A stretch of DNA of 34,010 nt, taken from a virus. Of the stretch, positions 1 through 34,010 are shown piece after piece (the stretch's first letter is position 1; every line of letters begins with the position of its first letter). The notes under the pieces are model-generated. The model made no database searches. It was given only the letters and a program-made list of their open reading frames with translations, and was not told the origin of the DNA. The DNA lies in the IMG/VR virus record IMGVR_UViG_3300025669_000127, positions 1 to 34,010 of that record; one strand, 5' to 3'. A program made the position numbers and the translations under genes.

Positions 1-60
1 TGTCCAATTTATTTTCTATTTTGTGTATTTGTACATTTAGTCCTTTCGTGTATATAATAA

Positions 61-171
61 TTACTATTGCTCCAGATGCTATCCTGTTACTATTGCTCCA
101 GATGCTATCCTGTTACTATTGCTCCAGATGCTATCCTGTTACTATTGCTCCAGATGCTATCCTGTTACTAT
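61..171. repeat. 26-bp tandem repeat, four perfect copies plus a partial fifth
   Basis: A 26-bp unit beginning TTACTATTGCTCC and ending GCTATCCTG is repeated head to tail without a mismatch at 61-86, 87-112, 113-138 and 139-164, followed by the first 7 bases of a fifth copy. The unit length is not a multiple of three and no ORF runs through it. The stop codon of the small minus-strand gene at 168-290 lies inside the partial copy. Perfect identity implies recent expansion or strong constraint. Iterons of a replication origin or a protein-binding array are possible, but nothing proves a function. Confidence 0.95.
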
Positions 172-290
172 ATAATATTTAAATTATATTGTAAGTCTCT
201 TATCATCTGATCAGCGTCAATATCTTCTATATTATCAGATATCAATTTTGCAATTGTCTCTTCTTTAGTCAATTTTTTACCCTGGTTCAT
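168..290 (-). CDS. small hypothetical protein, 40 aa
   Basis: A minus-strand ORF of 40 codons begins MNQGKKLTKEETIAKL and ends NLNII. It is acidic and predicted mostly helical. An AGAAGGG ribosome binding site sits upstream of the ATG and overlaps the stop codon of the 30-aa gene before it, so the two are probably translated as a pair. It is the last gene of a run of five small minus-strand genes. No family is recognised. Small phage early proteins of this kind are often host-takeover factors, but that is inference only. Confidence 0.5.
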   Translation of the reverse strand: MNQGKKLTKEETIAKLISDNIEDIDADQMIRDLQYNLNII

Positions 291-305
291 TTTACGTGAT
301 CCCTT

Positions 306-398
306 CTATTTACATATTAATAATATTATTGCTAAAATTACGATTATACCTATAAACAAATAAATATTATTGAATATCCACGCTATTACTTTATTCAT
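306..398 (-). CDS. single-pass membrane peptide, 30 aa
   Basis: A minus-strand ORF of 30 codons begins MNKVIAWIFNNIYLF. After the first residues it is almost entirely Ile, Leu, Val and Phe, giving one transmembrane helix, and it ends with Cys-Lys. The AAAGG ribosome binding site lies about 10 nt before the ATG. The stop codon is directly followed by the ribosome binding site of the next gene. No family is recognised. It may be a small inner-membrane effector or an accessory lysis peptide. The operon position and the good SD are the main support. Confidence 0.5.
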   Translation of the reverse strand: MNKVIAWIFNNIYLFIGIIVILAIILLICK

Positions 399-427
399 TA
401 TCTGGCCGCCTTTATTAATTTATTAAA

Positions 428-595
428 CTATTTATTATCTTTATTATTAATTTTTTTCCAAATAGATGCATGATGTATTTTGCCGGTTATTAAGTCATTA
501 TATACCATGAATTCATATCCCAACTTTGATTCCACTGTATCCCGATCAATACCAGATTTTAATAATTTTACCGCCGCCTCTTCTATAATATTCAT
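428..595 (-). CDS. small hypothetical protein, 55 aa
   Basis: Minus-strand ORF. The start at 595 (MNIIEEAAVKLL) is preferred to an in-frame ATG six codons upstream at 613, because only the former has an AGGTAG purine stretch 5-6 nt upstream. The N-terminal half is helical (residues 1-25) and the C-terminus is basic (KKINNKDNK). The next gene starts about 30 nt downstream. An inverted repeat at 633-663 lies just upstream and could be its control site. No family is recognised. Confidence 0.6.
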   Translation of the reverse strand: MNIIEEAAVKLLKSGIDRDTVESKLGYEFMVYNDLITGKIHHASIWKKINNKDNK

Positions 596-632
596 TTTTC
601 TACCTACTTTCATATTAACTTAAATATTATCA

Positions 633-663
633 ATAGACTATAATACATAATATTATAGTCTAT
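633..663. promoter_or_regulatory. perfect 13-bp inverted repeat with 5-nt loop
   Basis: The arm ATAGACTATAATA (633-645) is mirrored at 651-663 around a 5-nt spacer. No T-tract follows on either strand, so it is not a normal intrinsic terminator. It lies between two small minus-strand genes, and its CTATAATA core recurs in the AT-rich region at 1187-1500. An operator for a phage regulator, or an RNA hairpin in the operon transcript, are both possible. Confidence 0.7.
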
Positions 664-678
664 AAATAAATTTTAAAT

Positions 679-846
679 TTAAATAAATCCCTGATCCAAT
701 AATGGATTATTAATAACTTTATTGCAATTATCACAATATCCGGTCCCGTCCGGCTCCGTCTCACAAGTTGCGCCACACTTACAAGTTAAAGTTATTATGC
801 TATCATAGGCCGCTTGCTCAAGTAATTCCATTATATCATTTTTCAT
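679..846 (-). CDS. zinc-ribbon-like small protein, 55 aa
   Basis: A minus-strand ORF of 55 codons begins MKNDIMELLEQAAYDS. The middle contains CKCGATC (residues 22-28) followed by YCDNC (residues 37-41), that is CxCxxxC and CxxC pairs separated by 9 residues. This pattern fits a single zinc knuckle or ribbon. An AAGGG site sits 6 nt upstream of the ATG. It follows the 60-aa gene across a GC-rich hairpin at 882-908. The exact family is not recognised; such small zinc proteins in phages can bind nucleic acid or host polymerase, which is inference here. Confidence 0.65.
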   Translation of the reverse strand: MKNDIMELLEQAAYDSIITLTCKCGATCETEPDGTGYCDNCNKVINNPLLDQGFI

Positions 847-881
847 TTTTTTCCCTTCTATTATGTTAATAAACTTAATGA

Positions 882-908
882 GCGGATCCTTTATTGATCC
901 GGATCCGC
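882..908. promoter_or_regulatory. 8-bp perfect hairpin between two small genes
   Basis: GCGGATCC (882-889) is mirrored by GGATCCGC (901-908) around an 11-nt loop. It sits between the stop of the 60-aa gene and the start of the 55-aa zinc protein on the minus strand. It is the most GC-rich sequence of the small-gene operon. No T-run follows on the minus strand, so a processing or mRNA-stability hairpin is more likely than a terminator. Confidence 0.6.
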
Positions 909-921
909 CTGTTTAAATCTA

Positions 922-1104
922 TTAAGCTATTTTCTTATTAAAAAAATAATCAGTGGAATTATTTTTTCCAAAGCCGCAAAAATAATTATTTTTTCCATAT
1001 TGCGGGCCTTGTTTCATTATTGCTATTACTTCATGATCCGGACGCGTACAAGCGATAAACTCTTCATTGATAGTTTCCTGGTTTTGTTTGTTTGCTAAAA
1101 ACAT
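922..1104 (-). CDS. small hypothetical protein, 60 aa
   Basis: A minus-strand ORF of 60 codons begins MFLANKQNQETINEEF and has a C-terminal half rich in Asn, Gly and Phe. AGAAAGG lies 7 nt before the ATG. It is the first gene after the minus promoter at 1138-1166, giving a short leader of about 27 nt, so it is the lead cistron of the small-gene operon. No domain is recognised; two cysteines are present but do not form a metal motif. Confidence 0.6.
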   Translation of the reverse strand: MFLANKQNQETINEEFIACTRPDHEVIAIMKQGPQYGKNNYFCGFGKNNSTDYFFNKKIA

Positions 1105-1137
1105 TTTTTTGCCTTTCTGTATTTATAATGTTAACTA

Positions 1138-1166
1138 ATTATTGCATATTTAAATTCATACGTCAA
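1138..1166 (-). promoter_or_regulatory. consensus-like promoter of the small-gene operon
   Basis: On the minus strand the sequence reads TTGACG (1166-1161), 17 nt, then AATAAT (1143-1138), preceded by TG one base away (extended -10). The predicted start is near 1131, 27 nt before the ATG of the 60-aa gene. An AATAAACTATT element (1175-1165) overlaps the upstream edge of the -35 box and recurs twice further upstream, which suggests operator control. Confidence 0.75.
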
Positions 1167-1602
1167 TAGTTTATTTTGTTTAATAACTATTATAGATAGG
1201 ATTTTTCATCTATAATAGATCATAATAATCATAATAGTTTATTATAACTGTATTATACATATATAATAAACTATTATAATGTATTATAGATAAATTACTA
1301 TTGAGCATTTAACCTGGTATAGCTTGCAAGCGTGATTATATATAGGTTTATATGCTTTATTATTATGATTATTATAATTATTATAGATAATATTAAGATA
1401 TAATGGTTTATTAAATGGTGTTAGAAATATATTACATTATGTATAGTATTATATACAATAAAAACAAATAATAAAAAATACCAGAATCATCTATAATAAT
1501 TATAATAATCTATCACAAAAGCACAAAAGCACAAATCAAATAAGTCTGATCCGTGCGTCCGGCGTTTTTTTTTTCTGGTATGGAAAAACATCACCATAAT
1601 GC
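1165..1602. promoter_or_regulatory. AT-rich non-coding region with nested inverted repeats
   Basis: No credible ORF is present. The region holds a perfect 11-bp inverted repeat (CTATTATAGAT at 1187-1197, mirrored at 1208-1218), a perfect 16-bp inverted repeat (ATAATAGTTTATTATA at 1231-1246, mirrored at 1262-1277), and further scattered TATTATAGA/TCTATAATA copies near 1281, 1378 and 1490. A CACAAAAG direct repeat occurs near 1514-1536. AATAGTTTATT occurs at 1165 and 1233 and inverted at 1265. Operators upstream of the promoter at 1138-1166 or an origin of replication are the main options. Confidence 0.6.
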
Positions 1603-1627
1603 AAAAAAACCGAACACACGTTCGGTT
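1603..1627 (-). terminator. intrinsic terminator of small RNA 1
   Basis: On the minus strand AACCGAAC (1627-1620), the tetraloop GTGT, and GTTCGGTT (1615-1608) are followed by a run of T to 1603. This is a classical Rho-independent terminator with an 8-bp stem. It ends the transcript predicted to start near 1764. Confidence 0.9.
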
Positions 1628-1764
1628 CTGATAATATACATTATGTAAACTAATTTTTGCTATCGTTGAATTAATTTGAAAAAGCGTAATTGTGCAAATG
1701 AGCAGATACCGGAGGCTTCAGTTAGTCTTCCTATTTTCTATCTGAAAAACCAAGATCGGTTTAT
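1603..1764 (-). ncRNA. candidate small RNA 1, about 160 nt
   Basis: A transcription unit without a usable ORF is bounded by a TTGACT-17-TATATT promoter (1799-1771) and an intrinsic terminator (1627-1603). The predicted start near 1764 is followed at once by a hairpin, AAACC/GGTTT (1762-1747). Further on, CAGATA and TATCTG could pair around an internal stem, and ATAAT/ATTAT forms a small hairpin before the terminator. No ATG or GTG in the RNA opens a frame of useful length. It lies just downstream of small RNA 2, which has the same plan. It matches no RNA family I recognise. It could act as an antisense, sponge or protein-binding RNA. Confidence 0.65.
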
Positions 1765-1770
1765 GGTGTT

Positions 1771-1799
1771 AATATAGCATAAAAATATAAAAAAGTCAA
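1771..1799 (-). promoter_or_regulatory. promoter of small RNA 1
   Basis: On the minus strand TTGACT (1799-1794), a 17-nt spacer and TATATT (1776-1771) differ from the sigma-A consensus at one base per box. The -35 context ATTTGACTTTT is the same as in the promoter of small RNA 2. Confidence 0.85.
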
Positions 1800-1842
1800 A
1801 TAAAAAATAGCTATATTTAAATGTATGTATCATTAGATCAAA

Positions 1843-1873
1843 TAAAAAACCCCCGACTATAAACATCAGGGGT
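1843..1873 (-). terminator. intrinsic terminator of small RNA 2
   Basis: On the minus strand ACCCCTGA, an 8-nt loop and TCGGGGGT form a GC-rich stem with one mismatch, followed by TTTTTT. It separates small RNA 2 from the promoter of small RNA 1 and would stop read-through from the tRNA array. Confidence 0.9.
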
Positions 1874-1974
1874 CTATGATCTTTGTTACCAGAGCGATCA
1901 TTACTCCGGTCGTTCTTCACGACAATGTATGGTTAGTCATAACCTCTCAATTTGTTTTCGCTGTCTGAGTCAGC
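1843..1974 (-). ncRNA. candidate structured small RNA 2, about 130 nt
   Basis: The unit starts near 1974, seven bases after a TATCTT -10 box, and ends at the terminator 1873-1843. Read on the minus strand it contains successive hairpins: GCTG/CAGC (1974-1960), GGTTA/TAACC with loop TGAC (1944-1931), GTCGT/ACGAC with loop GAAGA (1923-1909), ACCGGAG/CTCTGGT with one G-U pair (1910-1888, sharing two bases with the previous stem), and the terminator. Start codons in it open only frames of about 7 to 11 codons with poor SD spacing. A longer GTG frame reads through the terminator and is not credible. No known RNA family is recognised. Confidence 0.7.
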
Positions 1975-1980
1975 ATTTAA

Positions 1981-2009
1981 AAGATATCACATATTAAATG
2001 AAAAGTCAA
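1981..2009 (-). promoter_or_regulatory. promoter of small RNA 2
   Basis: On the minus strand TTGACT (2009-2004), a 17-nt spacer and TATCTT (1986-1981). It lies directly downstream of the tRNA-Gln gene, so small RNA 2 can be made independently of the tRNA array. Confidence 0.8.
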
Positions 2010-2017
2010 ATAAAAAC

Positions 2018-2091
2018 TGGAAGGTCTGTCAGGAATCGAACCTGAATTAGTTGGATCAAAGCCAACTGTACTACCATTGTACTACAAACCT
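2018..2091 (-). tRNA. tRNA-Gln (UUG)
   Basis: The minus-strand cloverleaf has acceptor AGGTTTG/CAGACCT, anticodon arm GTTGG-CTTTGAT-CCAAC with anticodon TTG, and T-arm TCAGG-TTCGATT-CCTGA. Discriminator T and an encoded CCA are present. The D-arm is short. It is the last tRNA of the array. Confidence 0.95.
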
Positions 2092-2146
2092 GTGAAGAGC
2101 ATAAGAAAGCCTCTCAGATGGACGTACAAGCACATACAGAGCAAAC

Positions 2147-2221
2147 TGGAGCTAGTGAAAGGACTTGAACCTTCAACCCCCTGCTTACAAGGCAGATGCT
2201 CTACCATTGAGCTACACTAGC
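2147..2221 (-). tRNA. tRNA-Thr (UGU)
   Basis: Acceptor GCTAGTG/CACTAGC, anticodon loop CTTGTAA with anticodon TGT on a stem TCTGC/GCAGG containing one wobble pair, a T-arm with TTCAAGT, discriminator T and encoded CCA. Confidence 0.95.
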
Positions 2222-2227
2222 TTTTTT

Positions 2228-2302
2228 TGGCTCCGGAGGCTGGGATCGAACCAGCGACATCCTGATTAACAGTCAGGCGTTCTACCTCTGAACTACTCCG
2301 AA
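2228..2302 (-). tRNA. tRNA-Asn (GUU)
   Basis: Acceptor TTCGGAG/CTCCGGA, anticodon arm CCTGA-CTGTTAA-TCAGG with anticodon GTT, T-arm GCTGG-TTCGATC-CCAGC, discriminator G and encoded CCA. Confidence 0.95.
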
Positions 2303-2305
2303 ACT

Positions 2306-2382
2306 TGGTACACCCACCTGGATTCGAACCAGGAACATCTGCGGTCTAAACGCAGCGACTCTGCCAATTGGCCTATGGGTGC
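2306..2382 (-). tRNA. tRNA with UAG anticodon (Leu CUA codon), short variable loop
   Basis: Acceptor GCACCCA/TGGGTGT, D-arm with AATTGGCAGA, anticodon arm CTGCG-TTTAGAC-CGCAG with anticodon TAG, T-arm CCTGG-TTCGAAT-CCAGG, A73 and encoded CCA. By the anticodon it reads CUA (Leu). The D-loop and A73 are Leu-like, but the variable region is only 5 nt (ATGTT) instead of the long arm normal for bacterial tRNA-Leu. Charging identity is therefore uncertain. Confidence 0.9.
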
Positions 2383-2395
2383 AGAAAAAAAAAAC

Positions 2396-2474
2396 TGGAG
2401 GGGAGTAAAATATGACCTGTACAGTAACGTCATCATACTCATAGATTTCTACAACTGTTACTCTCTATCTCCCC
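2396..2474 (-). ncRNA. tRNA-sized RNA-like fold ending in CCA, possibly a decayed tRNA
   Basis: A 79-nt minus-strand segment lies in the gap of the tRNA array. Its ends pair as GGGGAGA with ACTCCCC (six pairs plus a terminal A-A mismatch), followed by T and CCA exactly as in the neighbouring tRNAs. Inside there is no canonical TTCNA T-loop. Instead AGTAAC pairs with GTTACT and ATGAC with GTCAT. It may be a degenerated tRNA whose acceptor end survives, or a processed RNA that uses tRNA maturation enzymes. Confidence 0.35.
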
Positions 2475-2479
2475 ATATT

Positions 2480-2558
2480 TGGTCTGGGCGGTAGGATTTG
2501 AACCTACGATCTTCCGGATCCAAGCCGGAAACTCTAAGCCAGACTGAGCCACGCCCAG
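2480..2558 (-). tRNA. tRNA-Pro (UGG)
   Basis: Acceptor CTGGGCG/CGCCCAG, anticodon arm TCCGG-CTTGGAT-CCGGA with anticodon TGG, a T-arm with TTCAAAT, discriminator A and encoded CCA. The D-loop is somewhat long (79 nt in total with CCA). Confidence 0.95.
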
Positions 2559-2598
2559 TAAACTAGAAACTAAAAACTAAAAACTAAATAAAATTATG

Positions 2599-2666
2599 CC
2601 GAGATTTTTTACATGAGCCATAACTCAAACCATAAAGGAGGTCGCTATCACAATTGCGTATCTCGG
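2599..2666 (-). ncRNA. cloverleaf-like relic between tRNA-Pro and tRNA-Asp
   Basis: A 68-nt minus-strand segment is closed by CCGAGAT/ATCTCGG (7 perfect pairs). Inside are three short arms in tRNA order: CGC/GCG, GACC/GGTT with an 8-nt loop, and TGAG/CTCA with a 6-nt loop. There is no TTCNA T-loop and no CCA after the acceptor. The position in the array and four-arm layout suggest a decayed or diverged tRNA. The short arms could arise by chance. Confidence 0.3.
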
Positions 2667-2686
2667 ATACCTATGTCAAATAAACT

Positions 2687-2761
2687 TGGCCATGGATAGG
2701 GGATTTGAATCCCTACTAACAGCGTGACAGGCTGTCGTGCTAACCATTACACTAATCCACG
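2687..2761 (-). tRNA. tRNA-Asp (GUC)
   Basis: Acceptor CGTGGAT/ATCCATG (one G-T pair), D-stem GTGT/GCAC, anticodon arm ACAGC-CTGTCAC-GCTGT with anticodon GTC, discriminator G and encoded CCA. The T-stem closing pair next to the TTCAAAT loop is A-C instead of the usual G-C, a visible weakness in an otherwise good cloverleaf. Confidence 0.9.
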
Positions 2762-2772
2762 TAAATTAAAAA

Positions 2773-3147
2773 CTAATTAACATACATAACCTGATTATGA
2801 TAATAACAATCAGGTGTATGAGGATGTTGTACACAATCAATTACAGTATTTCCATAATGTGGATATTTTGTACACATCTCTGTACGATCATTATATCCAG
2901 TACATAAGTTGGTAGCGTAATCAAAATAATCACATTTGTAAAATCCCATATCATTAACTCTAACATTCTTTATATGTGGATTTAATTTGAGTGCTAAAGA
3001 TCGACTAATCTTAGTAAGATGTTTATCACGCCATATTACATTAGGATCGTCAACAGCACGTTCTTTATTCCAACTCTTGTCCGATATAATAATTGCTTTA
3101 CAACAATCACCACAACCTTTACAATTATTTAATAGAATAATAATCAC
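2773..3147 (-). CDS. YkgJ-type cysteine-cluster protein (CxxCxxCC)
   Basis: This 124-aa protein carries CKGCGDCC near residues 9-16, then a Cys in KCDYFD, a Cys in LCTGYNDR and a Cys in MCTKYP. The order CxxCxxCC, then C, then C-x-x-Y, R, C and P matches the YkgJ/PF03692 family, described as zinc- or iron-chelating. No enzymatic role is established for most members. The only start leaving the cluster intact is GTG at 3147, which overlaps the end of the HD gene by 23 nt, so the two are probably translationally coupled. The tRNA array follows 11 nt downstream. Confidence 0.8.
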   Translation of the reverse strand: MIIILLNNCKGCGDCCKAIIISDKSWNKERAVDDPNVIWRDKHLTKISRSLALKLNPHIKNVRVNDMGFYKCDYFDYATNLCTGYNDRTEMCTKYPHYGNTVIDCVQHPHTPDCYYHNQVMYVN

Positions 3148-3775
3148 ATTCCGATAACATAAAACTCAAAAATAAACCATTTAAAGATCCAGCACCAAAA
3201 GCTTGCAACGAATCAAATACCGTCAAGAAACGCCAATAGTACATATGTCCTTCAACTGCCTCAGCAACTAAACCTTTAAAATCATAATCACTTTCAACAG
3301 AGCGTATCAGATTTGCACCATCTTCTCCATGTGTCTTGCTAGTCCATACGCTATCACCAGTATATTTACATATATCATGTAATATACAAGCAACACGAAG
3401 GGCTTCACTAAGATGATCGTAGAATACACCTAATGCAGATTCATAACGATTTAAAACTTTAGTAGCCATAGCAAGTACTTGTTCGGTATGCACTATATTA
3501 CCGCCTACACAATTGCATAAATCTTTAGGACCGCCGTGATATTTACCTGTAGAGCTAGTAGGCATGTAAAAAAATTCATCAGGAGCCTTAGCAAAACAAT
3601 TCAAGCACCAATCAACAGCAAGATCTGAAATAACTGCTGATGCAATAATAGAATTAATTTTAGCACGGCCTTCTGCAATCGCCCCAGAAAAATCAGCTTT
3701 GCTTAAATAATCCTTCTTCATGGTAGATGAGCTAGGAAAATATGTTTCAGGAAATTTATCACCGAAATTAATCAT
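3125..3775 (-). CDS. HD-domain phosphohydrolase
   Basis: This 216-aa protein shows the HD-superfamily metal-binding pattern: H96 (NIVHTEQ), H133-D134 (ILHDICKY), H149 (THGEDG), H177 (VEGHMYY) and a distal Asp near 211 (SECDYY). HD proteins hydrolyse phosphate esters, often nucleotides or (p)ppGpp-type compounds; the substrate cannot be told from sequence. The start ATG at 3775 follows AAGGAG with 5-nt spacing. The gene is preceded by a structured leader of about 340 nt and overlaps the CxxCxxCC gene. Nucleotide-pool adjustment or countering a nucleotide-signal defence would both fit, as inference. Confidence 0.8.
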   Translation of the reverse strand: MINFGDKFPETYFPSSSTMKKDYLSKADFSGAIAEGRAKINSIIASAVISDLAVDWCLNCFAKAPDEFFYMPTSSTGKYHGGPKDLCNCVGGNIVHTEQVLAMATKVLNRYESALGVFYDHLSEALRVACILHDICKYTGDSVWTSKTHGEDGANLIRSVESDYDFKGLVAEAVEGHMYYWRFLTVFDSLQAFGAGSLNGLFLSFMLSECDYYSIK

Positions 3776-4115
3776 AAAAACTCCTTAACTTAAAAAAAAA
3801 ACTAAATAATATATAGTAGCGGTTTTTCATCAAGTTAACAAAACTTTGGTATACCGCCAACCATAATACAATCAACAACCGTTCAGCATATCGGTTGATG
3901 TTTTCAATATGCTGTGTGGTCAGATGATGCCCTTATACAGCATCACCGAGATCTCCTCCTACACATGGTAAGTGAGATAGAAAACGGTTTTTTCATCTCA
4001 TGACTTTAGGCCAGCTATCTGCTAAAGCTCCCGTTGCCAGTCAGGTATTTAAGGAGATCATCGCCTTAGTCCCAGATCTCCACCGTAAACCTATATATCA
4101 TCAACCTAAGCAGTA
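3776..4115 (-). promoter_or_regulatory. long structured leader RNA of the HD gene
   Basis: From a predicted start near 4115 to the HD ATG no long ORF exists. Hairpins seen on the minus strand include GGAGATC/GATCTCC (4081-4075 with 4059-4053), CTTTAG/CTAAAG (4027-4022 with 4009-4004), a TGAGAT/ATCTCA stem near 4000-3973, TGATGC/GCATCA near 3945-3922, and CAGCATAT/ATATGCTG (3914-3907 with 3891-3884). The last is interleaved with CAACCG/CGGTTG (3897-3892 with 3881-3876). The GATCTCC segment can also pair with a second GGAGATC at 3956-3950 that is part of a strong SD, so two exclusive folds exist. No known riboswitch class is recognised. Confidence 0.55.
3920..3946 (-). CDS. possible 8-codon leader peptide
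   Basis: Within the HD-gene leader, AGGAGG (3960-3955) is followed 8 nt later by GTG-ATG and six more codons (reading MMLYKGII) before TGA at 3922-3920. The SD is the best in the leader and would be hidden if GGAGATC (3956-3950) paired with GATCTCC (4059-4053). A leader peptide that senses translation is plausible, but the ORF is too short to prove by eye. Confidence 0.3.
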   Translation of the reverse strand: MMLYKGII

Positions 4116-4121
4116 GACACT

Positions 4122-4150
4122 AATAAACCACATTTTAACAAAAAAGTCAA
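4122..4150 (-). promoter_or_regulatory. promoter of the HD gene leader
   Basis: On the minus strand TTGACT (4150-4145), 17 nt, then TTTATT (4127-4122). The -35 box and the following T-run match the two small RNA promoters. The -10 is weak, so strength or exact spacing is uncertain. Confidence 0.55.
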
Positions 4151-4179
4151 GTATTAAATAAAAGAAATTAATAAAAGCC

Positions 4180-4208
4180 TTGACAAATCCTGAAACATGT
4201 GATATTCT
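4180..4208 (+). promoter_or_regulatory. late operon promoter
   Basis: TTGACA (4180-4185), a 17-nt spacer and TATTCT (4203-4208). The predicted start is near 4215, which rules out an ATG at 4199 as the first codon of the small terminase gene and supports the ATG at 4232. Confidence 0.8.
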
Positions 4209-4231
4209 TACTTAAAAGGGTATTTGAACAA

Positions 4232-5197
4232 ATGACCAATATAATAAAAACAGAAATGCCTGAAGTATCAAATGACAAAATAAAAGTTCTTGAAAGTTTA
4301 GGACAGGTTGTCAATGGTGAACAGGCAAAAATAAATAGCAGTGATTACTATATTGACGCACAGGTAATACTTGATTATTTACTGGCAGTAACAAAAACGG
4401 ACGAAGATCCTAATGTGATACCAGAAAGTGTACTAACTAAAGCAACTATACAGTTTGAGTACATAGATGGAATACCGGCAGTTAATGGATTGCCATTTTG
4501 GGAAAGAATTGATTGCGAGGATTTAGATTTCTACCGTTTATTTAAGATATATAGAGAACAAAAGTATACAGCAATAAATAAAGTTGCTGATGATGGCACG
4601 CCTATCAGGCGATACCAACGTTCATTTGAAAACTTAAAAGAGACTACGGGATTGAGCCGTAAAGCACTTTATGCTATATCAAAAGTATATCATTGGCAAA
4701 ATAGGGCATCGATGTACGATTCGTTTCGCATTGATTTCATTGCGAAGGAAAAAGACAGGATGATTACCCTCATGGAGACAAAGCACCAAACTGCTGCCGA
4801 GACTATTTTTGAGAAATGTGTAAAGTACTTTACTGATATGGATCAAAAAAAGTTTGATAAAGTATCACCAAAAGATATATTAAGTTTGTTTTCTGAAGGA
4901 TATAAATTACAAAGGTTGTCATTAGGGTTGCCTGGAGATAAGCCAAAACCAGACAAAGAAAAGACTACATCGGCTCAAGTAATAAATATAAAATCCGAGA
5001 GTAAGACTTTGAACCTGAATACAGCTAAAGGTATAAATGATGGAGATTACATGCAACAAATGGTAGATATCCTAAGTGATGCAAATGCGCTCCCAGTTAG
5101 CGTGCAGGCAAAATCAGATGTAATAGAGGCTGTTAGCGAACCAATAAAAAAAGAGGTAGAAGGAGAAAAAGATGGTGAAAACAATAAAAAGGAGTAA
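4232..5197 (+). CDS. terS: terminase small subunit (putative)
   Basis: This is the first gene of the late operon, just before HNH and large terminase. The protein has 321 aa from MTNIIKTEM. The middle (about residues 125-185) has a helix-turn-helix-like segment with the WQNRASMYDSF motif, typical of DNA-recognising small terminase-like proteins. The C-terminal third is charged and probably disordered, ending EGEKDGENNKKE. The start at 4232 is chosen because AAAAGGG lies upstream and the promoter -10 box is at 4203-4208; the longer frame from 4199 would begin inside the promoter. It recognises packaging sites and feeds TerL. The assignment rests on position and the HTH-like motif. Confidence 0.7.
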   Translation: MTNIIKTEMPEVSNDKIKVLESLGQVVNGEQAKINSSDYYIDAQVILDYLLAVTKTDEDPNVIPESVLTKATIQFEYIDGIPAVNGLPFWERIDCEDLDFYRLFKIYREQKYTAINKVADDGTPIRRYQRSFENLKETTGLSRKALYAISKVYHWQNRASMYDSFRIDFIAKEKDRMITLMETKHQTAAETIFEKCVKYFTDMDQKKFDKVSPKDILSLFSEGYKLQRLSLGLPGDKPKPDKEKTTSAQVINIKSESKTLNLNTAKGINDGDYMQQMVDILSDANALPVSVQAKSDVIEAVSEPIKKEVEGEKDGENNKKE

Positions 5198-5762
5198 TTG
5201 TAGATGTATTAGTTGTGGCAGATATTTTAGAAAAGAGGCTAACCATAAAAATAAGTCTAAAAATGATTTTTGTAGTGTTGCTTGTTATAGGTTATACCAA
5301 AGGAAAGACATGAAAGAATTTAATTGTGATTTTTGTGGAAAATCTATCATTGTTGATAGAATTAATCAAAGAAAACAAGAACATCATTTTTGTAATTGTG
5401 ATTGTTGGGGTAAATGGCAGAGCATTAATAAATGTGGCGAAAATCATCCTACTTGGAAAGGTGGACGTAGTATAACCGCCTACGGTTATGTTGAGATTTA
5501 CTCTCCTAAACATCCTAATTGTACTAAGCATAGGGGATATGTAAGAGAACATAGATTAGTAATGGAAAAACATTTAGGTAGATATTTAACTAAAGATGAA
5601 TTAGTGCACCATTTAAATGGCATTAAAGATGATAATAGAATTGAGAATCTTGGTTTAGTTACTAAACATACACATGAAAAGAAAACTGTTATTAAATTGT
5701 ATAAAGAACGAATAATATCGTTAGAGTCAATGTTAAGCAATATTTATAGTTGTCCTAATTAA
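5172..5762 (+). CDS. HNH homing endonuclease
   Basis: This 196-aa protein has two N-terminal cysteine-rich elements (C-x2-C then C-x3-C at residues 10-37, and CDFC with CNCDC at about 50-75) and a C-terminal HNH domain with EHRLVMEKHLG, VHHLNG and DNRIENL (about residues 120-160). The HH and N residues of the nuclease centre are present. Free-standing HNH genes of this type are mobile. The start overlaps the end of the small terminase gene by 26 bp and has GAAGGAG upstream. It sits between the two terminase genes, directly before a large terminase gene that lacks a normal start codon and is frame-broken, so the insertion and the damage may be linked. Confidence 0.9.
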   Translation: MVKTIKRSNCRCISCGRYFRKEANHKNKSKNDFCSVACYRLYQRKDMKEFNCDFCGKSIIVDRINQRKQEHHFCNCDCWGKWQSINKCGENHPTWKGGRSITAYGYVEIYSPKHPNCTKHRGYVREHRLVMEKHLGRYLTKDELVHHLNGIKDDNRIENLGLVTKHTHEKKTVIKLYKERIISLESMLSNIYSCPN

Positions 5763-5777
5763 AGGAGGTGGTGCCCA

Positions 5778-5951
5778 ATAAGTAGATTAATAGTAAATGA
5801 TTTGAGTGAAATTGAAAGAGAAAAACTCACAAAACAATTAACTCCAAAAATGACTAAATTTATTCCCCATACGCCTTATCCTAAACAAGCTGCGTTCTTG
5901 AATTTAAATTGCCGAGAAGCTTTTTATGGTGGAGCAGCTGGGGGAGGTTGA
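5778..5951 (+). pseudogene. terL: N-terminal part of large terminase, separated by a frame break
   Basis: In the frame two steps from the main ORF, translation reads ...KFIPHTPYPKQAAFLN, then FYGGAAGGG, then TGA at 5949-5951. That is the N-terminal adaptor and Walker A motif of large terminase up to the residue before the catalytic Lys. AAAGGAGG at 5761-5768 is followed 9 nt later by ATA at 5778, with no ATG or GTG in frame. The next residues KSDALLM lie 7 nt downstream in another frame. The fragment is the missing start of the ORF at 5926. Confidence 0.75.
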
Positions 5952-7179
5952 GAGCAAATCTGACGCTTTATTAATGGCTAGCCTTCAGTACGTTGATACA
6001 CCTGGGTATAACGCAATATTATTTAGGAGAACTTTTGCTGAGTTGACTTTGCCTGAAGCATTGATGGATAGAGCAGCAGAATGGTTGCAACCATTTAGAG
6101 TAACTAAAGAAGTTCATTGGTCAAGTCATGCTAAGACATACACCTTTAAGAGTGGAGCTAAACTAACTTTTGGTTATTTGGATAACTCTAATGATCATCT
6201 TCGTTATCAATCAGCTGCTTTTCACTTTGTAGGTTTTGATGAACTTACTCATTTTGAGGAATATGATTATGTATATCTTTTCTCAAGAGTAAGAATACTC
6301 AAAAATATGAAGGATATAGGAGTACCATTACGCACGAGAGCAACTAGTAATCCAGGAGGTCCTGGACATTTGTGGGTAAAAAAACGTTTCATAGATGATG
6401 ACAAAGCTAAAGGACGTATATACATACCGGCTGTTATTGATGATAATCCTGCGTTGGATAAAGAATCATATGTTGAAAGCTTAAGTGAATTACATCCGTT
6501 AGAAAAAGCACAACTACTAAATGGTGATTGGACAAAAACTAGCGGAGGTAAGATATTTAAGCGTAATTGGTTTGAAATATTGGATAAAATGCCAGAAACT
6601 ACAAATAGATACACACCCAGAGTTCGTTATTGGGATCTTGCTGCAACAGATGCAGAAGTATCAAAAACTTATGGTTATATGCCAGCATTTACAGCGGGGC
6701 TTAAAATGGCCAAGTACACAGATCTGCTTGGTAATGATCTATTTATTATAGAAGATATAGTTAGATTACAAAAAACACCTGATGTGGTAGAACTAAAGAT
6801 TAAAGAAGTAGCAAAATTAGATGGTCGTAATGTAGATGTATGGATGGAGGAAGAACCAGGTTCAGCTGGAAAAAAGGTAATATTAGATTATCAAAAAGCA
6901 TTACGAGGTTATTCATTTAGGGGTATGCGAGAAACAGGATCAAAAATAACCAGAGCTTTAAGGGTATCGTCAACAGCAGGTCAAGGTCGTATAAAACTAC
7001 TTAAAGGAATATGGAATGACGCTTTCTTAGATGAAGTAGATTTTTTCCCAGATGATAAAATTAAGGATCAGGTTGATTGCTTAAGTGGTAGTTTCGATAA
7101 GCTTTCACATTTTGCGTCATATTCGGTAATACCTACTGCGGTAGGTGAAGAAACACAAAGTTATTGGCAAAACTCATAA
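5926..7179 (+). CDS. terL: terminase large subunit, main ORF (Walker A split off)
   Basis: The main ORF gives 417 aa. From KSDALLMASLQYVD (residue 11 on) it is a typical large terminase: the Walker B FVGFDELTHF (D105, E106), SNPGGPGH coupling region (141-148), and RNase H-like nuclease acidic residues at RYWDLAA (D237), IIED (about 276-277) and DQVD (about 381-384). The protein packages DNA into the prohead by ATP hydrolysis and cuts it. The ATG at 5926 is out of frame with the true N-terminus, so a product started there would lack the P-loop. Either expression needs recoding across 5948-5956 or the gene is broken. Confidence 0.85.
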   Translation: MVEQLGEVESKSDALLMASLQYVDTPGYNAILFRRTFAELTLPEALMDRAAEWLQPFRVTKEVHWSSHAKTYTFKSGAKLTFGYLDNSNDHLRYQSAAFHFVGFDELTHFEEYDYVYLFSRVRILKNMKDIGVPLRTRATSNPGGPGHLWVKKRFIDDDKAKGRIYIPAVIDDNPALDKESYVESLSELHPLEKAQLLNGDWTKTSGGKIFKRNWFEILDKMPETTNRYTPRVRYWDLAATDAEVSKTYGYMPAFTAGLKMAKYTDLLGNDLFIIEDIVRLQKTPDVVELKIKEVAKLDGRNVDVWMEEEPGSAGKKVILDYQKALRGYSFRGMRETGSKITRALRVSSTAGQGRIKLLKGIWNDAFLDEVDFFPDDKIKDQVDCLSGSFDKLSHFASYSVIPTAVGEETQSYWQNS

Positions 7180-7189
7180 AAGGGGGATA

Positions 7190-7483
7190 GTGGATAAAAA
7201 AGAAAGACGAATAGGTAATGTAGATATTATAGAAAAATTAGCAATAGTAGCTACAGAAGTACGTGGTATAAGTAAAAGATTAGATAAAATTAATGGTTCA
7301 ATAGATAAAGTTAATGAAGAGTTTCCACAGTATAAAGAAAAAGTGGACGGATTAGAGAATGATATGGTAGAAATAAAACCTCAAGTAATTGGTATAAGAG
7401 TTAAGTTGTATGCAGGTATGGGAATAATATCATTTTGCTCAGCAATGCTAGGAGCGGCTATAATGAAATATTTAGGAGCGTAA
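7190..7483 (+). CDS. coiled-coil protein with C-terminal membrane helix
   Basis: The product is 97 aa from GTG at 7190, chosen because AAAGGGGG lies just upstream; the longer frame from 7145 overlaps the terminase. Residues 10-70 are a charged helical coiled-coil with heptads such as ISKRLDKINGSIDKVNEEF. One hydrophobic helix near the C-terminus (about 72-95, GMGIISFCSAMLGAAIM) ends the protein. The topology resembles XhlA-like accessory lysis proteins, but the place between terminase and portal is unusual for that. Function unknown. Confidence 0.75.
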   Translation: MDKKERRIGNVDIIEKLAIVATEVRGISKRLDKINGSIDKVNEEFPQYKEKVDGLENDMVEIKPQVIGIRVKLYAGMGIISFCSAMLGAAIMKYLGA

Positions 7484-7486
7484 ATT

Positions 7487-8977
7487 ATGAGCGACAGAAG
7501 TATAAATGAAAATTTAGATAAAACCAAAACTAATACTAGTAAGTTTAGTTATATTGGTTCTGTTGGACTTGAACGTATGGGTGGATATGTCTATGAGGAA
7601 TTTTTACCTAATTTGCGTATGCCTGATTGTTTAGCAGTATATAAAGAGATGTCTTCAAATGATGCAACTATAGGTGGTATCTTATTTCTTTTTGATTCTA
7701 TGATGAAAAAACTTCCTTGGTCTGTAAAACCAGGAGGAGATAAGCTAGTTGATAAGACAGTAGCCAAATTTGTAGAGGAATGTATGGGTGATATGGAACA
7801 TTCATGGATGGATTTTATAAGTGAGGCATTATCAATGTTTATTTATGGTTGGTCATGGCATGAGATAGTATATAAGATTCGTAGTGACAAAAATTCCAAG
7901 TACCCTGACGGTAGAGTAGGATGGGCAAAACTTCCTATTAGGAGTCAGGCTAGTTGGAATAGTTGGGTATACGACCGAGATGACCCAGATAAGCTTATTG
8001 GTATGGAACAGGTAGCAGTTAATGCTAAAGTATCTCCAGTTGTAATACCATACGAGAAATCTTTATTGTTTAGGACTAAATCTTACAGGAATAATCCTGA
8101 AGGTATGTCTCTATTGAGAACTGCGTATCGTAGTTATTACTTTAAAAAGAAGATAGAAGAAATAGAAGGCATTGGTATAGAAAGAGATTTAGCGGGACTT
8201 CCTGTTCTTAAAGTACCAGTAGATTTAGATATATTTAACAAAGATAACCCAGATGCAGTAACACTTAGGGCTAGTTTAGAAAAAATGATATCAAATATAC
8301 GTAGAGATAAGAACGAAGGAGTATTAATACCAGATACTTTTGATATTGAGCTTATGAGCACTAAGTCAAGTAGATCATTTGATACAAATGCAATAATTGG
8401 TCGTTATGATCGACTTATAGCTATGTCAGTACTGGCAGATATAATAATGATGGGACATGAAAAAAGTGGTAGTTTTGCACTTGCTAAGACTAAGACAGAT
8501 TTACTTGGTGCAAGTCTTGAAGCTATGGCAGATAATATTAAGAATATTATAAATACTGTAGCGATACCAAAATTGATGAAGCTTAATACTTTCAGGGGAT
8601 ATACAAAATATCCAGAATTGGTACGTGGAGAAATTGAAGCTCCAGATATTGCTAAATTATCTGATGCAATGCAGAGATTTGGAGAAATGGGTATGCCGTT
8701 CTTCCCACATGAACAGACTGAAGATTTTATCAGAGCTGCCATGGGAATACCAATATTAAGCGATGAGGATAAAGTAAAATTAAAAGCCGAACAAGAGAAA
8801 CAAAAAGAAGAAGCAGAAGCACAAGTGCAGGCCAATCAAGAAACAAAACCAATAAGTGGTCGTGAAAGTGCAGAGCATGAAACTGATGATAAAACAAAGT
8901 TTAATGAGGTTTATGAAGAAGCTGGAATGAAAAAATTCTTTAAAAAATGGTTAGGCATAAAAAAGGAGGGTGATTAA
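7487..8977 (+). CDS. portal protein (Mu gp29/DUF935-like)
   Basis: This 496-aa protein lies right after the terminase genes. The N-terminal half has the portal pattern FLFDSMMKKLPW and SMFIYGWSWHEIVYK, followed by long helices in the stem region, and a charged Lys/Glu-rich tail after residue 425. This resembles the DUF935/Mu gp29 group of portals. Twelve copies would form the DNA channel at the capsid vertex and contact the large terminase and connector proteins. ATG at 7487 overlaps nothing and is only 3 nt after the previous stop. Confidence 0.8.
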   Translation: MSDRSINENLDKTKTNTSKFSYIGSVGLERMGGYVYEEFLPNLRMPDCLAVYKEMSSNDATIGGILFLFDSMMKKLPWSVKPGGDKLVDKTVAKFVEECMGDMEHSWMDFISEALSMFIYGWSWHEIVYKIRSDKNSKYPDGRVGWAKLPIRSQASWNSWVYDRDDPDKLIGMEQVAVNAKVSPVVIPYEKSLLFRTKSYRNNPEGMSLLRTAYRSYYFKKKIEEIEGIGIERDLAGLPVLKVPVDLDIFNKDNPDAVTLRASLEKMISNIRRDKNEGVLIPDTFDIELMSTKSSRSFDTNAIIGRYDRLIAMSVLADIIMMGHEKSGSFALAKTKTDLLGASLEAMADNIKNIINTVAIPKLMKLNTFRGYTKYPELVRGEIEAPDIAKLSDAMQRFGEMGMPFFPHEQTEDFIRAAMGIPILSDEDKVKLKAEQEKQKEEAEAQVQANQETKPISGRESAEHETDDKTKFNEVYEEAGMKKFFKKWLGIKKEGD

Positions 8978-8979
8978 TT

Positions 8980-10824
8980 ATGGCAGATGATGATTATAAA
9001 GGACCCCCAAGGAAAGTATTTATAACAGATGAAGATGGGGATTATCTTGATTTAACAGATGGTAAATTACCAGTTAATGATGCTTTAGGGGCTAAAGAAG
9101 CTAAACAGGATGATGTAATAACAGAACTGGGTAAGAAAGCAGATCTAACAGAAACACAACCTGTTGAAGAACAATCACCTATAACTGGTTTTGCTACTTC
9201 TGCTAAACAATTACCTGATGACCATAAAGTTACAGTATCTAATCCAACAACTAATCCTGAAACTGGATTGGCTACAAGTGTTAAACAGGATGATGTAATA
9301 ACAGAACTGGGTAAGAAAGCAGATCTAACAGAAACACAACCTGTTGAAGAACAATCACCTATAACTGGATTGGCAACTTCTGCTAAACAGTTACCTGATG
9401 GCCATGATGTGAGAACCATTGAAGCTAATGGTGTACCTGCAGCATATAATAAACAAACAGGAGTTAGTGAGTTATTTAATATCCAAAAGGGTCAGCTCAA
9501 CAAGATGAGGTTAAGACCTGAGATACTCAATGAACACGCTGAAAGTTCAAGGGAAATACAGGCAGAGGTAAACACTACAACTAGGATAGTAGGCCAGATA
9601 TTTAAGACAAGTCAAGATAATATAAGTGCTATTGACCTTGCTATGGAAAGTGCAGGCGGTACTGTCTTTGATAACTTTGATACTTACGCTGATGACGCAG
9701 CATTACAAGCTGTATGGGTTGCTGATGATGAATTACCTGTTATAGAAACAACGATAGTATATCAAGGCACTAAGTCTATGGAATTAGATATGGGTAATGC
9801 CTCTGCTGTAGATGATGAATGGATAAGGACTTTAGCACCAGCAGTTGATTATTCAGGCTATACAGGTAGCATCTTTCTTTATTCAAATAAAGAATATAAA
9901 GATGTTAAGTTAAGTTTCTTTATAGGTGATGGCACTAATACCAGAAGTACAGCCATGATACAGGATAATAAAAATGTATGGACACAAGTTGAGATAGCAG
10001 TAGATGAAATGACAGAGGACGGGGTTGTTGCAACAGACGCAACCGCTATTACAAAGATAGGATTTAGGGTTGATAAAAAGAAGAGAGATGGCTTTGCGTA
10101 TATTGATTTAATGACAGCTATACCTGCACCCGGAACTGTAACCGTAAGATTATGGGACATGGGTACGGATATACCAACAGGCTCAACAAGTATTGATGAT
10201 GGTACACAGTATGTAACATTAGGAGATCTAGGTATTACTGGTAAACAAATATCAGAAGATGAGGTTGACTTACTAGGTGGATTTAGGACTTACCATTTGC
10301 ATAACTTTGTGGCGGGGGTAGCTTTAGAGTTTCCTGCTAATGTTCTTTTAAATGTAGACCACTATTATGCGATTACGATAAATTGGGTTGATACAGATGT
10401 AAGCATCTATGGCCCGATATCCACCAACAGCTATGACTACTATGAGAATGGCTTTGCATTTACAGCACCTGATGAAGCGACAGCCATAACACTATTAGGC
10501 GCAAACCATGATTTGATGTTTGCAGTATATTCTACCCAAGATGTCTATGTTATAAATATGCGACACTCTGCAGATGCAGCTCCTGGGTTCGGTTCTACAT
10601 TTAACGTCTATATTGAGGACTCAAACATGACAAGGACTTGCTCAATCAACACTATCTCTAAAGGACAGCAAACAGTTAAATTTGACAACCTAAGTTCTAA
10701 CCCTTGCTTTATGGAGAAGGGTTCCAAGATAGAAGAAGAATATGATGATGACTTTACAGATAGCGTATCAATAATTGATATGGGATTTAGATTTTTATAT
10801 ATACCGCCCACACCACATGGATAG
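8980..10824 (+). CDS. virion structural protein with tandem repeat and jelly-roll-like region
   Basis: This 614-aa protein follows the portal directly. Residues about 30-145 contain two copies of a 60-residue module (ADLTETQPVEEQ, SPITGFATSAKQLP) encoded by near-identical DNA. Residues about 225-390 (YADDAALQAVW, SMELDMG, DVKLSFFIGDG) read like a beta-sandwich, galactose-binding type domain. The C-terminal part is beta-rich. No catalytic motif is seen. The position between portal and head protease suggests a head-associated or whisker/adhesion protein. SD AAGGAGGG before ATG 8980 is strong. Confidence 0.6.
   Translation: MADDDYKGPPRKVFITDEDGDYLDLTDGKLPVNDALGAKEAKQDDVITELGKKADLTETQPVEEQSPITGFATSAKQLPDDHKVTVSNPTTNPETGLATSVKQDDVITELGKKADLTETQPVEEQSPITGLATSAKQLPDGHDVRTIEANGVPAAYNKQTGVSELFNIQKGQLNKMRLRPEILNEHAESSREIQAEVNTTTRIVGQIFKTSQDNISAIDLAMESAGGTVFDNFDTYADDAALQAVWVADDELPVIETTIVYQGTKSMELDMGNASAVDDEWIRTLAPAVDYSGYTGSIFLYSNKEYKDVKLSFFIGDGTNTRSTAMIQDNKNVWTQVEIAVDEMTEDGVVATDATAITKIGFRVDKKKRDGFAYIDLMTAIPAPGTVTVRLWDMGTDIPTGSTSIDDGTQYVTLGDLGITGKQISEDEVDLLGGFRTYHLHNFVAGVALEFPANVLLNVDHYYAITINWVDTDVSIYGPISTNSYDYYENGFAFTAPDEATAITLLGANHDLMFAVYSTQDVYVINMRHSADAAPGFGSTFNVYIEDSNMTRTCSINTISKGQQTVKFDNLSSNPCFMEKGSKIEEEYDDDFTDSVSIIDMGFRFLYIPPTPHG
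9102..9368 (+). repeat. 87-bp identical direct repeat, 180-bp period
   Basis: Bases 9102-9188 and 9282-9368 are identical, and similarity continues downstream with a few changes. The period is 180 bp, 60 codons, so the frame is kept. It encodes the duplicated module in the structural protein at 8980. The lack of silent differences marks a recent duplication or gene conversion. Confidence 0.9.
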
Positions 10825-10850
10825 ATAAAAATAAGAAAGGGGATGAATAA

Positions 10851-11600
10851 ATGAGTAAACTATTAAACTTAATAAAAAAAGATAAATTAACTAAAGCTGA
10901 TATAGCAGCTATAGAGTCCTATGAAGAAAAAAGATGGACATATGAAGAAGCTATTCAATGGCTTACTGAATATAATTTAATAGCTGATTTTTTTGAAGAT
11001 AGAAGTTGGCAATTTGTATTTAAACAAATGTCTGAAGATCAATACGACAAATTGGAACATATATTATTAGATTATTCTGGAAATGGCATATCAATAGAAT
11101 ATATTATAGAAAACGAGGCTATTACAGTAGTATGCGTACGTTTTGATGCAGAGTCTATAAAATTACTTGGTAAAGAAGCCAAATCTATGGTTAAAATGCA
11201 GGAAGTGTTGATTAAGTCAGATGAAAATAACTGTATTTTTGGTTGGGCTTATTCCAGAGAAAGAATTGATGGTACTCAGGTTATTGATCATTCTGGTGAA
11301 TTTGTAAAAGCCGAGAATTTTGAAGATTTAGAAATTGCTACTTATGCTTATAATTTAGCATATAGGCAGGCTGATAATCAACATGATTTGTTAGCCAAAG
11401 GATATTTAGTAGAAAGTATGGTATTTAGCAAGGAAAAAATGGCTAAAATGAAAATACCAGAAGGTATAGTACCTGAAGCTATTTGGATGGGATTTTATTT
11501 TCCTGATGATAATGATTATGAGGAGATAAAGAAAATGAATCATCCGATGTTTAGTTTTTATGGTACAGTAACTAAAGAATTAGTAGAGGAGGTGGAATAG
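10851..11600 (+). CDS. XkdF-like prohead serine protease
   Basis: The product has 249 aa. The segment IFGWAYSRERIDGTQVIDHSGEFV, then YRQADNQHDLLAKGYLVESMVFS, then IPEAIWMGFYFPDD matches the XkdF-type head maturation protease layout, with a conserved His (NQH) and a Ser in the following VES strand as likely catalytic residues. Length and position (before scaffold and major capsid) agree. It would cleave scaffold and capsid during head maturation. An N-terminal helical part (1-100) is not recognised. The stop TAG directly abuts the ATG of the scaffold gene. Confidence 0.8.
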   Translation: MSKLLNLIKKDKLTKADIAAIESYEEKRWTYEEAIQWLTEYNLIADFFEDRSWQFVFKQMSEDQYDKLEHILLDYSGNGISIEYIIENEAITVVCVRFDAESIKLLGKEAKSMVKMQEVLIKSDENNCIFGWAYSRERIDGTQVIDHSGEFVKAENFEDLEIATYAYNLAYRQADNQHDLLAKGYLVESMVFSKEKMAKMKIPEGIVPEAIWMGFYFPDDNDYEEIKKMNHPMFSFYGTVTKELVEEVE

Positions 11601-12359
11601 ATGGCTAAGAAGACATTAAAAAGTTTAAAAGATTTTTTTATAAAATTCGTTTCGGTGGTTGATTCAGGGGATAACCCCGAAGCCGAAGTGATAATGTTTA
11701 AGAAAAAAGGAGGTGTTAATATGAAAAATTTAAAGGAGATAATGGCGGAACTTTCTAAGGAAGATAAGGGAGTAATTCAAACAGAGTTAGATAAGTTACC
11801 AGATATAGAGGTAGCTAACAAGGAGCTAATAAAAACTAATGGTGAATTAACAGCTAAGGTTGACGAGCTTGAAAAAGCAGAGCCTATTGTAGAAAAAGTT
11901 GTTGAGGAAACTGATGAAGAGCTTATTAAATCTGCGGATCCTAAGATTCAGGAGATGTTGAAAAAGGCTAAAGAGGATGCTAAGGAAGTTATAAAGCTTA
12001 AGAAAGAAAAAGATGAAGAGATGAAAAAGGCAAGACAGGTAGAGCTTAAGAAAGAAGCAGAAGCTTATCCTAATATGGGTTCACCTGTGGAGGATATAGT
12101 CGAAATATTTTCCAAAATAGATGGTGATGAAAAAGTTACAGGTCTAGTAAAGGGTATATTTGAAGCAGTAAATACTGCTTTAGAAGGCTCTGAGCTTATA
12201 AAGGCTATTGGGACTAGTAAAGATCCTGTTGAAAAGTCTGTTGAAGATCAGGTAGATGCAAAAGCGGAAGAGTTTATGAAATCTGATTCAAAACTTACAA
12301 AAGAACAGGCAAAGACAAAGGTTTACGAAAGTGATCCTAATAAGTATATGAAAGAATAA
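11601..12359 (+). CDS. scaffold protein with protease-like N-terminal extension
   Basis: The product has 252 aa. Residues 41-150 are strongly charged and helical (long Lys/Glu coiled coil) and the C-terminus is basic and acidic without aromatics, typical of phage scaffolds. The first 40 residues (FIKFVSVVDSGDNPEAEVIMF) look like the tail segment of XkdF proteins (a VSLVDRGAN-like motif), which suggests a fission of a protease-scaffold polypeptide. An SD and ATG inside the gene, at 11721, would also make a shorter scaffold. Confidence 0.7.
   Translation: MAKKTLKSLKDFFIKFVSVVDSGDNPEAEVIMFKKKGGVNMKNLKEIMAELSKEDKGVIQTELDKLPDIEVANKELIKTNGELTAKVDELEKAEPIVEKVVEETDEELIKSADPKIQEMLKKAKEDAKEVIKLKKEKDEEMKKARQVELKKEAEAYPNMGSPVEDIVEIFSKIDGDEKVTGLVKGIFEAVNTALEGSELIKAIGTSKDPVEKSVEDQVDAKAEEFMKSDSKLTKEQAKTKVYESDPNKYMKE
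11721..12359 (+). CDS. nested scaffold product from an internal start
   Basis: Inside the scaffold gene AAAGGAGG is followed by TGTTAAT and an in-frame ATG (MKNLKEIMAEL), better placed than most starts in the operon. It would yield 212 aa, the pure coiled-coil scaffold without the protease-like head. The arrangement resembles lambda C/Nu3, where the scaffold starts inside the protease gene. Both products may be made. Confidence 0.55.
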   Translation: MKNLKEIMAELSKEDKGVIQTELDKLPDIEVANKELIKTNGELTAKVDELEKAEPIVEKVVEETDEELIKSADPKIQEMLKKAKEDAKEVIKLKKEKDEEMKKARQVELKKEAEAYPNMGSPVEDIVEIFSKIDGDEKVTGLVKGIFEAVNTALEGSELIKAIGTSKDPVEKSVEDQVDAKAEEFMKSDSKLTKEQAKTKVYESDPNKYMKE

Positions 12360-12374
12360 AGGAGGTGATGAAGT

Positions 12375-12749
12375 ATGAGTATGGCATATGAAGCTAATTT
12401 AGTAAATCAGGCGTTTGTAGCCGGTCAGGATTTAGAAGATTATCAGTATTATCCTGTATATATGAATTCAAGTGAGGAGATATTACTTGCATCCGATGCA
12501 GGAGCTACAATATTGGGAGTATTACAAAATGATCCTGATGATGAGGAAGCCGCTACTGTTTGCTTTGCAGGAATAACTAAAGCAATTGGTGGAGCTGTTA
12601 TAAATGCAGGTGCTATGGTTTCTACAGAATCTGGTGGTAAGTTTATTACACAAACTACTGGTACAGCTGCGGGAATGGCACTTACTGGATGTGGTGCAGA
12701 TGGTGAAACATTTAGTTTACTGATAATAAGACAAGAATACGAAAGTTAA
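12375..12749 (+). CDS. capsid decoration/cement protein (DUF2190-like)
   Basis: The product has 124 aa, beta-rich and acidic. The pattern of an N-terminal AYEANLVNQAFVAGQDLED, a central GATILGVLQNDPDD and the Gly/Ala-rich GGAVINAGAMVSTESGGKF followed by GTAAGMALTG matches the DUF2190 capsid cement family. It would bind the outside of the head at symmetry axes. The gene lies between scaffold and major capsid, the usual place for decoration proteins, with AAAGGAGG upstream of ATG 12375. Confidence 0.85.
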   Translation: MSMAYEANLVNQAFVAGQDLEDYQYYPVYMNSSEEILLASDAGATILGVLQNDPDDEEAATVCFAGITKAIGGAVINAGAMVSTESGGKFITQTTGTAAGMALTGCGADGETFSLLIIRQEYES

Positions 12750-12778
12750 TTAATTAAAGAAAGGAGAGTGAATTAATA

Positions 12779-13759
12779 ATGGGAAATCCCAAATATGGAG
12801 ATATACATGTAAATACACCATTGACAAATATGAGTGTAGCTTACATGCAAGGTGAAGATGTAATGGTAGCTAATAAAGTCTTTCCGATTGTTCCTGTAAA
12901 GAAACAAGGAGATTTATACTTTACTTATTCCAGAGCAGATATGTTAAGGAATGAAGCTGCTATAAGACAATATGGAGCAGAATCTAAGGGTGGTGGATAC
13001 AATGTATCTAGCGATCCTTATTACTGTAATATATATGCGTTCCACAAGGACGTATATCCTACAGAAAGAGAGAATTCTGATAGCCCGCTTCAGCCAGATA
13101 TAGATGCTGCTGAGTATGTATCACAGAAATTGATACTTAAGAGGGAGATTGATTTCCAGGCAAGGTTCTTCGCAACCGGAATCTGGGGAACTGAATATGA
13201 TGGAGCAGCCGCTGCTGCTGGAACAGATTTAATATATTGGAGTTCAGCGAGTTCAACACCGATAGAGGATATAGCTACAGCACAGCTAAATGTGTTAGGT
13301 GCTACAGGTAAGAGACCTAATACTTTGCTACTTGGTCCACATACTTTTGTGGCACTAAGAGATAATGCTGAAGTAAGAGATCTACTTAGATATACAGCAG
13401 GACCAGCTGTACCTACACCACAGCTGTTAGCTCAGATGTTTGATGTAGATAGAGTTCTTGTAGGATCAGCTGTCTTTAATGCAGCCGCTACTGGTGCAAC
13501 TGAAGATACTGATTTTATCATGGGTAAGCATGCGTTACTATGTTATACAGAACCGTCACCTGGAATTAGAAAAGCATCCGCTGGATACATTTTCTCTTGG
13601 ACAGGTCTTGAAGGTGCTGGAGCATTTGGTAATAGAATGTACAAACTACCTATGGATCTATTAGGTATAGGAACTATTAGGATAGAAGGAGAAATGGCCT
13701 ATGATATAGAGCTTATAGCTTCTGATCTTGGTGTGTTCTTTAACGATATTGTGGAATAA
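12779..13759 (+). CDS. major capsid protein
   Basis: The product has 326 aa, in the canonical position after scaffold and decoration genes. Features are an N-terminal arm, YFTYSRADMLRNEAAIR, the SQKLILKREIDFQARFF spine-helix-like segment (about 117-133) and LLLGPHTFVALRDNAEVRDLL typical of HK97-fold capsid proteins of phages with XkdF-like proteases. Strong SD (AAAGGAGAG). Assigned by order and motif; I cannot name its closest family. Confidence 0.85.
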   Translation: MGNPKYGDIHVNTPLTNMSVAYMQGEDVMVANKVFPIVPVKKQGDLYFTYSRADMLRNEAAIRQYGAESKGGGYNVSSDPYYCNIYAFHKDVYPTERENSDSPLQPDIDAAEYVSQKLILKREIDFQARFFATGIWGTEYDGAAAAAGTDLIYWSSASSTPIEDIATAQLNVLGATGKRPNTLLLGPHTFVALRDNAEVRDLLRYTAGPAVPTPQLLAQMFDVDRVLVGSAVFNAAATGATEDTDFIMGKHALLCYTEPSPGIRKASAGYIFSWTGLEGAGAFGNRMYKLPMDLLGIGTIRIEGEMAYDIELIASDLGVFFNDIVE

Positions 13760-13782
13760 TAAAAAAGAAAGGGTTGATTTAA

Positions 13783-14184
13783 ATGGCTTTTACTTGGACA
13801 GGTGATCCAGGAGCAAGTGAAATTGAAGCTGTTCGATGGGAAATAAATGATATAGATAGCACAAAACCTAAATTTCAGGATGCTGAAATTCAGTATGCTC
13901 TCGATCAGGAATATTCCACATTTAGTGCTTCGGCCAGATGTTGTGAACAATTACAGGCCAAGTATTCTGATACTGCTACTAGGACTATGGGTCCTCTTAA
14001 AGTAGAGATGAATAAGTTAGCTAGTGATTATGCAACAAAGGCTAGAAACTTAAGAAGAAGAGCTGTTGCATTTGCTACACCATATGTAGGTGGTATCTCT
14101 AAAGCTAGAGAAACTATATATGAGAATGATTCCGATTTAATACAACCCGTCTTTGAAGAAGGCATGATGGATAATAAAAGGTGA
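13783..14184 (+). CDS. head-tail connector protein
   Basis: The product has 133 aa with N-terminal EAVRWEINDIDSTKP and FQDAEIQYAL, a signature of gp6/DnaT-like head-tail adaptors (RxxIgD, ls DeeIqyaL). The rest is helical. It would attach to the portal ring. The gene follows the major capsid gene, with AAGAAAGGG before ATG 13783. Confidence 0.8.
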   Translation: MAFTWTGDPGASEIEAVRWEINDIDSTKPKFQDAEIQYALDQEYSTFSASARCCEQLQAKYSDTATRTMGPLKVEMNKLASDYATKARNLRRRAVAFATPYVGGISKARETIYENDSDLIQPVFEEGMMDNKR

Positions 14185-14189
14185 TTTAA

Positions 14190-14522
14190 ATGGGTAAAAC
14201 AATTGATTATTTTATTGATTGGTTGACTCAAACAGTCAACTATAAGAAACAACTGTCTATGGATGGATTTGGGCAAGATACTTTTGATGATGCAGAAGAA
14301 CTTGCTTGCTACATCCATGGTACAGTTGTAGAAGTTGTAAACGATAAAAATGAGAATGTATTATCTAATCAACAGATATATCTTGATGGTGAAAATGCAA
14401 CTGAAGCAGCAATTGATTTTGGAGATGTTTTTGAAGTTGACAGTCGTTATAGACCGATTCAAAGTATTAATAAATTCTATGATGAGGATGGGGATTTAGA
14501 TTTGGTGGTGGTTTATTTATGA
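14190..14522 (+). CDS. head closure/stopper protein (putative)
   Basis: The product has 110 aa, beta-rich (YLDGENATEAAIDFGDVFEVDS and YRPIQSINKFYDEDGDLD). It lies between the connector and the HK97 gp10-like gene, which is the usual slot of the head closure protein (SPP1 gp16-like). It overlaps the next gene by 4 nt (ATGA-type coupling). No motif is decisive. Confidence 0.6.
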   Translation: MGKTIDYFIDWLTQTVNYKKQLSMDGFGQDTFDDAEELACYIHGTVVEVVNDKNENVLSNQQIYLDGENATEAAIDFGDVFEVDSRYRPIQSINKFYDEDGDLDLVVVYL

Positions 14523-14956
14523 TAAAGTTTTATTGGAATCCTAATGCTTTAGAACATATAATGAAAAACTTAGTTAAGGTAGATATAAATGTTAAAGCAG
14601 GAGCAAAAAAGGCTTTAATAGAATCTGCTAAAGGTGTTATGTCACAAAGCGTTTTAGAGGTTCCTTTAGATACTGGTGCATTATCTACGTCTGGTTATAT
14701 TGAAGATCCTAAGGAGATAGGTAATCGTATTAGTATAACAGTAGGTTATGGCGGAGCTAATGATAAGAGAAATCCAGAGTCAGGTAAAATGGCTAGTGAA
14801 TATGCGATGGTAGTTCATGAAACTCCTGAATATCATCATTCTGAAGGAAAGTGGAAATACTTAGAAGATCCTATTAGAGCATATCAGGGAGCATTTTTAA
14901 ATACTTTTGCTAAAGAAATGAAAGTAGTATTTTCTAAAGGGGTGACTCCAAGATAA
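14519..14956 (+). CDS. HK97 gp10-like tail component
   Basis: The product has 145 aa. The LEVPLDTGALSTSGYIE motif and EYAMVVHETPEYHHSEGKWKYL are typical of the HK97 gp10/minor capsid-tail family, where VPLDTGxLR is the hallmark. It acts at the head-tail joint. It overlaps the previous gene by 4 nt and the next by 1 nt. Confidence 0.8.
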   Translation: MIKFYWNPNALEHIMKNLVKVDINVKAGAKKALIESAKGVMSQSVLEVPLDTGALSTSGYIEDPKEIGNRISITVGYGGANDKRNPESGKMASEYAMVVHETPEYHHSEGKWKYLEDPIRAYQGAFLNTFAKEMKVVFSKGVTPR

Positions 14957-15351
14957 TGTCTGATTTAATTACAGATATTGCAACTTACTGGAAAACTAAA
15001 GGATTAGTAACTGTTTTTGGTACTGATGTATTCGGTGATTTAAGCCCAGATACACCTGCTAATTGTGTTGCTATAAAAGAATATGCCGGAGAGGCAAGTT
15101 TCATAAATAATACCAATAATAGATCAATACAGGTAAGGGTAAGAAATACAGTACGTGCTACAGCTAAAAGTAAAATTATAGCTTTGTATGATAGTGTGTA
15201 TGACCCAGAGGCTGAAATAGGAATAATAGATTTTACGGCAACCAGATGGGGTATTGTATCAACAAGAAATTATCCATTTCAATTGGATAAAGATGCAGAT
15301 AATAGATATATATTTGTATTTAATATGGGAATAGTCACAGTCGGTGACTAA
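14956..15351 (+). CDS. tail terminator protein (putative)
   Basis: The product has 131 aa. It lies just before the major tail protein, and the length and alternating beta/alpha pattern (SIQVRVRNTVRATAKSKI followed by ATRWGIVSTRNYPFQLDKD) fit the minor capsid/tail terminator group. It would cap the tail tube and join the connector. Its ATG overlaps the last base of the previous stop. Confidence 0.65.
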   Translation: MSDLITDIATYWKTKGLVTVFGTDVFGDLSPDTPANCVAIKEYAGEASFINNTNNRSIQVRVRNTVRATAKSKIIALYDSVYDPEAEIGIIDFTATRWGIVSTRNYPFQLDKDADNRYIFVFNMGIVTVGD

Positions 15352-15378
15352 AATTAAAAATAGAAAGGAGGAATGAAC

Positions 15379-15948
15379 ATGGCATACGATGGAACGAAAG
15401 TAGGATTAAAAGATTTATATTATGCTTTACTTACTACAGACGCTTCTGATGGTGCTGTTTATGCAACACCTGTGAGAATAACAGGGGCAATAGTAGCTAA
15501 CATTAATCCTAATGCAACTAGTGGATCACTATTTGCTGATGATGGACCGTTAGATTCTACAAGTCAGCTTGGACAGATTGAGATTCAATTAGATGTAGCT
15601 GATATACCATTAGCGTTACAGGGTATTTTGCTTGGTAGTGATGCAGTAGCAAGTGGTATTTTATTCAATAAGGCTACAGATGTACCACCATGGCTTGCTA
15701 TTGGCTTTAGATCAATAAAGTCTAATGGTAGCTATAGATATTACTGGATGGTTAAGGGTAAATTTAGAGTAATGGAGGATAATAGTGAAACAAAGGATGA
15801 TTCTATAAATTGGCAAACTGCTTCTATAATGGGTCAGTTTGTAAAGAGGGATTATGATGAGGTATGGAGAAAAATGGCAGATGAAGATGAAGCAACTTAT
15901 GTAGATGTAGGTGACACATGGTTCACTGATGGACCTGATGCACCGTAA
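15379..15948 (+). CDS. major tail protein
   Basis: The product has 189 aa from MAYDGTKVG. The ATG two codons upstream (15373) is only one base from the GAAAGGAGG ribosome binding site, so 15379 is the better start. Tube-protein features include YALLTTDASDGAVYATPVRITGA and NINPNATSGSLFADDGPLDS. It lies immediately upstream of the tail assembly chaperones. Only one such gene and no sheath gene, which suggests a siphovirus tail. Confidence 0.85.
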   Translation: MAYDGTKVGLKDLYYALLTTDASDGAVYATPVRITGAIVANINPNATSGSLFADDGPLDSTSQLGQIEIQLDVADIPLALQGILLGSDAVASGILFNKATDVPPWLAIGFRSIKSNGSYRYYWMVKGKFRVMEDNSETKDDSINWQTASIMGQFVKRDYDEVWRKMADEDEATYVDVGDTWFTDGPDAP

Positions 15949-15977
15949 AATAATTAAATAAAAAGGAGGTCAATAAT

Positions 15978-16379
15978 ATGAGTAATGTAAAAAATGTCAG
16001 GGTAAAACCTGTAGATTGTGTGATTGATGATAAAACGTACAAAATAAAATATGATTTTAATGCTTTCATTGAACTTGAAGAAATGTATGGTTCTATAGAG
16101 GAGGCCATGGAAATCGTTCAGGGCGAATTAATTAAAGATAGTAATGGTAAACCTGTAATGGTTGATAACGATGAAGGTGAAAAGGTAGAAAAACGAAAGT
16201 TCAGTCTAAAAGCTATAAGAAATTTCTTATGGGCAGGACTTCTTTATGGTGATGAAAAAATAACCAAAAAGACAGTAGCTCATCTTTTAGAATTTGGGAA
16301 TTTTCAATTTGTTGTAGAAAAGATGATGGAAGCAATACAAGGATCAATGCCTGAAAAGGTAGATGATGAAAAAAACTAA
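15978..16379 (+). CDS. tail assembly chaperone, short form (gpG-like)
   Basis: The product has 133 aa, with a fold pattern shared by chaperones of tape measure assembly (VIDDKTYKIKYDFNAFIELE, SLKAIRNFLWAGLLYGDE). It lies between major tail protein and tape measure. The gene ends GAA-AAA-AAC-TAA, so a slippery A-AAA-AAC heptamer overlaps the last codons, and a -1 shift there leads into a second frame. The SD AAAGGAGG is strong. Confidence 0.85.
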   Translation: MSNVKNVRVKPVDCVIDDKTYKIKYDFNAFIELEEMYGSIEEAMEIVQGELIKDSNGKPVMVDNDEGEKVEKRKFSLKAIRNFLWAGLLYGDEKITKKTVAHLLEFGNFQFVVEKMMEAIQGSMPEKVDDEKN

Positions 16380-16603
16380 CTCAAGTCTCAGCATCAGAGT
16401 TTAGTAACAAATATGATAACTCTGATGGCTGGGACTGGGAATGGTTTAGATATGGGAGCATTGTGATACTTAAAAGAACAGATGAAAATTGGGTCAGATT
16501 AACTCCACGTGAGTTTAATGCACTTATGAAAGTGCATGTTTATATAAACGATCCAAAAAGTAAAGATAATGATAAATTAACACCAATAGATAAGGTGTTG
16601 TGA
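15978..16603 (+). CDS. tail assembly chaperone, -1 frameshift product (gpGT-like)
   Basis: After decoding the slippery A-AAA-AAC (16370-16376) a -1 shift continues from CTA at 16376 and adds 75 residues (LTQVSASEFSNKY... ending TPIDKVL) before TGA at 16601-16603. The added frame has no start codon of its own near its beginning and a coding-like composition, including a Trp-rich GWDWEWFRYG segment, and it fills the gap before the tape measure gene. This is the gpG/gpGT arrangement conserved in long-tailed phages. Expected levels of the long product are low. Confidence 0.85.
16370..16431 (+). promoter_or_regulatory. -1 programmed frameshift site with stimulatory hairpin
   Basis: The heptamer A-AAA-AAC (16370-16376) is followed by the zero-frame stop TAA. 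From 16389, CAGC plus ATCAGAGTT pairs with AACTCTGAT (16418-16426) plus GCTG (16428-16431) around one bulged G, giving 13 base pairs and a 16-nt loop. The spacing of about 12 nt from heptamer to stem is a little long but workable. Confidence 0.8.
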
Positions 16604-16612
16604 GGTGATTAA

Positions 16613-19600
16613 ATGACTGATGTTGGTACATTAAGCGGTAGATTAGAAATAGAAGCCCAGAGTGCTATAGTAAAAGTACTAAGTCAAATACAGACTTTGC
16701 AAAAAGGTATTGTTAGCACTTTGTCTGGAGTAGGTACTAAAGTTGATAAAAGTCTTACTAAACCTTTAAAGCAATCAGCCATAGCAGGTTCTAAGACTTA
16801 TGGATGGTTAAAAGATATAGGTCGTATAGTCCAAGGTATATTTATCTCCCAGGTATTATATCGTGGAATACTTCAACCTATACAGCAAGCTGTTAAAGAG
16901 CTTTGGAATTTTAATATAGCATTGGAACGTACTGAATTAGCTTTTAAATTTTTATTAATAGATGTAAATAATTTAATGCAAAATACAGTTAAATTAGCCG
17001 AAGAATTAATTAAAGATTTAAAAATAATAGCTGCCCAAACACCTTTTACTATGAAAACAGTAACAGATGCTGCAACTACATTATTATCTCTTGGATTTGA
17101 GCAAATTCAATTAAGACCTATGCTTGTATTAATGGCTGATTTATCGGCTGCTACCGGAGGAGAAGCTGATCAGATGGAAAAACTTGCATGGGCTTTAGGT
17201 AGAGTACAACAGCAAGGAAGAATGACTAGGAGAGAATTACGTTTATTTGTTTCTGCTAGAGTTCCTATTATGAAAATATTGGAAGAACAATTAGGAATTA
17301 CAAAATTTCCAAATGCTTTTAGTTTACCAGCAGACGTAGCTATTCCTGCAATACTTAAAGGAGTAATGAAATTTAAAGGGGCTGCTGCTGAAATGGAACT
17401 TACAATGGGAGGATTACTTTCATCTATACATGATTATTTCTTATTTATATCAAGAGATATTTTTTCGGGTTTCTTTGATACCATAAAACAACGACTGGGT
17501 AATTTAAGAAAAATGCTTGCAAAAATGTGGGATATATTTGAAAGTAGGGGATTATCTGGATTAATTTCAAGGTTGTTTCCACCTGATATAGCATTAAATG
17601 TTTGGCAATTATTACATTTATTTATGGAACTTGGTAAAGTAATAGGTGAAGCCTGGAGAGCTCTTGAACCACTTAGAAAAGAATTTCTTACTATAGGATT
17701 TATTCTTATGAACTGGGTAGTTAAAGGTTTTATAATATTTAGTAAGATTTTACAAGCAATAACAGGTACTGCATTTAAGTCTAGTAAAATGATGAGGATA
17801 TTAGCAGCAACTTTAGTAGGTTTATTTGTAGCTATGCAAGTAGCTACAGCTATAGCAACATTGGTTAAAATTATGCAAAAATTAATATTATTTTCAAGTA
17901 AGGCAGCCAAGGTCATTGGTTTATTGGTAGGATTATTAGTAACATTGGCTTTAACTATACCTAGAGTGCAACAATGGTTTTCAAGTCTTGGTAATACTAT
18001 ACTAAAATTATTTGGTATAGATATACCTAATAGTATAGCTGTAGCAAGAATGTCTTTAAGTGGTATGGGTTCTGATCTAGGTAATATAGATTGGCAACAA
18101 TTAATTGATGGATTTAGTGATGCTGGCGATGAAGCTGAAGCAGCTGGAAAGAAAGTTAAGGATACATTTTTAGCATCTTTTGATGAAGTTTATAATATTC
18201 CAGAAAAGGCTAAGGCAGCAGGGTTAGGTTCTATGCTTGGAGAGTTTGGAGAATTGGGTGATTTTGGTATGCCTGATATGGATATAGGTATTCCTGATTT
18301 AGGCGGAACTATAGAAGAAGAAACTAAAAATATACTAGAAAAAATATGGGATTTATGGAAACAATATGTAGTATGGTGGCGGAATACATTTTTAGATGGC
18401 TGGGGTGTTGCTATAGATATAGCCAAAAAAAGCGGTAAATTATTATGGGAAACTATAACAGGTTTCTTTATAGCTATTTATAATACAATAACAAAAACTA
18501 TAGATTTATATTATCAAGTTACTTATGATTTAGGTATAGCTATTGGAAAAACAATTAGGATTGTATTAGATACTATAGGGCGATTGATACTATTATTTAC
18601 TACTGCTTTAGGAGATTCTATCATTAAAATAATTGAGTTACTTGATATTATTGGTAGAATAATAGTAGATTTTTTCGCCATCCTTGGTAAGAGTTTTGCT
18701 ACTGGGATTGCTACAATAGTAGGAATTATCTTTGGTGGGTTAGGACTAATTTTGGGTACGTTTCAAAGTAGCTTAGCTCTTATAATAGATATAGTAAGTA
18801 GTGGAGTAGGTGTAATAGGTGAGATTTTTGTAGCACTTATAACTTATATAAAGAAGCCTACAATTGAAGGCTTTAGAGAAATGAAAACTAATATAACAAG
18901 TATTATAGGCGGTTGGGTTAATGATACTGCTGGTAAAATAACAGGTTGGGCTTCTGATACAGGAAAAAGTTTTTCAGATTTTAAAACTAATAGTACTGGT
19001 ACAATAAAAAACTGGAAAACAGAGACAGCAGGCTTATGGAATACATTTAGTACAGATACTAATAAAAAGTTAGAAATTTGGAGTGGTGAATTTGGTGAAA
19101 TTTGGACATCTTGGAAAACTGAATCTGTTGATGTAGTAGATGAGGCAACTATTGAGATAACTAAGGTTTGGGATACATTTAAAGAAGATACCAAAGAAAA
19201 CTTTGAAATTTGGACAAAAGAAGTAGGTCAAATATGGACTGATTATTTTGCAGAAGTAAATGAGGGCTGGTTAGATTTTATTGCTGATGCAGAAGCTCAA
19301 GTGCTTGCTTATAATATTACAGTTCTTAATGGAGTAGAAAGCTTACTTGGTAATATAGCTAAAACTTTTACTAGTAACAAAGAGGATTTAAAAAATTCTG
19401 TTTGGACTTATTGGCAAGGAGCAATAGAGTCACAAAGAAAAGCATTTAAAGCATTGGCAGATATGCCAAGACCTTCAGGAGCAAGTGTACCAGGTTTTGC
19501 ATCAGGTGGTGTTATTGGTAGACTACCTCATCTTGCAACTGGTGGTGTAGTATCAAGAGATCAGATAATACGTGTTGGTGAAGGAAATTCACCAGAAATG

Positions 19601-19777
19601 GTGCAACCATTAAATAAAACATCAATGAAACCATTTGCAGATATGATAGGTGGCTTAATTAATAATAACAATCAAGGTACTGCTGATTCAGATTATGTAA
19701 TGGTACCAATAAATAAAAGAGATTTAGAAAGAGAATTATATACTATACGTTTAGCTGAAGCAAGGAGGTCAGGATAA
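16613..19777 (+). CDS. tape measure protein
   Basis: The product has 1054 aa, the longest gene of the window, directly after the tail chaperones. Residues 100-260 contain the tape-measure N-terminal region (FTMKTVTDAATTLLSLGFEQ, LAWALGRVQQQGRMTRREL). Long hydrophobic helical stretches follow at about 355-450 and 610-750. The section 770-930 carries repeated Trp-containing segments (GEFGEIWTSWKTES, KEVGQIWTDYF). The C-terminus has PGFASGGVIGRLPHLATGG, a common Gly-rich end. It sets tail length and may help DNA pass the membrane. Confidence 0.95.
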   Translation: MTDVGTLSGRLEIEAQSAIVKVLSQIQTLQKGIVSTLSGVGTKVDKSLTKPLKQSAIAGSKTYGWLKDIGRIVQGIFISQVLYRGILQPIQQAVKELWNFNIALERTELAFKFLLIDVNNLMQNTVKLAEELIKDLKIIAAQTPFTMKTVTDAATTLLSLGFEQIQLRPMLVLMADLSAATGGEADQMEKLAWALGRVQQQGRMTRRELRLFVSARVPIMKILEEQLGITKFPNAFSLPADVAIPAILKGVMKFKGAAAEMELTMGGLLSSIHDYFLFISRDIFSGFFDTIKQRLGNLRKMLAKMWDIFESRGLSGLISRLFPPDIALNVWQLLHLFMELGKVIGEAWRALEPLRKEFLTIGFILMNWVVKGFIIFSKILQAITGTAFKSSKMMRILAATLVGLFVAMQVATAIATLVKIMQKLILFSSKAAKVIGLLVGLLVTLALTIPRVQQWFSSLGNTILKLFGIDIPNSIAVARMSLSGMGSDLGNIDWQQLIDGFSDAGDEAEAAGKKVKDTFLASFDEVYNIPEKAKAAGLGSMLGEFGELGDFGMPDMDIGIPDLGGTIEEETKNILEKIWDLWKQYVVWWRNTFLDGWGVAIDIAKKSGKLLWETITGFFIAIYNTITKTIDLYYQVTYDLGIAIGKTIRIVLDTIGRLILLFTTALGDSIIKIIELLDIIGRIIVDFFAILGKSFATGIATIVGIIFGGLGLILGTFQSSLALIIDIVSSGVGVIGEIFVALITYIKKPTIEGFREMKTNITSIIGGWVNDTAGKITGWASDTGKSFSDFKTNSTGTIKNWKTETAGLWNTFSTDTNKKLEIWSGEFGEIWTSWKTESVDVVDEATIEITKVWDTFKEDTKENFEIWTKEVGQIWTDYFAEVNEGWLDFIADAEAQVLAYNITVLNGVESLLGNIAKTFTSNKEDLKNSVWTYWQGAIESQRKAFKALADMPRPSGASVPGFASGGVIGRLPHLATGGVVSRDQIIRVGEGNSPEMVQPLNKTSMKPFADMIGGLINNNNQGTADSDYVMVPINKRDLERELYTIRLAEARRSG

Positions 19778-20125
19778 ATGCAAGTTTTGACGTTAGCAGG
19801 GCAAAGCATAAAACAACCTAAAGATTTTAAAATAGATTCATTTAATTTAACAAAAGCAGGGCGTGTTGCTACAGGTGATATGACCCTTGAATATATAGCA
19901 ACTAAAAGAAAATTTTATTTTGAATATGAAGTTCTTAGAGGCGATGATTTAGATACTATAAAAGATATAATAACTGGTTCAACTATGTTCTTTACTTTAA
20001 CGTATAAAGATAATGATGTTGAAGAATCGGCTACAGTTTATGCAGGAGCTTTAACAAAAACTCAATTTAGGACGGATGGTAAATGGGTCTGGAAAAGCCC
20101 AGCATTCGATCTAATAGAACAATAA
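19778..20125 (+). CDS. short tail protein after tape measure
   Basis: The product has 115 aa, beta-rich, beginning MQVLTLAGQSIKQPKDF with FYFEYEVLRGDDLDTIKDII in the middle. In many siphoviruses of Gram-positive hosts a short protein of this size and shape follows the tape measure and forms part of the distal tail. I do not recognise its family firmly. Start ATG follows the tape measure stop with no gap, and SD AAGGAGG lies inside the end of the tape measure gene. Confidence 0.6.
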   Translation: MQVLTLAGQSIKQPKDFKIDSFNLTKAGRVATGDMTLEYIATKRKFYFEYEVLRGDDLDTIKDIITGSTMFFTLTYKDNDVEESATVYAGALTKTQFRTDGKWVWKSPAFDLIEQ

Positions 20126-20139
20126 GAAAGGATAATTAA

Positions 20140-20904
20140 ATGGCTAATGAAATAGAATTAGTAGGCGATAAAATAAAAATAACAGATGTAGACTTAGGTG
20201 CATCACGATCTACAAAAGAGCTATCCCAAGGGGATTATTCAGCCCATAAAGCTAGACATACAGATGGTAATGATGATATTCAATCTGCAACAGCTGCTCA
20301 AAAAGGAGTAGCTACAGCTACGCAGATAACTAAATTAGATGGTATTACTGCATTAGCAGATGTAACTGCTGATAATGCGCCAAAGGCTCATGCAACTTCT
20401 CATACGGATGCAAGTGATGATATACAAAGTGCTACAGCAGGACAAAAAGGTTTAGCTACAGCAGTTCAAATTACAAAGTTAGATGGCATAACTGCCCTAG
20501 CTGATGTTACATCTGCAACCGCTGTTATAATTACAGGCGCTCAAACTAAAGCTGGTAAACTAACAATGGATGAGGGGGCTATAGTCCATGCCCCTAAAAC
20601 TTATACCCCTGATGCAGCAGCCACAGCAACATTAAATTTAGCTTTAGGTAACTATCATTTAATTACCATGCCAGCAGGAAATATAACAATAGCAATATCT
20701 AATGGAACAGTGGGGCAATTCTTTGCTATAGGTATAACACAAGATGGTACAGGTTCAAGAACAGCAACAATGTTTACAACTATAAAATATGTCGGAGGAG
20801 TAGCGCCAACTTTGACTACCACAGCAGATAAACGAGATATGTTAGGATATGTAGTAACTGGGGTCGATACTTATGACGGCTTTGTAATTGGGCAGAATAT
20901 TTAG
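20140..20904 (+). CDS. tail fibre-like protein with duplicated repeat
   Basis: The product has 254 aa. A module of about 45 residues (HTDGNDDIQSATAAQKGVAT, then QITKLDGITALADVT) occurs twice between residues 45 and 125, typical of trimeric fibre shafts. The C-terminal half (LNLALGNYHLITMPAGN, FAIGITQDGTGSRTATMF) resembles small beta-structured fibre domains common in phages. It is likely a fibre or baseplate appendage that contacts the host. Not assigned to a specific family. Confidence 0.6.
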   Translation: MANEIELVGDKIKITDVDLGASRSTKELSQGDYSAHKARHTDGNDDIQSATAAQKGVATATQITKLDGITALADVTADNAPKAHATSHTDASDDIQSATAGQKGLATAVQITKLDGITALADVTSATAVIITGAQTKAGKLTMDEGAIVHAPKTYTPDAAATATLNLALGNYHLITMPAGNITIAISNGTVGQFFAIGITQDGTGSRTATMFTTIKYVGGVAPTLTTTADKRDMLGYVVTGVDTYDGFVIGQNI

Positions 20905-20912
20905 GAGGATAT

Positions 20913-21392
20913 ATGGCAACAAAATATTATTATACAGCAGGAACTGAAAATGTAGATTGGGCTGTTGGCCATAGTGAAGGGGTAGGAACTCAAAGCAAAG
21001 AGTCAGACCATCTATATTTATATGCAGGCCCCTATGCTTCTGGGCATCCTAATTATCGAACTTATGTAACTGATTCAGCTATAGATTTTACAACAATAGA
21101 TACCTTATATTTTGATTATGAAAGTGATGGTATAGTTCACAGGATTTGGCTAGGAATAGGTACAGTAAAAGCAGATAGTACACTTACTGATAAATATGAA
21201 GTTAGAGAAATCTCTAAGGCAAGAGGGGTTAACAGTTTAGATGTGTCAGGATATACAGGAAATTATTTTATAAAATTAATGGTCTACGAAGCAAGTTCTA
21301 GTTATGCAAATTCCAAAGCAAATATATATAATGTCTATGCAGATGGTACTTTTGGTAATGATGCGTCTTTTTTATTAAACATGATGAGGTAA
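20913..21392 (+). CDS. tail-associated protein, beta-rich
   Basis: The product has 159 aa, beginning MATKYYYTAGTENVDWAVG. Beta-rich with many aromatic residues and Ser/Gly, it has a likely jelly-roll appearance (IDTLYFDYESDGIVHRIWLG, YFIKLMVYEASSSYANSK). This resembles carbohydrate-binding modules of tail appendages. No catalytic motif. It sits between the fibre-like and hub-like genes. Function inferred only from fold character and position. Confidence 0.5.
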   Translation: MATKYYYTAGTENVDWAVGHSEGVGTQSKESDHLYLYAGPYASGHPNYRTYVTDSAIDFTTIDTLYFDYESDGIVHRIWLGIGTVKADSTLTDKYEVREISKARGVNSLDVSGYTGNYFIKLMVYEASSSYANSKANIYNVYADGTFGNDASFLLNMMR

Positions 21393-21393
21393 T

Positions 21394-22872
21394 ATGAGAA
21401 CATGTGAAAAAATTGAATTTGATACAACAGCAGATATATTATATGTAGGTAATGGATTACTTTTCCGTTCAGGAATGGGTACATTAATTACTAGTAAAAT
21501 ATCTTTTGCTTCATCTCCTTCATATGAAGCAGACGTTAAAAAAAGTCAACGTACATTTAAAGGTTTAGTGGAAATATACTTTGATGGCGATGATGATACA
21601 CCTACAATTTTTGAATATGATGATATATCTAGGATTAGTTTCTTAGATGAATTATATACACAAGGAGAAACACCCTTAGGAAAAGTATCATCTAATGAAT
21701 TGGTAGTGGGGTTAAAAAATTTATTAGGTGTTTTTCGCCCAGAAAATACAGCAAGTCCTTACTATGGCAAACTTTTACCTAATCTATTAATCGTTGCTTA
21801 CTTTGGTCTTGAACTTACTTCAGGAGTTTTTGATTGGATACGACTAGGTAAATTTAGAACTGGTGATTGGGTAGCTCCTGCAAGTTCACTTGAATGTGAA
21901 TTGGTATGTTATGATTTTTTATATAATATTATAAATGATCCAATGCCTCAAATACCATGCCAGGAGAAAAAAACAAAAAAAGAAATGATTGAAATTTTAC
22001 TTAAAGCAGCAGGTAAAACTAGTAATGAAATAGATATTAGTGACGCTCTTGATTATGCAGTACCTTTAGGATGGTTCGTTTCAGGTGAAATTAGAGACGG
22101 GCTTCAACCTTTAGCTGAGGGTAGTTCTGCTAACATTTTTGGTGATAGGGAGGGAATCATTAAAGCAGTAAGTAATTATACTACTAAAGATGCTTCTATT
22201 ATTTGGAGGGATTCAGATATGATATATAATGCAGAGATGCCTCAGAAATACAATAATGCGTATTCACAGGTGGAAGTTAAATATTATATCCCTAAAATTG
22301 CTAATGTTTCTTCACTATTAAAATTAGAAAATGTTACTGTACCATCAGCTGGATTAACTTTAACAGATTTAACTTTTGGTAGTCCTGTAGCATTTATTGA
22401 TGAAGTAAGATTGACAAATGCTACTAATGTTACTATTACTTCAATAGCAACTGGTTCATGGGGTATTACCATAGTGCTTGCTAATGCAGGTGTTGAAAAA
22501 GAAGTTACATTGGAGATATTTGGGCATATTATAGAAACTACTGAAGCTTATTATACTGCTACTGATACAACTATGCAGGGTAAAATAGGTAATGTAGTAT
22601 TGAAAATAGATAATTATTTAATTCAAACTGAAGAAGATGCTATAGAATATGCTGAAGATCTATTACCTATAGTGGCTGATCCATCAGCGTATGTTACTAT
22701 TGATGGTAGAGGAGATCCTTCTGTATTACTTACTGATACTATTAATATAATAAATACTACAGAAGATATAGATGATTTAGATGTAGTACCAATAAGGCAA
22801 GAATATATTTATGATGGTGCATTAACATGTAAATCAGTAGCTATAAAAAGAAGTGCAAAGGCAGGTGCATAA
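21394..22872 (+). CDS. baseplate/tail hub protein (putative)
   Basis: The product has 492 aa. It begins MRTCEKIEFDTTADILYVG. Middle segments (WIRLGKFRTGDW, ECELVCYDFLYNIINDPMPQ, KKTKKEMIEILLKAAGK) resemble tail hub/Dit-Tal-type proteins. The C-terminal part has a beta-rich insertion (NATNVTITSIATGSW) and then VTIDGRGDPSVLLTDTINI, reminiscent of hub proteins that end in a binding domain. It starts 1 nt after the previous stop. Identity is by position and similarity of style, not by a decisive motif. Confidence 0.6.
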   Translation: MRTCEKIEFDTTADILYVGNGLLFRSGMGTLITSKISFASSPSYEADVKKSQRTFKGLVEIYFDGDDDTPTIFEYDDISRISFLDELYTQGETPLGKVSSNELVVGLKNLLGVFRPENTASPYYGKLLPNLLIVAYFGLELTSGVFDWIRLGKFRTGDWVAPASSLECELVCYDFLYNIINDPMPQIPCQEKKTKKEMIEILLKAAGKTSNEIDISDALDYAVPLGWFVSGEIRDGLQPLAEGSSANIFGDREGIIKAVSNYTTKDASIIWRDSDMIYNAEMPQKYNNAYSQVEVKYYIPKIANVSSLLKLENVTVPSAGLTLTDLTFGSPVAFIDEVRLTNATNVTITSIATGSWGITIVLANAGVEKEVTLEIFGHIIETTEAYYTATDTTMQGKIGNVVLKIDNYLIQTEEDAIEYAEDLLPIVADPSAYVTIDGRGDPSVLLTDTINIINTTEDIDDLDVVPIRQEYIYDGALTCKSVAIKRSAKAGA

Positions 22873-23423
22873 TGGGGTATGGAGCAAATATACTTTTAAA
22901 TAGTTCAGCAGAAGCGGGTAATTTAAATGATTGGACTACAAGTGGTGTTACTATAGTAGCAAATACAGCACCTGACTATATACTGCGCCCTATAGTAGAT
23001 GATAGAGATCAGGCATTTGATAGAGGAGAACCATCTGGTTCAGGAGCAACTGGTACACATCATTTTTTACTTGCTGCTACTGCATCAATGTATCAAGATG
23101 TGGCTGCTTCTGGAGTGCTCAATTATCAGTTAGAAGCAGTATTTCAGATACCTACATCACAAGATGCATGGGATTCTGATATATTGGGTTGGGTACTTAT
23201 GAGCTTTACCTATAGTGATGGTTCAACAGATAGATTTATGATACCTTGTGTTTTGGGAGTTACCTATTCGGGGAGAACTATAGCTAATTTTTGGCTGTAT
23301 GCTGTTAGGGAATGTCCTGTAGATACAGATAAGACATTAACTAATATAAGAGTTCACATAGAAACCACAACTCTTATTGGTGGTTTGATGATAGATTATT
23401 TAACATTAAAAGAAGAGACTTAA
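22872..23423 (+). CDS. carbohydrate-binding-like tail protein
   Basis: The product has 183 aa. The opening GANILLNSSAEAGNLNDWTTSG is the classical start of galactose-binding-like (CBM-type) domains (NLLxNxGFE..xxxW), followed by beta strands (YQDVAASGVLNYQLEAVFQI, SFTYSDGSTDRFMIP). It overlaps the previous gene by 1 nt. It is likely a surface-binding module of the tail tip. No catalytic residues are seen. Confidence 0.7.
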   Translation: MGYGANILLNSSAEAGNLNDWTTSGVTIVANTAPDYILRPIVDDRDQAFDRGEPSGSGATGTHHFLLAATASMYQDVAASGVLNYQLEAVFQIPTSQDAWDSDILGWVLMSFTYSDGSTDRFMIPCVLGVTYSGRTIANFWLYAVRECPVDTDKTLTNIRVHIETTTLIGGLMIDYLTLKEET

Positions 23424-23438
23424 TAAAGGAGTGATATT

Positions 23439-24179
23439 ATGGCAATGGTAATAACAGACAATTCACCAGGAGCAGGAGAGGTAGCTTGGACAGGAATGGT
23501 AATAAACTATAAAGGTTCAGATTATACTATAACTGATGATAATAGTGATAAAAAGTATTTATGGTGGGATTTAACTTCACCTACAGTATTACAAAAAACA
23601 GATACTTTACCTGTAATGACAGATGACGATCAAATAGTTTTACTCAATGTATCGGGTATTCATTATTTAATACCAACAGCTACAATATATAATGGGGCAT
23701 TAATAAGAGATGCTACTATTACAGCAGCTAAACTTGCTACTGGGGCAGGTTCTATAACTGGAGAAATAAGAATGTGGTCTACAGCAGTAGCGCCATCTAC
23801 ATGGGTATTATGTGATGGTTCAGCCATTAGTAGAACAACTTATGCTACTCTTTTTGGAGTAATAGGAGTAACTTTTGGTGTTGGAGATAATAGTACTACA
23901 TTTAATGTTCCTAATTTTAAAGACAATTTTCCAGTTGGTGCTGGAACTACTTATGCTATAGCAGATACAGGTGGAGAAGCAACACATGTATTAACTGAAT
24001 CTGAAATGCCAGCACATGTGCATACAGTGGAAGAACCTAATGGGACGCAAAATGTAGATGGTTCTGGAAATACTGCGGCTGAAGTAAGTCATACAGTTAA
24101 TTCAGGGTCTGTAGGTGGAGATGTGGCGCATGAAAATAGACCACCATATTTAGCAATACAATTTATAATTAAGACATAG
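23439..24179 (+). CDS. tail fibre protein with phage tail collar domain
   Basis: The product has 246 aa. The C-terminal half carries the collar signature GEIRMWSTAVAPSTWVLCDG, TTYATLFGVIGVTFG, NVPNFKDNFPVGAGT and SEMPAHVHTV, ending ENRPPYLAIQFIIKT, typical of PF07484 tail collar proteins. The His pair (HVHT) may bind metal along the fibre. The N-terminal half is a phage-specific adaptor. It would bind the host surface. Confidence 0.85.
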   Translation: MAMVITDNSPGAGEVAWTGMVINYKGSDYTITDDNSDKKYLWWDLTSPTVLQKTDTLPVMTDDDQIVLLNVSGIHYLIPTATIYNGALIRDATITAAKLATGAGSITGEIRMWSTAVAPSTWVLCDGSAISRTTYATLFGVIGVTFGVGDNSTTFNVPNFKDNFPVGAGTTYAIADTGGEATHVLTESEMPAHVHTVEEPNGTQNVDGSGNTAAEVSHTVNSGSVGGDVAHENRPPYLAIQFIIKT

Positions 24180-24188
24180 GGGATGTAA

Positions 24189-24611
24189 ATGTATAGATTA
24201 TACTTTAATAAATACAATAAAATAGTGCCAGTTGAGATAATAGATTATGATGAGTCTGCATATAACAAAAGATTTTTTGTAACTAAAAAAACCTTTAAAA
24301 GTGAGGAATCTGCTATAGAATGGTGTAATAAGAGCAGTGAAGAAAGAAAATATGATAGTACTGTTGAAGATAAAGAAGATAAAAAACTAGGAAATAAAAT
24401 TGAAGATACTATCATTACAGTAGGACTTACTGATGAACAGATTGATATTTTAAAAAATAAATTCAATCAAATAGATGAGGAATTTGATTTAGTTAAAGTT
24501 TGGAAAGATATTGCAGTTATAAAGTTTGGAGAAATAGAAACTAAATTAGATCAAGCTCAAACAGCTTTTATAAAATTGAAAAATAGGATTGAAGCATTGG
24601 AAGATGCTTAA
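24189..24611 (+). CDS. hypothetical protein with C-terminal coiled coil
   Basis: The product has 140 aa. The first 45 residues are a small basic beta-rich part (YRLYFNKYNKIVPVEIID). Residues 45-75 are charged. The C-terminal 60 residues are helical with heptads (DILKNKFNQIDEEFDLVKV, LDQAQTAFIKLKNRIEAL). It resembles small proteins found next to collar fibres, perhaps an assembly partner. Family unknown. Confidence 0.6.
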   Translation: MYRLYFNKYNKIVPVEIIDYDESAYNKRFFVTKKTFKSEESAIEWCNKSSEERKYDSTVEDKEDKKLGNKIEDTIITVGLTDEQIDILKNKFNQIDEEFDLVKVWKDIAVIKFGEIETKLDQAQTAFIKLKNRIEALEDA

Positions 24612-24624
24612 AGAAAGGAGAAAA

Positions 24625-25815
24625 ATGTATATAGGATACGATCACTGCCCAAAGGAGTTAGCGCCTGAAGCAGATATAGTACAACATAGACTCGATTTCC
24701 CTTTGGATTTCAGAGTACCAGATGCTACGCTAAGACATTTATTAATGTATACAAAGCATAGGGATAGTTATGTCTATACAAATTCTATAGACTTAGCTAC
24801 TGTTTTGGCACAATGCAAAACAAATAATACTATACCAATAATAGCACTTAATTTCTTTTGGGCTTTAAGGCACGATGATGCTACCAAGCATTTATGGCCT
24901 TCTAAAATAACACCTACAGATATGGCAAGGTGTGCGAGGCTTATAAAAGACATACTTATTGAAAAAGGATTTACTGAGGCTTATGTATCAGTATTAAATG
25001 AGCCTACTAAATGGCTTAAGAATGAACAAATATACCAATATAGTAAAGCAGTAGTAGATATCTTAGATGAAACCATGGTTAAGATACTAGTTGGCAATGA
25101 TGAGTTCTTTCCTGATATGTTTGATTATTTAGCAAGTAGATTTGCAGGAAATTCAAATGTATTAATAGGTTTTCATGCTCTTTCTGGCATGGGTAAGTGG
25201 AGCAATCCTACAGCTTATATGGGTAGAATTGGCATGATGAAAGAGTTGGCTGCTAATTACAAACTTAAAATAATTGGCAATGAATGTGGTTCATGGTTTG
25301 TAAGTTATCGTACTGAGACTGGGCATAATATAAATAAGCAAATAATTATGGAGTGCAAAACTAATGACTATATAGCTTGTTTAATAGTACTGCCTGATCT
25401 AAATGTAAATTGTATTACTCGTTACAAGTTAGGATATATAATTTGGGATAATGACTACAGAGTAATTAAAGTGTATAGCAAATATTATAATGATTTTATT
25501 AATTTTATAAAACAAGAAGGAGGAAAGAAGATGGTTAATTACAAAGTACCAAGCGAACTTAAAACTATTGCTATTGAACTTGGAAATGTAATAGGTAATT
25601 ATGAGGCGGAACTTCCAGTACTTACAGGTACAGGAATATGGCAAAATTCAATTGGTCATAAACGTGGGGATTATTTGACTAAAGCAGATTTCGATTCAGC
25701 AATGGAAAAAATACTTAAAATGATAGGCATTGATATAAGTGTTTACTACAATGCTGATGGTAGTTGGAATTCTGACTGGCAAACAATAGCAAAAAGCGGA
25801 GGCGTTGATGAATAA
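24625..25815 (+). CDS. tail-associated glycoside-hydrolase-like protein (TIM barrel)
   Basis: The product has 396 aa from MYIGYDHCPKE. An ATG at 24589 is in frame but overlaps the previous gene; GAAAGGAG 5 nt before 24625 favours the shorter start. Residues 1-260 read as an (alpha/beta)8 barrel with VSVLNEPTKW (E126, the NEP acid/base motif of clan A glycoside hydrolases) and KIIGNECGSW (E220, candidate nucleophile). It may degrade surface polysaccharide or cell-wall glycan during adsorption. The last 94 residues form a separate unit with its own internal start. Confidence 0.65.
   Translation: MYIGYDHCPKELAPEADIVQHRLDFPLDFRVPDATLRHLLMYTKHRDSYVYTNSIDLATVLAQCKTNNTIPIIALNFFWALRHDDATKHLWPSKITPTDMARCARLIKDILIEKGFTEAYVSVLNEPTKWLKNEQIYQYSKAVVDILDETMVKILVGNDEFFPDMFDYLASRFAGNSNVLIGFHALSGMGKWSNPTAYMGRIGMMKELAANYKLKIIGNECGSWFVSYRTETGHNINKQIIMECKTNDYIACLIVLPDLNVNCITRYKLGYIIWDNDYRVIKVYSKYYNDFINFIKQEGGKKMVNYKVPSELKTIAIELGNVIGNYEAELPVLTGTGIWQNSIGHKRGDYLTKADFDSAMEKILKMIGIDISVYYNADGSWNSDWQTIAKSGGVDE
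25531..25815 (+). CDS. possible nested product from the end of the hydrolase gene
   Basis: Inside the hydrolase gene AAGGAGG is followed by a 7-nt spacer and an in-frame ATG (MVNYKVPSELKTIAIELGN). It would yield 94 aa, a compact unit after the barrel and linker (KQEGGKK). It may be a separately made binding or assembly domain. The SD is as good as those of whole genes, but expression is unproven. Confidence 0.4.
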   Translation: MVNYKVPSELKTIAIELGNVIGNYEAELPVLTGTGIWQNSIGHKRGDYLTKADFDSAMEKILKMIGIDISVYYNADGSWNSDWQTIAKSGGVDE

Positions 25816-27166
25816 AGTGACAGGTAAGACAAACATTATTGGTGTATGGAATGGTACCATTGAAGATCTAGTACGTCCATTTTTAACAGGAGGAGATATA
25901 ATTAGAGCTAGAAAAATAGCACCTATGTATATCAAGTATTGTCGTATTTTCAAAATCAGAGCTGACATAGCATTTGCTCAGGGACCCTGTCATGAATGTG
26001 GTAAACTTACTTTTAAAGGCATAGCTAAACCTGAATGGAATAACTTTGCAGGTCTTGGTATTACTGGTGCAGGAGCTAAACAGACATTTGCAAGTGAAGA
26101 TTTAGGCGTACTTGCGCATATTGCACATCTTGCTTGGTATGTATATCCAGATCATGTGCATAGTTTATGCAGTAAAAAGTTTGATCCACGACATTTTGGT
26201 TCTACTCATTATAGATATAATGGTGATACTACATTGGGTAATCTCAGTGGACAATGGGCAGTTCCAGGGAAATATAAACAACCTGATGGTTCATGGATAA
26301 CTTATGATATGAAGATAGCAAAGTACGCTAATATTATAAACAACACTTCTATTGAACCTATTGAGCTACCTATTGAGCCACTACTACAAAGAGGTGATAA
26401 AGGAGAAGAGGTAAAGAAGTTGCAGAAGTACTTAAACAGTGTGGGTTCTTCTTTAGTAGTAGATGGAGATTTCGGACCTAAAACGGAAAAAGCGGTTAAG
26501 GCGTATCAAAAGCGTGAAAAACTAGAAGTTACAGGTTATATTAACGTTATTACTAAGAAAAAGATGAATGATTTTGTAGTAGTCGAGCCTGAACTACCAA
26601 TAGATAATGGTGAAATTTATGACTTAATTTTTCAAATGGGCCATGTAGGAATTTATAAAGGAATGACAGGAACATCAGGAGAGCGTGAATGGAATAAGAA
26701 ACTTGGGGATGCTATGAAACCATTGTTAGAAAAAACAGGATTAAAGTTTAGGATTATGGGCGGACTTGATTGGCTACCTGATGTACCAAATAAATGTAAA
26801 ATATTTATGTCCTCACATTGTGATGGCTCTAATAGTTCAAAATCTCATGGATACACTTTAGGATTTAAACCAGGTACCAATGAAGAGTTCAAAGACGTTA
26901 TGTCTAAAAGCTACGGTAAGCTATGTGGGTTTACCAAGAGAAAAGAAAATTCAACAGGGGGTCTCAGATTATATTATATGTATACCGATAAGTCAGAGTA
27001 TGCAGGTAGTAAATATAATGTACCAAGGATAAAAGCGAATTATTATTGTTTATTAGAGCATGGATTTTTCACGAATCCGAAGGAACGTAAATGGCTTGAG
27101 GATAATATTAATAAAATTGCAAAACATCATGTAGAGGTGATAAAGAGGTTCTTAGGTGGGAAATAA
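25808..27166 (+). CDS. endolysin: glucosaminidase-like, PG-binding and amidase domains
   Basis: The product has 452 aa from ATG 25808 (GGAGG lies 5 nt upstream; a TTG one codon earlier is less likely). Residues 1-170: a glucosaminidase-like domain with AFAQGPCHECGK and WNNFAGLGI. Residues about 195-260: a peptidoglycan-binding type 1 repeat (LLQRGDKGEEVKKLQKYLN, VVDGDFGPKTEKAVKAYQ). Residues about 270-452: an N-acetylmuramoyl-L-alanine amidase-like domain with SSHCDGSNSSKSHG and LLEHGFFTNPKE (catalytic Glu). Two cutting domains around a binding module suit a Gram-positive wall. It overlaps the hydrolase stop by 8 nt. Confidence 0.85.
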   Translation: MNKVTGKTNIIGVWNGTIEDLVRPFLTGGDIIRARKIAPMYIKYCRIFKIRADIAFAQGPCHECGKLTFKGIAKPEWNNFAGLGITGAGAKQTFASEDLGVLAHIAHLAWYVYPDHVHSLCSKKFDPRHFGSTHYRYNGDTTLGNLSGQWAVPGKYKQPDGSWITYDMKIAKYANIINNTSIEPIELPIEPLLQRGDKGEEVKKLQKYLNSVGSSLVVDGDFGPKTEKAVKAYQKREKLEVTGYINVITKKKMNDFVVVEPELPIDNGEIYDLIFQMGHVGIYKGMTGTSGEREWNKKLGDAMKPLLEKTGLKFRIMGGLDWLPDVPNKCKIFMSSHCDGSNSSKSHGYTLGFKPGTNEEFKDVMSKSYGKLCGFTKRKENSTGGLRLYYMYTDKSEYAGSKYNVPRIKANYYCLLEHGFFTNPKERKWLEDNINKIAKHHVEVIKRFLGGK

Positions 27167-27338
27167 ACACAATAAAAGAAATAAGCATGAGTATAACTTA
27201 GATCGCTTGGACAGTATGATAACAGTAGCATTGATAGCTAACCAGCGTTATATCTATGTACCAAAAAGATTGTATAAAGTAGCAAAACAGATGCTTGCCG
27301 TTCAAAATATTAAAGATTTGACTATTAAAACATATTAG
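27156..27338 (+). CDS. small basic hypothetical protein, 60 aa
   Basis: The product has 60 aa, starting at GTG 27156, overlapping the endolysin end by 11 nt. Its N-terminus is strongly basic (GNKHNKRNKHEYNLDRL), then a helical part. AGAGG lies upstream. A promoter follows it directly. No family is recognised; the start choice is uncertain. Confidence 0.5.
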   Translation: MGNKHNKRNKHEYNLDRLDSMITVALIANQRYIYVPKRLYKVAKQMLAVQNIKDLTIKTY

Positions 27339-27367
27339 TTGACAAAATAGTTAAAGTATGTAATAAT
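27339..27367 (+). promoter_or_regulatory. promoter of the holin gene group
   Basis: TTGACA (27339-27344), 17 nt, then AATAAT (27362-27367) with TG one base before it (extended -10). The predicted start is near 27374 and the holin-like gene begins at 27390. The same extended AATAAT box occurs in the promoter at 1138-1166. It could give extra or separate expression of the lysis genes. Confidence 0.75.
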
Positions 27368-27389
27368 GGTTAACTAAGAAAGGTATATT

Positions 27390-27701
27390 ATGGAAGTAAT
27401 GATAAGTGCGGAAGTTCTGGGTAACTTTGGACTTATGTCCGCCACAGTTATAGCAACAGTAGAGGCATTAAAAAGGGTTATTTACTTAGTAAGACCTAAA
27501 CAAATACCAGATAGAGTTTCAATAATTCTTGCTTTAGTAGTATCTTTTGGTACTTCTTTTGCTTATACAGCATATGTAGGAGATTGGGCAGTTATGGCTA
27601 TATTCTTAGCTATAGCAAATTCCTTTGCTATATTTGGAGCATCTACAGCAGGATATAAAGGCATAAAACCTAAGTTAAAAAAACTTAAAGAGGTGATTTG
27701 A
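27390..27701 (+). CDS. holin-like membrane protein
   Basis: The product has 103 aa. Hydrophobic helices lie at about residues 8-27, 42-62 and 66-86 (VSIILALVVSFGTSFAYT, WAVMAIFLAIANSFAIFG), followed by a basic tail GYKGIKPKLKKLKEVI. Size and topology fit holins of phages of Gram-positive bacteria. It follows the endolysin and its own promoter. AGAAAGG before ATG 27390; its TGA overlaps the next ATG. Confidence 0.75.
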   Translation: MEVMISAEVLGNFGLMSATVIATVEALKRVIYLVRPKQIPDRVSIILALVVSFGTSFAYTAYVGDWAVMAIFLAIANSFAIFGASTAGYKGIKPKLKKLKEVI

Positions 27702-27889
27702 TGAGTGAAGTAGTAAAATGTCCAGTATGTAATGGTAGAGGTATAGTGCCTCAAGGATTTTATATGGTACCAGAAGGACAGAATTTTTCTTCATCAAGTA
27801 CAGCACCTGAAACTTGTAAAACTTGTGGTGGTAAGGGTTATTTCACTTTTAATAACGCCGCTATTAGTAATTATAAGGAGGTGATTTGA
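27701..27889 (+). CDS. DnaJ-type zinc-finger small protein
   Basis: The product has 62 aa from ATG 27701 (AAGAGGTG upstream; the TTG one codon earlier is ignored). CPVCNGRG near residues 7-14 and CKTCGGKG near 41-48 form a CxxCxGxG pair, the zinc-binding element of DnaJ-like proteins. Short proteins of this type occur in phages; their roles are unclear. It lies between two membrane protein genes and overlaps both by 1 nt. Confidence 0.75.
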   Translation: MSEVVKCPVCNGRGIVPQGFYMVPEGQNFSSSSTAPETCKTCGGKGYFTFNNAAISNYKEVI

Positions 27890-28263
27890 TGGAAATAATT
27901 TTACAGGGAACAATAATAAGTGCGATAGTTGTTGTTATTTTAATAATAATTGATGCTATTGTAGGATCGGCAGTTTCTTTATATACAAAAGATTTTGATT
28001 GGAATAAATTTCTTAATTTTCTTAAACATACCATAGCACCATATGTTATAGTATGGGGAGGATTATCAGGTGTATTCATTGGTACTACATTCCTAACGCA
28101 ATGGTTAGGGTATGGTATAGGGCTAAGTGCAATAATACCTATAACTGGTATAATATCTATAGTAGCTGCGGCTATATCTGCTAAAATGATAGCTGAGATA
28201 TACGCTAAATTTAAAAAATTAGGTATAGATATTAGCGATGCAAGAGCTAAAGAAAATGATTAA
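27889..28263 (+). CDS. second membrane protein of the lysis region (holin-like)
   Basis: The product has 124 aa from ATG 27889 (SD AAGGAGGTG). Long hydrophobic segments lie at residues 5-30 (GTIISAIVVVILIIIDAIV), about 48-75 and about 85-105, followed by a charged tail (AKFKKLGIDISDARAKEND). It resembles three-helix holins or their partners. Together with the gene at 27390 it could form a holin pair. The start context GGTGATTTGATG is identical to that of the zinc-finger gene. Confidence 0.65.
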   Translation: MEIILQGTIISAIVVVILIIIDAIVGSAVSLYTKDFDWNKFLNFLKHTIAPYVIVWGGLSGVFIGTTFLTQWLGYGIGLSAIIPITGIISIVAAAISAKMIAEIYAKFKKLGIDISDARAKEND

Positions 28264-28298
28264 ATAACAAATATGTAGCAATGTAATAAGGAGGACAT

Positions 28299-29123
28299 AT
28301 TTTAAATCCACCTGATTTACCAGAGATTCATGGTAAACGAAAAACGATTAAATATTTAGAATTAAATTTTCCATCTAGTTGGGAAAAGCTTGACATTATA
28401 CCTTTATCATGTTTTCATATAGGATCTACTTATTTCAATGAAAAGAAACTTAGAGGATGGGTTAAATGGATTGCGGAGAAACCTACAAGAAGGGCTTGGC
28501 TATTAGGAGATATTTTTGATGCTATTTTAGCAGGTAGTCCAGGAAATATGCATGAACAAACTATGACTTTAAAAGATGCTAAGTTATTGGCTGAAGATAT
28601 ATTAAAGCCTATAGTTGAACAAATAGATCTAGTAATAACAGGAAATCACGATGATCGTGTGTTTAATTTAACCTCTGATGAGATTATTTTTGACTTATGT
28701 AAGTGGTTAGGAATTGAAGATAAATATCACTTTGGTGATTATACCGGTGTTATAAGATTTGGTAAAAATCGAGGAAAGAAGAATAAACCATTAGTATATA
28801 CATTTTATTGCTCACATGGAACTGGTGGTGCAGCAACTCCTGGTGGTAAAATGAATAAATTATTGAAATTGGGGGAAGTTGTGGAAGATTGCGATCTTTA
28901 CGTGATGGCGCACGTTCACGATATTTTGGTAGCTAAGTTAGAACCGTTTCGTGTTGATAGTCGTAATGGGCAGTTAAAAACAGTTAAGCAGACGTTTGTA
29001 ACTTCATCTAGTTGGCTCGATTATGGGGGATATGCCTTAACTAAAAAGTATAGACCTGGTAAGACGGGTTCACCAAGGATAAGATTGTATGGTAATAAGA
29101 AAGATTGTCATGTTTCGATTTGA
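28299..29123 (+). CDS. calcineurin-like metallophosphoesterase with non-AUG start
   Basis: The frame upstream of ATG 28548 stays open to AAGGAGG (28288-28294) and contains essential residues, so the gene starts near ATT at 28299 (ILNPPDLPEI), giving about 274 aa. Motifs: CFHIGST, LLGDIFDAI (GDxxD), ITGNHDDRV (GNHD), FYCSHGTGG and VMAHVHDIL (final His pair). These are the metal-binding residues of calcineurin-like phosphoesterases. Starting at 28548 would remove the GDxxD motif. Function could be nucleic-acid or nucleotide phosphoester cleavage. Confidence 0.8.
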   Translation: MLNPPDLPEIHGKRKTIKYLELNFPSSWEKLDIIPLSCFHIGSTYFNEKKLRGWVKWIAEKPTRRAWLLGDIFDAILAGSPGNMHEQTMTLKDAKLLAEDILKPIVEQIDLVITGNHDDRVFNLTSDEIIFDLCKWLGIEDKYHFGDYTGVIRFGKNRGKKNKPLVYTFYCSHGTGGAATPGGKMNKLLKLGEVVEDCDLYVMAHVHDILVAKLEPFRVDSRNGQLKTVKQTFVTSSSWLDYGGYALTKKYRPGKTGSPRIRLYGNKKDCHVSI

Positions 29124-29128
29124 TATAA

Positions 29129-29207
29129 GGGGGCTAAAGGTAGCGTCCGATAGTATCTTAAATTAGATGCAATGTCGGAAACACCAGTTCAATTCTGGTA
29201 GCCTCCA
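29129..29207 (+). ncRNA. tRNA-like element without normal D-arm, 8-nt anticodon-type loop
   Basis: Ends pair as GGGGGCT/AGCCTCC with A73 after them. The T-arm ACCAG-TTCAATT-CTGGT is canonical. In between, no normal D-arm exists (only GCT/AGC, which competes with the acceptor). The rest folds as one long hairpin, TCCGA then GTATC, an 8-nt loop TTAAATTA, GATGC and TCGGA. No CCA is encoded, unlike all the complete tRNAs here. Either a degenerate tRNA or a purposeful tRNA-like RNA. It is only 5 nt after the phosphoesterase stop. Confidence 0.5.
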
Positions 29208-29264
29208 TCAAATTTATAGCCTCGATAATGTTTGATGTGTAAAGTGTATCTTAGTAGGATATAC

Positions 29265-29285
29265 TTGTTACATTTTATGTAACAA
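29265..29285. other. 9-bp perfect hairpin between tRNA-like element and tRNA-His
   Basis: TTGTTACAT (29265-29273) is mirrored at 29277-29285 around a TTT loop. A second 7-bp stem GTGTATC/GATATAC with a 7-nt loop lies just upstream (about 29242-29262). No T-run follows, so an RNA-processing spacer in the tRNA transcript is likelier than a terminator. Confidence 0.6.
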
Positions 29286-29292
29286 ATTCGAT

Positions 29293-29367
29293 GTGAGTGT
29301 AGCATAATTGGTAATGCACTTGACTGTGAATCAAGACTGATAGGGTTCGATGCCCTCACTCACCCCA
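29293..29367 (+). tRNA. tRNA-His (GUG)
   Basis: Acceptor GTGAGTG/CACTCAC, D-arm GCAT/ATGC with GG, anticodon arm CTTGA-CTGTGAA-TCAAG with anticodon GTG, T-loop TTCGATG on a stem of only four clear pairs (AGGG/CCCT), C73 and encoded CCA. C73 is the His-type discriminator. The base before position 1 is T, not the encoded G-1 usual in bacteria. Confidence 0.9.
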
Positions 29368-29376
29368 ACAAACTTA

Positions 29377-29466
29377 TTATTTTCCTCTATCTTTATTATA
29401 ATATTTTATCTTTTCAGTTAATTCCATTTTATTTACTTCAATCTTTTGTTCATTAATAGTGAACAT
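29377..29466 (-). CDS. possible 29-aa ORF after the DNA polymerase gene
   Basis: Directly after the polymerase stop on the minus strand (2 nt gap) an ORF reads MFTINEQKIEVNKMEL... ending KDRGK. It is helical and charged. The nearest purine-rich site (GGGGAGAG) lies 16 nt upstream, inside the polymerase end, which is far. Translation could be coupled to polymerase termination. Weakly supported. Confidence 0.3.
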   Translation of the reverse strand: MFTINEQKIEVNKMELTEKIKYYNKDRGK

Positions 29467-29468
29467 TA

Positions 29469-31766
29469 TCACTTATCAATCATCTCTCCCCACTTAAAGC
29501 CATAACTAATATCAACTTTAAACGGTATCTTTGGATGCAACCAATCTATTGGAACTTGTTCCATAGTTTCTTTAACTAATGCTCTGATTTTATTAACTTT
29601 TTCTTTATTATTTGGTGCCTCAACTAAAATAGCGTCATGTATAAGATTAACAGAAAATGCATCTAATTTCAATAGAGGGTTCTCTAATTCTATAGCTGAT
29701 ACTAAGTTTAAATCTGAGCCTGTACTTTGAATTTTAAAATTTCTGCTTTCATTCTTTAAGCCTTGATCATTTGCTATAACTCCATATCTTCTGTAACGAC
29801 CAAAAGGAGTAACAAAAGGAGTACCAGTAAGTAACTGAGTCTCGCAATCATCTAAGTATTGTTTAGCTTTTGGTGCACGTTCAAACCATTTATCTATCAT
29901 CATTTGTGCTTCTCGTAAAGATATATTTAATTGTTGCGCAATGCTAAAAGCAGTAATACCATAAATAATTCCGAAGTTTACAGGTTTAACATTAGTACGA
30001 TCTTCCTTTGTAAAATTAGTACCGTAAATTTCACTGGCCATAGCACTATGAATATCCTTGCCTTGTCTAAAAGTTTCAAGTAGAAAATCGTCATCACTAA
30101 AGTGGGCAAGCAGCCTTAATTCTAACTGACTATAATCAGCTTCAATTAATAACCGTCCTTCAGGAGCACCAAATATAGATTTAACTATTGGATTTCTTGG
30201 AATAGTCTGCACATTAGGTTTGCTACTAGATAATCTACCTGTAACAGTAGTCTGCAAACTGAACGAACTCCTTAAGCGATTATCAGGATCTACTCGTTTC
30301 TCAATTCCTTTAACATACGTACTCATTAATTTAGCAAGTTCTTTATATTTAAGTAAGTAAGTAAATCCATAGTGCCTATCTTCAATATCAGCAATAATAT
30401 CTTTATCTGTGCATCTCTTGTTTTTCTTGTGTATCTTTGGTATAATTTTTAGTTGATCATAAATTATAAAAGCTAACTGTTGAGAACTATTAGGATTAAG
30501 TTCAACTGGTGCTGACTTTGCATCTGTTTGTACTAAGTAACCTTCCCTATTCCAAATAGCACCAAAAGAATCAATGACTTGTCCTTTCAAAATATCAAGT
30601 TCAATCTGTAGTTTTTTATGATATTGAGCTAAGTATTCTTGCCTAACATAAAAACCTTTTTGCGACATTCTGCGTAAGAAGTTAATACCAGGTATTAACA
30701 CTTTATAATACAATTTCTTAAGATTAGGGTCAGCTTCTATCTGTGGAAGAAACAAATCACTTAACTGATAAGTATGATCAGCATCCATGGCAACTAATAA
30801 ATTACGCTGATCTTCAGATAGTTCAGCCATTTTTGATTTATCCACATCAAATCCATAATCTTTTGCTCCCAGAAAAAGTCTTGATAAAGAATCTAAATCA
30901 TGACCACGTTCATTTTCGTTGAGGACATAGTGCTGTAATAAGGTATCATGTTGTCCTTCTATTTCTATACCATGTTCAGAAAGAACTGCGGTATCAAATT
31001 GCATCCTTTGGTAAATGGTTTTACAATTTGATAGAATTTCTTTAATGTATGGCAACATATCAGATTGGAACACTACGACTTTGTTCTTAGCATATTCTAA
31101 TCCCACAACTAAAATTTGAGCTTTCTTGGGGTCTAAACTGGTAGTTTCAATATCACAGCTAATAGTACCATGAAGTAAAGGCAGTAAGGAATCAATATTT
31201 TCTTTAGTTGCAACTTGATAGGTGGTTATGCCAGGATCCTTTTTATGTGTAGGATTATCTAATAATTGTTTTGCATAGATAAAACCATTTAAAAATGTTT
31301 TGTAATTACCTATAGCATTTAATACTGCTGTCGGATGATAGATGGGAATAATGAGACTATCACCAAAAGGTATAGGAGTTGAATGGGCGGAGCCTATTTT
31401 TAATTTATAGTTATTTGTTAAAGTATGTAAAGCAATGTTACCAAATGCTAGAATGATCTTAGGTTTGACTATAGCAAGTTCAGCTAAAACTCTTGATCTG
31501 CAATGTGCAATATGTGCACGTTGGATATTTGTATCTTCAGGTATCATACATAATAATGAATTAGTTATATATGGTGTATCAGTGAAGCCCGCTTTTGCTA
31601 AAGTTTCTTTAAGTAATTGCCCTGATGGACCTACAAATGGTGTCTTAGCGACCAGCTCCTGATTATTAGTACTTCCACCTACTATAGCGAGGTTGCTACT
31701 AAAAGGTTCAGTAGGTGGTATTTGTGGGTATATGTTTAGTTCACATTTTTTGCATTGGGCTAACAA
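29469..31766 (-). CDS. uracil-DNA glycosylase-like domain fused to family A DNA polymerase
   Basis: The product has 765 aa. Residues 1-170 form a family 4-like uracil-DNA glycosylase: C5 and C8, C73 and C89 spaced like its [4Fe-4S] ligands, KTPFVGPSG (41-49) and HPTA (144-147). The catalytic-region GEAPG is replaced by VGGST. About 190-370 is a 3'-5' exonuclease (SCDIETTSLD). The polymerase part has motif A EADYSQLELR (D544), motif B with K594 and FGIIYG, and motif C IHDAILVE (H710, D711, E716). A TTG at 31766 within the overlap with the Mom-like gene is the likely start, with GGGG 8 nt upstream. It is probably the phage replicase. Confidence 0.85.
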   Translation of the reverse strand: MLAQCKKCELNIYPQIPPTEPFSSNLAIVGGSTNNQELVAKTPFVGPSGQLLKETLAKAGFTDTPYITNSLLCMIPEDTNIQRAHIAHCRSRVLAELAIVKPKIILAFGNIALHTLTNNYKLKIGSAHSTPIPFGDSLIIPIYHPTAVLNAIGNYKTFLNGFIYAKQLLDNPTHKKDPGITTYQVATKENIDSLLPLLHGTISCDIETTSLDPKKAQILVVGLEYAKNKVVVFQSDMLPYIKEILSNCKTIYQRMQFDTAVLSEHGIEIEGQHDTLLQHYVLNENERGHDLDSLSRLFLGAKDYGFDVDKSKMAELSEDQRNLLVAMDADHTYQLSDLFLPQIEADPNLKKLYYKVLIPGINFLRRMSQKGFYVRQEYLAQYHKKLQIELDILKGQVIDSFGAIWNREGYLVQTDAKSAPVELNPNSSQQLAFIIYDQLKIIPKIHKKNKRCTDKDIIADIEDRHYGFTYLLKYKELAKLMSTYVKGIEKRVDPDNRLRSSFSLQTTVTGRLSSSKPNVQTIPRNPIVKSIFGAPEGRLLIEADYSQLELRLLAHFSDDDFLLETFRQGKDIHSAMASEIYGTNFTKEDRTNVKPVNFGIIYGITAFSIAQQLNISLREAQMMIDKWFERAPKAKQYLDDCETQLLTGTPFVTPFGRYRRYGVIANDQGLKNESRNFKIQSTGSDLNLVSAIELENPLLKLDAFSVNLIHDAILVEAPNNKEKVNKIRALVKETMEQVPIDWLHPKIPFKVDISYGFKWGEMIDK

Positions 31767-32407
31767 GAAACCAACCCCTCTTCTGAAACTTCATAACTTG
31801 CATCATATTTTGTATTATCCCCTTTAGGGTAATTTAATCGCTTTAATTTATAATGCTTATGCATATTTTTAACTTCTGTTTTATTCCCTAAAAAATAAAA
31901 ATATCTATATGTAGGTTGTAGTAAAATTTTTTCTACTATCTTACCTTTCTTATCTATACCACGTCTTATATCAAAAGATGATCCATCTTCAAAAATATAC
32001 CTATGTTTAGGAGAACTAGTACCTGAATATATCCAATTAGTTGCTTGATAAATATAACCATGATGACCCTGATTAGGATCTGCATAACTTACTATGCAAC
32101 ATGGCTTAGGTAATAACTTTAAAGATGATGAAACAAAATAACTTAAAGTATTTTTTGGCAATTTATCATTTACAACTAATCTATTTAATTCTAATGTAGT
32201 TACTTCGTAGTTTATAAATACACATTTACCTTTATTAAAATTATAATTAGGGGGATATCCAAAAGTACAAATACCTTCTAACCTCCTGGTATTATTACTA
32301 AAAAGACCAAAAGCATATGATATAGAAGGTCTCCTATGGGCATAATGTTTCTTAAGTATCCAAGGATATGCTCTCTTAGATGGTATTGATTTTACATGGT
32401 ACTCCAT
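31760..32407 (-). CDS. Mom-like DNA adenine modification protein
   Basis: The product has 215 aa from MEYHVKSIPSKRAYPW. The GAGGA ribosome binding site lies 5 nt upstream; a longer frame to 32434 would read through the terminator at 32425-32459. LKKHYAHRRPSISYAFGLF, GICTFGYPPN, LNRLVVNDKLPKNTLSYF, CIVSYADPNQGHHGYIYQATNWIYSG are typical of the Mu Mom family of GNAT-like proteins. Mom turns adenine into N6-methylcarbamoyl-adenine to protect phage DNA from restriction. It overlaps the polymerase start by 7 nt. The C-terminal 40 residues are basic and less conserved. Confidence 0.8.
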   Translation of the reverse strand: MEYHVKSIPSKRAYPWILKKHYAHRRPSISYAFGLFSNNTRRLEGICTFGYPPNYNFNKGKCVFINYEVTTLELNRLVVNDKLPKNTLSYFVSSSLKLLPKPCCIVSYADPNQGHHGYIYQATNWIYSGTSSPKHRYIFEDGSSFDIRRGIDKKGKIVEKILLQPTYRYFYFLGNKTEVKNMHKHYKLKRLNYPKGDNTKYDASYEVSEEGLVSC

Positions 32408-32424
32408 AAATTCCTCTTTTCTCT

Positions 32425-32459
32425 TAAAAAACAATCAGGGCAGTCACCCACCCTGACTA
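32425..32459 (-). terminator. intrinsic terminator ahead of the Mom-like gene
   Basis: On the minus strand AGTCAGGG, a loop of about 10 nt, and CCCTGATT (8 pairs including one G-T), then GTTTTTT. It lies 18 nt before the Mom-like ATG and after the ssDNA-binding gene. Transcripts from the recombination genes would stop here unless antitermination or another promoter acts, so it may gate Mom and polymerase expression. Confidence 0.85.
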
Positions 32460-32584
32460 TCCTATAAAACTAAGTAGTCGATCATAGTTAATTATAATTT
32501 ATATACACTACATACTATAATTACTTCTATATTTTCTGTATTTAAGAATATTTTCAGGAGGTATCCCCTTTCTTTACTACTTAG
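32460..32584. promoter_or_regulatory. AT-rich spacer between ssDNA-binding and Mom-like genes
   Basis: No ORF. An 11-bp inverted repeat AACTAAGTAGT (32468-32478) / ACTACTTAGTT (32576-32586) brackets the spacer, the right arm overlapping the stop codon of the ssDNA-binding gene. TAATTATA/TATAATTA is nested inside. Several TATAAT-like boxes occur but no clear -35 at 17 nt; I cannot point to a firm promoter. Confidence 0.5.
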
Positions 32585-33178
32585 TTACATAAACTTTTCA
32601 ACGCCACCTATTGGTATAATATCTTTAATATTAGTAGGTACTTTAGTCTCTCCAGCTTTATTAGTATAAGCCTTACCTAAAACACAACTAATTATAGCTT
32701 CTGCACCAATAGCTATTCCTAAGTCGCAGAAATTCTTCTCGTCAAATCCTACAGTAGTATCCACACTATCTATTAGCGGATGATATTCTCCCTTTGCATC
32801 TGCTTTTTGAGTCCTAATAAGAAATTTATGCAGAAATATAGCTCCTCCCTCACCACTTCTTGGTGATAATGTTAGCCATACAAATCTACCTACTTGAGCC
32901 GGTCCTGTAATTCTCCATGTTACATTTATTTTTGGTTTATTTTTAGCTGTAAAACCAAACTCTGCTTTGTCTATCATTGCCTGATATCTACCCATTGGTA
33001 CAGGAGTATTATCATATTCTGTTTTGGTATCTTTTAAAATTATTGCATCACTTTGATCAAGCGGTGCTGCTTCTCTGCTCATCACCTGTGGTGTTGGTAC
33101 TGAAGCTGGGGCAGGTGCGGTTACACCTCCACTTTTCATTTGCTCTATAACTGCATCTGGATTATATGTTTCTGTCAT
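32585..33178 (-). CDS. ssDNA-binding protein (DUF669-like)
   Basis: The product has 197 aa. The first 45 residues are a Pro/Ala-rich linker (TAPAPASVPTPQ). Then PVPMGRYQAMIDKAEFGFTAKNKP, INVTWRITGPAQVGRFVWL and DLGIAIGAEA follow the DUF669 pattern (phage ssDNA-binding, OB-like). Its ATG overlaps the stop of the RecA-like ATPase (ATGA), so the two are coupled, consistent with a Sak4-plus-SSB recombination pair. SD AAAGGAAC. Confidence 0.7.
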   Translation of the reverse strand: MTETYNPDAVIEQMKSGGVTAPAPASVPTPQVMSREAAPLDQSDAIILKDTKTEYDNTPVPMGRYQAMIDKAEFGFTAKNKPKINVTWRITGPAQVGRFVWLTLSPRSGEGGAIFLHKFLIRTQKADAKGEYHPLIDSVDTTVGFDEKNFCDLGIAIGAEAIISCVLGKAYTNKAGETKVPTNIKDIIPIGGVEKFM

Positions 33179-34010
33179 TTTGTTCCTTTCTTGTTATTGT
33201 TTTTGTTATTGTTATTTGCTGTTTCTAATTCATAAATATCTTGGAATATAGGATCTATCAAGTAAGAATCCTTAAAGTTGACGAACCTACTCTTAGCTTG
33301 GAATGTATTACCAGGCTGTAACATAAGATACCTATGCGTCTCTTTGGTTTCTGCGTCAGTTTCAAGTGTATAATATCCTACATGATCCATGAATCCCTGA
33401 ATCTCATTACCAAGTTTGCCCTGAATATTAGGAGCATAGAATCGTCTATTAAATTCATCCTTATCCCATTGTCTTGAACATACAAATATTACATGCATGG
33501 GTAAATCCCTGAACTTTCTTACCAATAGTAACATCATTTCCTGTCTACTATTCCACTCTGCATATTCTGGACGCTGTGGTATCTCATTCAATTTAGTAGT
33601 CTCTATATTAACTCCCATAAGTTTATACATACAATATCTTGCAACTTCTGATAATGAATCGATAATAACTGTGTTATATATACGTGGTGCTTTAATATCT
33701 TTAGCATTAATATTTCTAAAATGTGCCTCTGAAAGTTTAAGATTTTCCACATCATCATTATCCCTGAACAAACAGTGCGCTCTTAAGTATTCATACACAT
33801 TAGAAAATGTATCATAATCTCTTACATTTATAGATGGTATATCTCCTCTACTGGCCAGTACTTTATTACCACCTTCAGCATCTATGTTTAGGACATTTGC
33901 CATGTCTGAAACATCTTGTGCAGTACCAGCTAGAGTAGTCTTTCCAGTTCCATATTCTCCATATATCTGTAGCTTAATATAACTACGCTCTTCCCCTGGG
34001 AATGTTATAT
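33175..34010 (-). CDS. RecA-like ATPase, Sak4-type recombinase (5' end outside the window)
   Basis: The frame is open to the window edge; an ATG at 33903 is internal. Upstream of it the frame reads LQIYGEYGTGKTTLAGT, a Walker A P-loop, then VLNIDAEGGN. YNTVIIDSLSEVARY holds the Walker B D and VIFVCSRQWDKDEF follows. This fits AAA_24/Sak4-type single-strand annealing recombinases. The C-terminus is Asn/Lys-rich. Located before the ssDNA-binding gene, it likely acts in replication and recombination. The true start lies beyond 34010. Confidence 0.75.
   Translation of the reverse strand, partial: ITFPGEERSYIKLQIYGEYGTGKTTLAGTAQDVSDMANVLNIDAEGGNKVLASRGDIPSINVRDYDTFSNVYEYLRAHCLFRDNDDVENLKLSEAHFRNINAKDIKAPRIYNTVIIDSLSEVARYCMYKLMGVNIETTKLNEIPQRPEYAEWNSRQEMMLLLVRKFRDLPMHVIFVCSRQWDKDEFNRRFYAPNIQGKLGNEIQGFMDHVGYYTLETDAETKETHRYLMLQPGNTFQAKSRFVNFKDSYLIDPIFQDIYELETANNNNKNNNKKGTK

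Follow-up and report, generated by a model that had tools for sequence, protein, structure and literature searches.

The tRNA cluster of phage T4 contains unassigned stable RNAs, tandem promoters are found at the primary origin of phage T7, and oop adjoins the origin of phage lambda. Base-pairing small RNAs of phages, such as VpdS, PreS and sar, have been reviewed (PMC12197685), and the terminators of Hfq-dependent small RNAs have been characterized as seven or more T following a hairpin of moderate strength (Morita and colleagues, PMC5558911). In the Listeria phage CKA15, transcription is among the highest in apparently non-coding regions, some of which lie near tRNA genes; these regions carry TTGAC/TATAMT promoters, were shown by RNA-seq to yield a large share of the phage transcripts, and have given rise to a Y RNA proposal for this phage (PMC12282133). 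As CKA15 demonstrates, the transcription of a phage can be dominated by units of this kind. Small non-coding units near phage tRNA clusters are nevertheless easily overlooked in annotation, because they present neither an ORF nor an Rfam match.

Here we describe a predicted unit of this type, RNA2, which lies together with a first unit, RNA1, downstream of a tRNA cluster and in the same (leftward) direction (Table 1). The window analysed is a whole virus record, linear and 34,010 bases long, which is probably a fragment of a larger phage genome. Five other contigs (L002, L003, L050, L051 and L052) are 99.8-100% identical to it over parts of its length: L002 begins at 4153 and L003 at 3947, and the remaining three match the right part. 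Since L050 extends about 24 kb past the right end, the genome measures at least about 58 kb. This uncultured bacterial virus, a tailed phage, has a siphovirus-like late module (terminase at 5926-7179, capsid, and a tape measure recognized by ORF size) and lysis genes; an AAA protein and a family A DNA polymerase with a fused uracil-DNA-glycosylase-like domain are also encoded. The relatives of its terminase come from Chloroflexota, Bacillota, Planctomycetota, Gammaproteobacteria and archaea, and with matches scattered over bacterial phyla and archaea no host is therefore called.

Several other traits of the record were observed. The starts of L003 and L002, which stem from other samples, at 3947 and 4153 hint that strains vary, or that the assembly breaks, to the left. 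L003 also jumps from 9225 to 9282, within a region of 124-bp direct repeats (96% identical, 9102-9405) inside a 614-aa gene. Four tandem copies of a 26-bp unit, TTACTATTGCTCCAGATGCTATCCTG, occupy 61-170 near the left end, and a Mom-like DNA modification protein is encoded at 31760-32434 (-) (PHROG 1384, E 4.6e-52).

Table 1. Positions of RNA2, its signals and the surrounding features in the window
Feature	Position	Strand	Description
RNA2, predicted transcript	1603..1764	-	about 162 nt, predicted from promoter and terminator
Promoter P2	1771..1799	-	TTGACT 1799-1794, 17-nt spacer, TGC extended -10, TATATT 1776-1771
Weak 5' hairpin	1747..1762	-	AAACC-GATCTT-GGTTT; 5 bp, 6-nt loop, -2.9 kcal/mol
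Intrinsic terminator	1603..1627	-	AACCGAAC-GTGT-GTTCGGTT; 8-bp stem 1627-1608, seven T 1609-1603
RNA1, predicted transcript	1845..1975	-	about 130 nt, terminator about 1875-1847
Promoter P1 of the first unit	1981..2009	-	TTGACT-17-TATCTT, extended -10 TGA
tRNA cluster	2018..2761	-	n=6; transcription order Asp, Pro, Leu, Asn, Thr, Gln; ARAGORN and Rfam
Separate promoter of the next gene	1138..1166	-	TTGACG-17-TGC-AATAAT; serves small gene 922-1104
AT-rich block	1188..1498	.	five exact TATTATAGAT copies, both orientations; candidate origin or operator array

Signals delimiting the RNA2 unit

The promoter TTGACT-17-TATATT proposed for this unit in the first-pass annotation was recovered on the minus strand. 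It also possesses an extended -10 TG, which had gone unmentioned; promoters of the P2 type are expected at 0.003 per shuffled intergenic region, and in a looser, untuned consensus scan P2 reaches 10 of 12 matches. P2 reads as a strong, consensus-like promoter of the housekeeping type. The perfect 8-bp terminator stem with its GTGT loop was equally confirmed: the stem pairs with a probability of 0.97-1.0, the isolated hairpin has an energy of -11.7 kcal/mol, and in a strict scan of the whole record it was the only stem with 7 or more perfect pairs next to a T tract (a looser, untuned scan gave 6 terminators against 2.8 expected). On the plus strand the same stem is not followed by a T tract, so that promoter and terminator point one way only.

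We defined a strict unit as TTGAC, 17-nt spacing, TG and TA...T, with a perfect stem of at least 6 pairs and a T tract 60-250 nt downstream. RNA2 is the only such unit on either strand of the 34 kb record, and none appeared in 20,000 dinucleotide shuffles of 1105-2017, a figure to be taken as indicative since the definition was written after the RNA2 unit had been seen. These predicted signals give good sequence support to a small, discrete and well-delimited transcription unit.

The start of RNA2 was placed 7 nt after the -10, with a margin of 2 nt either way. The claim that about 160 nt contain no ORF was borne out: the approximately 137 nt before the terminator (to 1628) hold no credible ORF, and no ORF of at least 20 aa lies wholly inside 1603-1764 on the minus strand. 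With any start codon allowed, the longest frames wholly inside RNA2 have 16 codons (CTG) and 11 codons (TTG), and none has a good ribosome site; a 60-codon GTG frame at 1738-1920 merely overlaps RNA2 and spans the first terminator and the second promoter. A non-coding RNA would be the likeliest product, and we regard a discrete non-coding RNA2 transcript as probable.

The hairpin described at the 5' end does exist, and a 6-bp variant of it has -3.1 kcal/mol; as a design feature, however, it is weak, forming in about 18% of the full RNA2 ensemble (probability about 0.18), with an equally good hairpin near the 5' end in 7% of shuffles. The folding of the whole RNA2 is not beyond chance (z about -0.8 to -1.1 against shuffles), and the z-score becomes +0.55 when the terminator is removed. 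The body of RNA2 is predicted to be largely unpaired and open.

The upstream unit and a recurrent promoter form

A first unit of the same layout does stand in tandem upstream, as had been noted, and it is better folded than RNA2, with a z-score of -3.1 against shuffles. Inspection by eye of RNA1 at 1877-1975 (-) revealed a possible H-type pseudoknot, in which the AUGAUC loop of a CCGGAG/CUCUGG hairpin faces a downstream GAUCAU. A six-base complement was also seen by eye between the 5' loop of RNA2 (GAUCUU) and RNA1 (AAGAUC); chance alone would give such a match in a few per cent of cases.

The two promoters have a -35 context of 16 nt in common, TTTTTATTTGACTTTT, and the RNA bodies differ, both as originally described: no similarity was detected between RNA1 and RNA2, and the repeat scan matches the promoter segment alone. 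The suggestion that the unit was duplicated found no support. RNA1 and RNA2 were rejected as duplicates, the bodies being unrelated, the shared segment being limited to the promoter, and ATTTGACTTTT being a recurrent -35 form that likewise surrounds the -35 of ordinary promoters on unrelated viral contigs. Tandem ATTTGACTTTT pairs 185-215 nt apart occurred in 10 contigs in a scan of 2.9 million viral contigs. In five of these, as judged by eye (L024, L026, L027 and L031, which form one family, and L032), TATAAT follows both ATTTGACTTTT copies after 16-17 nt and the promoters lead into RBS-ATG genes or an RNA gene. Because ordinary promoters in these five contigs carry it, ATTTGACTTTT is a common form of strong phage promoter.

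Within the record a third promoter of the P1/P2 form, at 4150(-), reads CTTGACTTTTTT, and versions of the form that differ in the sixth base stand at 4180(+), 1166(-) and 27339(+). Co-regulation of the two units, the other suggestion made from the shared promoter, thus stays plausible but is unspecific, given these further occurrences. The same-class promoters at 4150-4180 are divergent, one directed toward the tRNA and small RNA side and the other toward the terminase genes, and the sign of the GC skew flips there. Behind the 4150 promoter and ahead of the HD-domain gene lies a structured leader of about 340 nt (3776-4113 (-), z -3.0), for which no Rfam match was found.

Relatives, pairing partners and alternative readings

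Blastn against phages and plasmids returned no homologues of either unit. Exact 19-mers of both bodies, looked up in viral contigs, and a search of 23 related or overlapping records gave one 19-nt match at chance level only. The neighbouring proteins (HD-domain, CxxCxxCC and the 60-aa ORF) led to no relatives in viral contigs, and among the terminase relatives (about 50% identity and below) there was neither a tRNA gene in the stretch around the terminase nor an RNA match. No Rfam family was reached by RNA2 at gathering score; a match of 1594-1712 to MicC (RF00121; 27.2 bits, E = 0.53) falls far below the gathering score of 90 and was treated as chance. Consequently, with no homologue found, neither conservation nor covariation supports RNA2 as a functional RNA.

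Pairing partners were sought with duplex energies that allow long interior loops and are crude. Base pairing between RNA1 and RNA2 is unsupported, 88 of 500 shuffles being as good, and pairing with RNA3 was not beyond shuffled controls. Phage gene starts show no overall excess: 31 of 100 shuffles equalled or surpassed the best energy, and the longest perfect complement of RNA2 to such starts has 12 nt, which is at chance level. Taken singly, two starts, those at 22872 and 613, beat all 100 shuffles and are weak leads among about 40 tests.

Several readings other than that of an independent base-pairing small RNA were weighed, the first of them arising from the surroundings of RNA2. The tandem promoters could serve a replication origin in the AT-rich block, priming or activating it by read-through, or the terminators could hold transcription off it. 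The block lies about 110 bp past the RNA2 terminator and contains 25- and 26-nt inverted repeats; the record has five exact TATTATAGAT copies, and every one of them falls inside it. The GC content of 1170-1510 is 17% against about 34% overall. The maximum 10-mer count of this array was reached in 15 of 1000 shuffles, a modest and merely suggestive significance for an array noticed post hoc; two more single TATTATAGAT copies occur in 25 kb of L053 and L054. However, a strong terminator closes each unit ahead of the block, the block may just as well be an array of operators or simply AT-rich spacer, and replication genes are not adjacent (polA lies at 29469-31766, and a primase/helicase-like gene was recognized by eye in L054). 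We consider an origin-associated transcript unlikely. The more specific notion that RNA1 and RNA2, as paired terminated transcripts, control an origin or an immunity-type operator array at 1188-1498 is a long shot; if it were true, the phage would time its own replication via two small RNAs situated between the tRNA genes and the origin. Alternatively, RNA2 may be what termination leaves of an early transcript whose longer form, under an antiterminator or stress, would continue into 922-1104 and 428-613. These genes have the same direction, and further hairpins at 1556-1529 separate them from the RNA2 terminator, but no alternative antiterminator fold is evident, and about 500 bp of AT-rich DNA lie between RNA2 and gene 922-1104, which, served by a same-class promoter of its own, needs no read-through. 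Such a leader or attenuator appears decidedly unlikely.

A decayed remnant, that is, a promoter and a terminator left from a lost tRNA or gene unit and now functionless, would agree with the fact that conservation could not be shown, the RNA2 locus lying outside all five near-identical contigs and nearly all of the left 4 kb being absent from them. A near-perfect promoter and terminator are unexpected for debris, though, and no tRNA remnant is detectable, which leaves this reading rather unlikely. The position directly after the tRNA genes and the precedent of CKA15 would suit a structural small RNA of the kind found in tRNA clusters, which would work through a partner protein or mimic a tRNA or Y RNA. 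Neither RNA1 nor RNA2 supports this by similarity: in 1603-1975 there is no tRNA or Y-RNA (YrlA) match at E up to 10 and no ARAGORN hit, weak YrlA matches fall on the tRNA genes themselves, and the fold of RNA2, as given above, does not exceed chance. A structural role is very unlikely for RNA2, and suits RNA1 better. The least credible proposal is a very small mRNA for a micropeptide: AGGAAG does precede the 16-codon CTG frame at 1721, but the start codon, the length, the lack of relatives and the absence of anything of at least 20 codons make it highly improbable.

Proposed function and comparison with known systems

The explanation that we prefer, and hold tentatively, is an independently transcribed phage small RNA that would be made by the host polymerase and may act by base pairing. 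During infection, RNA2 would be transcribed from P2 by the host's RNA polymerase carrying the housekeeping sigma factor, and termination in the U7 tract would release a non-coding RNA of about 160 nt, with a largely unpaired 5' portion followed by the terminator hairpin and a U tail. With less confidence, we suppose that this RNA may act in trans, either by pairing with an mRNA of the host or the phage or as a sponge for a host small RNA, and that Hfq or a similar chaperone would assist it if the host has one. Base pairing appears the likeliest function since RNA2 combines an open body with a U7 terminator, as Hfq-binding small RNAs do, T7 at 1609-1603 following a hairpin of -11.7 kcal/mol; U7 also occurs in ordinary strong terminators, and a trans-acting base-pairing function remains a possibility short of even chances.

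Small RNAs encoded by phages are a known kind, and RNA2 would be an orphan among them, with no relative found and no target that stands out; by itself, the finding opens no long-standing question. Its likeness to the Hfq-dependent phage RNAs VpdS of VP882 and PreS of lambda (PMC12197685) consists in being phage-encoded and short. With Hfq-dependent small RNAs in general the predicted RNA2 shares the U7 terminator and the open body, although no homologue was found. The T7 primary origin and lambda oop/ori resemble the locus in that an AT-rich region adjoins promoters or a short RNA with a terminator, but here the transcripts are predicted to end before that region, and the origin is a candidate. 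The regions of CKA15 are similar in being apparently non-coding, in lying beside tRNA genes and in having promoters of the housekeeping type; they were reported without canonical intrinsic terminators, whereas the predicted RNA2 has a strong one. If expressed, the RNA1/RNA2 pair would exemplify such units in an uncultured phage, the signals for start and stop being unusually clear.

Follow-up and report, generated by a model that had tools for sequence, protein, structure and literature searches.

The DNA analyzed here is an IMG/VR virus record of 34,010 bases, referred to in full as the window. Its terminase, portal, major head, tape-measure, and DNA polymerase genes identify the source as a tailed phage. 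Since a contig from another sample (G019) extends 24.3 kb beyond base 34010, the window represents a genome fragment. Rightward late genes start at ∼4199. Among annotated terminases in the phage collection, those nearest to the terminase at 5926 to 7179 belong to the archaeal phages psiM2 and psiM100 (43% identity). A 614-aa open reading frame (ORF) without a PHROG match contains a 124-bp direct repeat (9102 to 9225 and 9282 to 9405, 96% identical). Reading leftward from ∼4150, a structured leader is followed by genes for an HD-domain protein and a CxxCxxCC protein, six tRNA genes, and the region of the candidate RNA, termed RNA1. Contigs of the same phage from other samples (99.9 to 100% identical) stop at 3947 and 4153, and contigs G001 and G019 share a 127-base overlap; because of these contig ends and this overlap, the left 4 kb may differ among strains. 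Within this part, a 26-bp unit, TTACTATTGCTCCAGATGCTATCCTG, is present in four exact tandem copies (61 to 164).

The six tRNA genes (Asp, Pro, Leu, Asn, Thr, and Gln; 2018 to 2761, minus strand) lie immediately upstream of RNA1 and on the same strand, in agreement with an earlier note on this DNA that had placed the candidate next to a tRNA array. Two spacers of the array (2397 to 2475 and 2590 to 2670, minus strand) are both enclosed by acceptor-like stems of 6 to 7 bp (GGGGAG...CTCCCC, followed by TCCA, and CCGAGAT...ATCTCGG). Neither was matched by a tRNA model, and their fold z values were -1.2 and -2.3, respectively; possible identities are degenerate tRNAs or additional small stable RNAs.

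Promoter-terminator units next to the tRNA array

An extended -10 promoter, TTGACT-17-TATCTT, is located on the minus strand at 1981 to 2009 (-35 hexamer at 2009 to 2004, -10 hexamer at 1986 to 1981) and matches 9 of 12 consensus positions. The earlier note had proposed the same promoter, which we confirmed, adding the extended -10 TG one base ahead of the -10 hexamer. It had also claimed a start at 1974, falling on the first base of the hairpin GCTG-ACTCAGA-CAGC. The two positions do coincide, and this start is plausible as a prediction. The strong intrinsic terminator that it had described is likewise predicted, ∼100 bases past the start (1843 to 1875, minus strand); we find it to consist of an 11-pair stem (1875 to 1847) and a U-run. 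Together with its fold and the lack of an Rfam match, this promoter-terminator arrangement delimits RNA1 as a predicted non-coding RNA of 132 nt (1843 to 1974, minus strand).

Promoter-terminator units were counted by requiring a -35 hexamer matching at 5 of 6 positions, an extended -10, and an intrinsic terminator 60 to 275 nt on. By this rule, the window contains two units, RNA1 and a second one termed RNA2, compared to 0.025 per shuffled window, and none of 200 shuffles of the window contained two. The same two units are the only ones across ∼58 kb of this phage. The RNA1 unit thus exceeds chance expectation, and it is in this respect, as a promoter-terminator unit, that the earlier description of the locus as unlikely by chance is true.

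RNA2 (1602 to 1769, minus strand) is a sister unit with no ORF, recognized by its promoter, its terminator (1629 to 1606), and a shared repeat family. Its promoter, TTGACT-17-TATATT (1799 to 1771), is of the same type as that of RNA1. Without the terminator, the interior of RNA2 was no more structured than shuffled sequences (z = +0.66). One 40-nt repeat family spans the promoters of RNA1, RNA2 (1770 to 1809), and the leader starting at 4124 (4121 to 4160), and ATTTGACTTTT occurs twice in the window, compared to 0.08 expected occurrences.

The third copy of this element precedes a leader of ∼350 nt (3776 to 4124, minus strand; -95 kcal/mol) ahead of the HD-domain gene. This leader contains a good H-type pseudoknot (3914 to 3871), the third-best in the window, and an 8-codon ORF behind AGGAGG (GTG at 3946 to 3944, stop at 3922 to 3920). 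Leader-peptide or riboswitch-like control is possible for this gene. On the other side, the segment from 1140 to 1510, which separates RNA2 from the small leftward genes, has a GC content of 15 to 25% and many long inverted repeats; it might contain an origin of replication or have a regulatory function.

Since transcripts reading through the tRNA array would stop at the same terminator, the main alternative is that the tRNA operon ends here, with RNA1 being its terminator and trimmed 3' trailer and the promoter-like sequence being incidental or only boosting downstream reading. The earlier note, which had proposed an independent small RNA, had overlooked this option; what is supported of its proposal is a separate gene. 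A trailer would be consistent with the position of the -35 hexamer, which sits 9 nt beyond the 3' end of tRNA-Gln, the last of the six same-strand tRNAs, and with the absence of any other terminator of the scanned kind between tRNA-Gln and 1875. However, an extended -10 promoter carrying the 40-nt element of RNA2 is placed exactly between the tRNA and RNA1, which argues against it. Overall, we regard the trailer as possible, if rather unlikely.

Fold of RNA1 and a predicted pseudoknot

RNA1 folds with -37.5 kcal/mol (z = -2.6 to -3.1 versus shuffles). Without its terminator, it was weakly better than shuffles (z = -1.8). Hairpins 1 to 3 alone were not significant (z = -0.95), whereas hairpin 4 with the adjoining linker reached a z of -3.4. 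The fold advantage of RNA1 thus comes mostly from the terminator and hairpin 4. Hairpin 1 (GCTG-ACTCAGA-CAGC; 1960 to 1974, minus strand), which starts at the predicted +1, and hairpin 2 (GGTTA-TGAC-TAACC; 1931 to 1944, minus strand) were present in both the minimum free energy (MFE) and the centroid structures. Hairpin 3 (GTCGT-GAAGA-ACGAC; 1909 to 1923, minus strand) keeps only its 3 inner pairs in the MFE structure because hairpin 4 takes bases 1910 to 1909. The earlier note had described four tight hairpins with structure across all stems. The fold as a whole does beat shuffles, with a z of about -3, but tightness across all stems is overstated, the first three hairpins lacking individual significance, and a likely pseudoknot had been overlooked. 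The lack of significance of hairpins 1 to 3 would also be in line with a tRNA operon trailer.

Hairpin 4 and the linker likely form an H-type pseudoknot of 35 nt (1876 to 1910, minus strand), as predicted by pseudoknot scoring and comparison with shuffles. In this model, stem S1 consists of 8 pairs between 1910 to 1903 and 1895 to 1888 (ACCGGAGU/GCUCUGGU). Stem S2 joins 1901 to 1896 and 1881 to 1876 (AUGAUC/GAUCAU) through perfect complementarity of the hairpin 4 loop with the pre-terminator linker. Loop L1 is a single A (1902), L2 is absent, and L3 is AACAAA (1887 to 1882). A 1-nt L1 over a 6-bp S2 and an A-rich L3 are typical of H-type geometry. The pseudoknot is the top-scoring one in the 34-kb window on both strands, and an equally good one arose in 1 of 2000 RNA1 shuffles. 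The loop-linker match alone had a P value of 0.008 by composition, or 0.02 if G-U pairs were allowed. Since 0.48 pseudoknots of equal quality are expected per shuffled window, this one is notable mainly for its location inside RNA1. A pseudoknot would be superfluous in a mere trailer, and it suits protein binding better than a base-pairing role.

That RNA1 might regulate phage or host mRNAs through base pairing appears very improbable to us. Two segments (1959 to 1945 and 1887 to 1876) were partly open in the accessibility calculation and could pair, but across 73 phage translation starts, the best duplexes did not outscore those of shuffled RNA. Scores were -17.0 versus a shuffle median of -15.9 and a best shuffle of -20.2 and, in a second set of figures for the same 73 starts, -28.5 versus -28.3 and -34.7 for shuffles. 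An antisense function toward the phage's own translation starts was hence left unsupported, its duplexes matching the shuffle level.

Coding potential and searches for relatives

The sole ORF of at least 50 aa at the locus starts with GTG and encodes 60 aa (1738 to 1920, read from 1920 to 1738). It had no match in Pfam and was rejected as a gene, as it spans terminator and promoter; the earlier statement that there is no credible ORF is thereby borne out. Two micro-ORFs encode MTNHTLS (7 codons, 1940 to 1917) and MIALVTKIIDP (11 codons, 1901 to 1866), and both have a Shine-Dalgarno-like sequence just 2 nt before the start codon, a poor spacing. With no convincing ORF found, RNA1 would seem to lack a protein-coding function, the two micro-ORFs being possible exceptions.

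Either micro-ORF, or the pseudoknot, could in principle sense translation and thereby determine how much transcription continues past the terminator to RNA2 and to the small genes that read leftward below 1104, which would make RNA1 a leader or attenuator. Both micro-ORFs are located just ahead of the terminator, after purine-rich sequence, and the downstream small genes are read in the same direction. However, RNA2, which has a promoter and a terminator of its own, comes next, and beyond it ∼350 nt of 15 to 25% GC and another promoter (1166 to 1138) follow. Moreover, no competing antiterminator was observed, and the 2-nt Shine-Dalgarno spacings also speak against sensing of this kind. We consider an attenuator quite unlikely.

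The earlier note had recognized no known family, and the Rfam covariance-model search likewise left RNA1 unmatched at gathering or relaxed thresholds. The best scores overlapping RNA1 were 18 to 21.5 bits, compared to gathering scores of 39 to 54, and the weak overlaps with PyrR, His leader, and NsiR1 were judged to be chance matches. No match was obtained with tRNA models or ARAGORN, and both a tRNA-like and a ribozyme reading of RNA1 were rejected for want of a family match and for their unfitting topology. By blastn, the segment from 1830 to 2017 yielded merely two AT-rich promoter matches (E = 0.05 to 0.6) among 50,697 phage records, and no relative of RNA1 was found among plasmids. Pattern searches, which reach close relatives only, returned zero hits for three exact or degenerate patterns (hairpins 2 and 4) in 2.9 million IMG/VR contigs and for one hairpin 4 pattern in 84,980 prokaryote genomes. 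A single-sequence covariance model of RNA1 run over related loci gave nothing credible; its best extra match (L033, 10546 to 10439) lies within a small reading frame and was discarded as spurious. Searches with the neighboring proteins revealed no relative carrying the RNA1 region. RNA1 is known from one contig because the other contigs of the same phage end at 3947 or 4153 or, like G019, lie elsewhere in the genome. The unit count, together with the lack of an Rfam match and of homologues, supports the earlier view of a separate small RNA gene outside described families.

Proposed role and comparison with known systems

The reading that we favor, with moderate confidence, is that RNA1 is a stable phage non-coding RNA of ∼130 nt that acts in trans through its pseudoknot as a protein ligand. 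We infer from the promoter that host RNA polymerase with the housekeeping sigma factor would start near 1974, and from the terminator hairpin that transcription would stop near 1843. Transcripts continuing past the tRNA array would also be halted by this terminator and feed the same RNA, and the trailer and the stable trans-acting RNA may be partly true together. The likeliest working part would be the 35-nt pseudoknot stacked on the terminator, while the 5' hairpins and the terminator would confer stability. RNA1 would then serve as a folded ligand rather than as an antisense RNA, and its partner would be a protein, for example a nuclease or an RNA-binding protein of the host. The earlier note had suggested that the RNA could bind a host protein, sponge a host RNA, or act in anti-defence, all of which are conjectural.

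A single ∼35-nt pseudoknot could more specifically be an anti-defence decoy that mimics a type III antitoxin RNA (ToxI, CptI, or TenpI class) and neutralizes a host ToxN-type nuclease. There is phage precedent for this in pseudo-ToxI of PhiTE, a pseudoknot RNA which the phage can use against defence (PMC3475682). The predicted pseudoknot of RNA1, if formed, would share with these RNAs the position ahead of a terminator, and its 35-nt size and predicted fold resemble the 36-nt ToxI unit. Unlike type III antitoxins, however, RNA1 has a single unit, and tandem repeats are absent over 1843 to 1974, whereas PhiTE required expanded repeats closely like its target antitoxin (PMC3475682). In addition, no Rfam antitoxin matched even at E ≤ 10. 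A search of G000, G001, and G019 for ToxN (PF13958) gave no match but was uninformative, as control genomes were equally silent. Such a decoy seems to us highly doubtful.

RNA1 is a credible candidate for a small-RNA gene of a type already described in phages; it very probably gives rise to a non-coding RNA and is an orphan in sequence. We think it distinctly unlikely that it founds a novel class of pseudoknot RNAs in phages, one that is made from its own early promoter beside tRNA genes, sequesters an RNA-binding protein of the host or a nuclease involved in defence, and thus inhibits host immunity or RNA decay. Should RNA1 prove to bind a host protein, it would enlarge the small set of RNA-based countermeasures described for phages. 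For now, it is a prediction without known relatives, derived from a single contig of an uncultured phage. Its predicted pseudoknot is specific and mutable, since S1 or S2 could be disrupted and then repaired through compensatory mutations, and therefore offers a direct handle.

Theta ribozymes have the topology of an HDV-like nested double pseudoknot. Similar to RNA1, they are structured RNAs adjoining phage tRNA genes (PMC10879173), but RNA1 has no P3 element and matched no ribozyme family. The gene 32 mRNA of T2 and T4 contains a phage H-type pseudoknot that is bound by a protein, gp32 (PMC3014915). That pseudoknot acts in cis as an operator within a 5' leader, whereas no gene lies ahead of the terminator in RNA1. 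Closer in setting are RNA C and RNA D of T4, small RNAs from the tRNA region of the phage without an established role (PMC3014915). T4 is an unrelated phage, and blastn of the phage collection revealed no related sequence; RNA1 differs in having its own predicted promoter and terminator, its expression being predicted only. In the Pseudomonas phage PAK_P3, sRNA1 and sRNA2 are, as predicted for RNA1, small and non-coding, with a length of ∼100 nt, and sRNA2 is located between two tRNA genes and abundant late (PMC4933390). sRNA2, likewise without an established role, carries 11 nt that match the T-loop of host tRNAs; no such match is visible in RNA1, and there was no blastn match. Structured non-coding RNAs of ∼100 and 180 nt have also been found in PhiKZ by Grad-seq (PMC8545117). 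By the searches run, RNA1 is a homologue of none of these; its nearest known counterparts are T4 RNA C and RNA D and PAK_P3 sRNA2, which it appears to resemble in position and form.

Follow-up and report, generated by a model that had tools for sequence, protein, structure and literature searches.

The gap between two divergent genes of this virus raises the question of whether it encodes an RNA switch for the downstream gene, a structured RNA of another kind, or no RNA at all. The window analyzed here is the whole virus record, with a length of 34,010 bases, and the phage is A+T-rich. The gap (3776-4180) separates a leftward gene for an HD-domain protein (3125-3775) from a rightward gene, starting at about 4234, that matches a terminase small subunit family (phrog_6299). 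The first-pass annotation had described the approximately 340 nt in front of the HD gene as an untranslated leader that could act as a nucleotide-sensing riboswitch or attenuator if the HD enzyme acts on a nucleotide. The G+C content of the leader is 0.42-0.44, as compared to about 0.3 on both sides, a level with a nearby parallel in the tRNA cluster. A promoter, TTGACT-17 nt-TTTATT (minus strand, 4150-4145 and 4127-4122), was predicted solely from its match to the consensus. Its -10 element, TTTATT, is weak, and the promoter at 4150-4122 was absent from the promoter-scanner list; an alternative extended -10 element, TGTTAAAAT, is located at 4140-4132 on the same strand. From these elements we infer a transcript start at approximately 4125-4114 on the minus strand, and the distance from this predicted start to the HD start codon is about 340 nt. 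No minus-strand ORF of at least 25 codons (25 aa) was found in the leader core; a mini-ORF of 7-8 codons (3946-3920) is present. On the plus strand, two ORFs of 29 and 38 aa cross the leader (3914-4003 and 4000-4116) and overlap at ATGA; they were rejected as genes, with neither a visible ribosome site nor a PHROG match.

Analysis of complementary stems confirmed that the leader contains many pairing segments. The numbers of perfect stems of at least 6, 7 and 8 bp were 31, 11 and 5, as compared to means of 11.1, 2.8 and 0.67 in dinucleotide shuffles (11 ± 3 for stems of at least 6 bp), and none of 500 shuffles matched these counts. After removal of the A/T-only stems, 19, 8 and 4 stems with at least two G/C remained, as compared to 5.9, 1.8 and 0.5, values reached by at most 0.3% of 1,000 shuffles. 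Direct repeats were not enriched in the leader, which shows that the excess of stems is not a matter of general repetitiveness. When 199 windows of 340 nt were ranked by stem excess over the whole contig, the window at 3741 came second; the top window, at 1531, contains two terminators.

The predicted folding energy over the whole leader was only moderately low, with MFE z-scores of -2.6 for the minus strand and -2.9 for the plus strand. The ensemble energy was -101.8, as compared to -86.7 +/- 4.8 for the shuffles, none of which was as low (0 of 120). The strongest local fold signal was observed at 3800-3949 (z -4.2 for the minus strand and -2.1 for the plus strand), and positions 3880-3999 displayed z-scores of -3.2 and -0.4, respectively; the lowest z-score among 240 windows of contig background was -3.5. 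At 3860-4000 the local folding was specific to the minus strand, and stem extensions through G-U pairs are possible on this strand only. Based on the excess of stems over shuffles, a folded minus-strand RNA at approximately 4114-3805 is likely, and we hold with good confidence that a real folded RNA is present here. The stem excess, the ensemble energy and the local rise in G+C content together place a structured RNA module, either a leader or an independent RNA, at 3805-4114 on the minus strand.

Three segments had been proposed to give this RNA its switch-like character, and their coordinates on the minus strand proved to be exact, with two copies of GGAGATC (4081-4075 and 3956-3950) and GATCTCC between them (4059-4053). 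The first GGAGATC is segment A (4075-4081). Segment B, GATCTCCTTAA (4049-4059), is complementary to A and to segment C, AGGAGATC (3950-3957), which overlaps the ribosome site AGGAGG (3960-3955) of the mini-ORF. An extra partner of B was absent from the first-pass annotation: CTCCTTAA (4056-4049) is perfectly complementary to TTAAGGAG (3788-3781), the Shine-Dalgarno sequence of the HD gene on the minus strand.

In the predicted fold, B:C closes a domain of 113 nt (3950-4062, minus strand) with a z-score of -2.56, and the probability of B:C in a transcript of 399 nt was 0.98. Inside the domain are a short hairpin near 4042-4033 and two others, at 4027-4004 and 4000-3973. When a fixed window was used for the half with the three segments (3950-4099), the z-score was -0.5. 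The sub-domain at 3860-3950 (z -2.9) consists of two hairpins, predicted to be formed on the minus strand by GGTGATGC/GCATCATC (3923-3948) and CAGCATATTG/CGATATGCTG (3882-3916). The loop of the latter hairpin, CATCAACC (3900-3893), shows perfect complementarity over 8 nt to 4106-4099, the first half of a 5' strand that reads GGTTGATG and then ATATATAG (4091-4106, minus strand). The second half of this strand is complementary to 3816-3809 (CTATATAT), the 3' strand of a putative closing helix, P1, directly before a run of ten T residues (T10; 3792-3801, minus strand) that lies between the RNA module and the ribosome site of the HD gene. The 5' strand GGUUGAUG-AUAUAUAG could in this way pair with both the loop CAUCAACC and the sequence CUAUAUAU, and the two pairings would form a pseudoknotted closing element, a type of structure that the folding programs used cannot score. 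Extension of the transcript into the HD codons lowered the predicted occupancy of the A/U-rich P1 from 0.8 to 0.

The explanation that we favor, with a probability of roughly 0.45, is that the gap encodes a structured RNA, about 300 nt long and specific to this lineage, that heads a tRNA-rich leftward operon and has B:C as a part of its architecture. A promoter near 4150-4122 would drive its leftward transcription, and a single architecture would dominate its folding. A:B would be a local helix, the first to form as the RNA is transcribed, and would be displaced once C emerges, and B:C would then be the structural closing helix of a compact 113-nt junction. P1 (4098-4091 and 3816-3809) would enclose this junction and the two strong hairpins, and the 5' end (4106-4099) may be tied to the hairpin loop (3900-3893) as a pseudoknot. 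Transcription would then read through the RNA into the remainder of the operon, with the HD gene, a gene for a CxxCxxCC protein and six tRNA genes. No terminator intervenes between the RNA and the HD gene, and an RNA that acts independently would therefore need processing. An RNA body of this kind, whether a stable 5' leader or an independent and perhaps processed phage RNA, is more likely than a ligand switch for the HD gene; the promoter, the pseudoknot and the function of the RNA are what we infer.

A rather doubtful extension of this explanation is that the RNA represents a new class of pseudoknotted phage RNAs of about 300 nt, outside the described families, which would head an operon rich in tRNAs and other RNAs and act either on its own or as an antitermination or ribosome-directed leader. 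The ROOL and GOLLD RNAs are located near phage tRNA islands, and many GOLLD members are reported to be 800 nt or more (PMC12286853). Like these, the leader would be an untranslated and elaborately folded phage RNA with a predicted pseudoknot and without an assigned function, and it is located on the same strand as the tRNA cluster, about 1 kb away. It differs from them in its length of about 300 nt and in having a protein gene directly after it, and the Rfam models of ROOL and GOLLD did not match the leader even at an E-value of 10.

The second explanation that we considered, which we find unlikely, is a translational switch in cis, in which B serves as an anti-Shine-Dalgarno segment that binds A, C or the ribosome site of the HD gene; the choice of partner would be decided by translation of the mini-ORF, by a ligand or by a protein. 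The mutually exclusive helices, the anti-Shine-Dalgarno-like segment, the mini-ORF with a strong ribosome site and the position in a predicted 5' leader are all features of translational riboswitches and leader-peptide attenuators. In 3.4% of the dinucleotide shuffles of the leader, some 7-mer had perfect partners on either flank; with at least three G/C required, the figure was 0.6%. The segments were picked after the fact, and this rarity is therefore taken as suggestive. Complementarity of CTCCTTAA to the HD ribosome site is expected by chance in 1-3% of cases, and this potential fourth pairing partly favors the switch. The unit formed by AGGAGG and the downstream mini-ORF (GTG-ATG-CTG-TAT-AAG-GGC-ATC-ATC-TGA, 3920-3946, minus strand) occurred in only 2.5% of the shuffles.

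Modeling of the two states supported one part of the switch hypothesis, namely that A:B and B:C are mutually exclusive and of similar energy. A:B was about 2-3 kcal/mol above B:C in the fold model, and the favored helix alternated with the length of the transcript. The occupancy of A:B was approximately 1.0 for transcripts ending at 4040-3995, whereas B:C reached 0.93 once C had emerged at 3950 and 0.98 in the transcript with HD codons, with near balance at several lengths. The other part, an actual switch, was not supported. The ensemble diversity was no higher than in the shuffles (72 as compared to 87 +/- 24), and positions for which two partners compete were no more numerous (37 as compared to 41 +/- 24), which suggests architecture rather than switching. 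A modeled ribosome on the mini-ORF moved B to A (A:B 0.96) but left the HD ribosome site unaffected. The exposure of this site, in a model that leaves out pseudoknots and ligand, was 0.18-0.20 irrespective of whether A:B was forced, B:C was forced or a ribosome was placed on the mini-ORF. The predicted partners of the site are HD codons, and its pairing with B had an occupancy of 0 in every state. The exclusive pairings are present, but a regulatory consequence was not seen even in the fold model.

Neither of the two specific forms of regulation that had been suggested for the leader was supported. A terminator scan of 3776-4115 identified no intrinsic terminator on the minus strand, and attenuation would thus lack its terminator. 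The T10 run (3801-3792), which on the minus strand has a counterpart only in an element at 2394-2478, has no adjacent G+C-rich hairpin. The Rfam covariance search identified only tRNAs in the whole window at the gathering cut-off and nothing for the leader, where the best matches below the threshold, at an E-value of 10, were miRNA and snoRNA noise. A nucleotide riboswitch has no Rfam match in its favor, and the protein encoded downstream makes it less compelling. This protein (3125-3775, minus strand; 216 aa, PF01966) is a relative of SPO1 gp32.6 (phrog_5889) and shares the motifs PxSSxGKYH, HD, HM and D with the gp32.6-like proteins. Its predicted structure (pLDDT 86) has its nearest solved fold in YhaM (E 0.006, TM 0.53), which ranks ahead of exopolyphosphatases and SAMHD1 among the solved structures. 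Since YhaM is an RNA exonuclease, the argument for a nucleotide ligand is weakened, and this weak match points to nucleic acid as much as to nucleotides. A relationship of the HD protein to the dATPase of Z-phages (DatZ) was also considered, and was not supported by sequence in the solved structures.

The leader is also missing from nearly all examined relatives of the HD gene, which are distant and align in short stretches at no more than about 45% identity. No upstream gap of at least 150 nt was found for 121 of 122 such relatives, for which the median distance was -4 nt; a single relative has a gap of this size. In SPO1, the gp32.6 gene overlaps its upstream neighbor and has no leader, and in HGTV-1 the gap upstream of the HD relative is about 20 nt. 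As far as distant relatives go, the refuting condition named in the first-pass annotation, homologous HD genes without the leader pairing, thus speaks against the switch. Thus, within a set that contains no close relatives, the RNA is not tied to the HD gene family. The HD protein as a single query gave no match in viral contigs. Searches with the terminase and the polymerase recovered contigs of the same species at 100% identity and terminase relatives at about 35-55%, and no HD relative was found in the contigs of the latter.

Searches for the leader itself gave a similar result. The best blastn matches in phages and plasmids had E-values of 0.1 and 0.03 and covered short A/T-rich pieces; nhmmer and blastn over about 150 loci gave no match, and comparison of the DNA to 48 related viral records gave matches of at most 20 nt. 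In 2.9 million viral contigs, an exact pattern of the main hairpin had no match, and one of A-B-C retrieved nothing but L003/L160, a contig of the same species. Two contigs of the same species (L002 and L003) contain parts of the leader at 100% identity. Since only identical copies from the same species were found, covariation cannot support any helix, and the phages, plasmids, viral records and viral patterns searched contained no divergent relative that would indicate an aptamer conserved in several lineages. The leader differs from translational riboswitches and attenuators in having no conserved aptamer, Rfam match, conservation or predicted change at the ribosome site. Phage-borne examples exist in the glutamine riboswitch of phage Melnitz (PMC9004378) and the manA and wcaG motifs of cyanophages (PMC2864571). 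In common with these, the leader is a folded RNA of phage origin with a suggested role in phage gene regulation, but those families rest on comparative evidence, and it matches none of them. A ligand switch is possible, at low odds, but unsupported.

It is improbable, but conceivable by analogy, that the RNA is a protein-binding or antitermination leader, which would bind a protein of the phage or host, or the polymerase, and aid read-through of the untranslated tRNA part of the operon. Analogues of this type are the put RNA of HK022 and the EAR element. The RNA lies where a leftward transcript toward six tRNAs is predicted to start, and its hairpins are near the promoter, both in agreement with such a role, whereas the Rfam matches contained only noise, and a single transcript spanning the region is predicted only.

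An explanation at the level of DNA is also improbable. The inverted repeats would in this case be protein-binding sites, as operators or as a packaging (cos/pac) or replication site between divergent promoters. The excess of perfect stems is strand-symmetric, the gap is directly upstream of the terminase small subunit gene (phrog_6299), and its sequence includes a 24-nt imperfect direct repeat and three 13-mers that are related to one another. However, the lack of enrichment of direct repeats, the minus-strand-specific folding at 3860-4000 and the G-U extensions of the stems on that strand only argue against a DNA element. An antisense RNA against the terminase mRNA was rejected, as the two transcripts are predicted to start at separate points, with no overlap between them. 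That a gap of higher G+C content simply happens to contain complementary words is very improbable: the whole leader has no extreme z-score (-2.6), and its pairings were the reason for selecting the region, but its stem counts and second rank among 199 windows argue against chance.

Other features of the contig were recorded in the course of the analysis. Directly after the tRNA cluster, an ORF-free stretch (1840-2009, minus strand; fold z -3.0) is a candidate for a small RNA of about 130 nt; it has hairpins, a strong terminator (1875-1847) and, at 2009-1981, a promoter-like TTGACT-17-TATCTT. A second candidate of about 160 nt (1600-1799, minus strand; ORF-free, fold z -0.7) has a promoter-like TTGACT-17-TATATT (1799-1771) and a terminator (1629-1606). 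Between the tRNA-Pro and tRNA-Leu genes, the element at 2394-2478 (minus strand) contains GGGGAG...CTCCCC-TCCA followed by its T10 run and resembles a degenerate tRNA or a tRNA-like element, although called by neither ARAGORN nor Rfam. Between the tRNA-Asp and tRNA-Pro genes, an 83-nt piece (2583-2665, minus strand; fold z -1.3) closed by CGAGAT/ATCTCG is possibly another RNA element. These elements further down the minus strand suggest that the phage invests in non-coding RNA there, in parallel with the location of GOLLD and ROOL RNAs by phage tRNA islands (PMC12286853). Elsewhere, the left contig end carries a perfect 26-bp tandem repeat in 4.3 copies (TTACTATTGCTCCAGATGCTATCCTG, 61-171), and positions 1200-1500, with 15-20% G+C, are rich in inverted A/T repeats, lack a clear gene and are possibly an origin or control region. 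A protein of 765 aa (29469-31766, minus strand) combines an N-terminal domain of the uracil-DNA glycosylase superfamily (PF03167) with an exonuclease and a family A DNA polymerase, and its gene adjoins a Mom-family DNA modification gene (31760-32434).

A nucleotide riboswitch for an HD enzyme would, if true, be notable, but the present evidence falls short of it. The functions of folded phage RNAs are mostly unknown, and many of these RNAs are located beside tRNA islands. The leader adds to them a further candidate, a well-delimited orphan with defined ends and testable helices.
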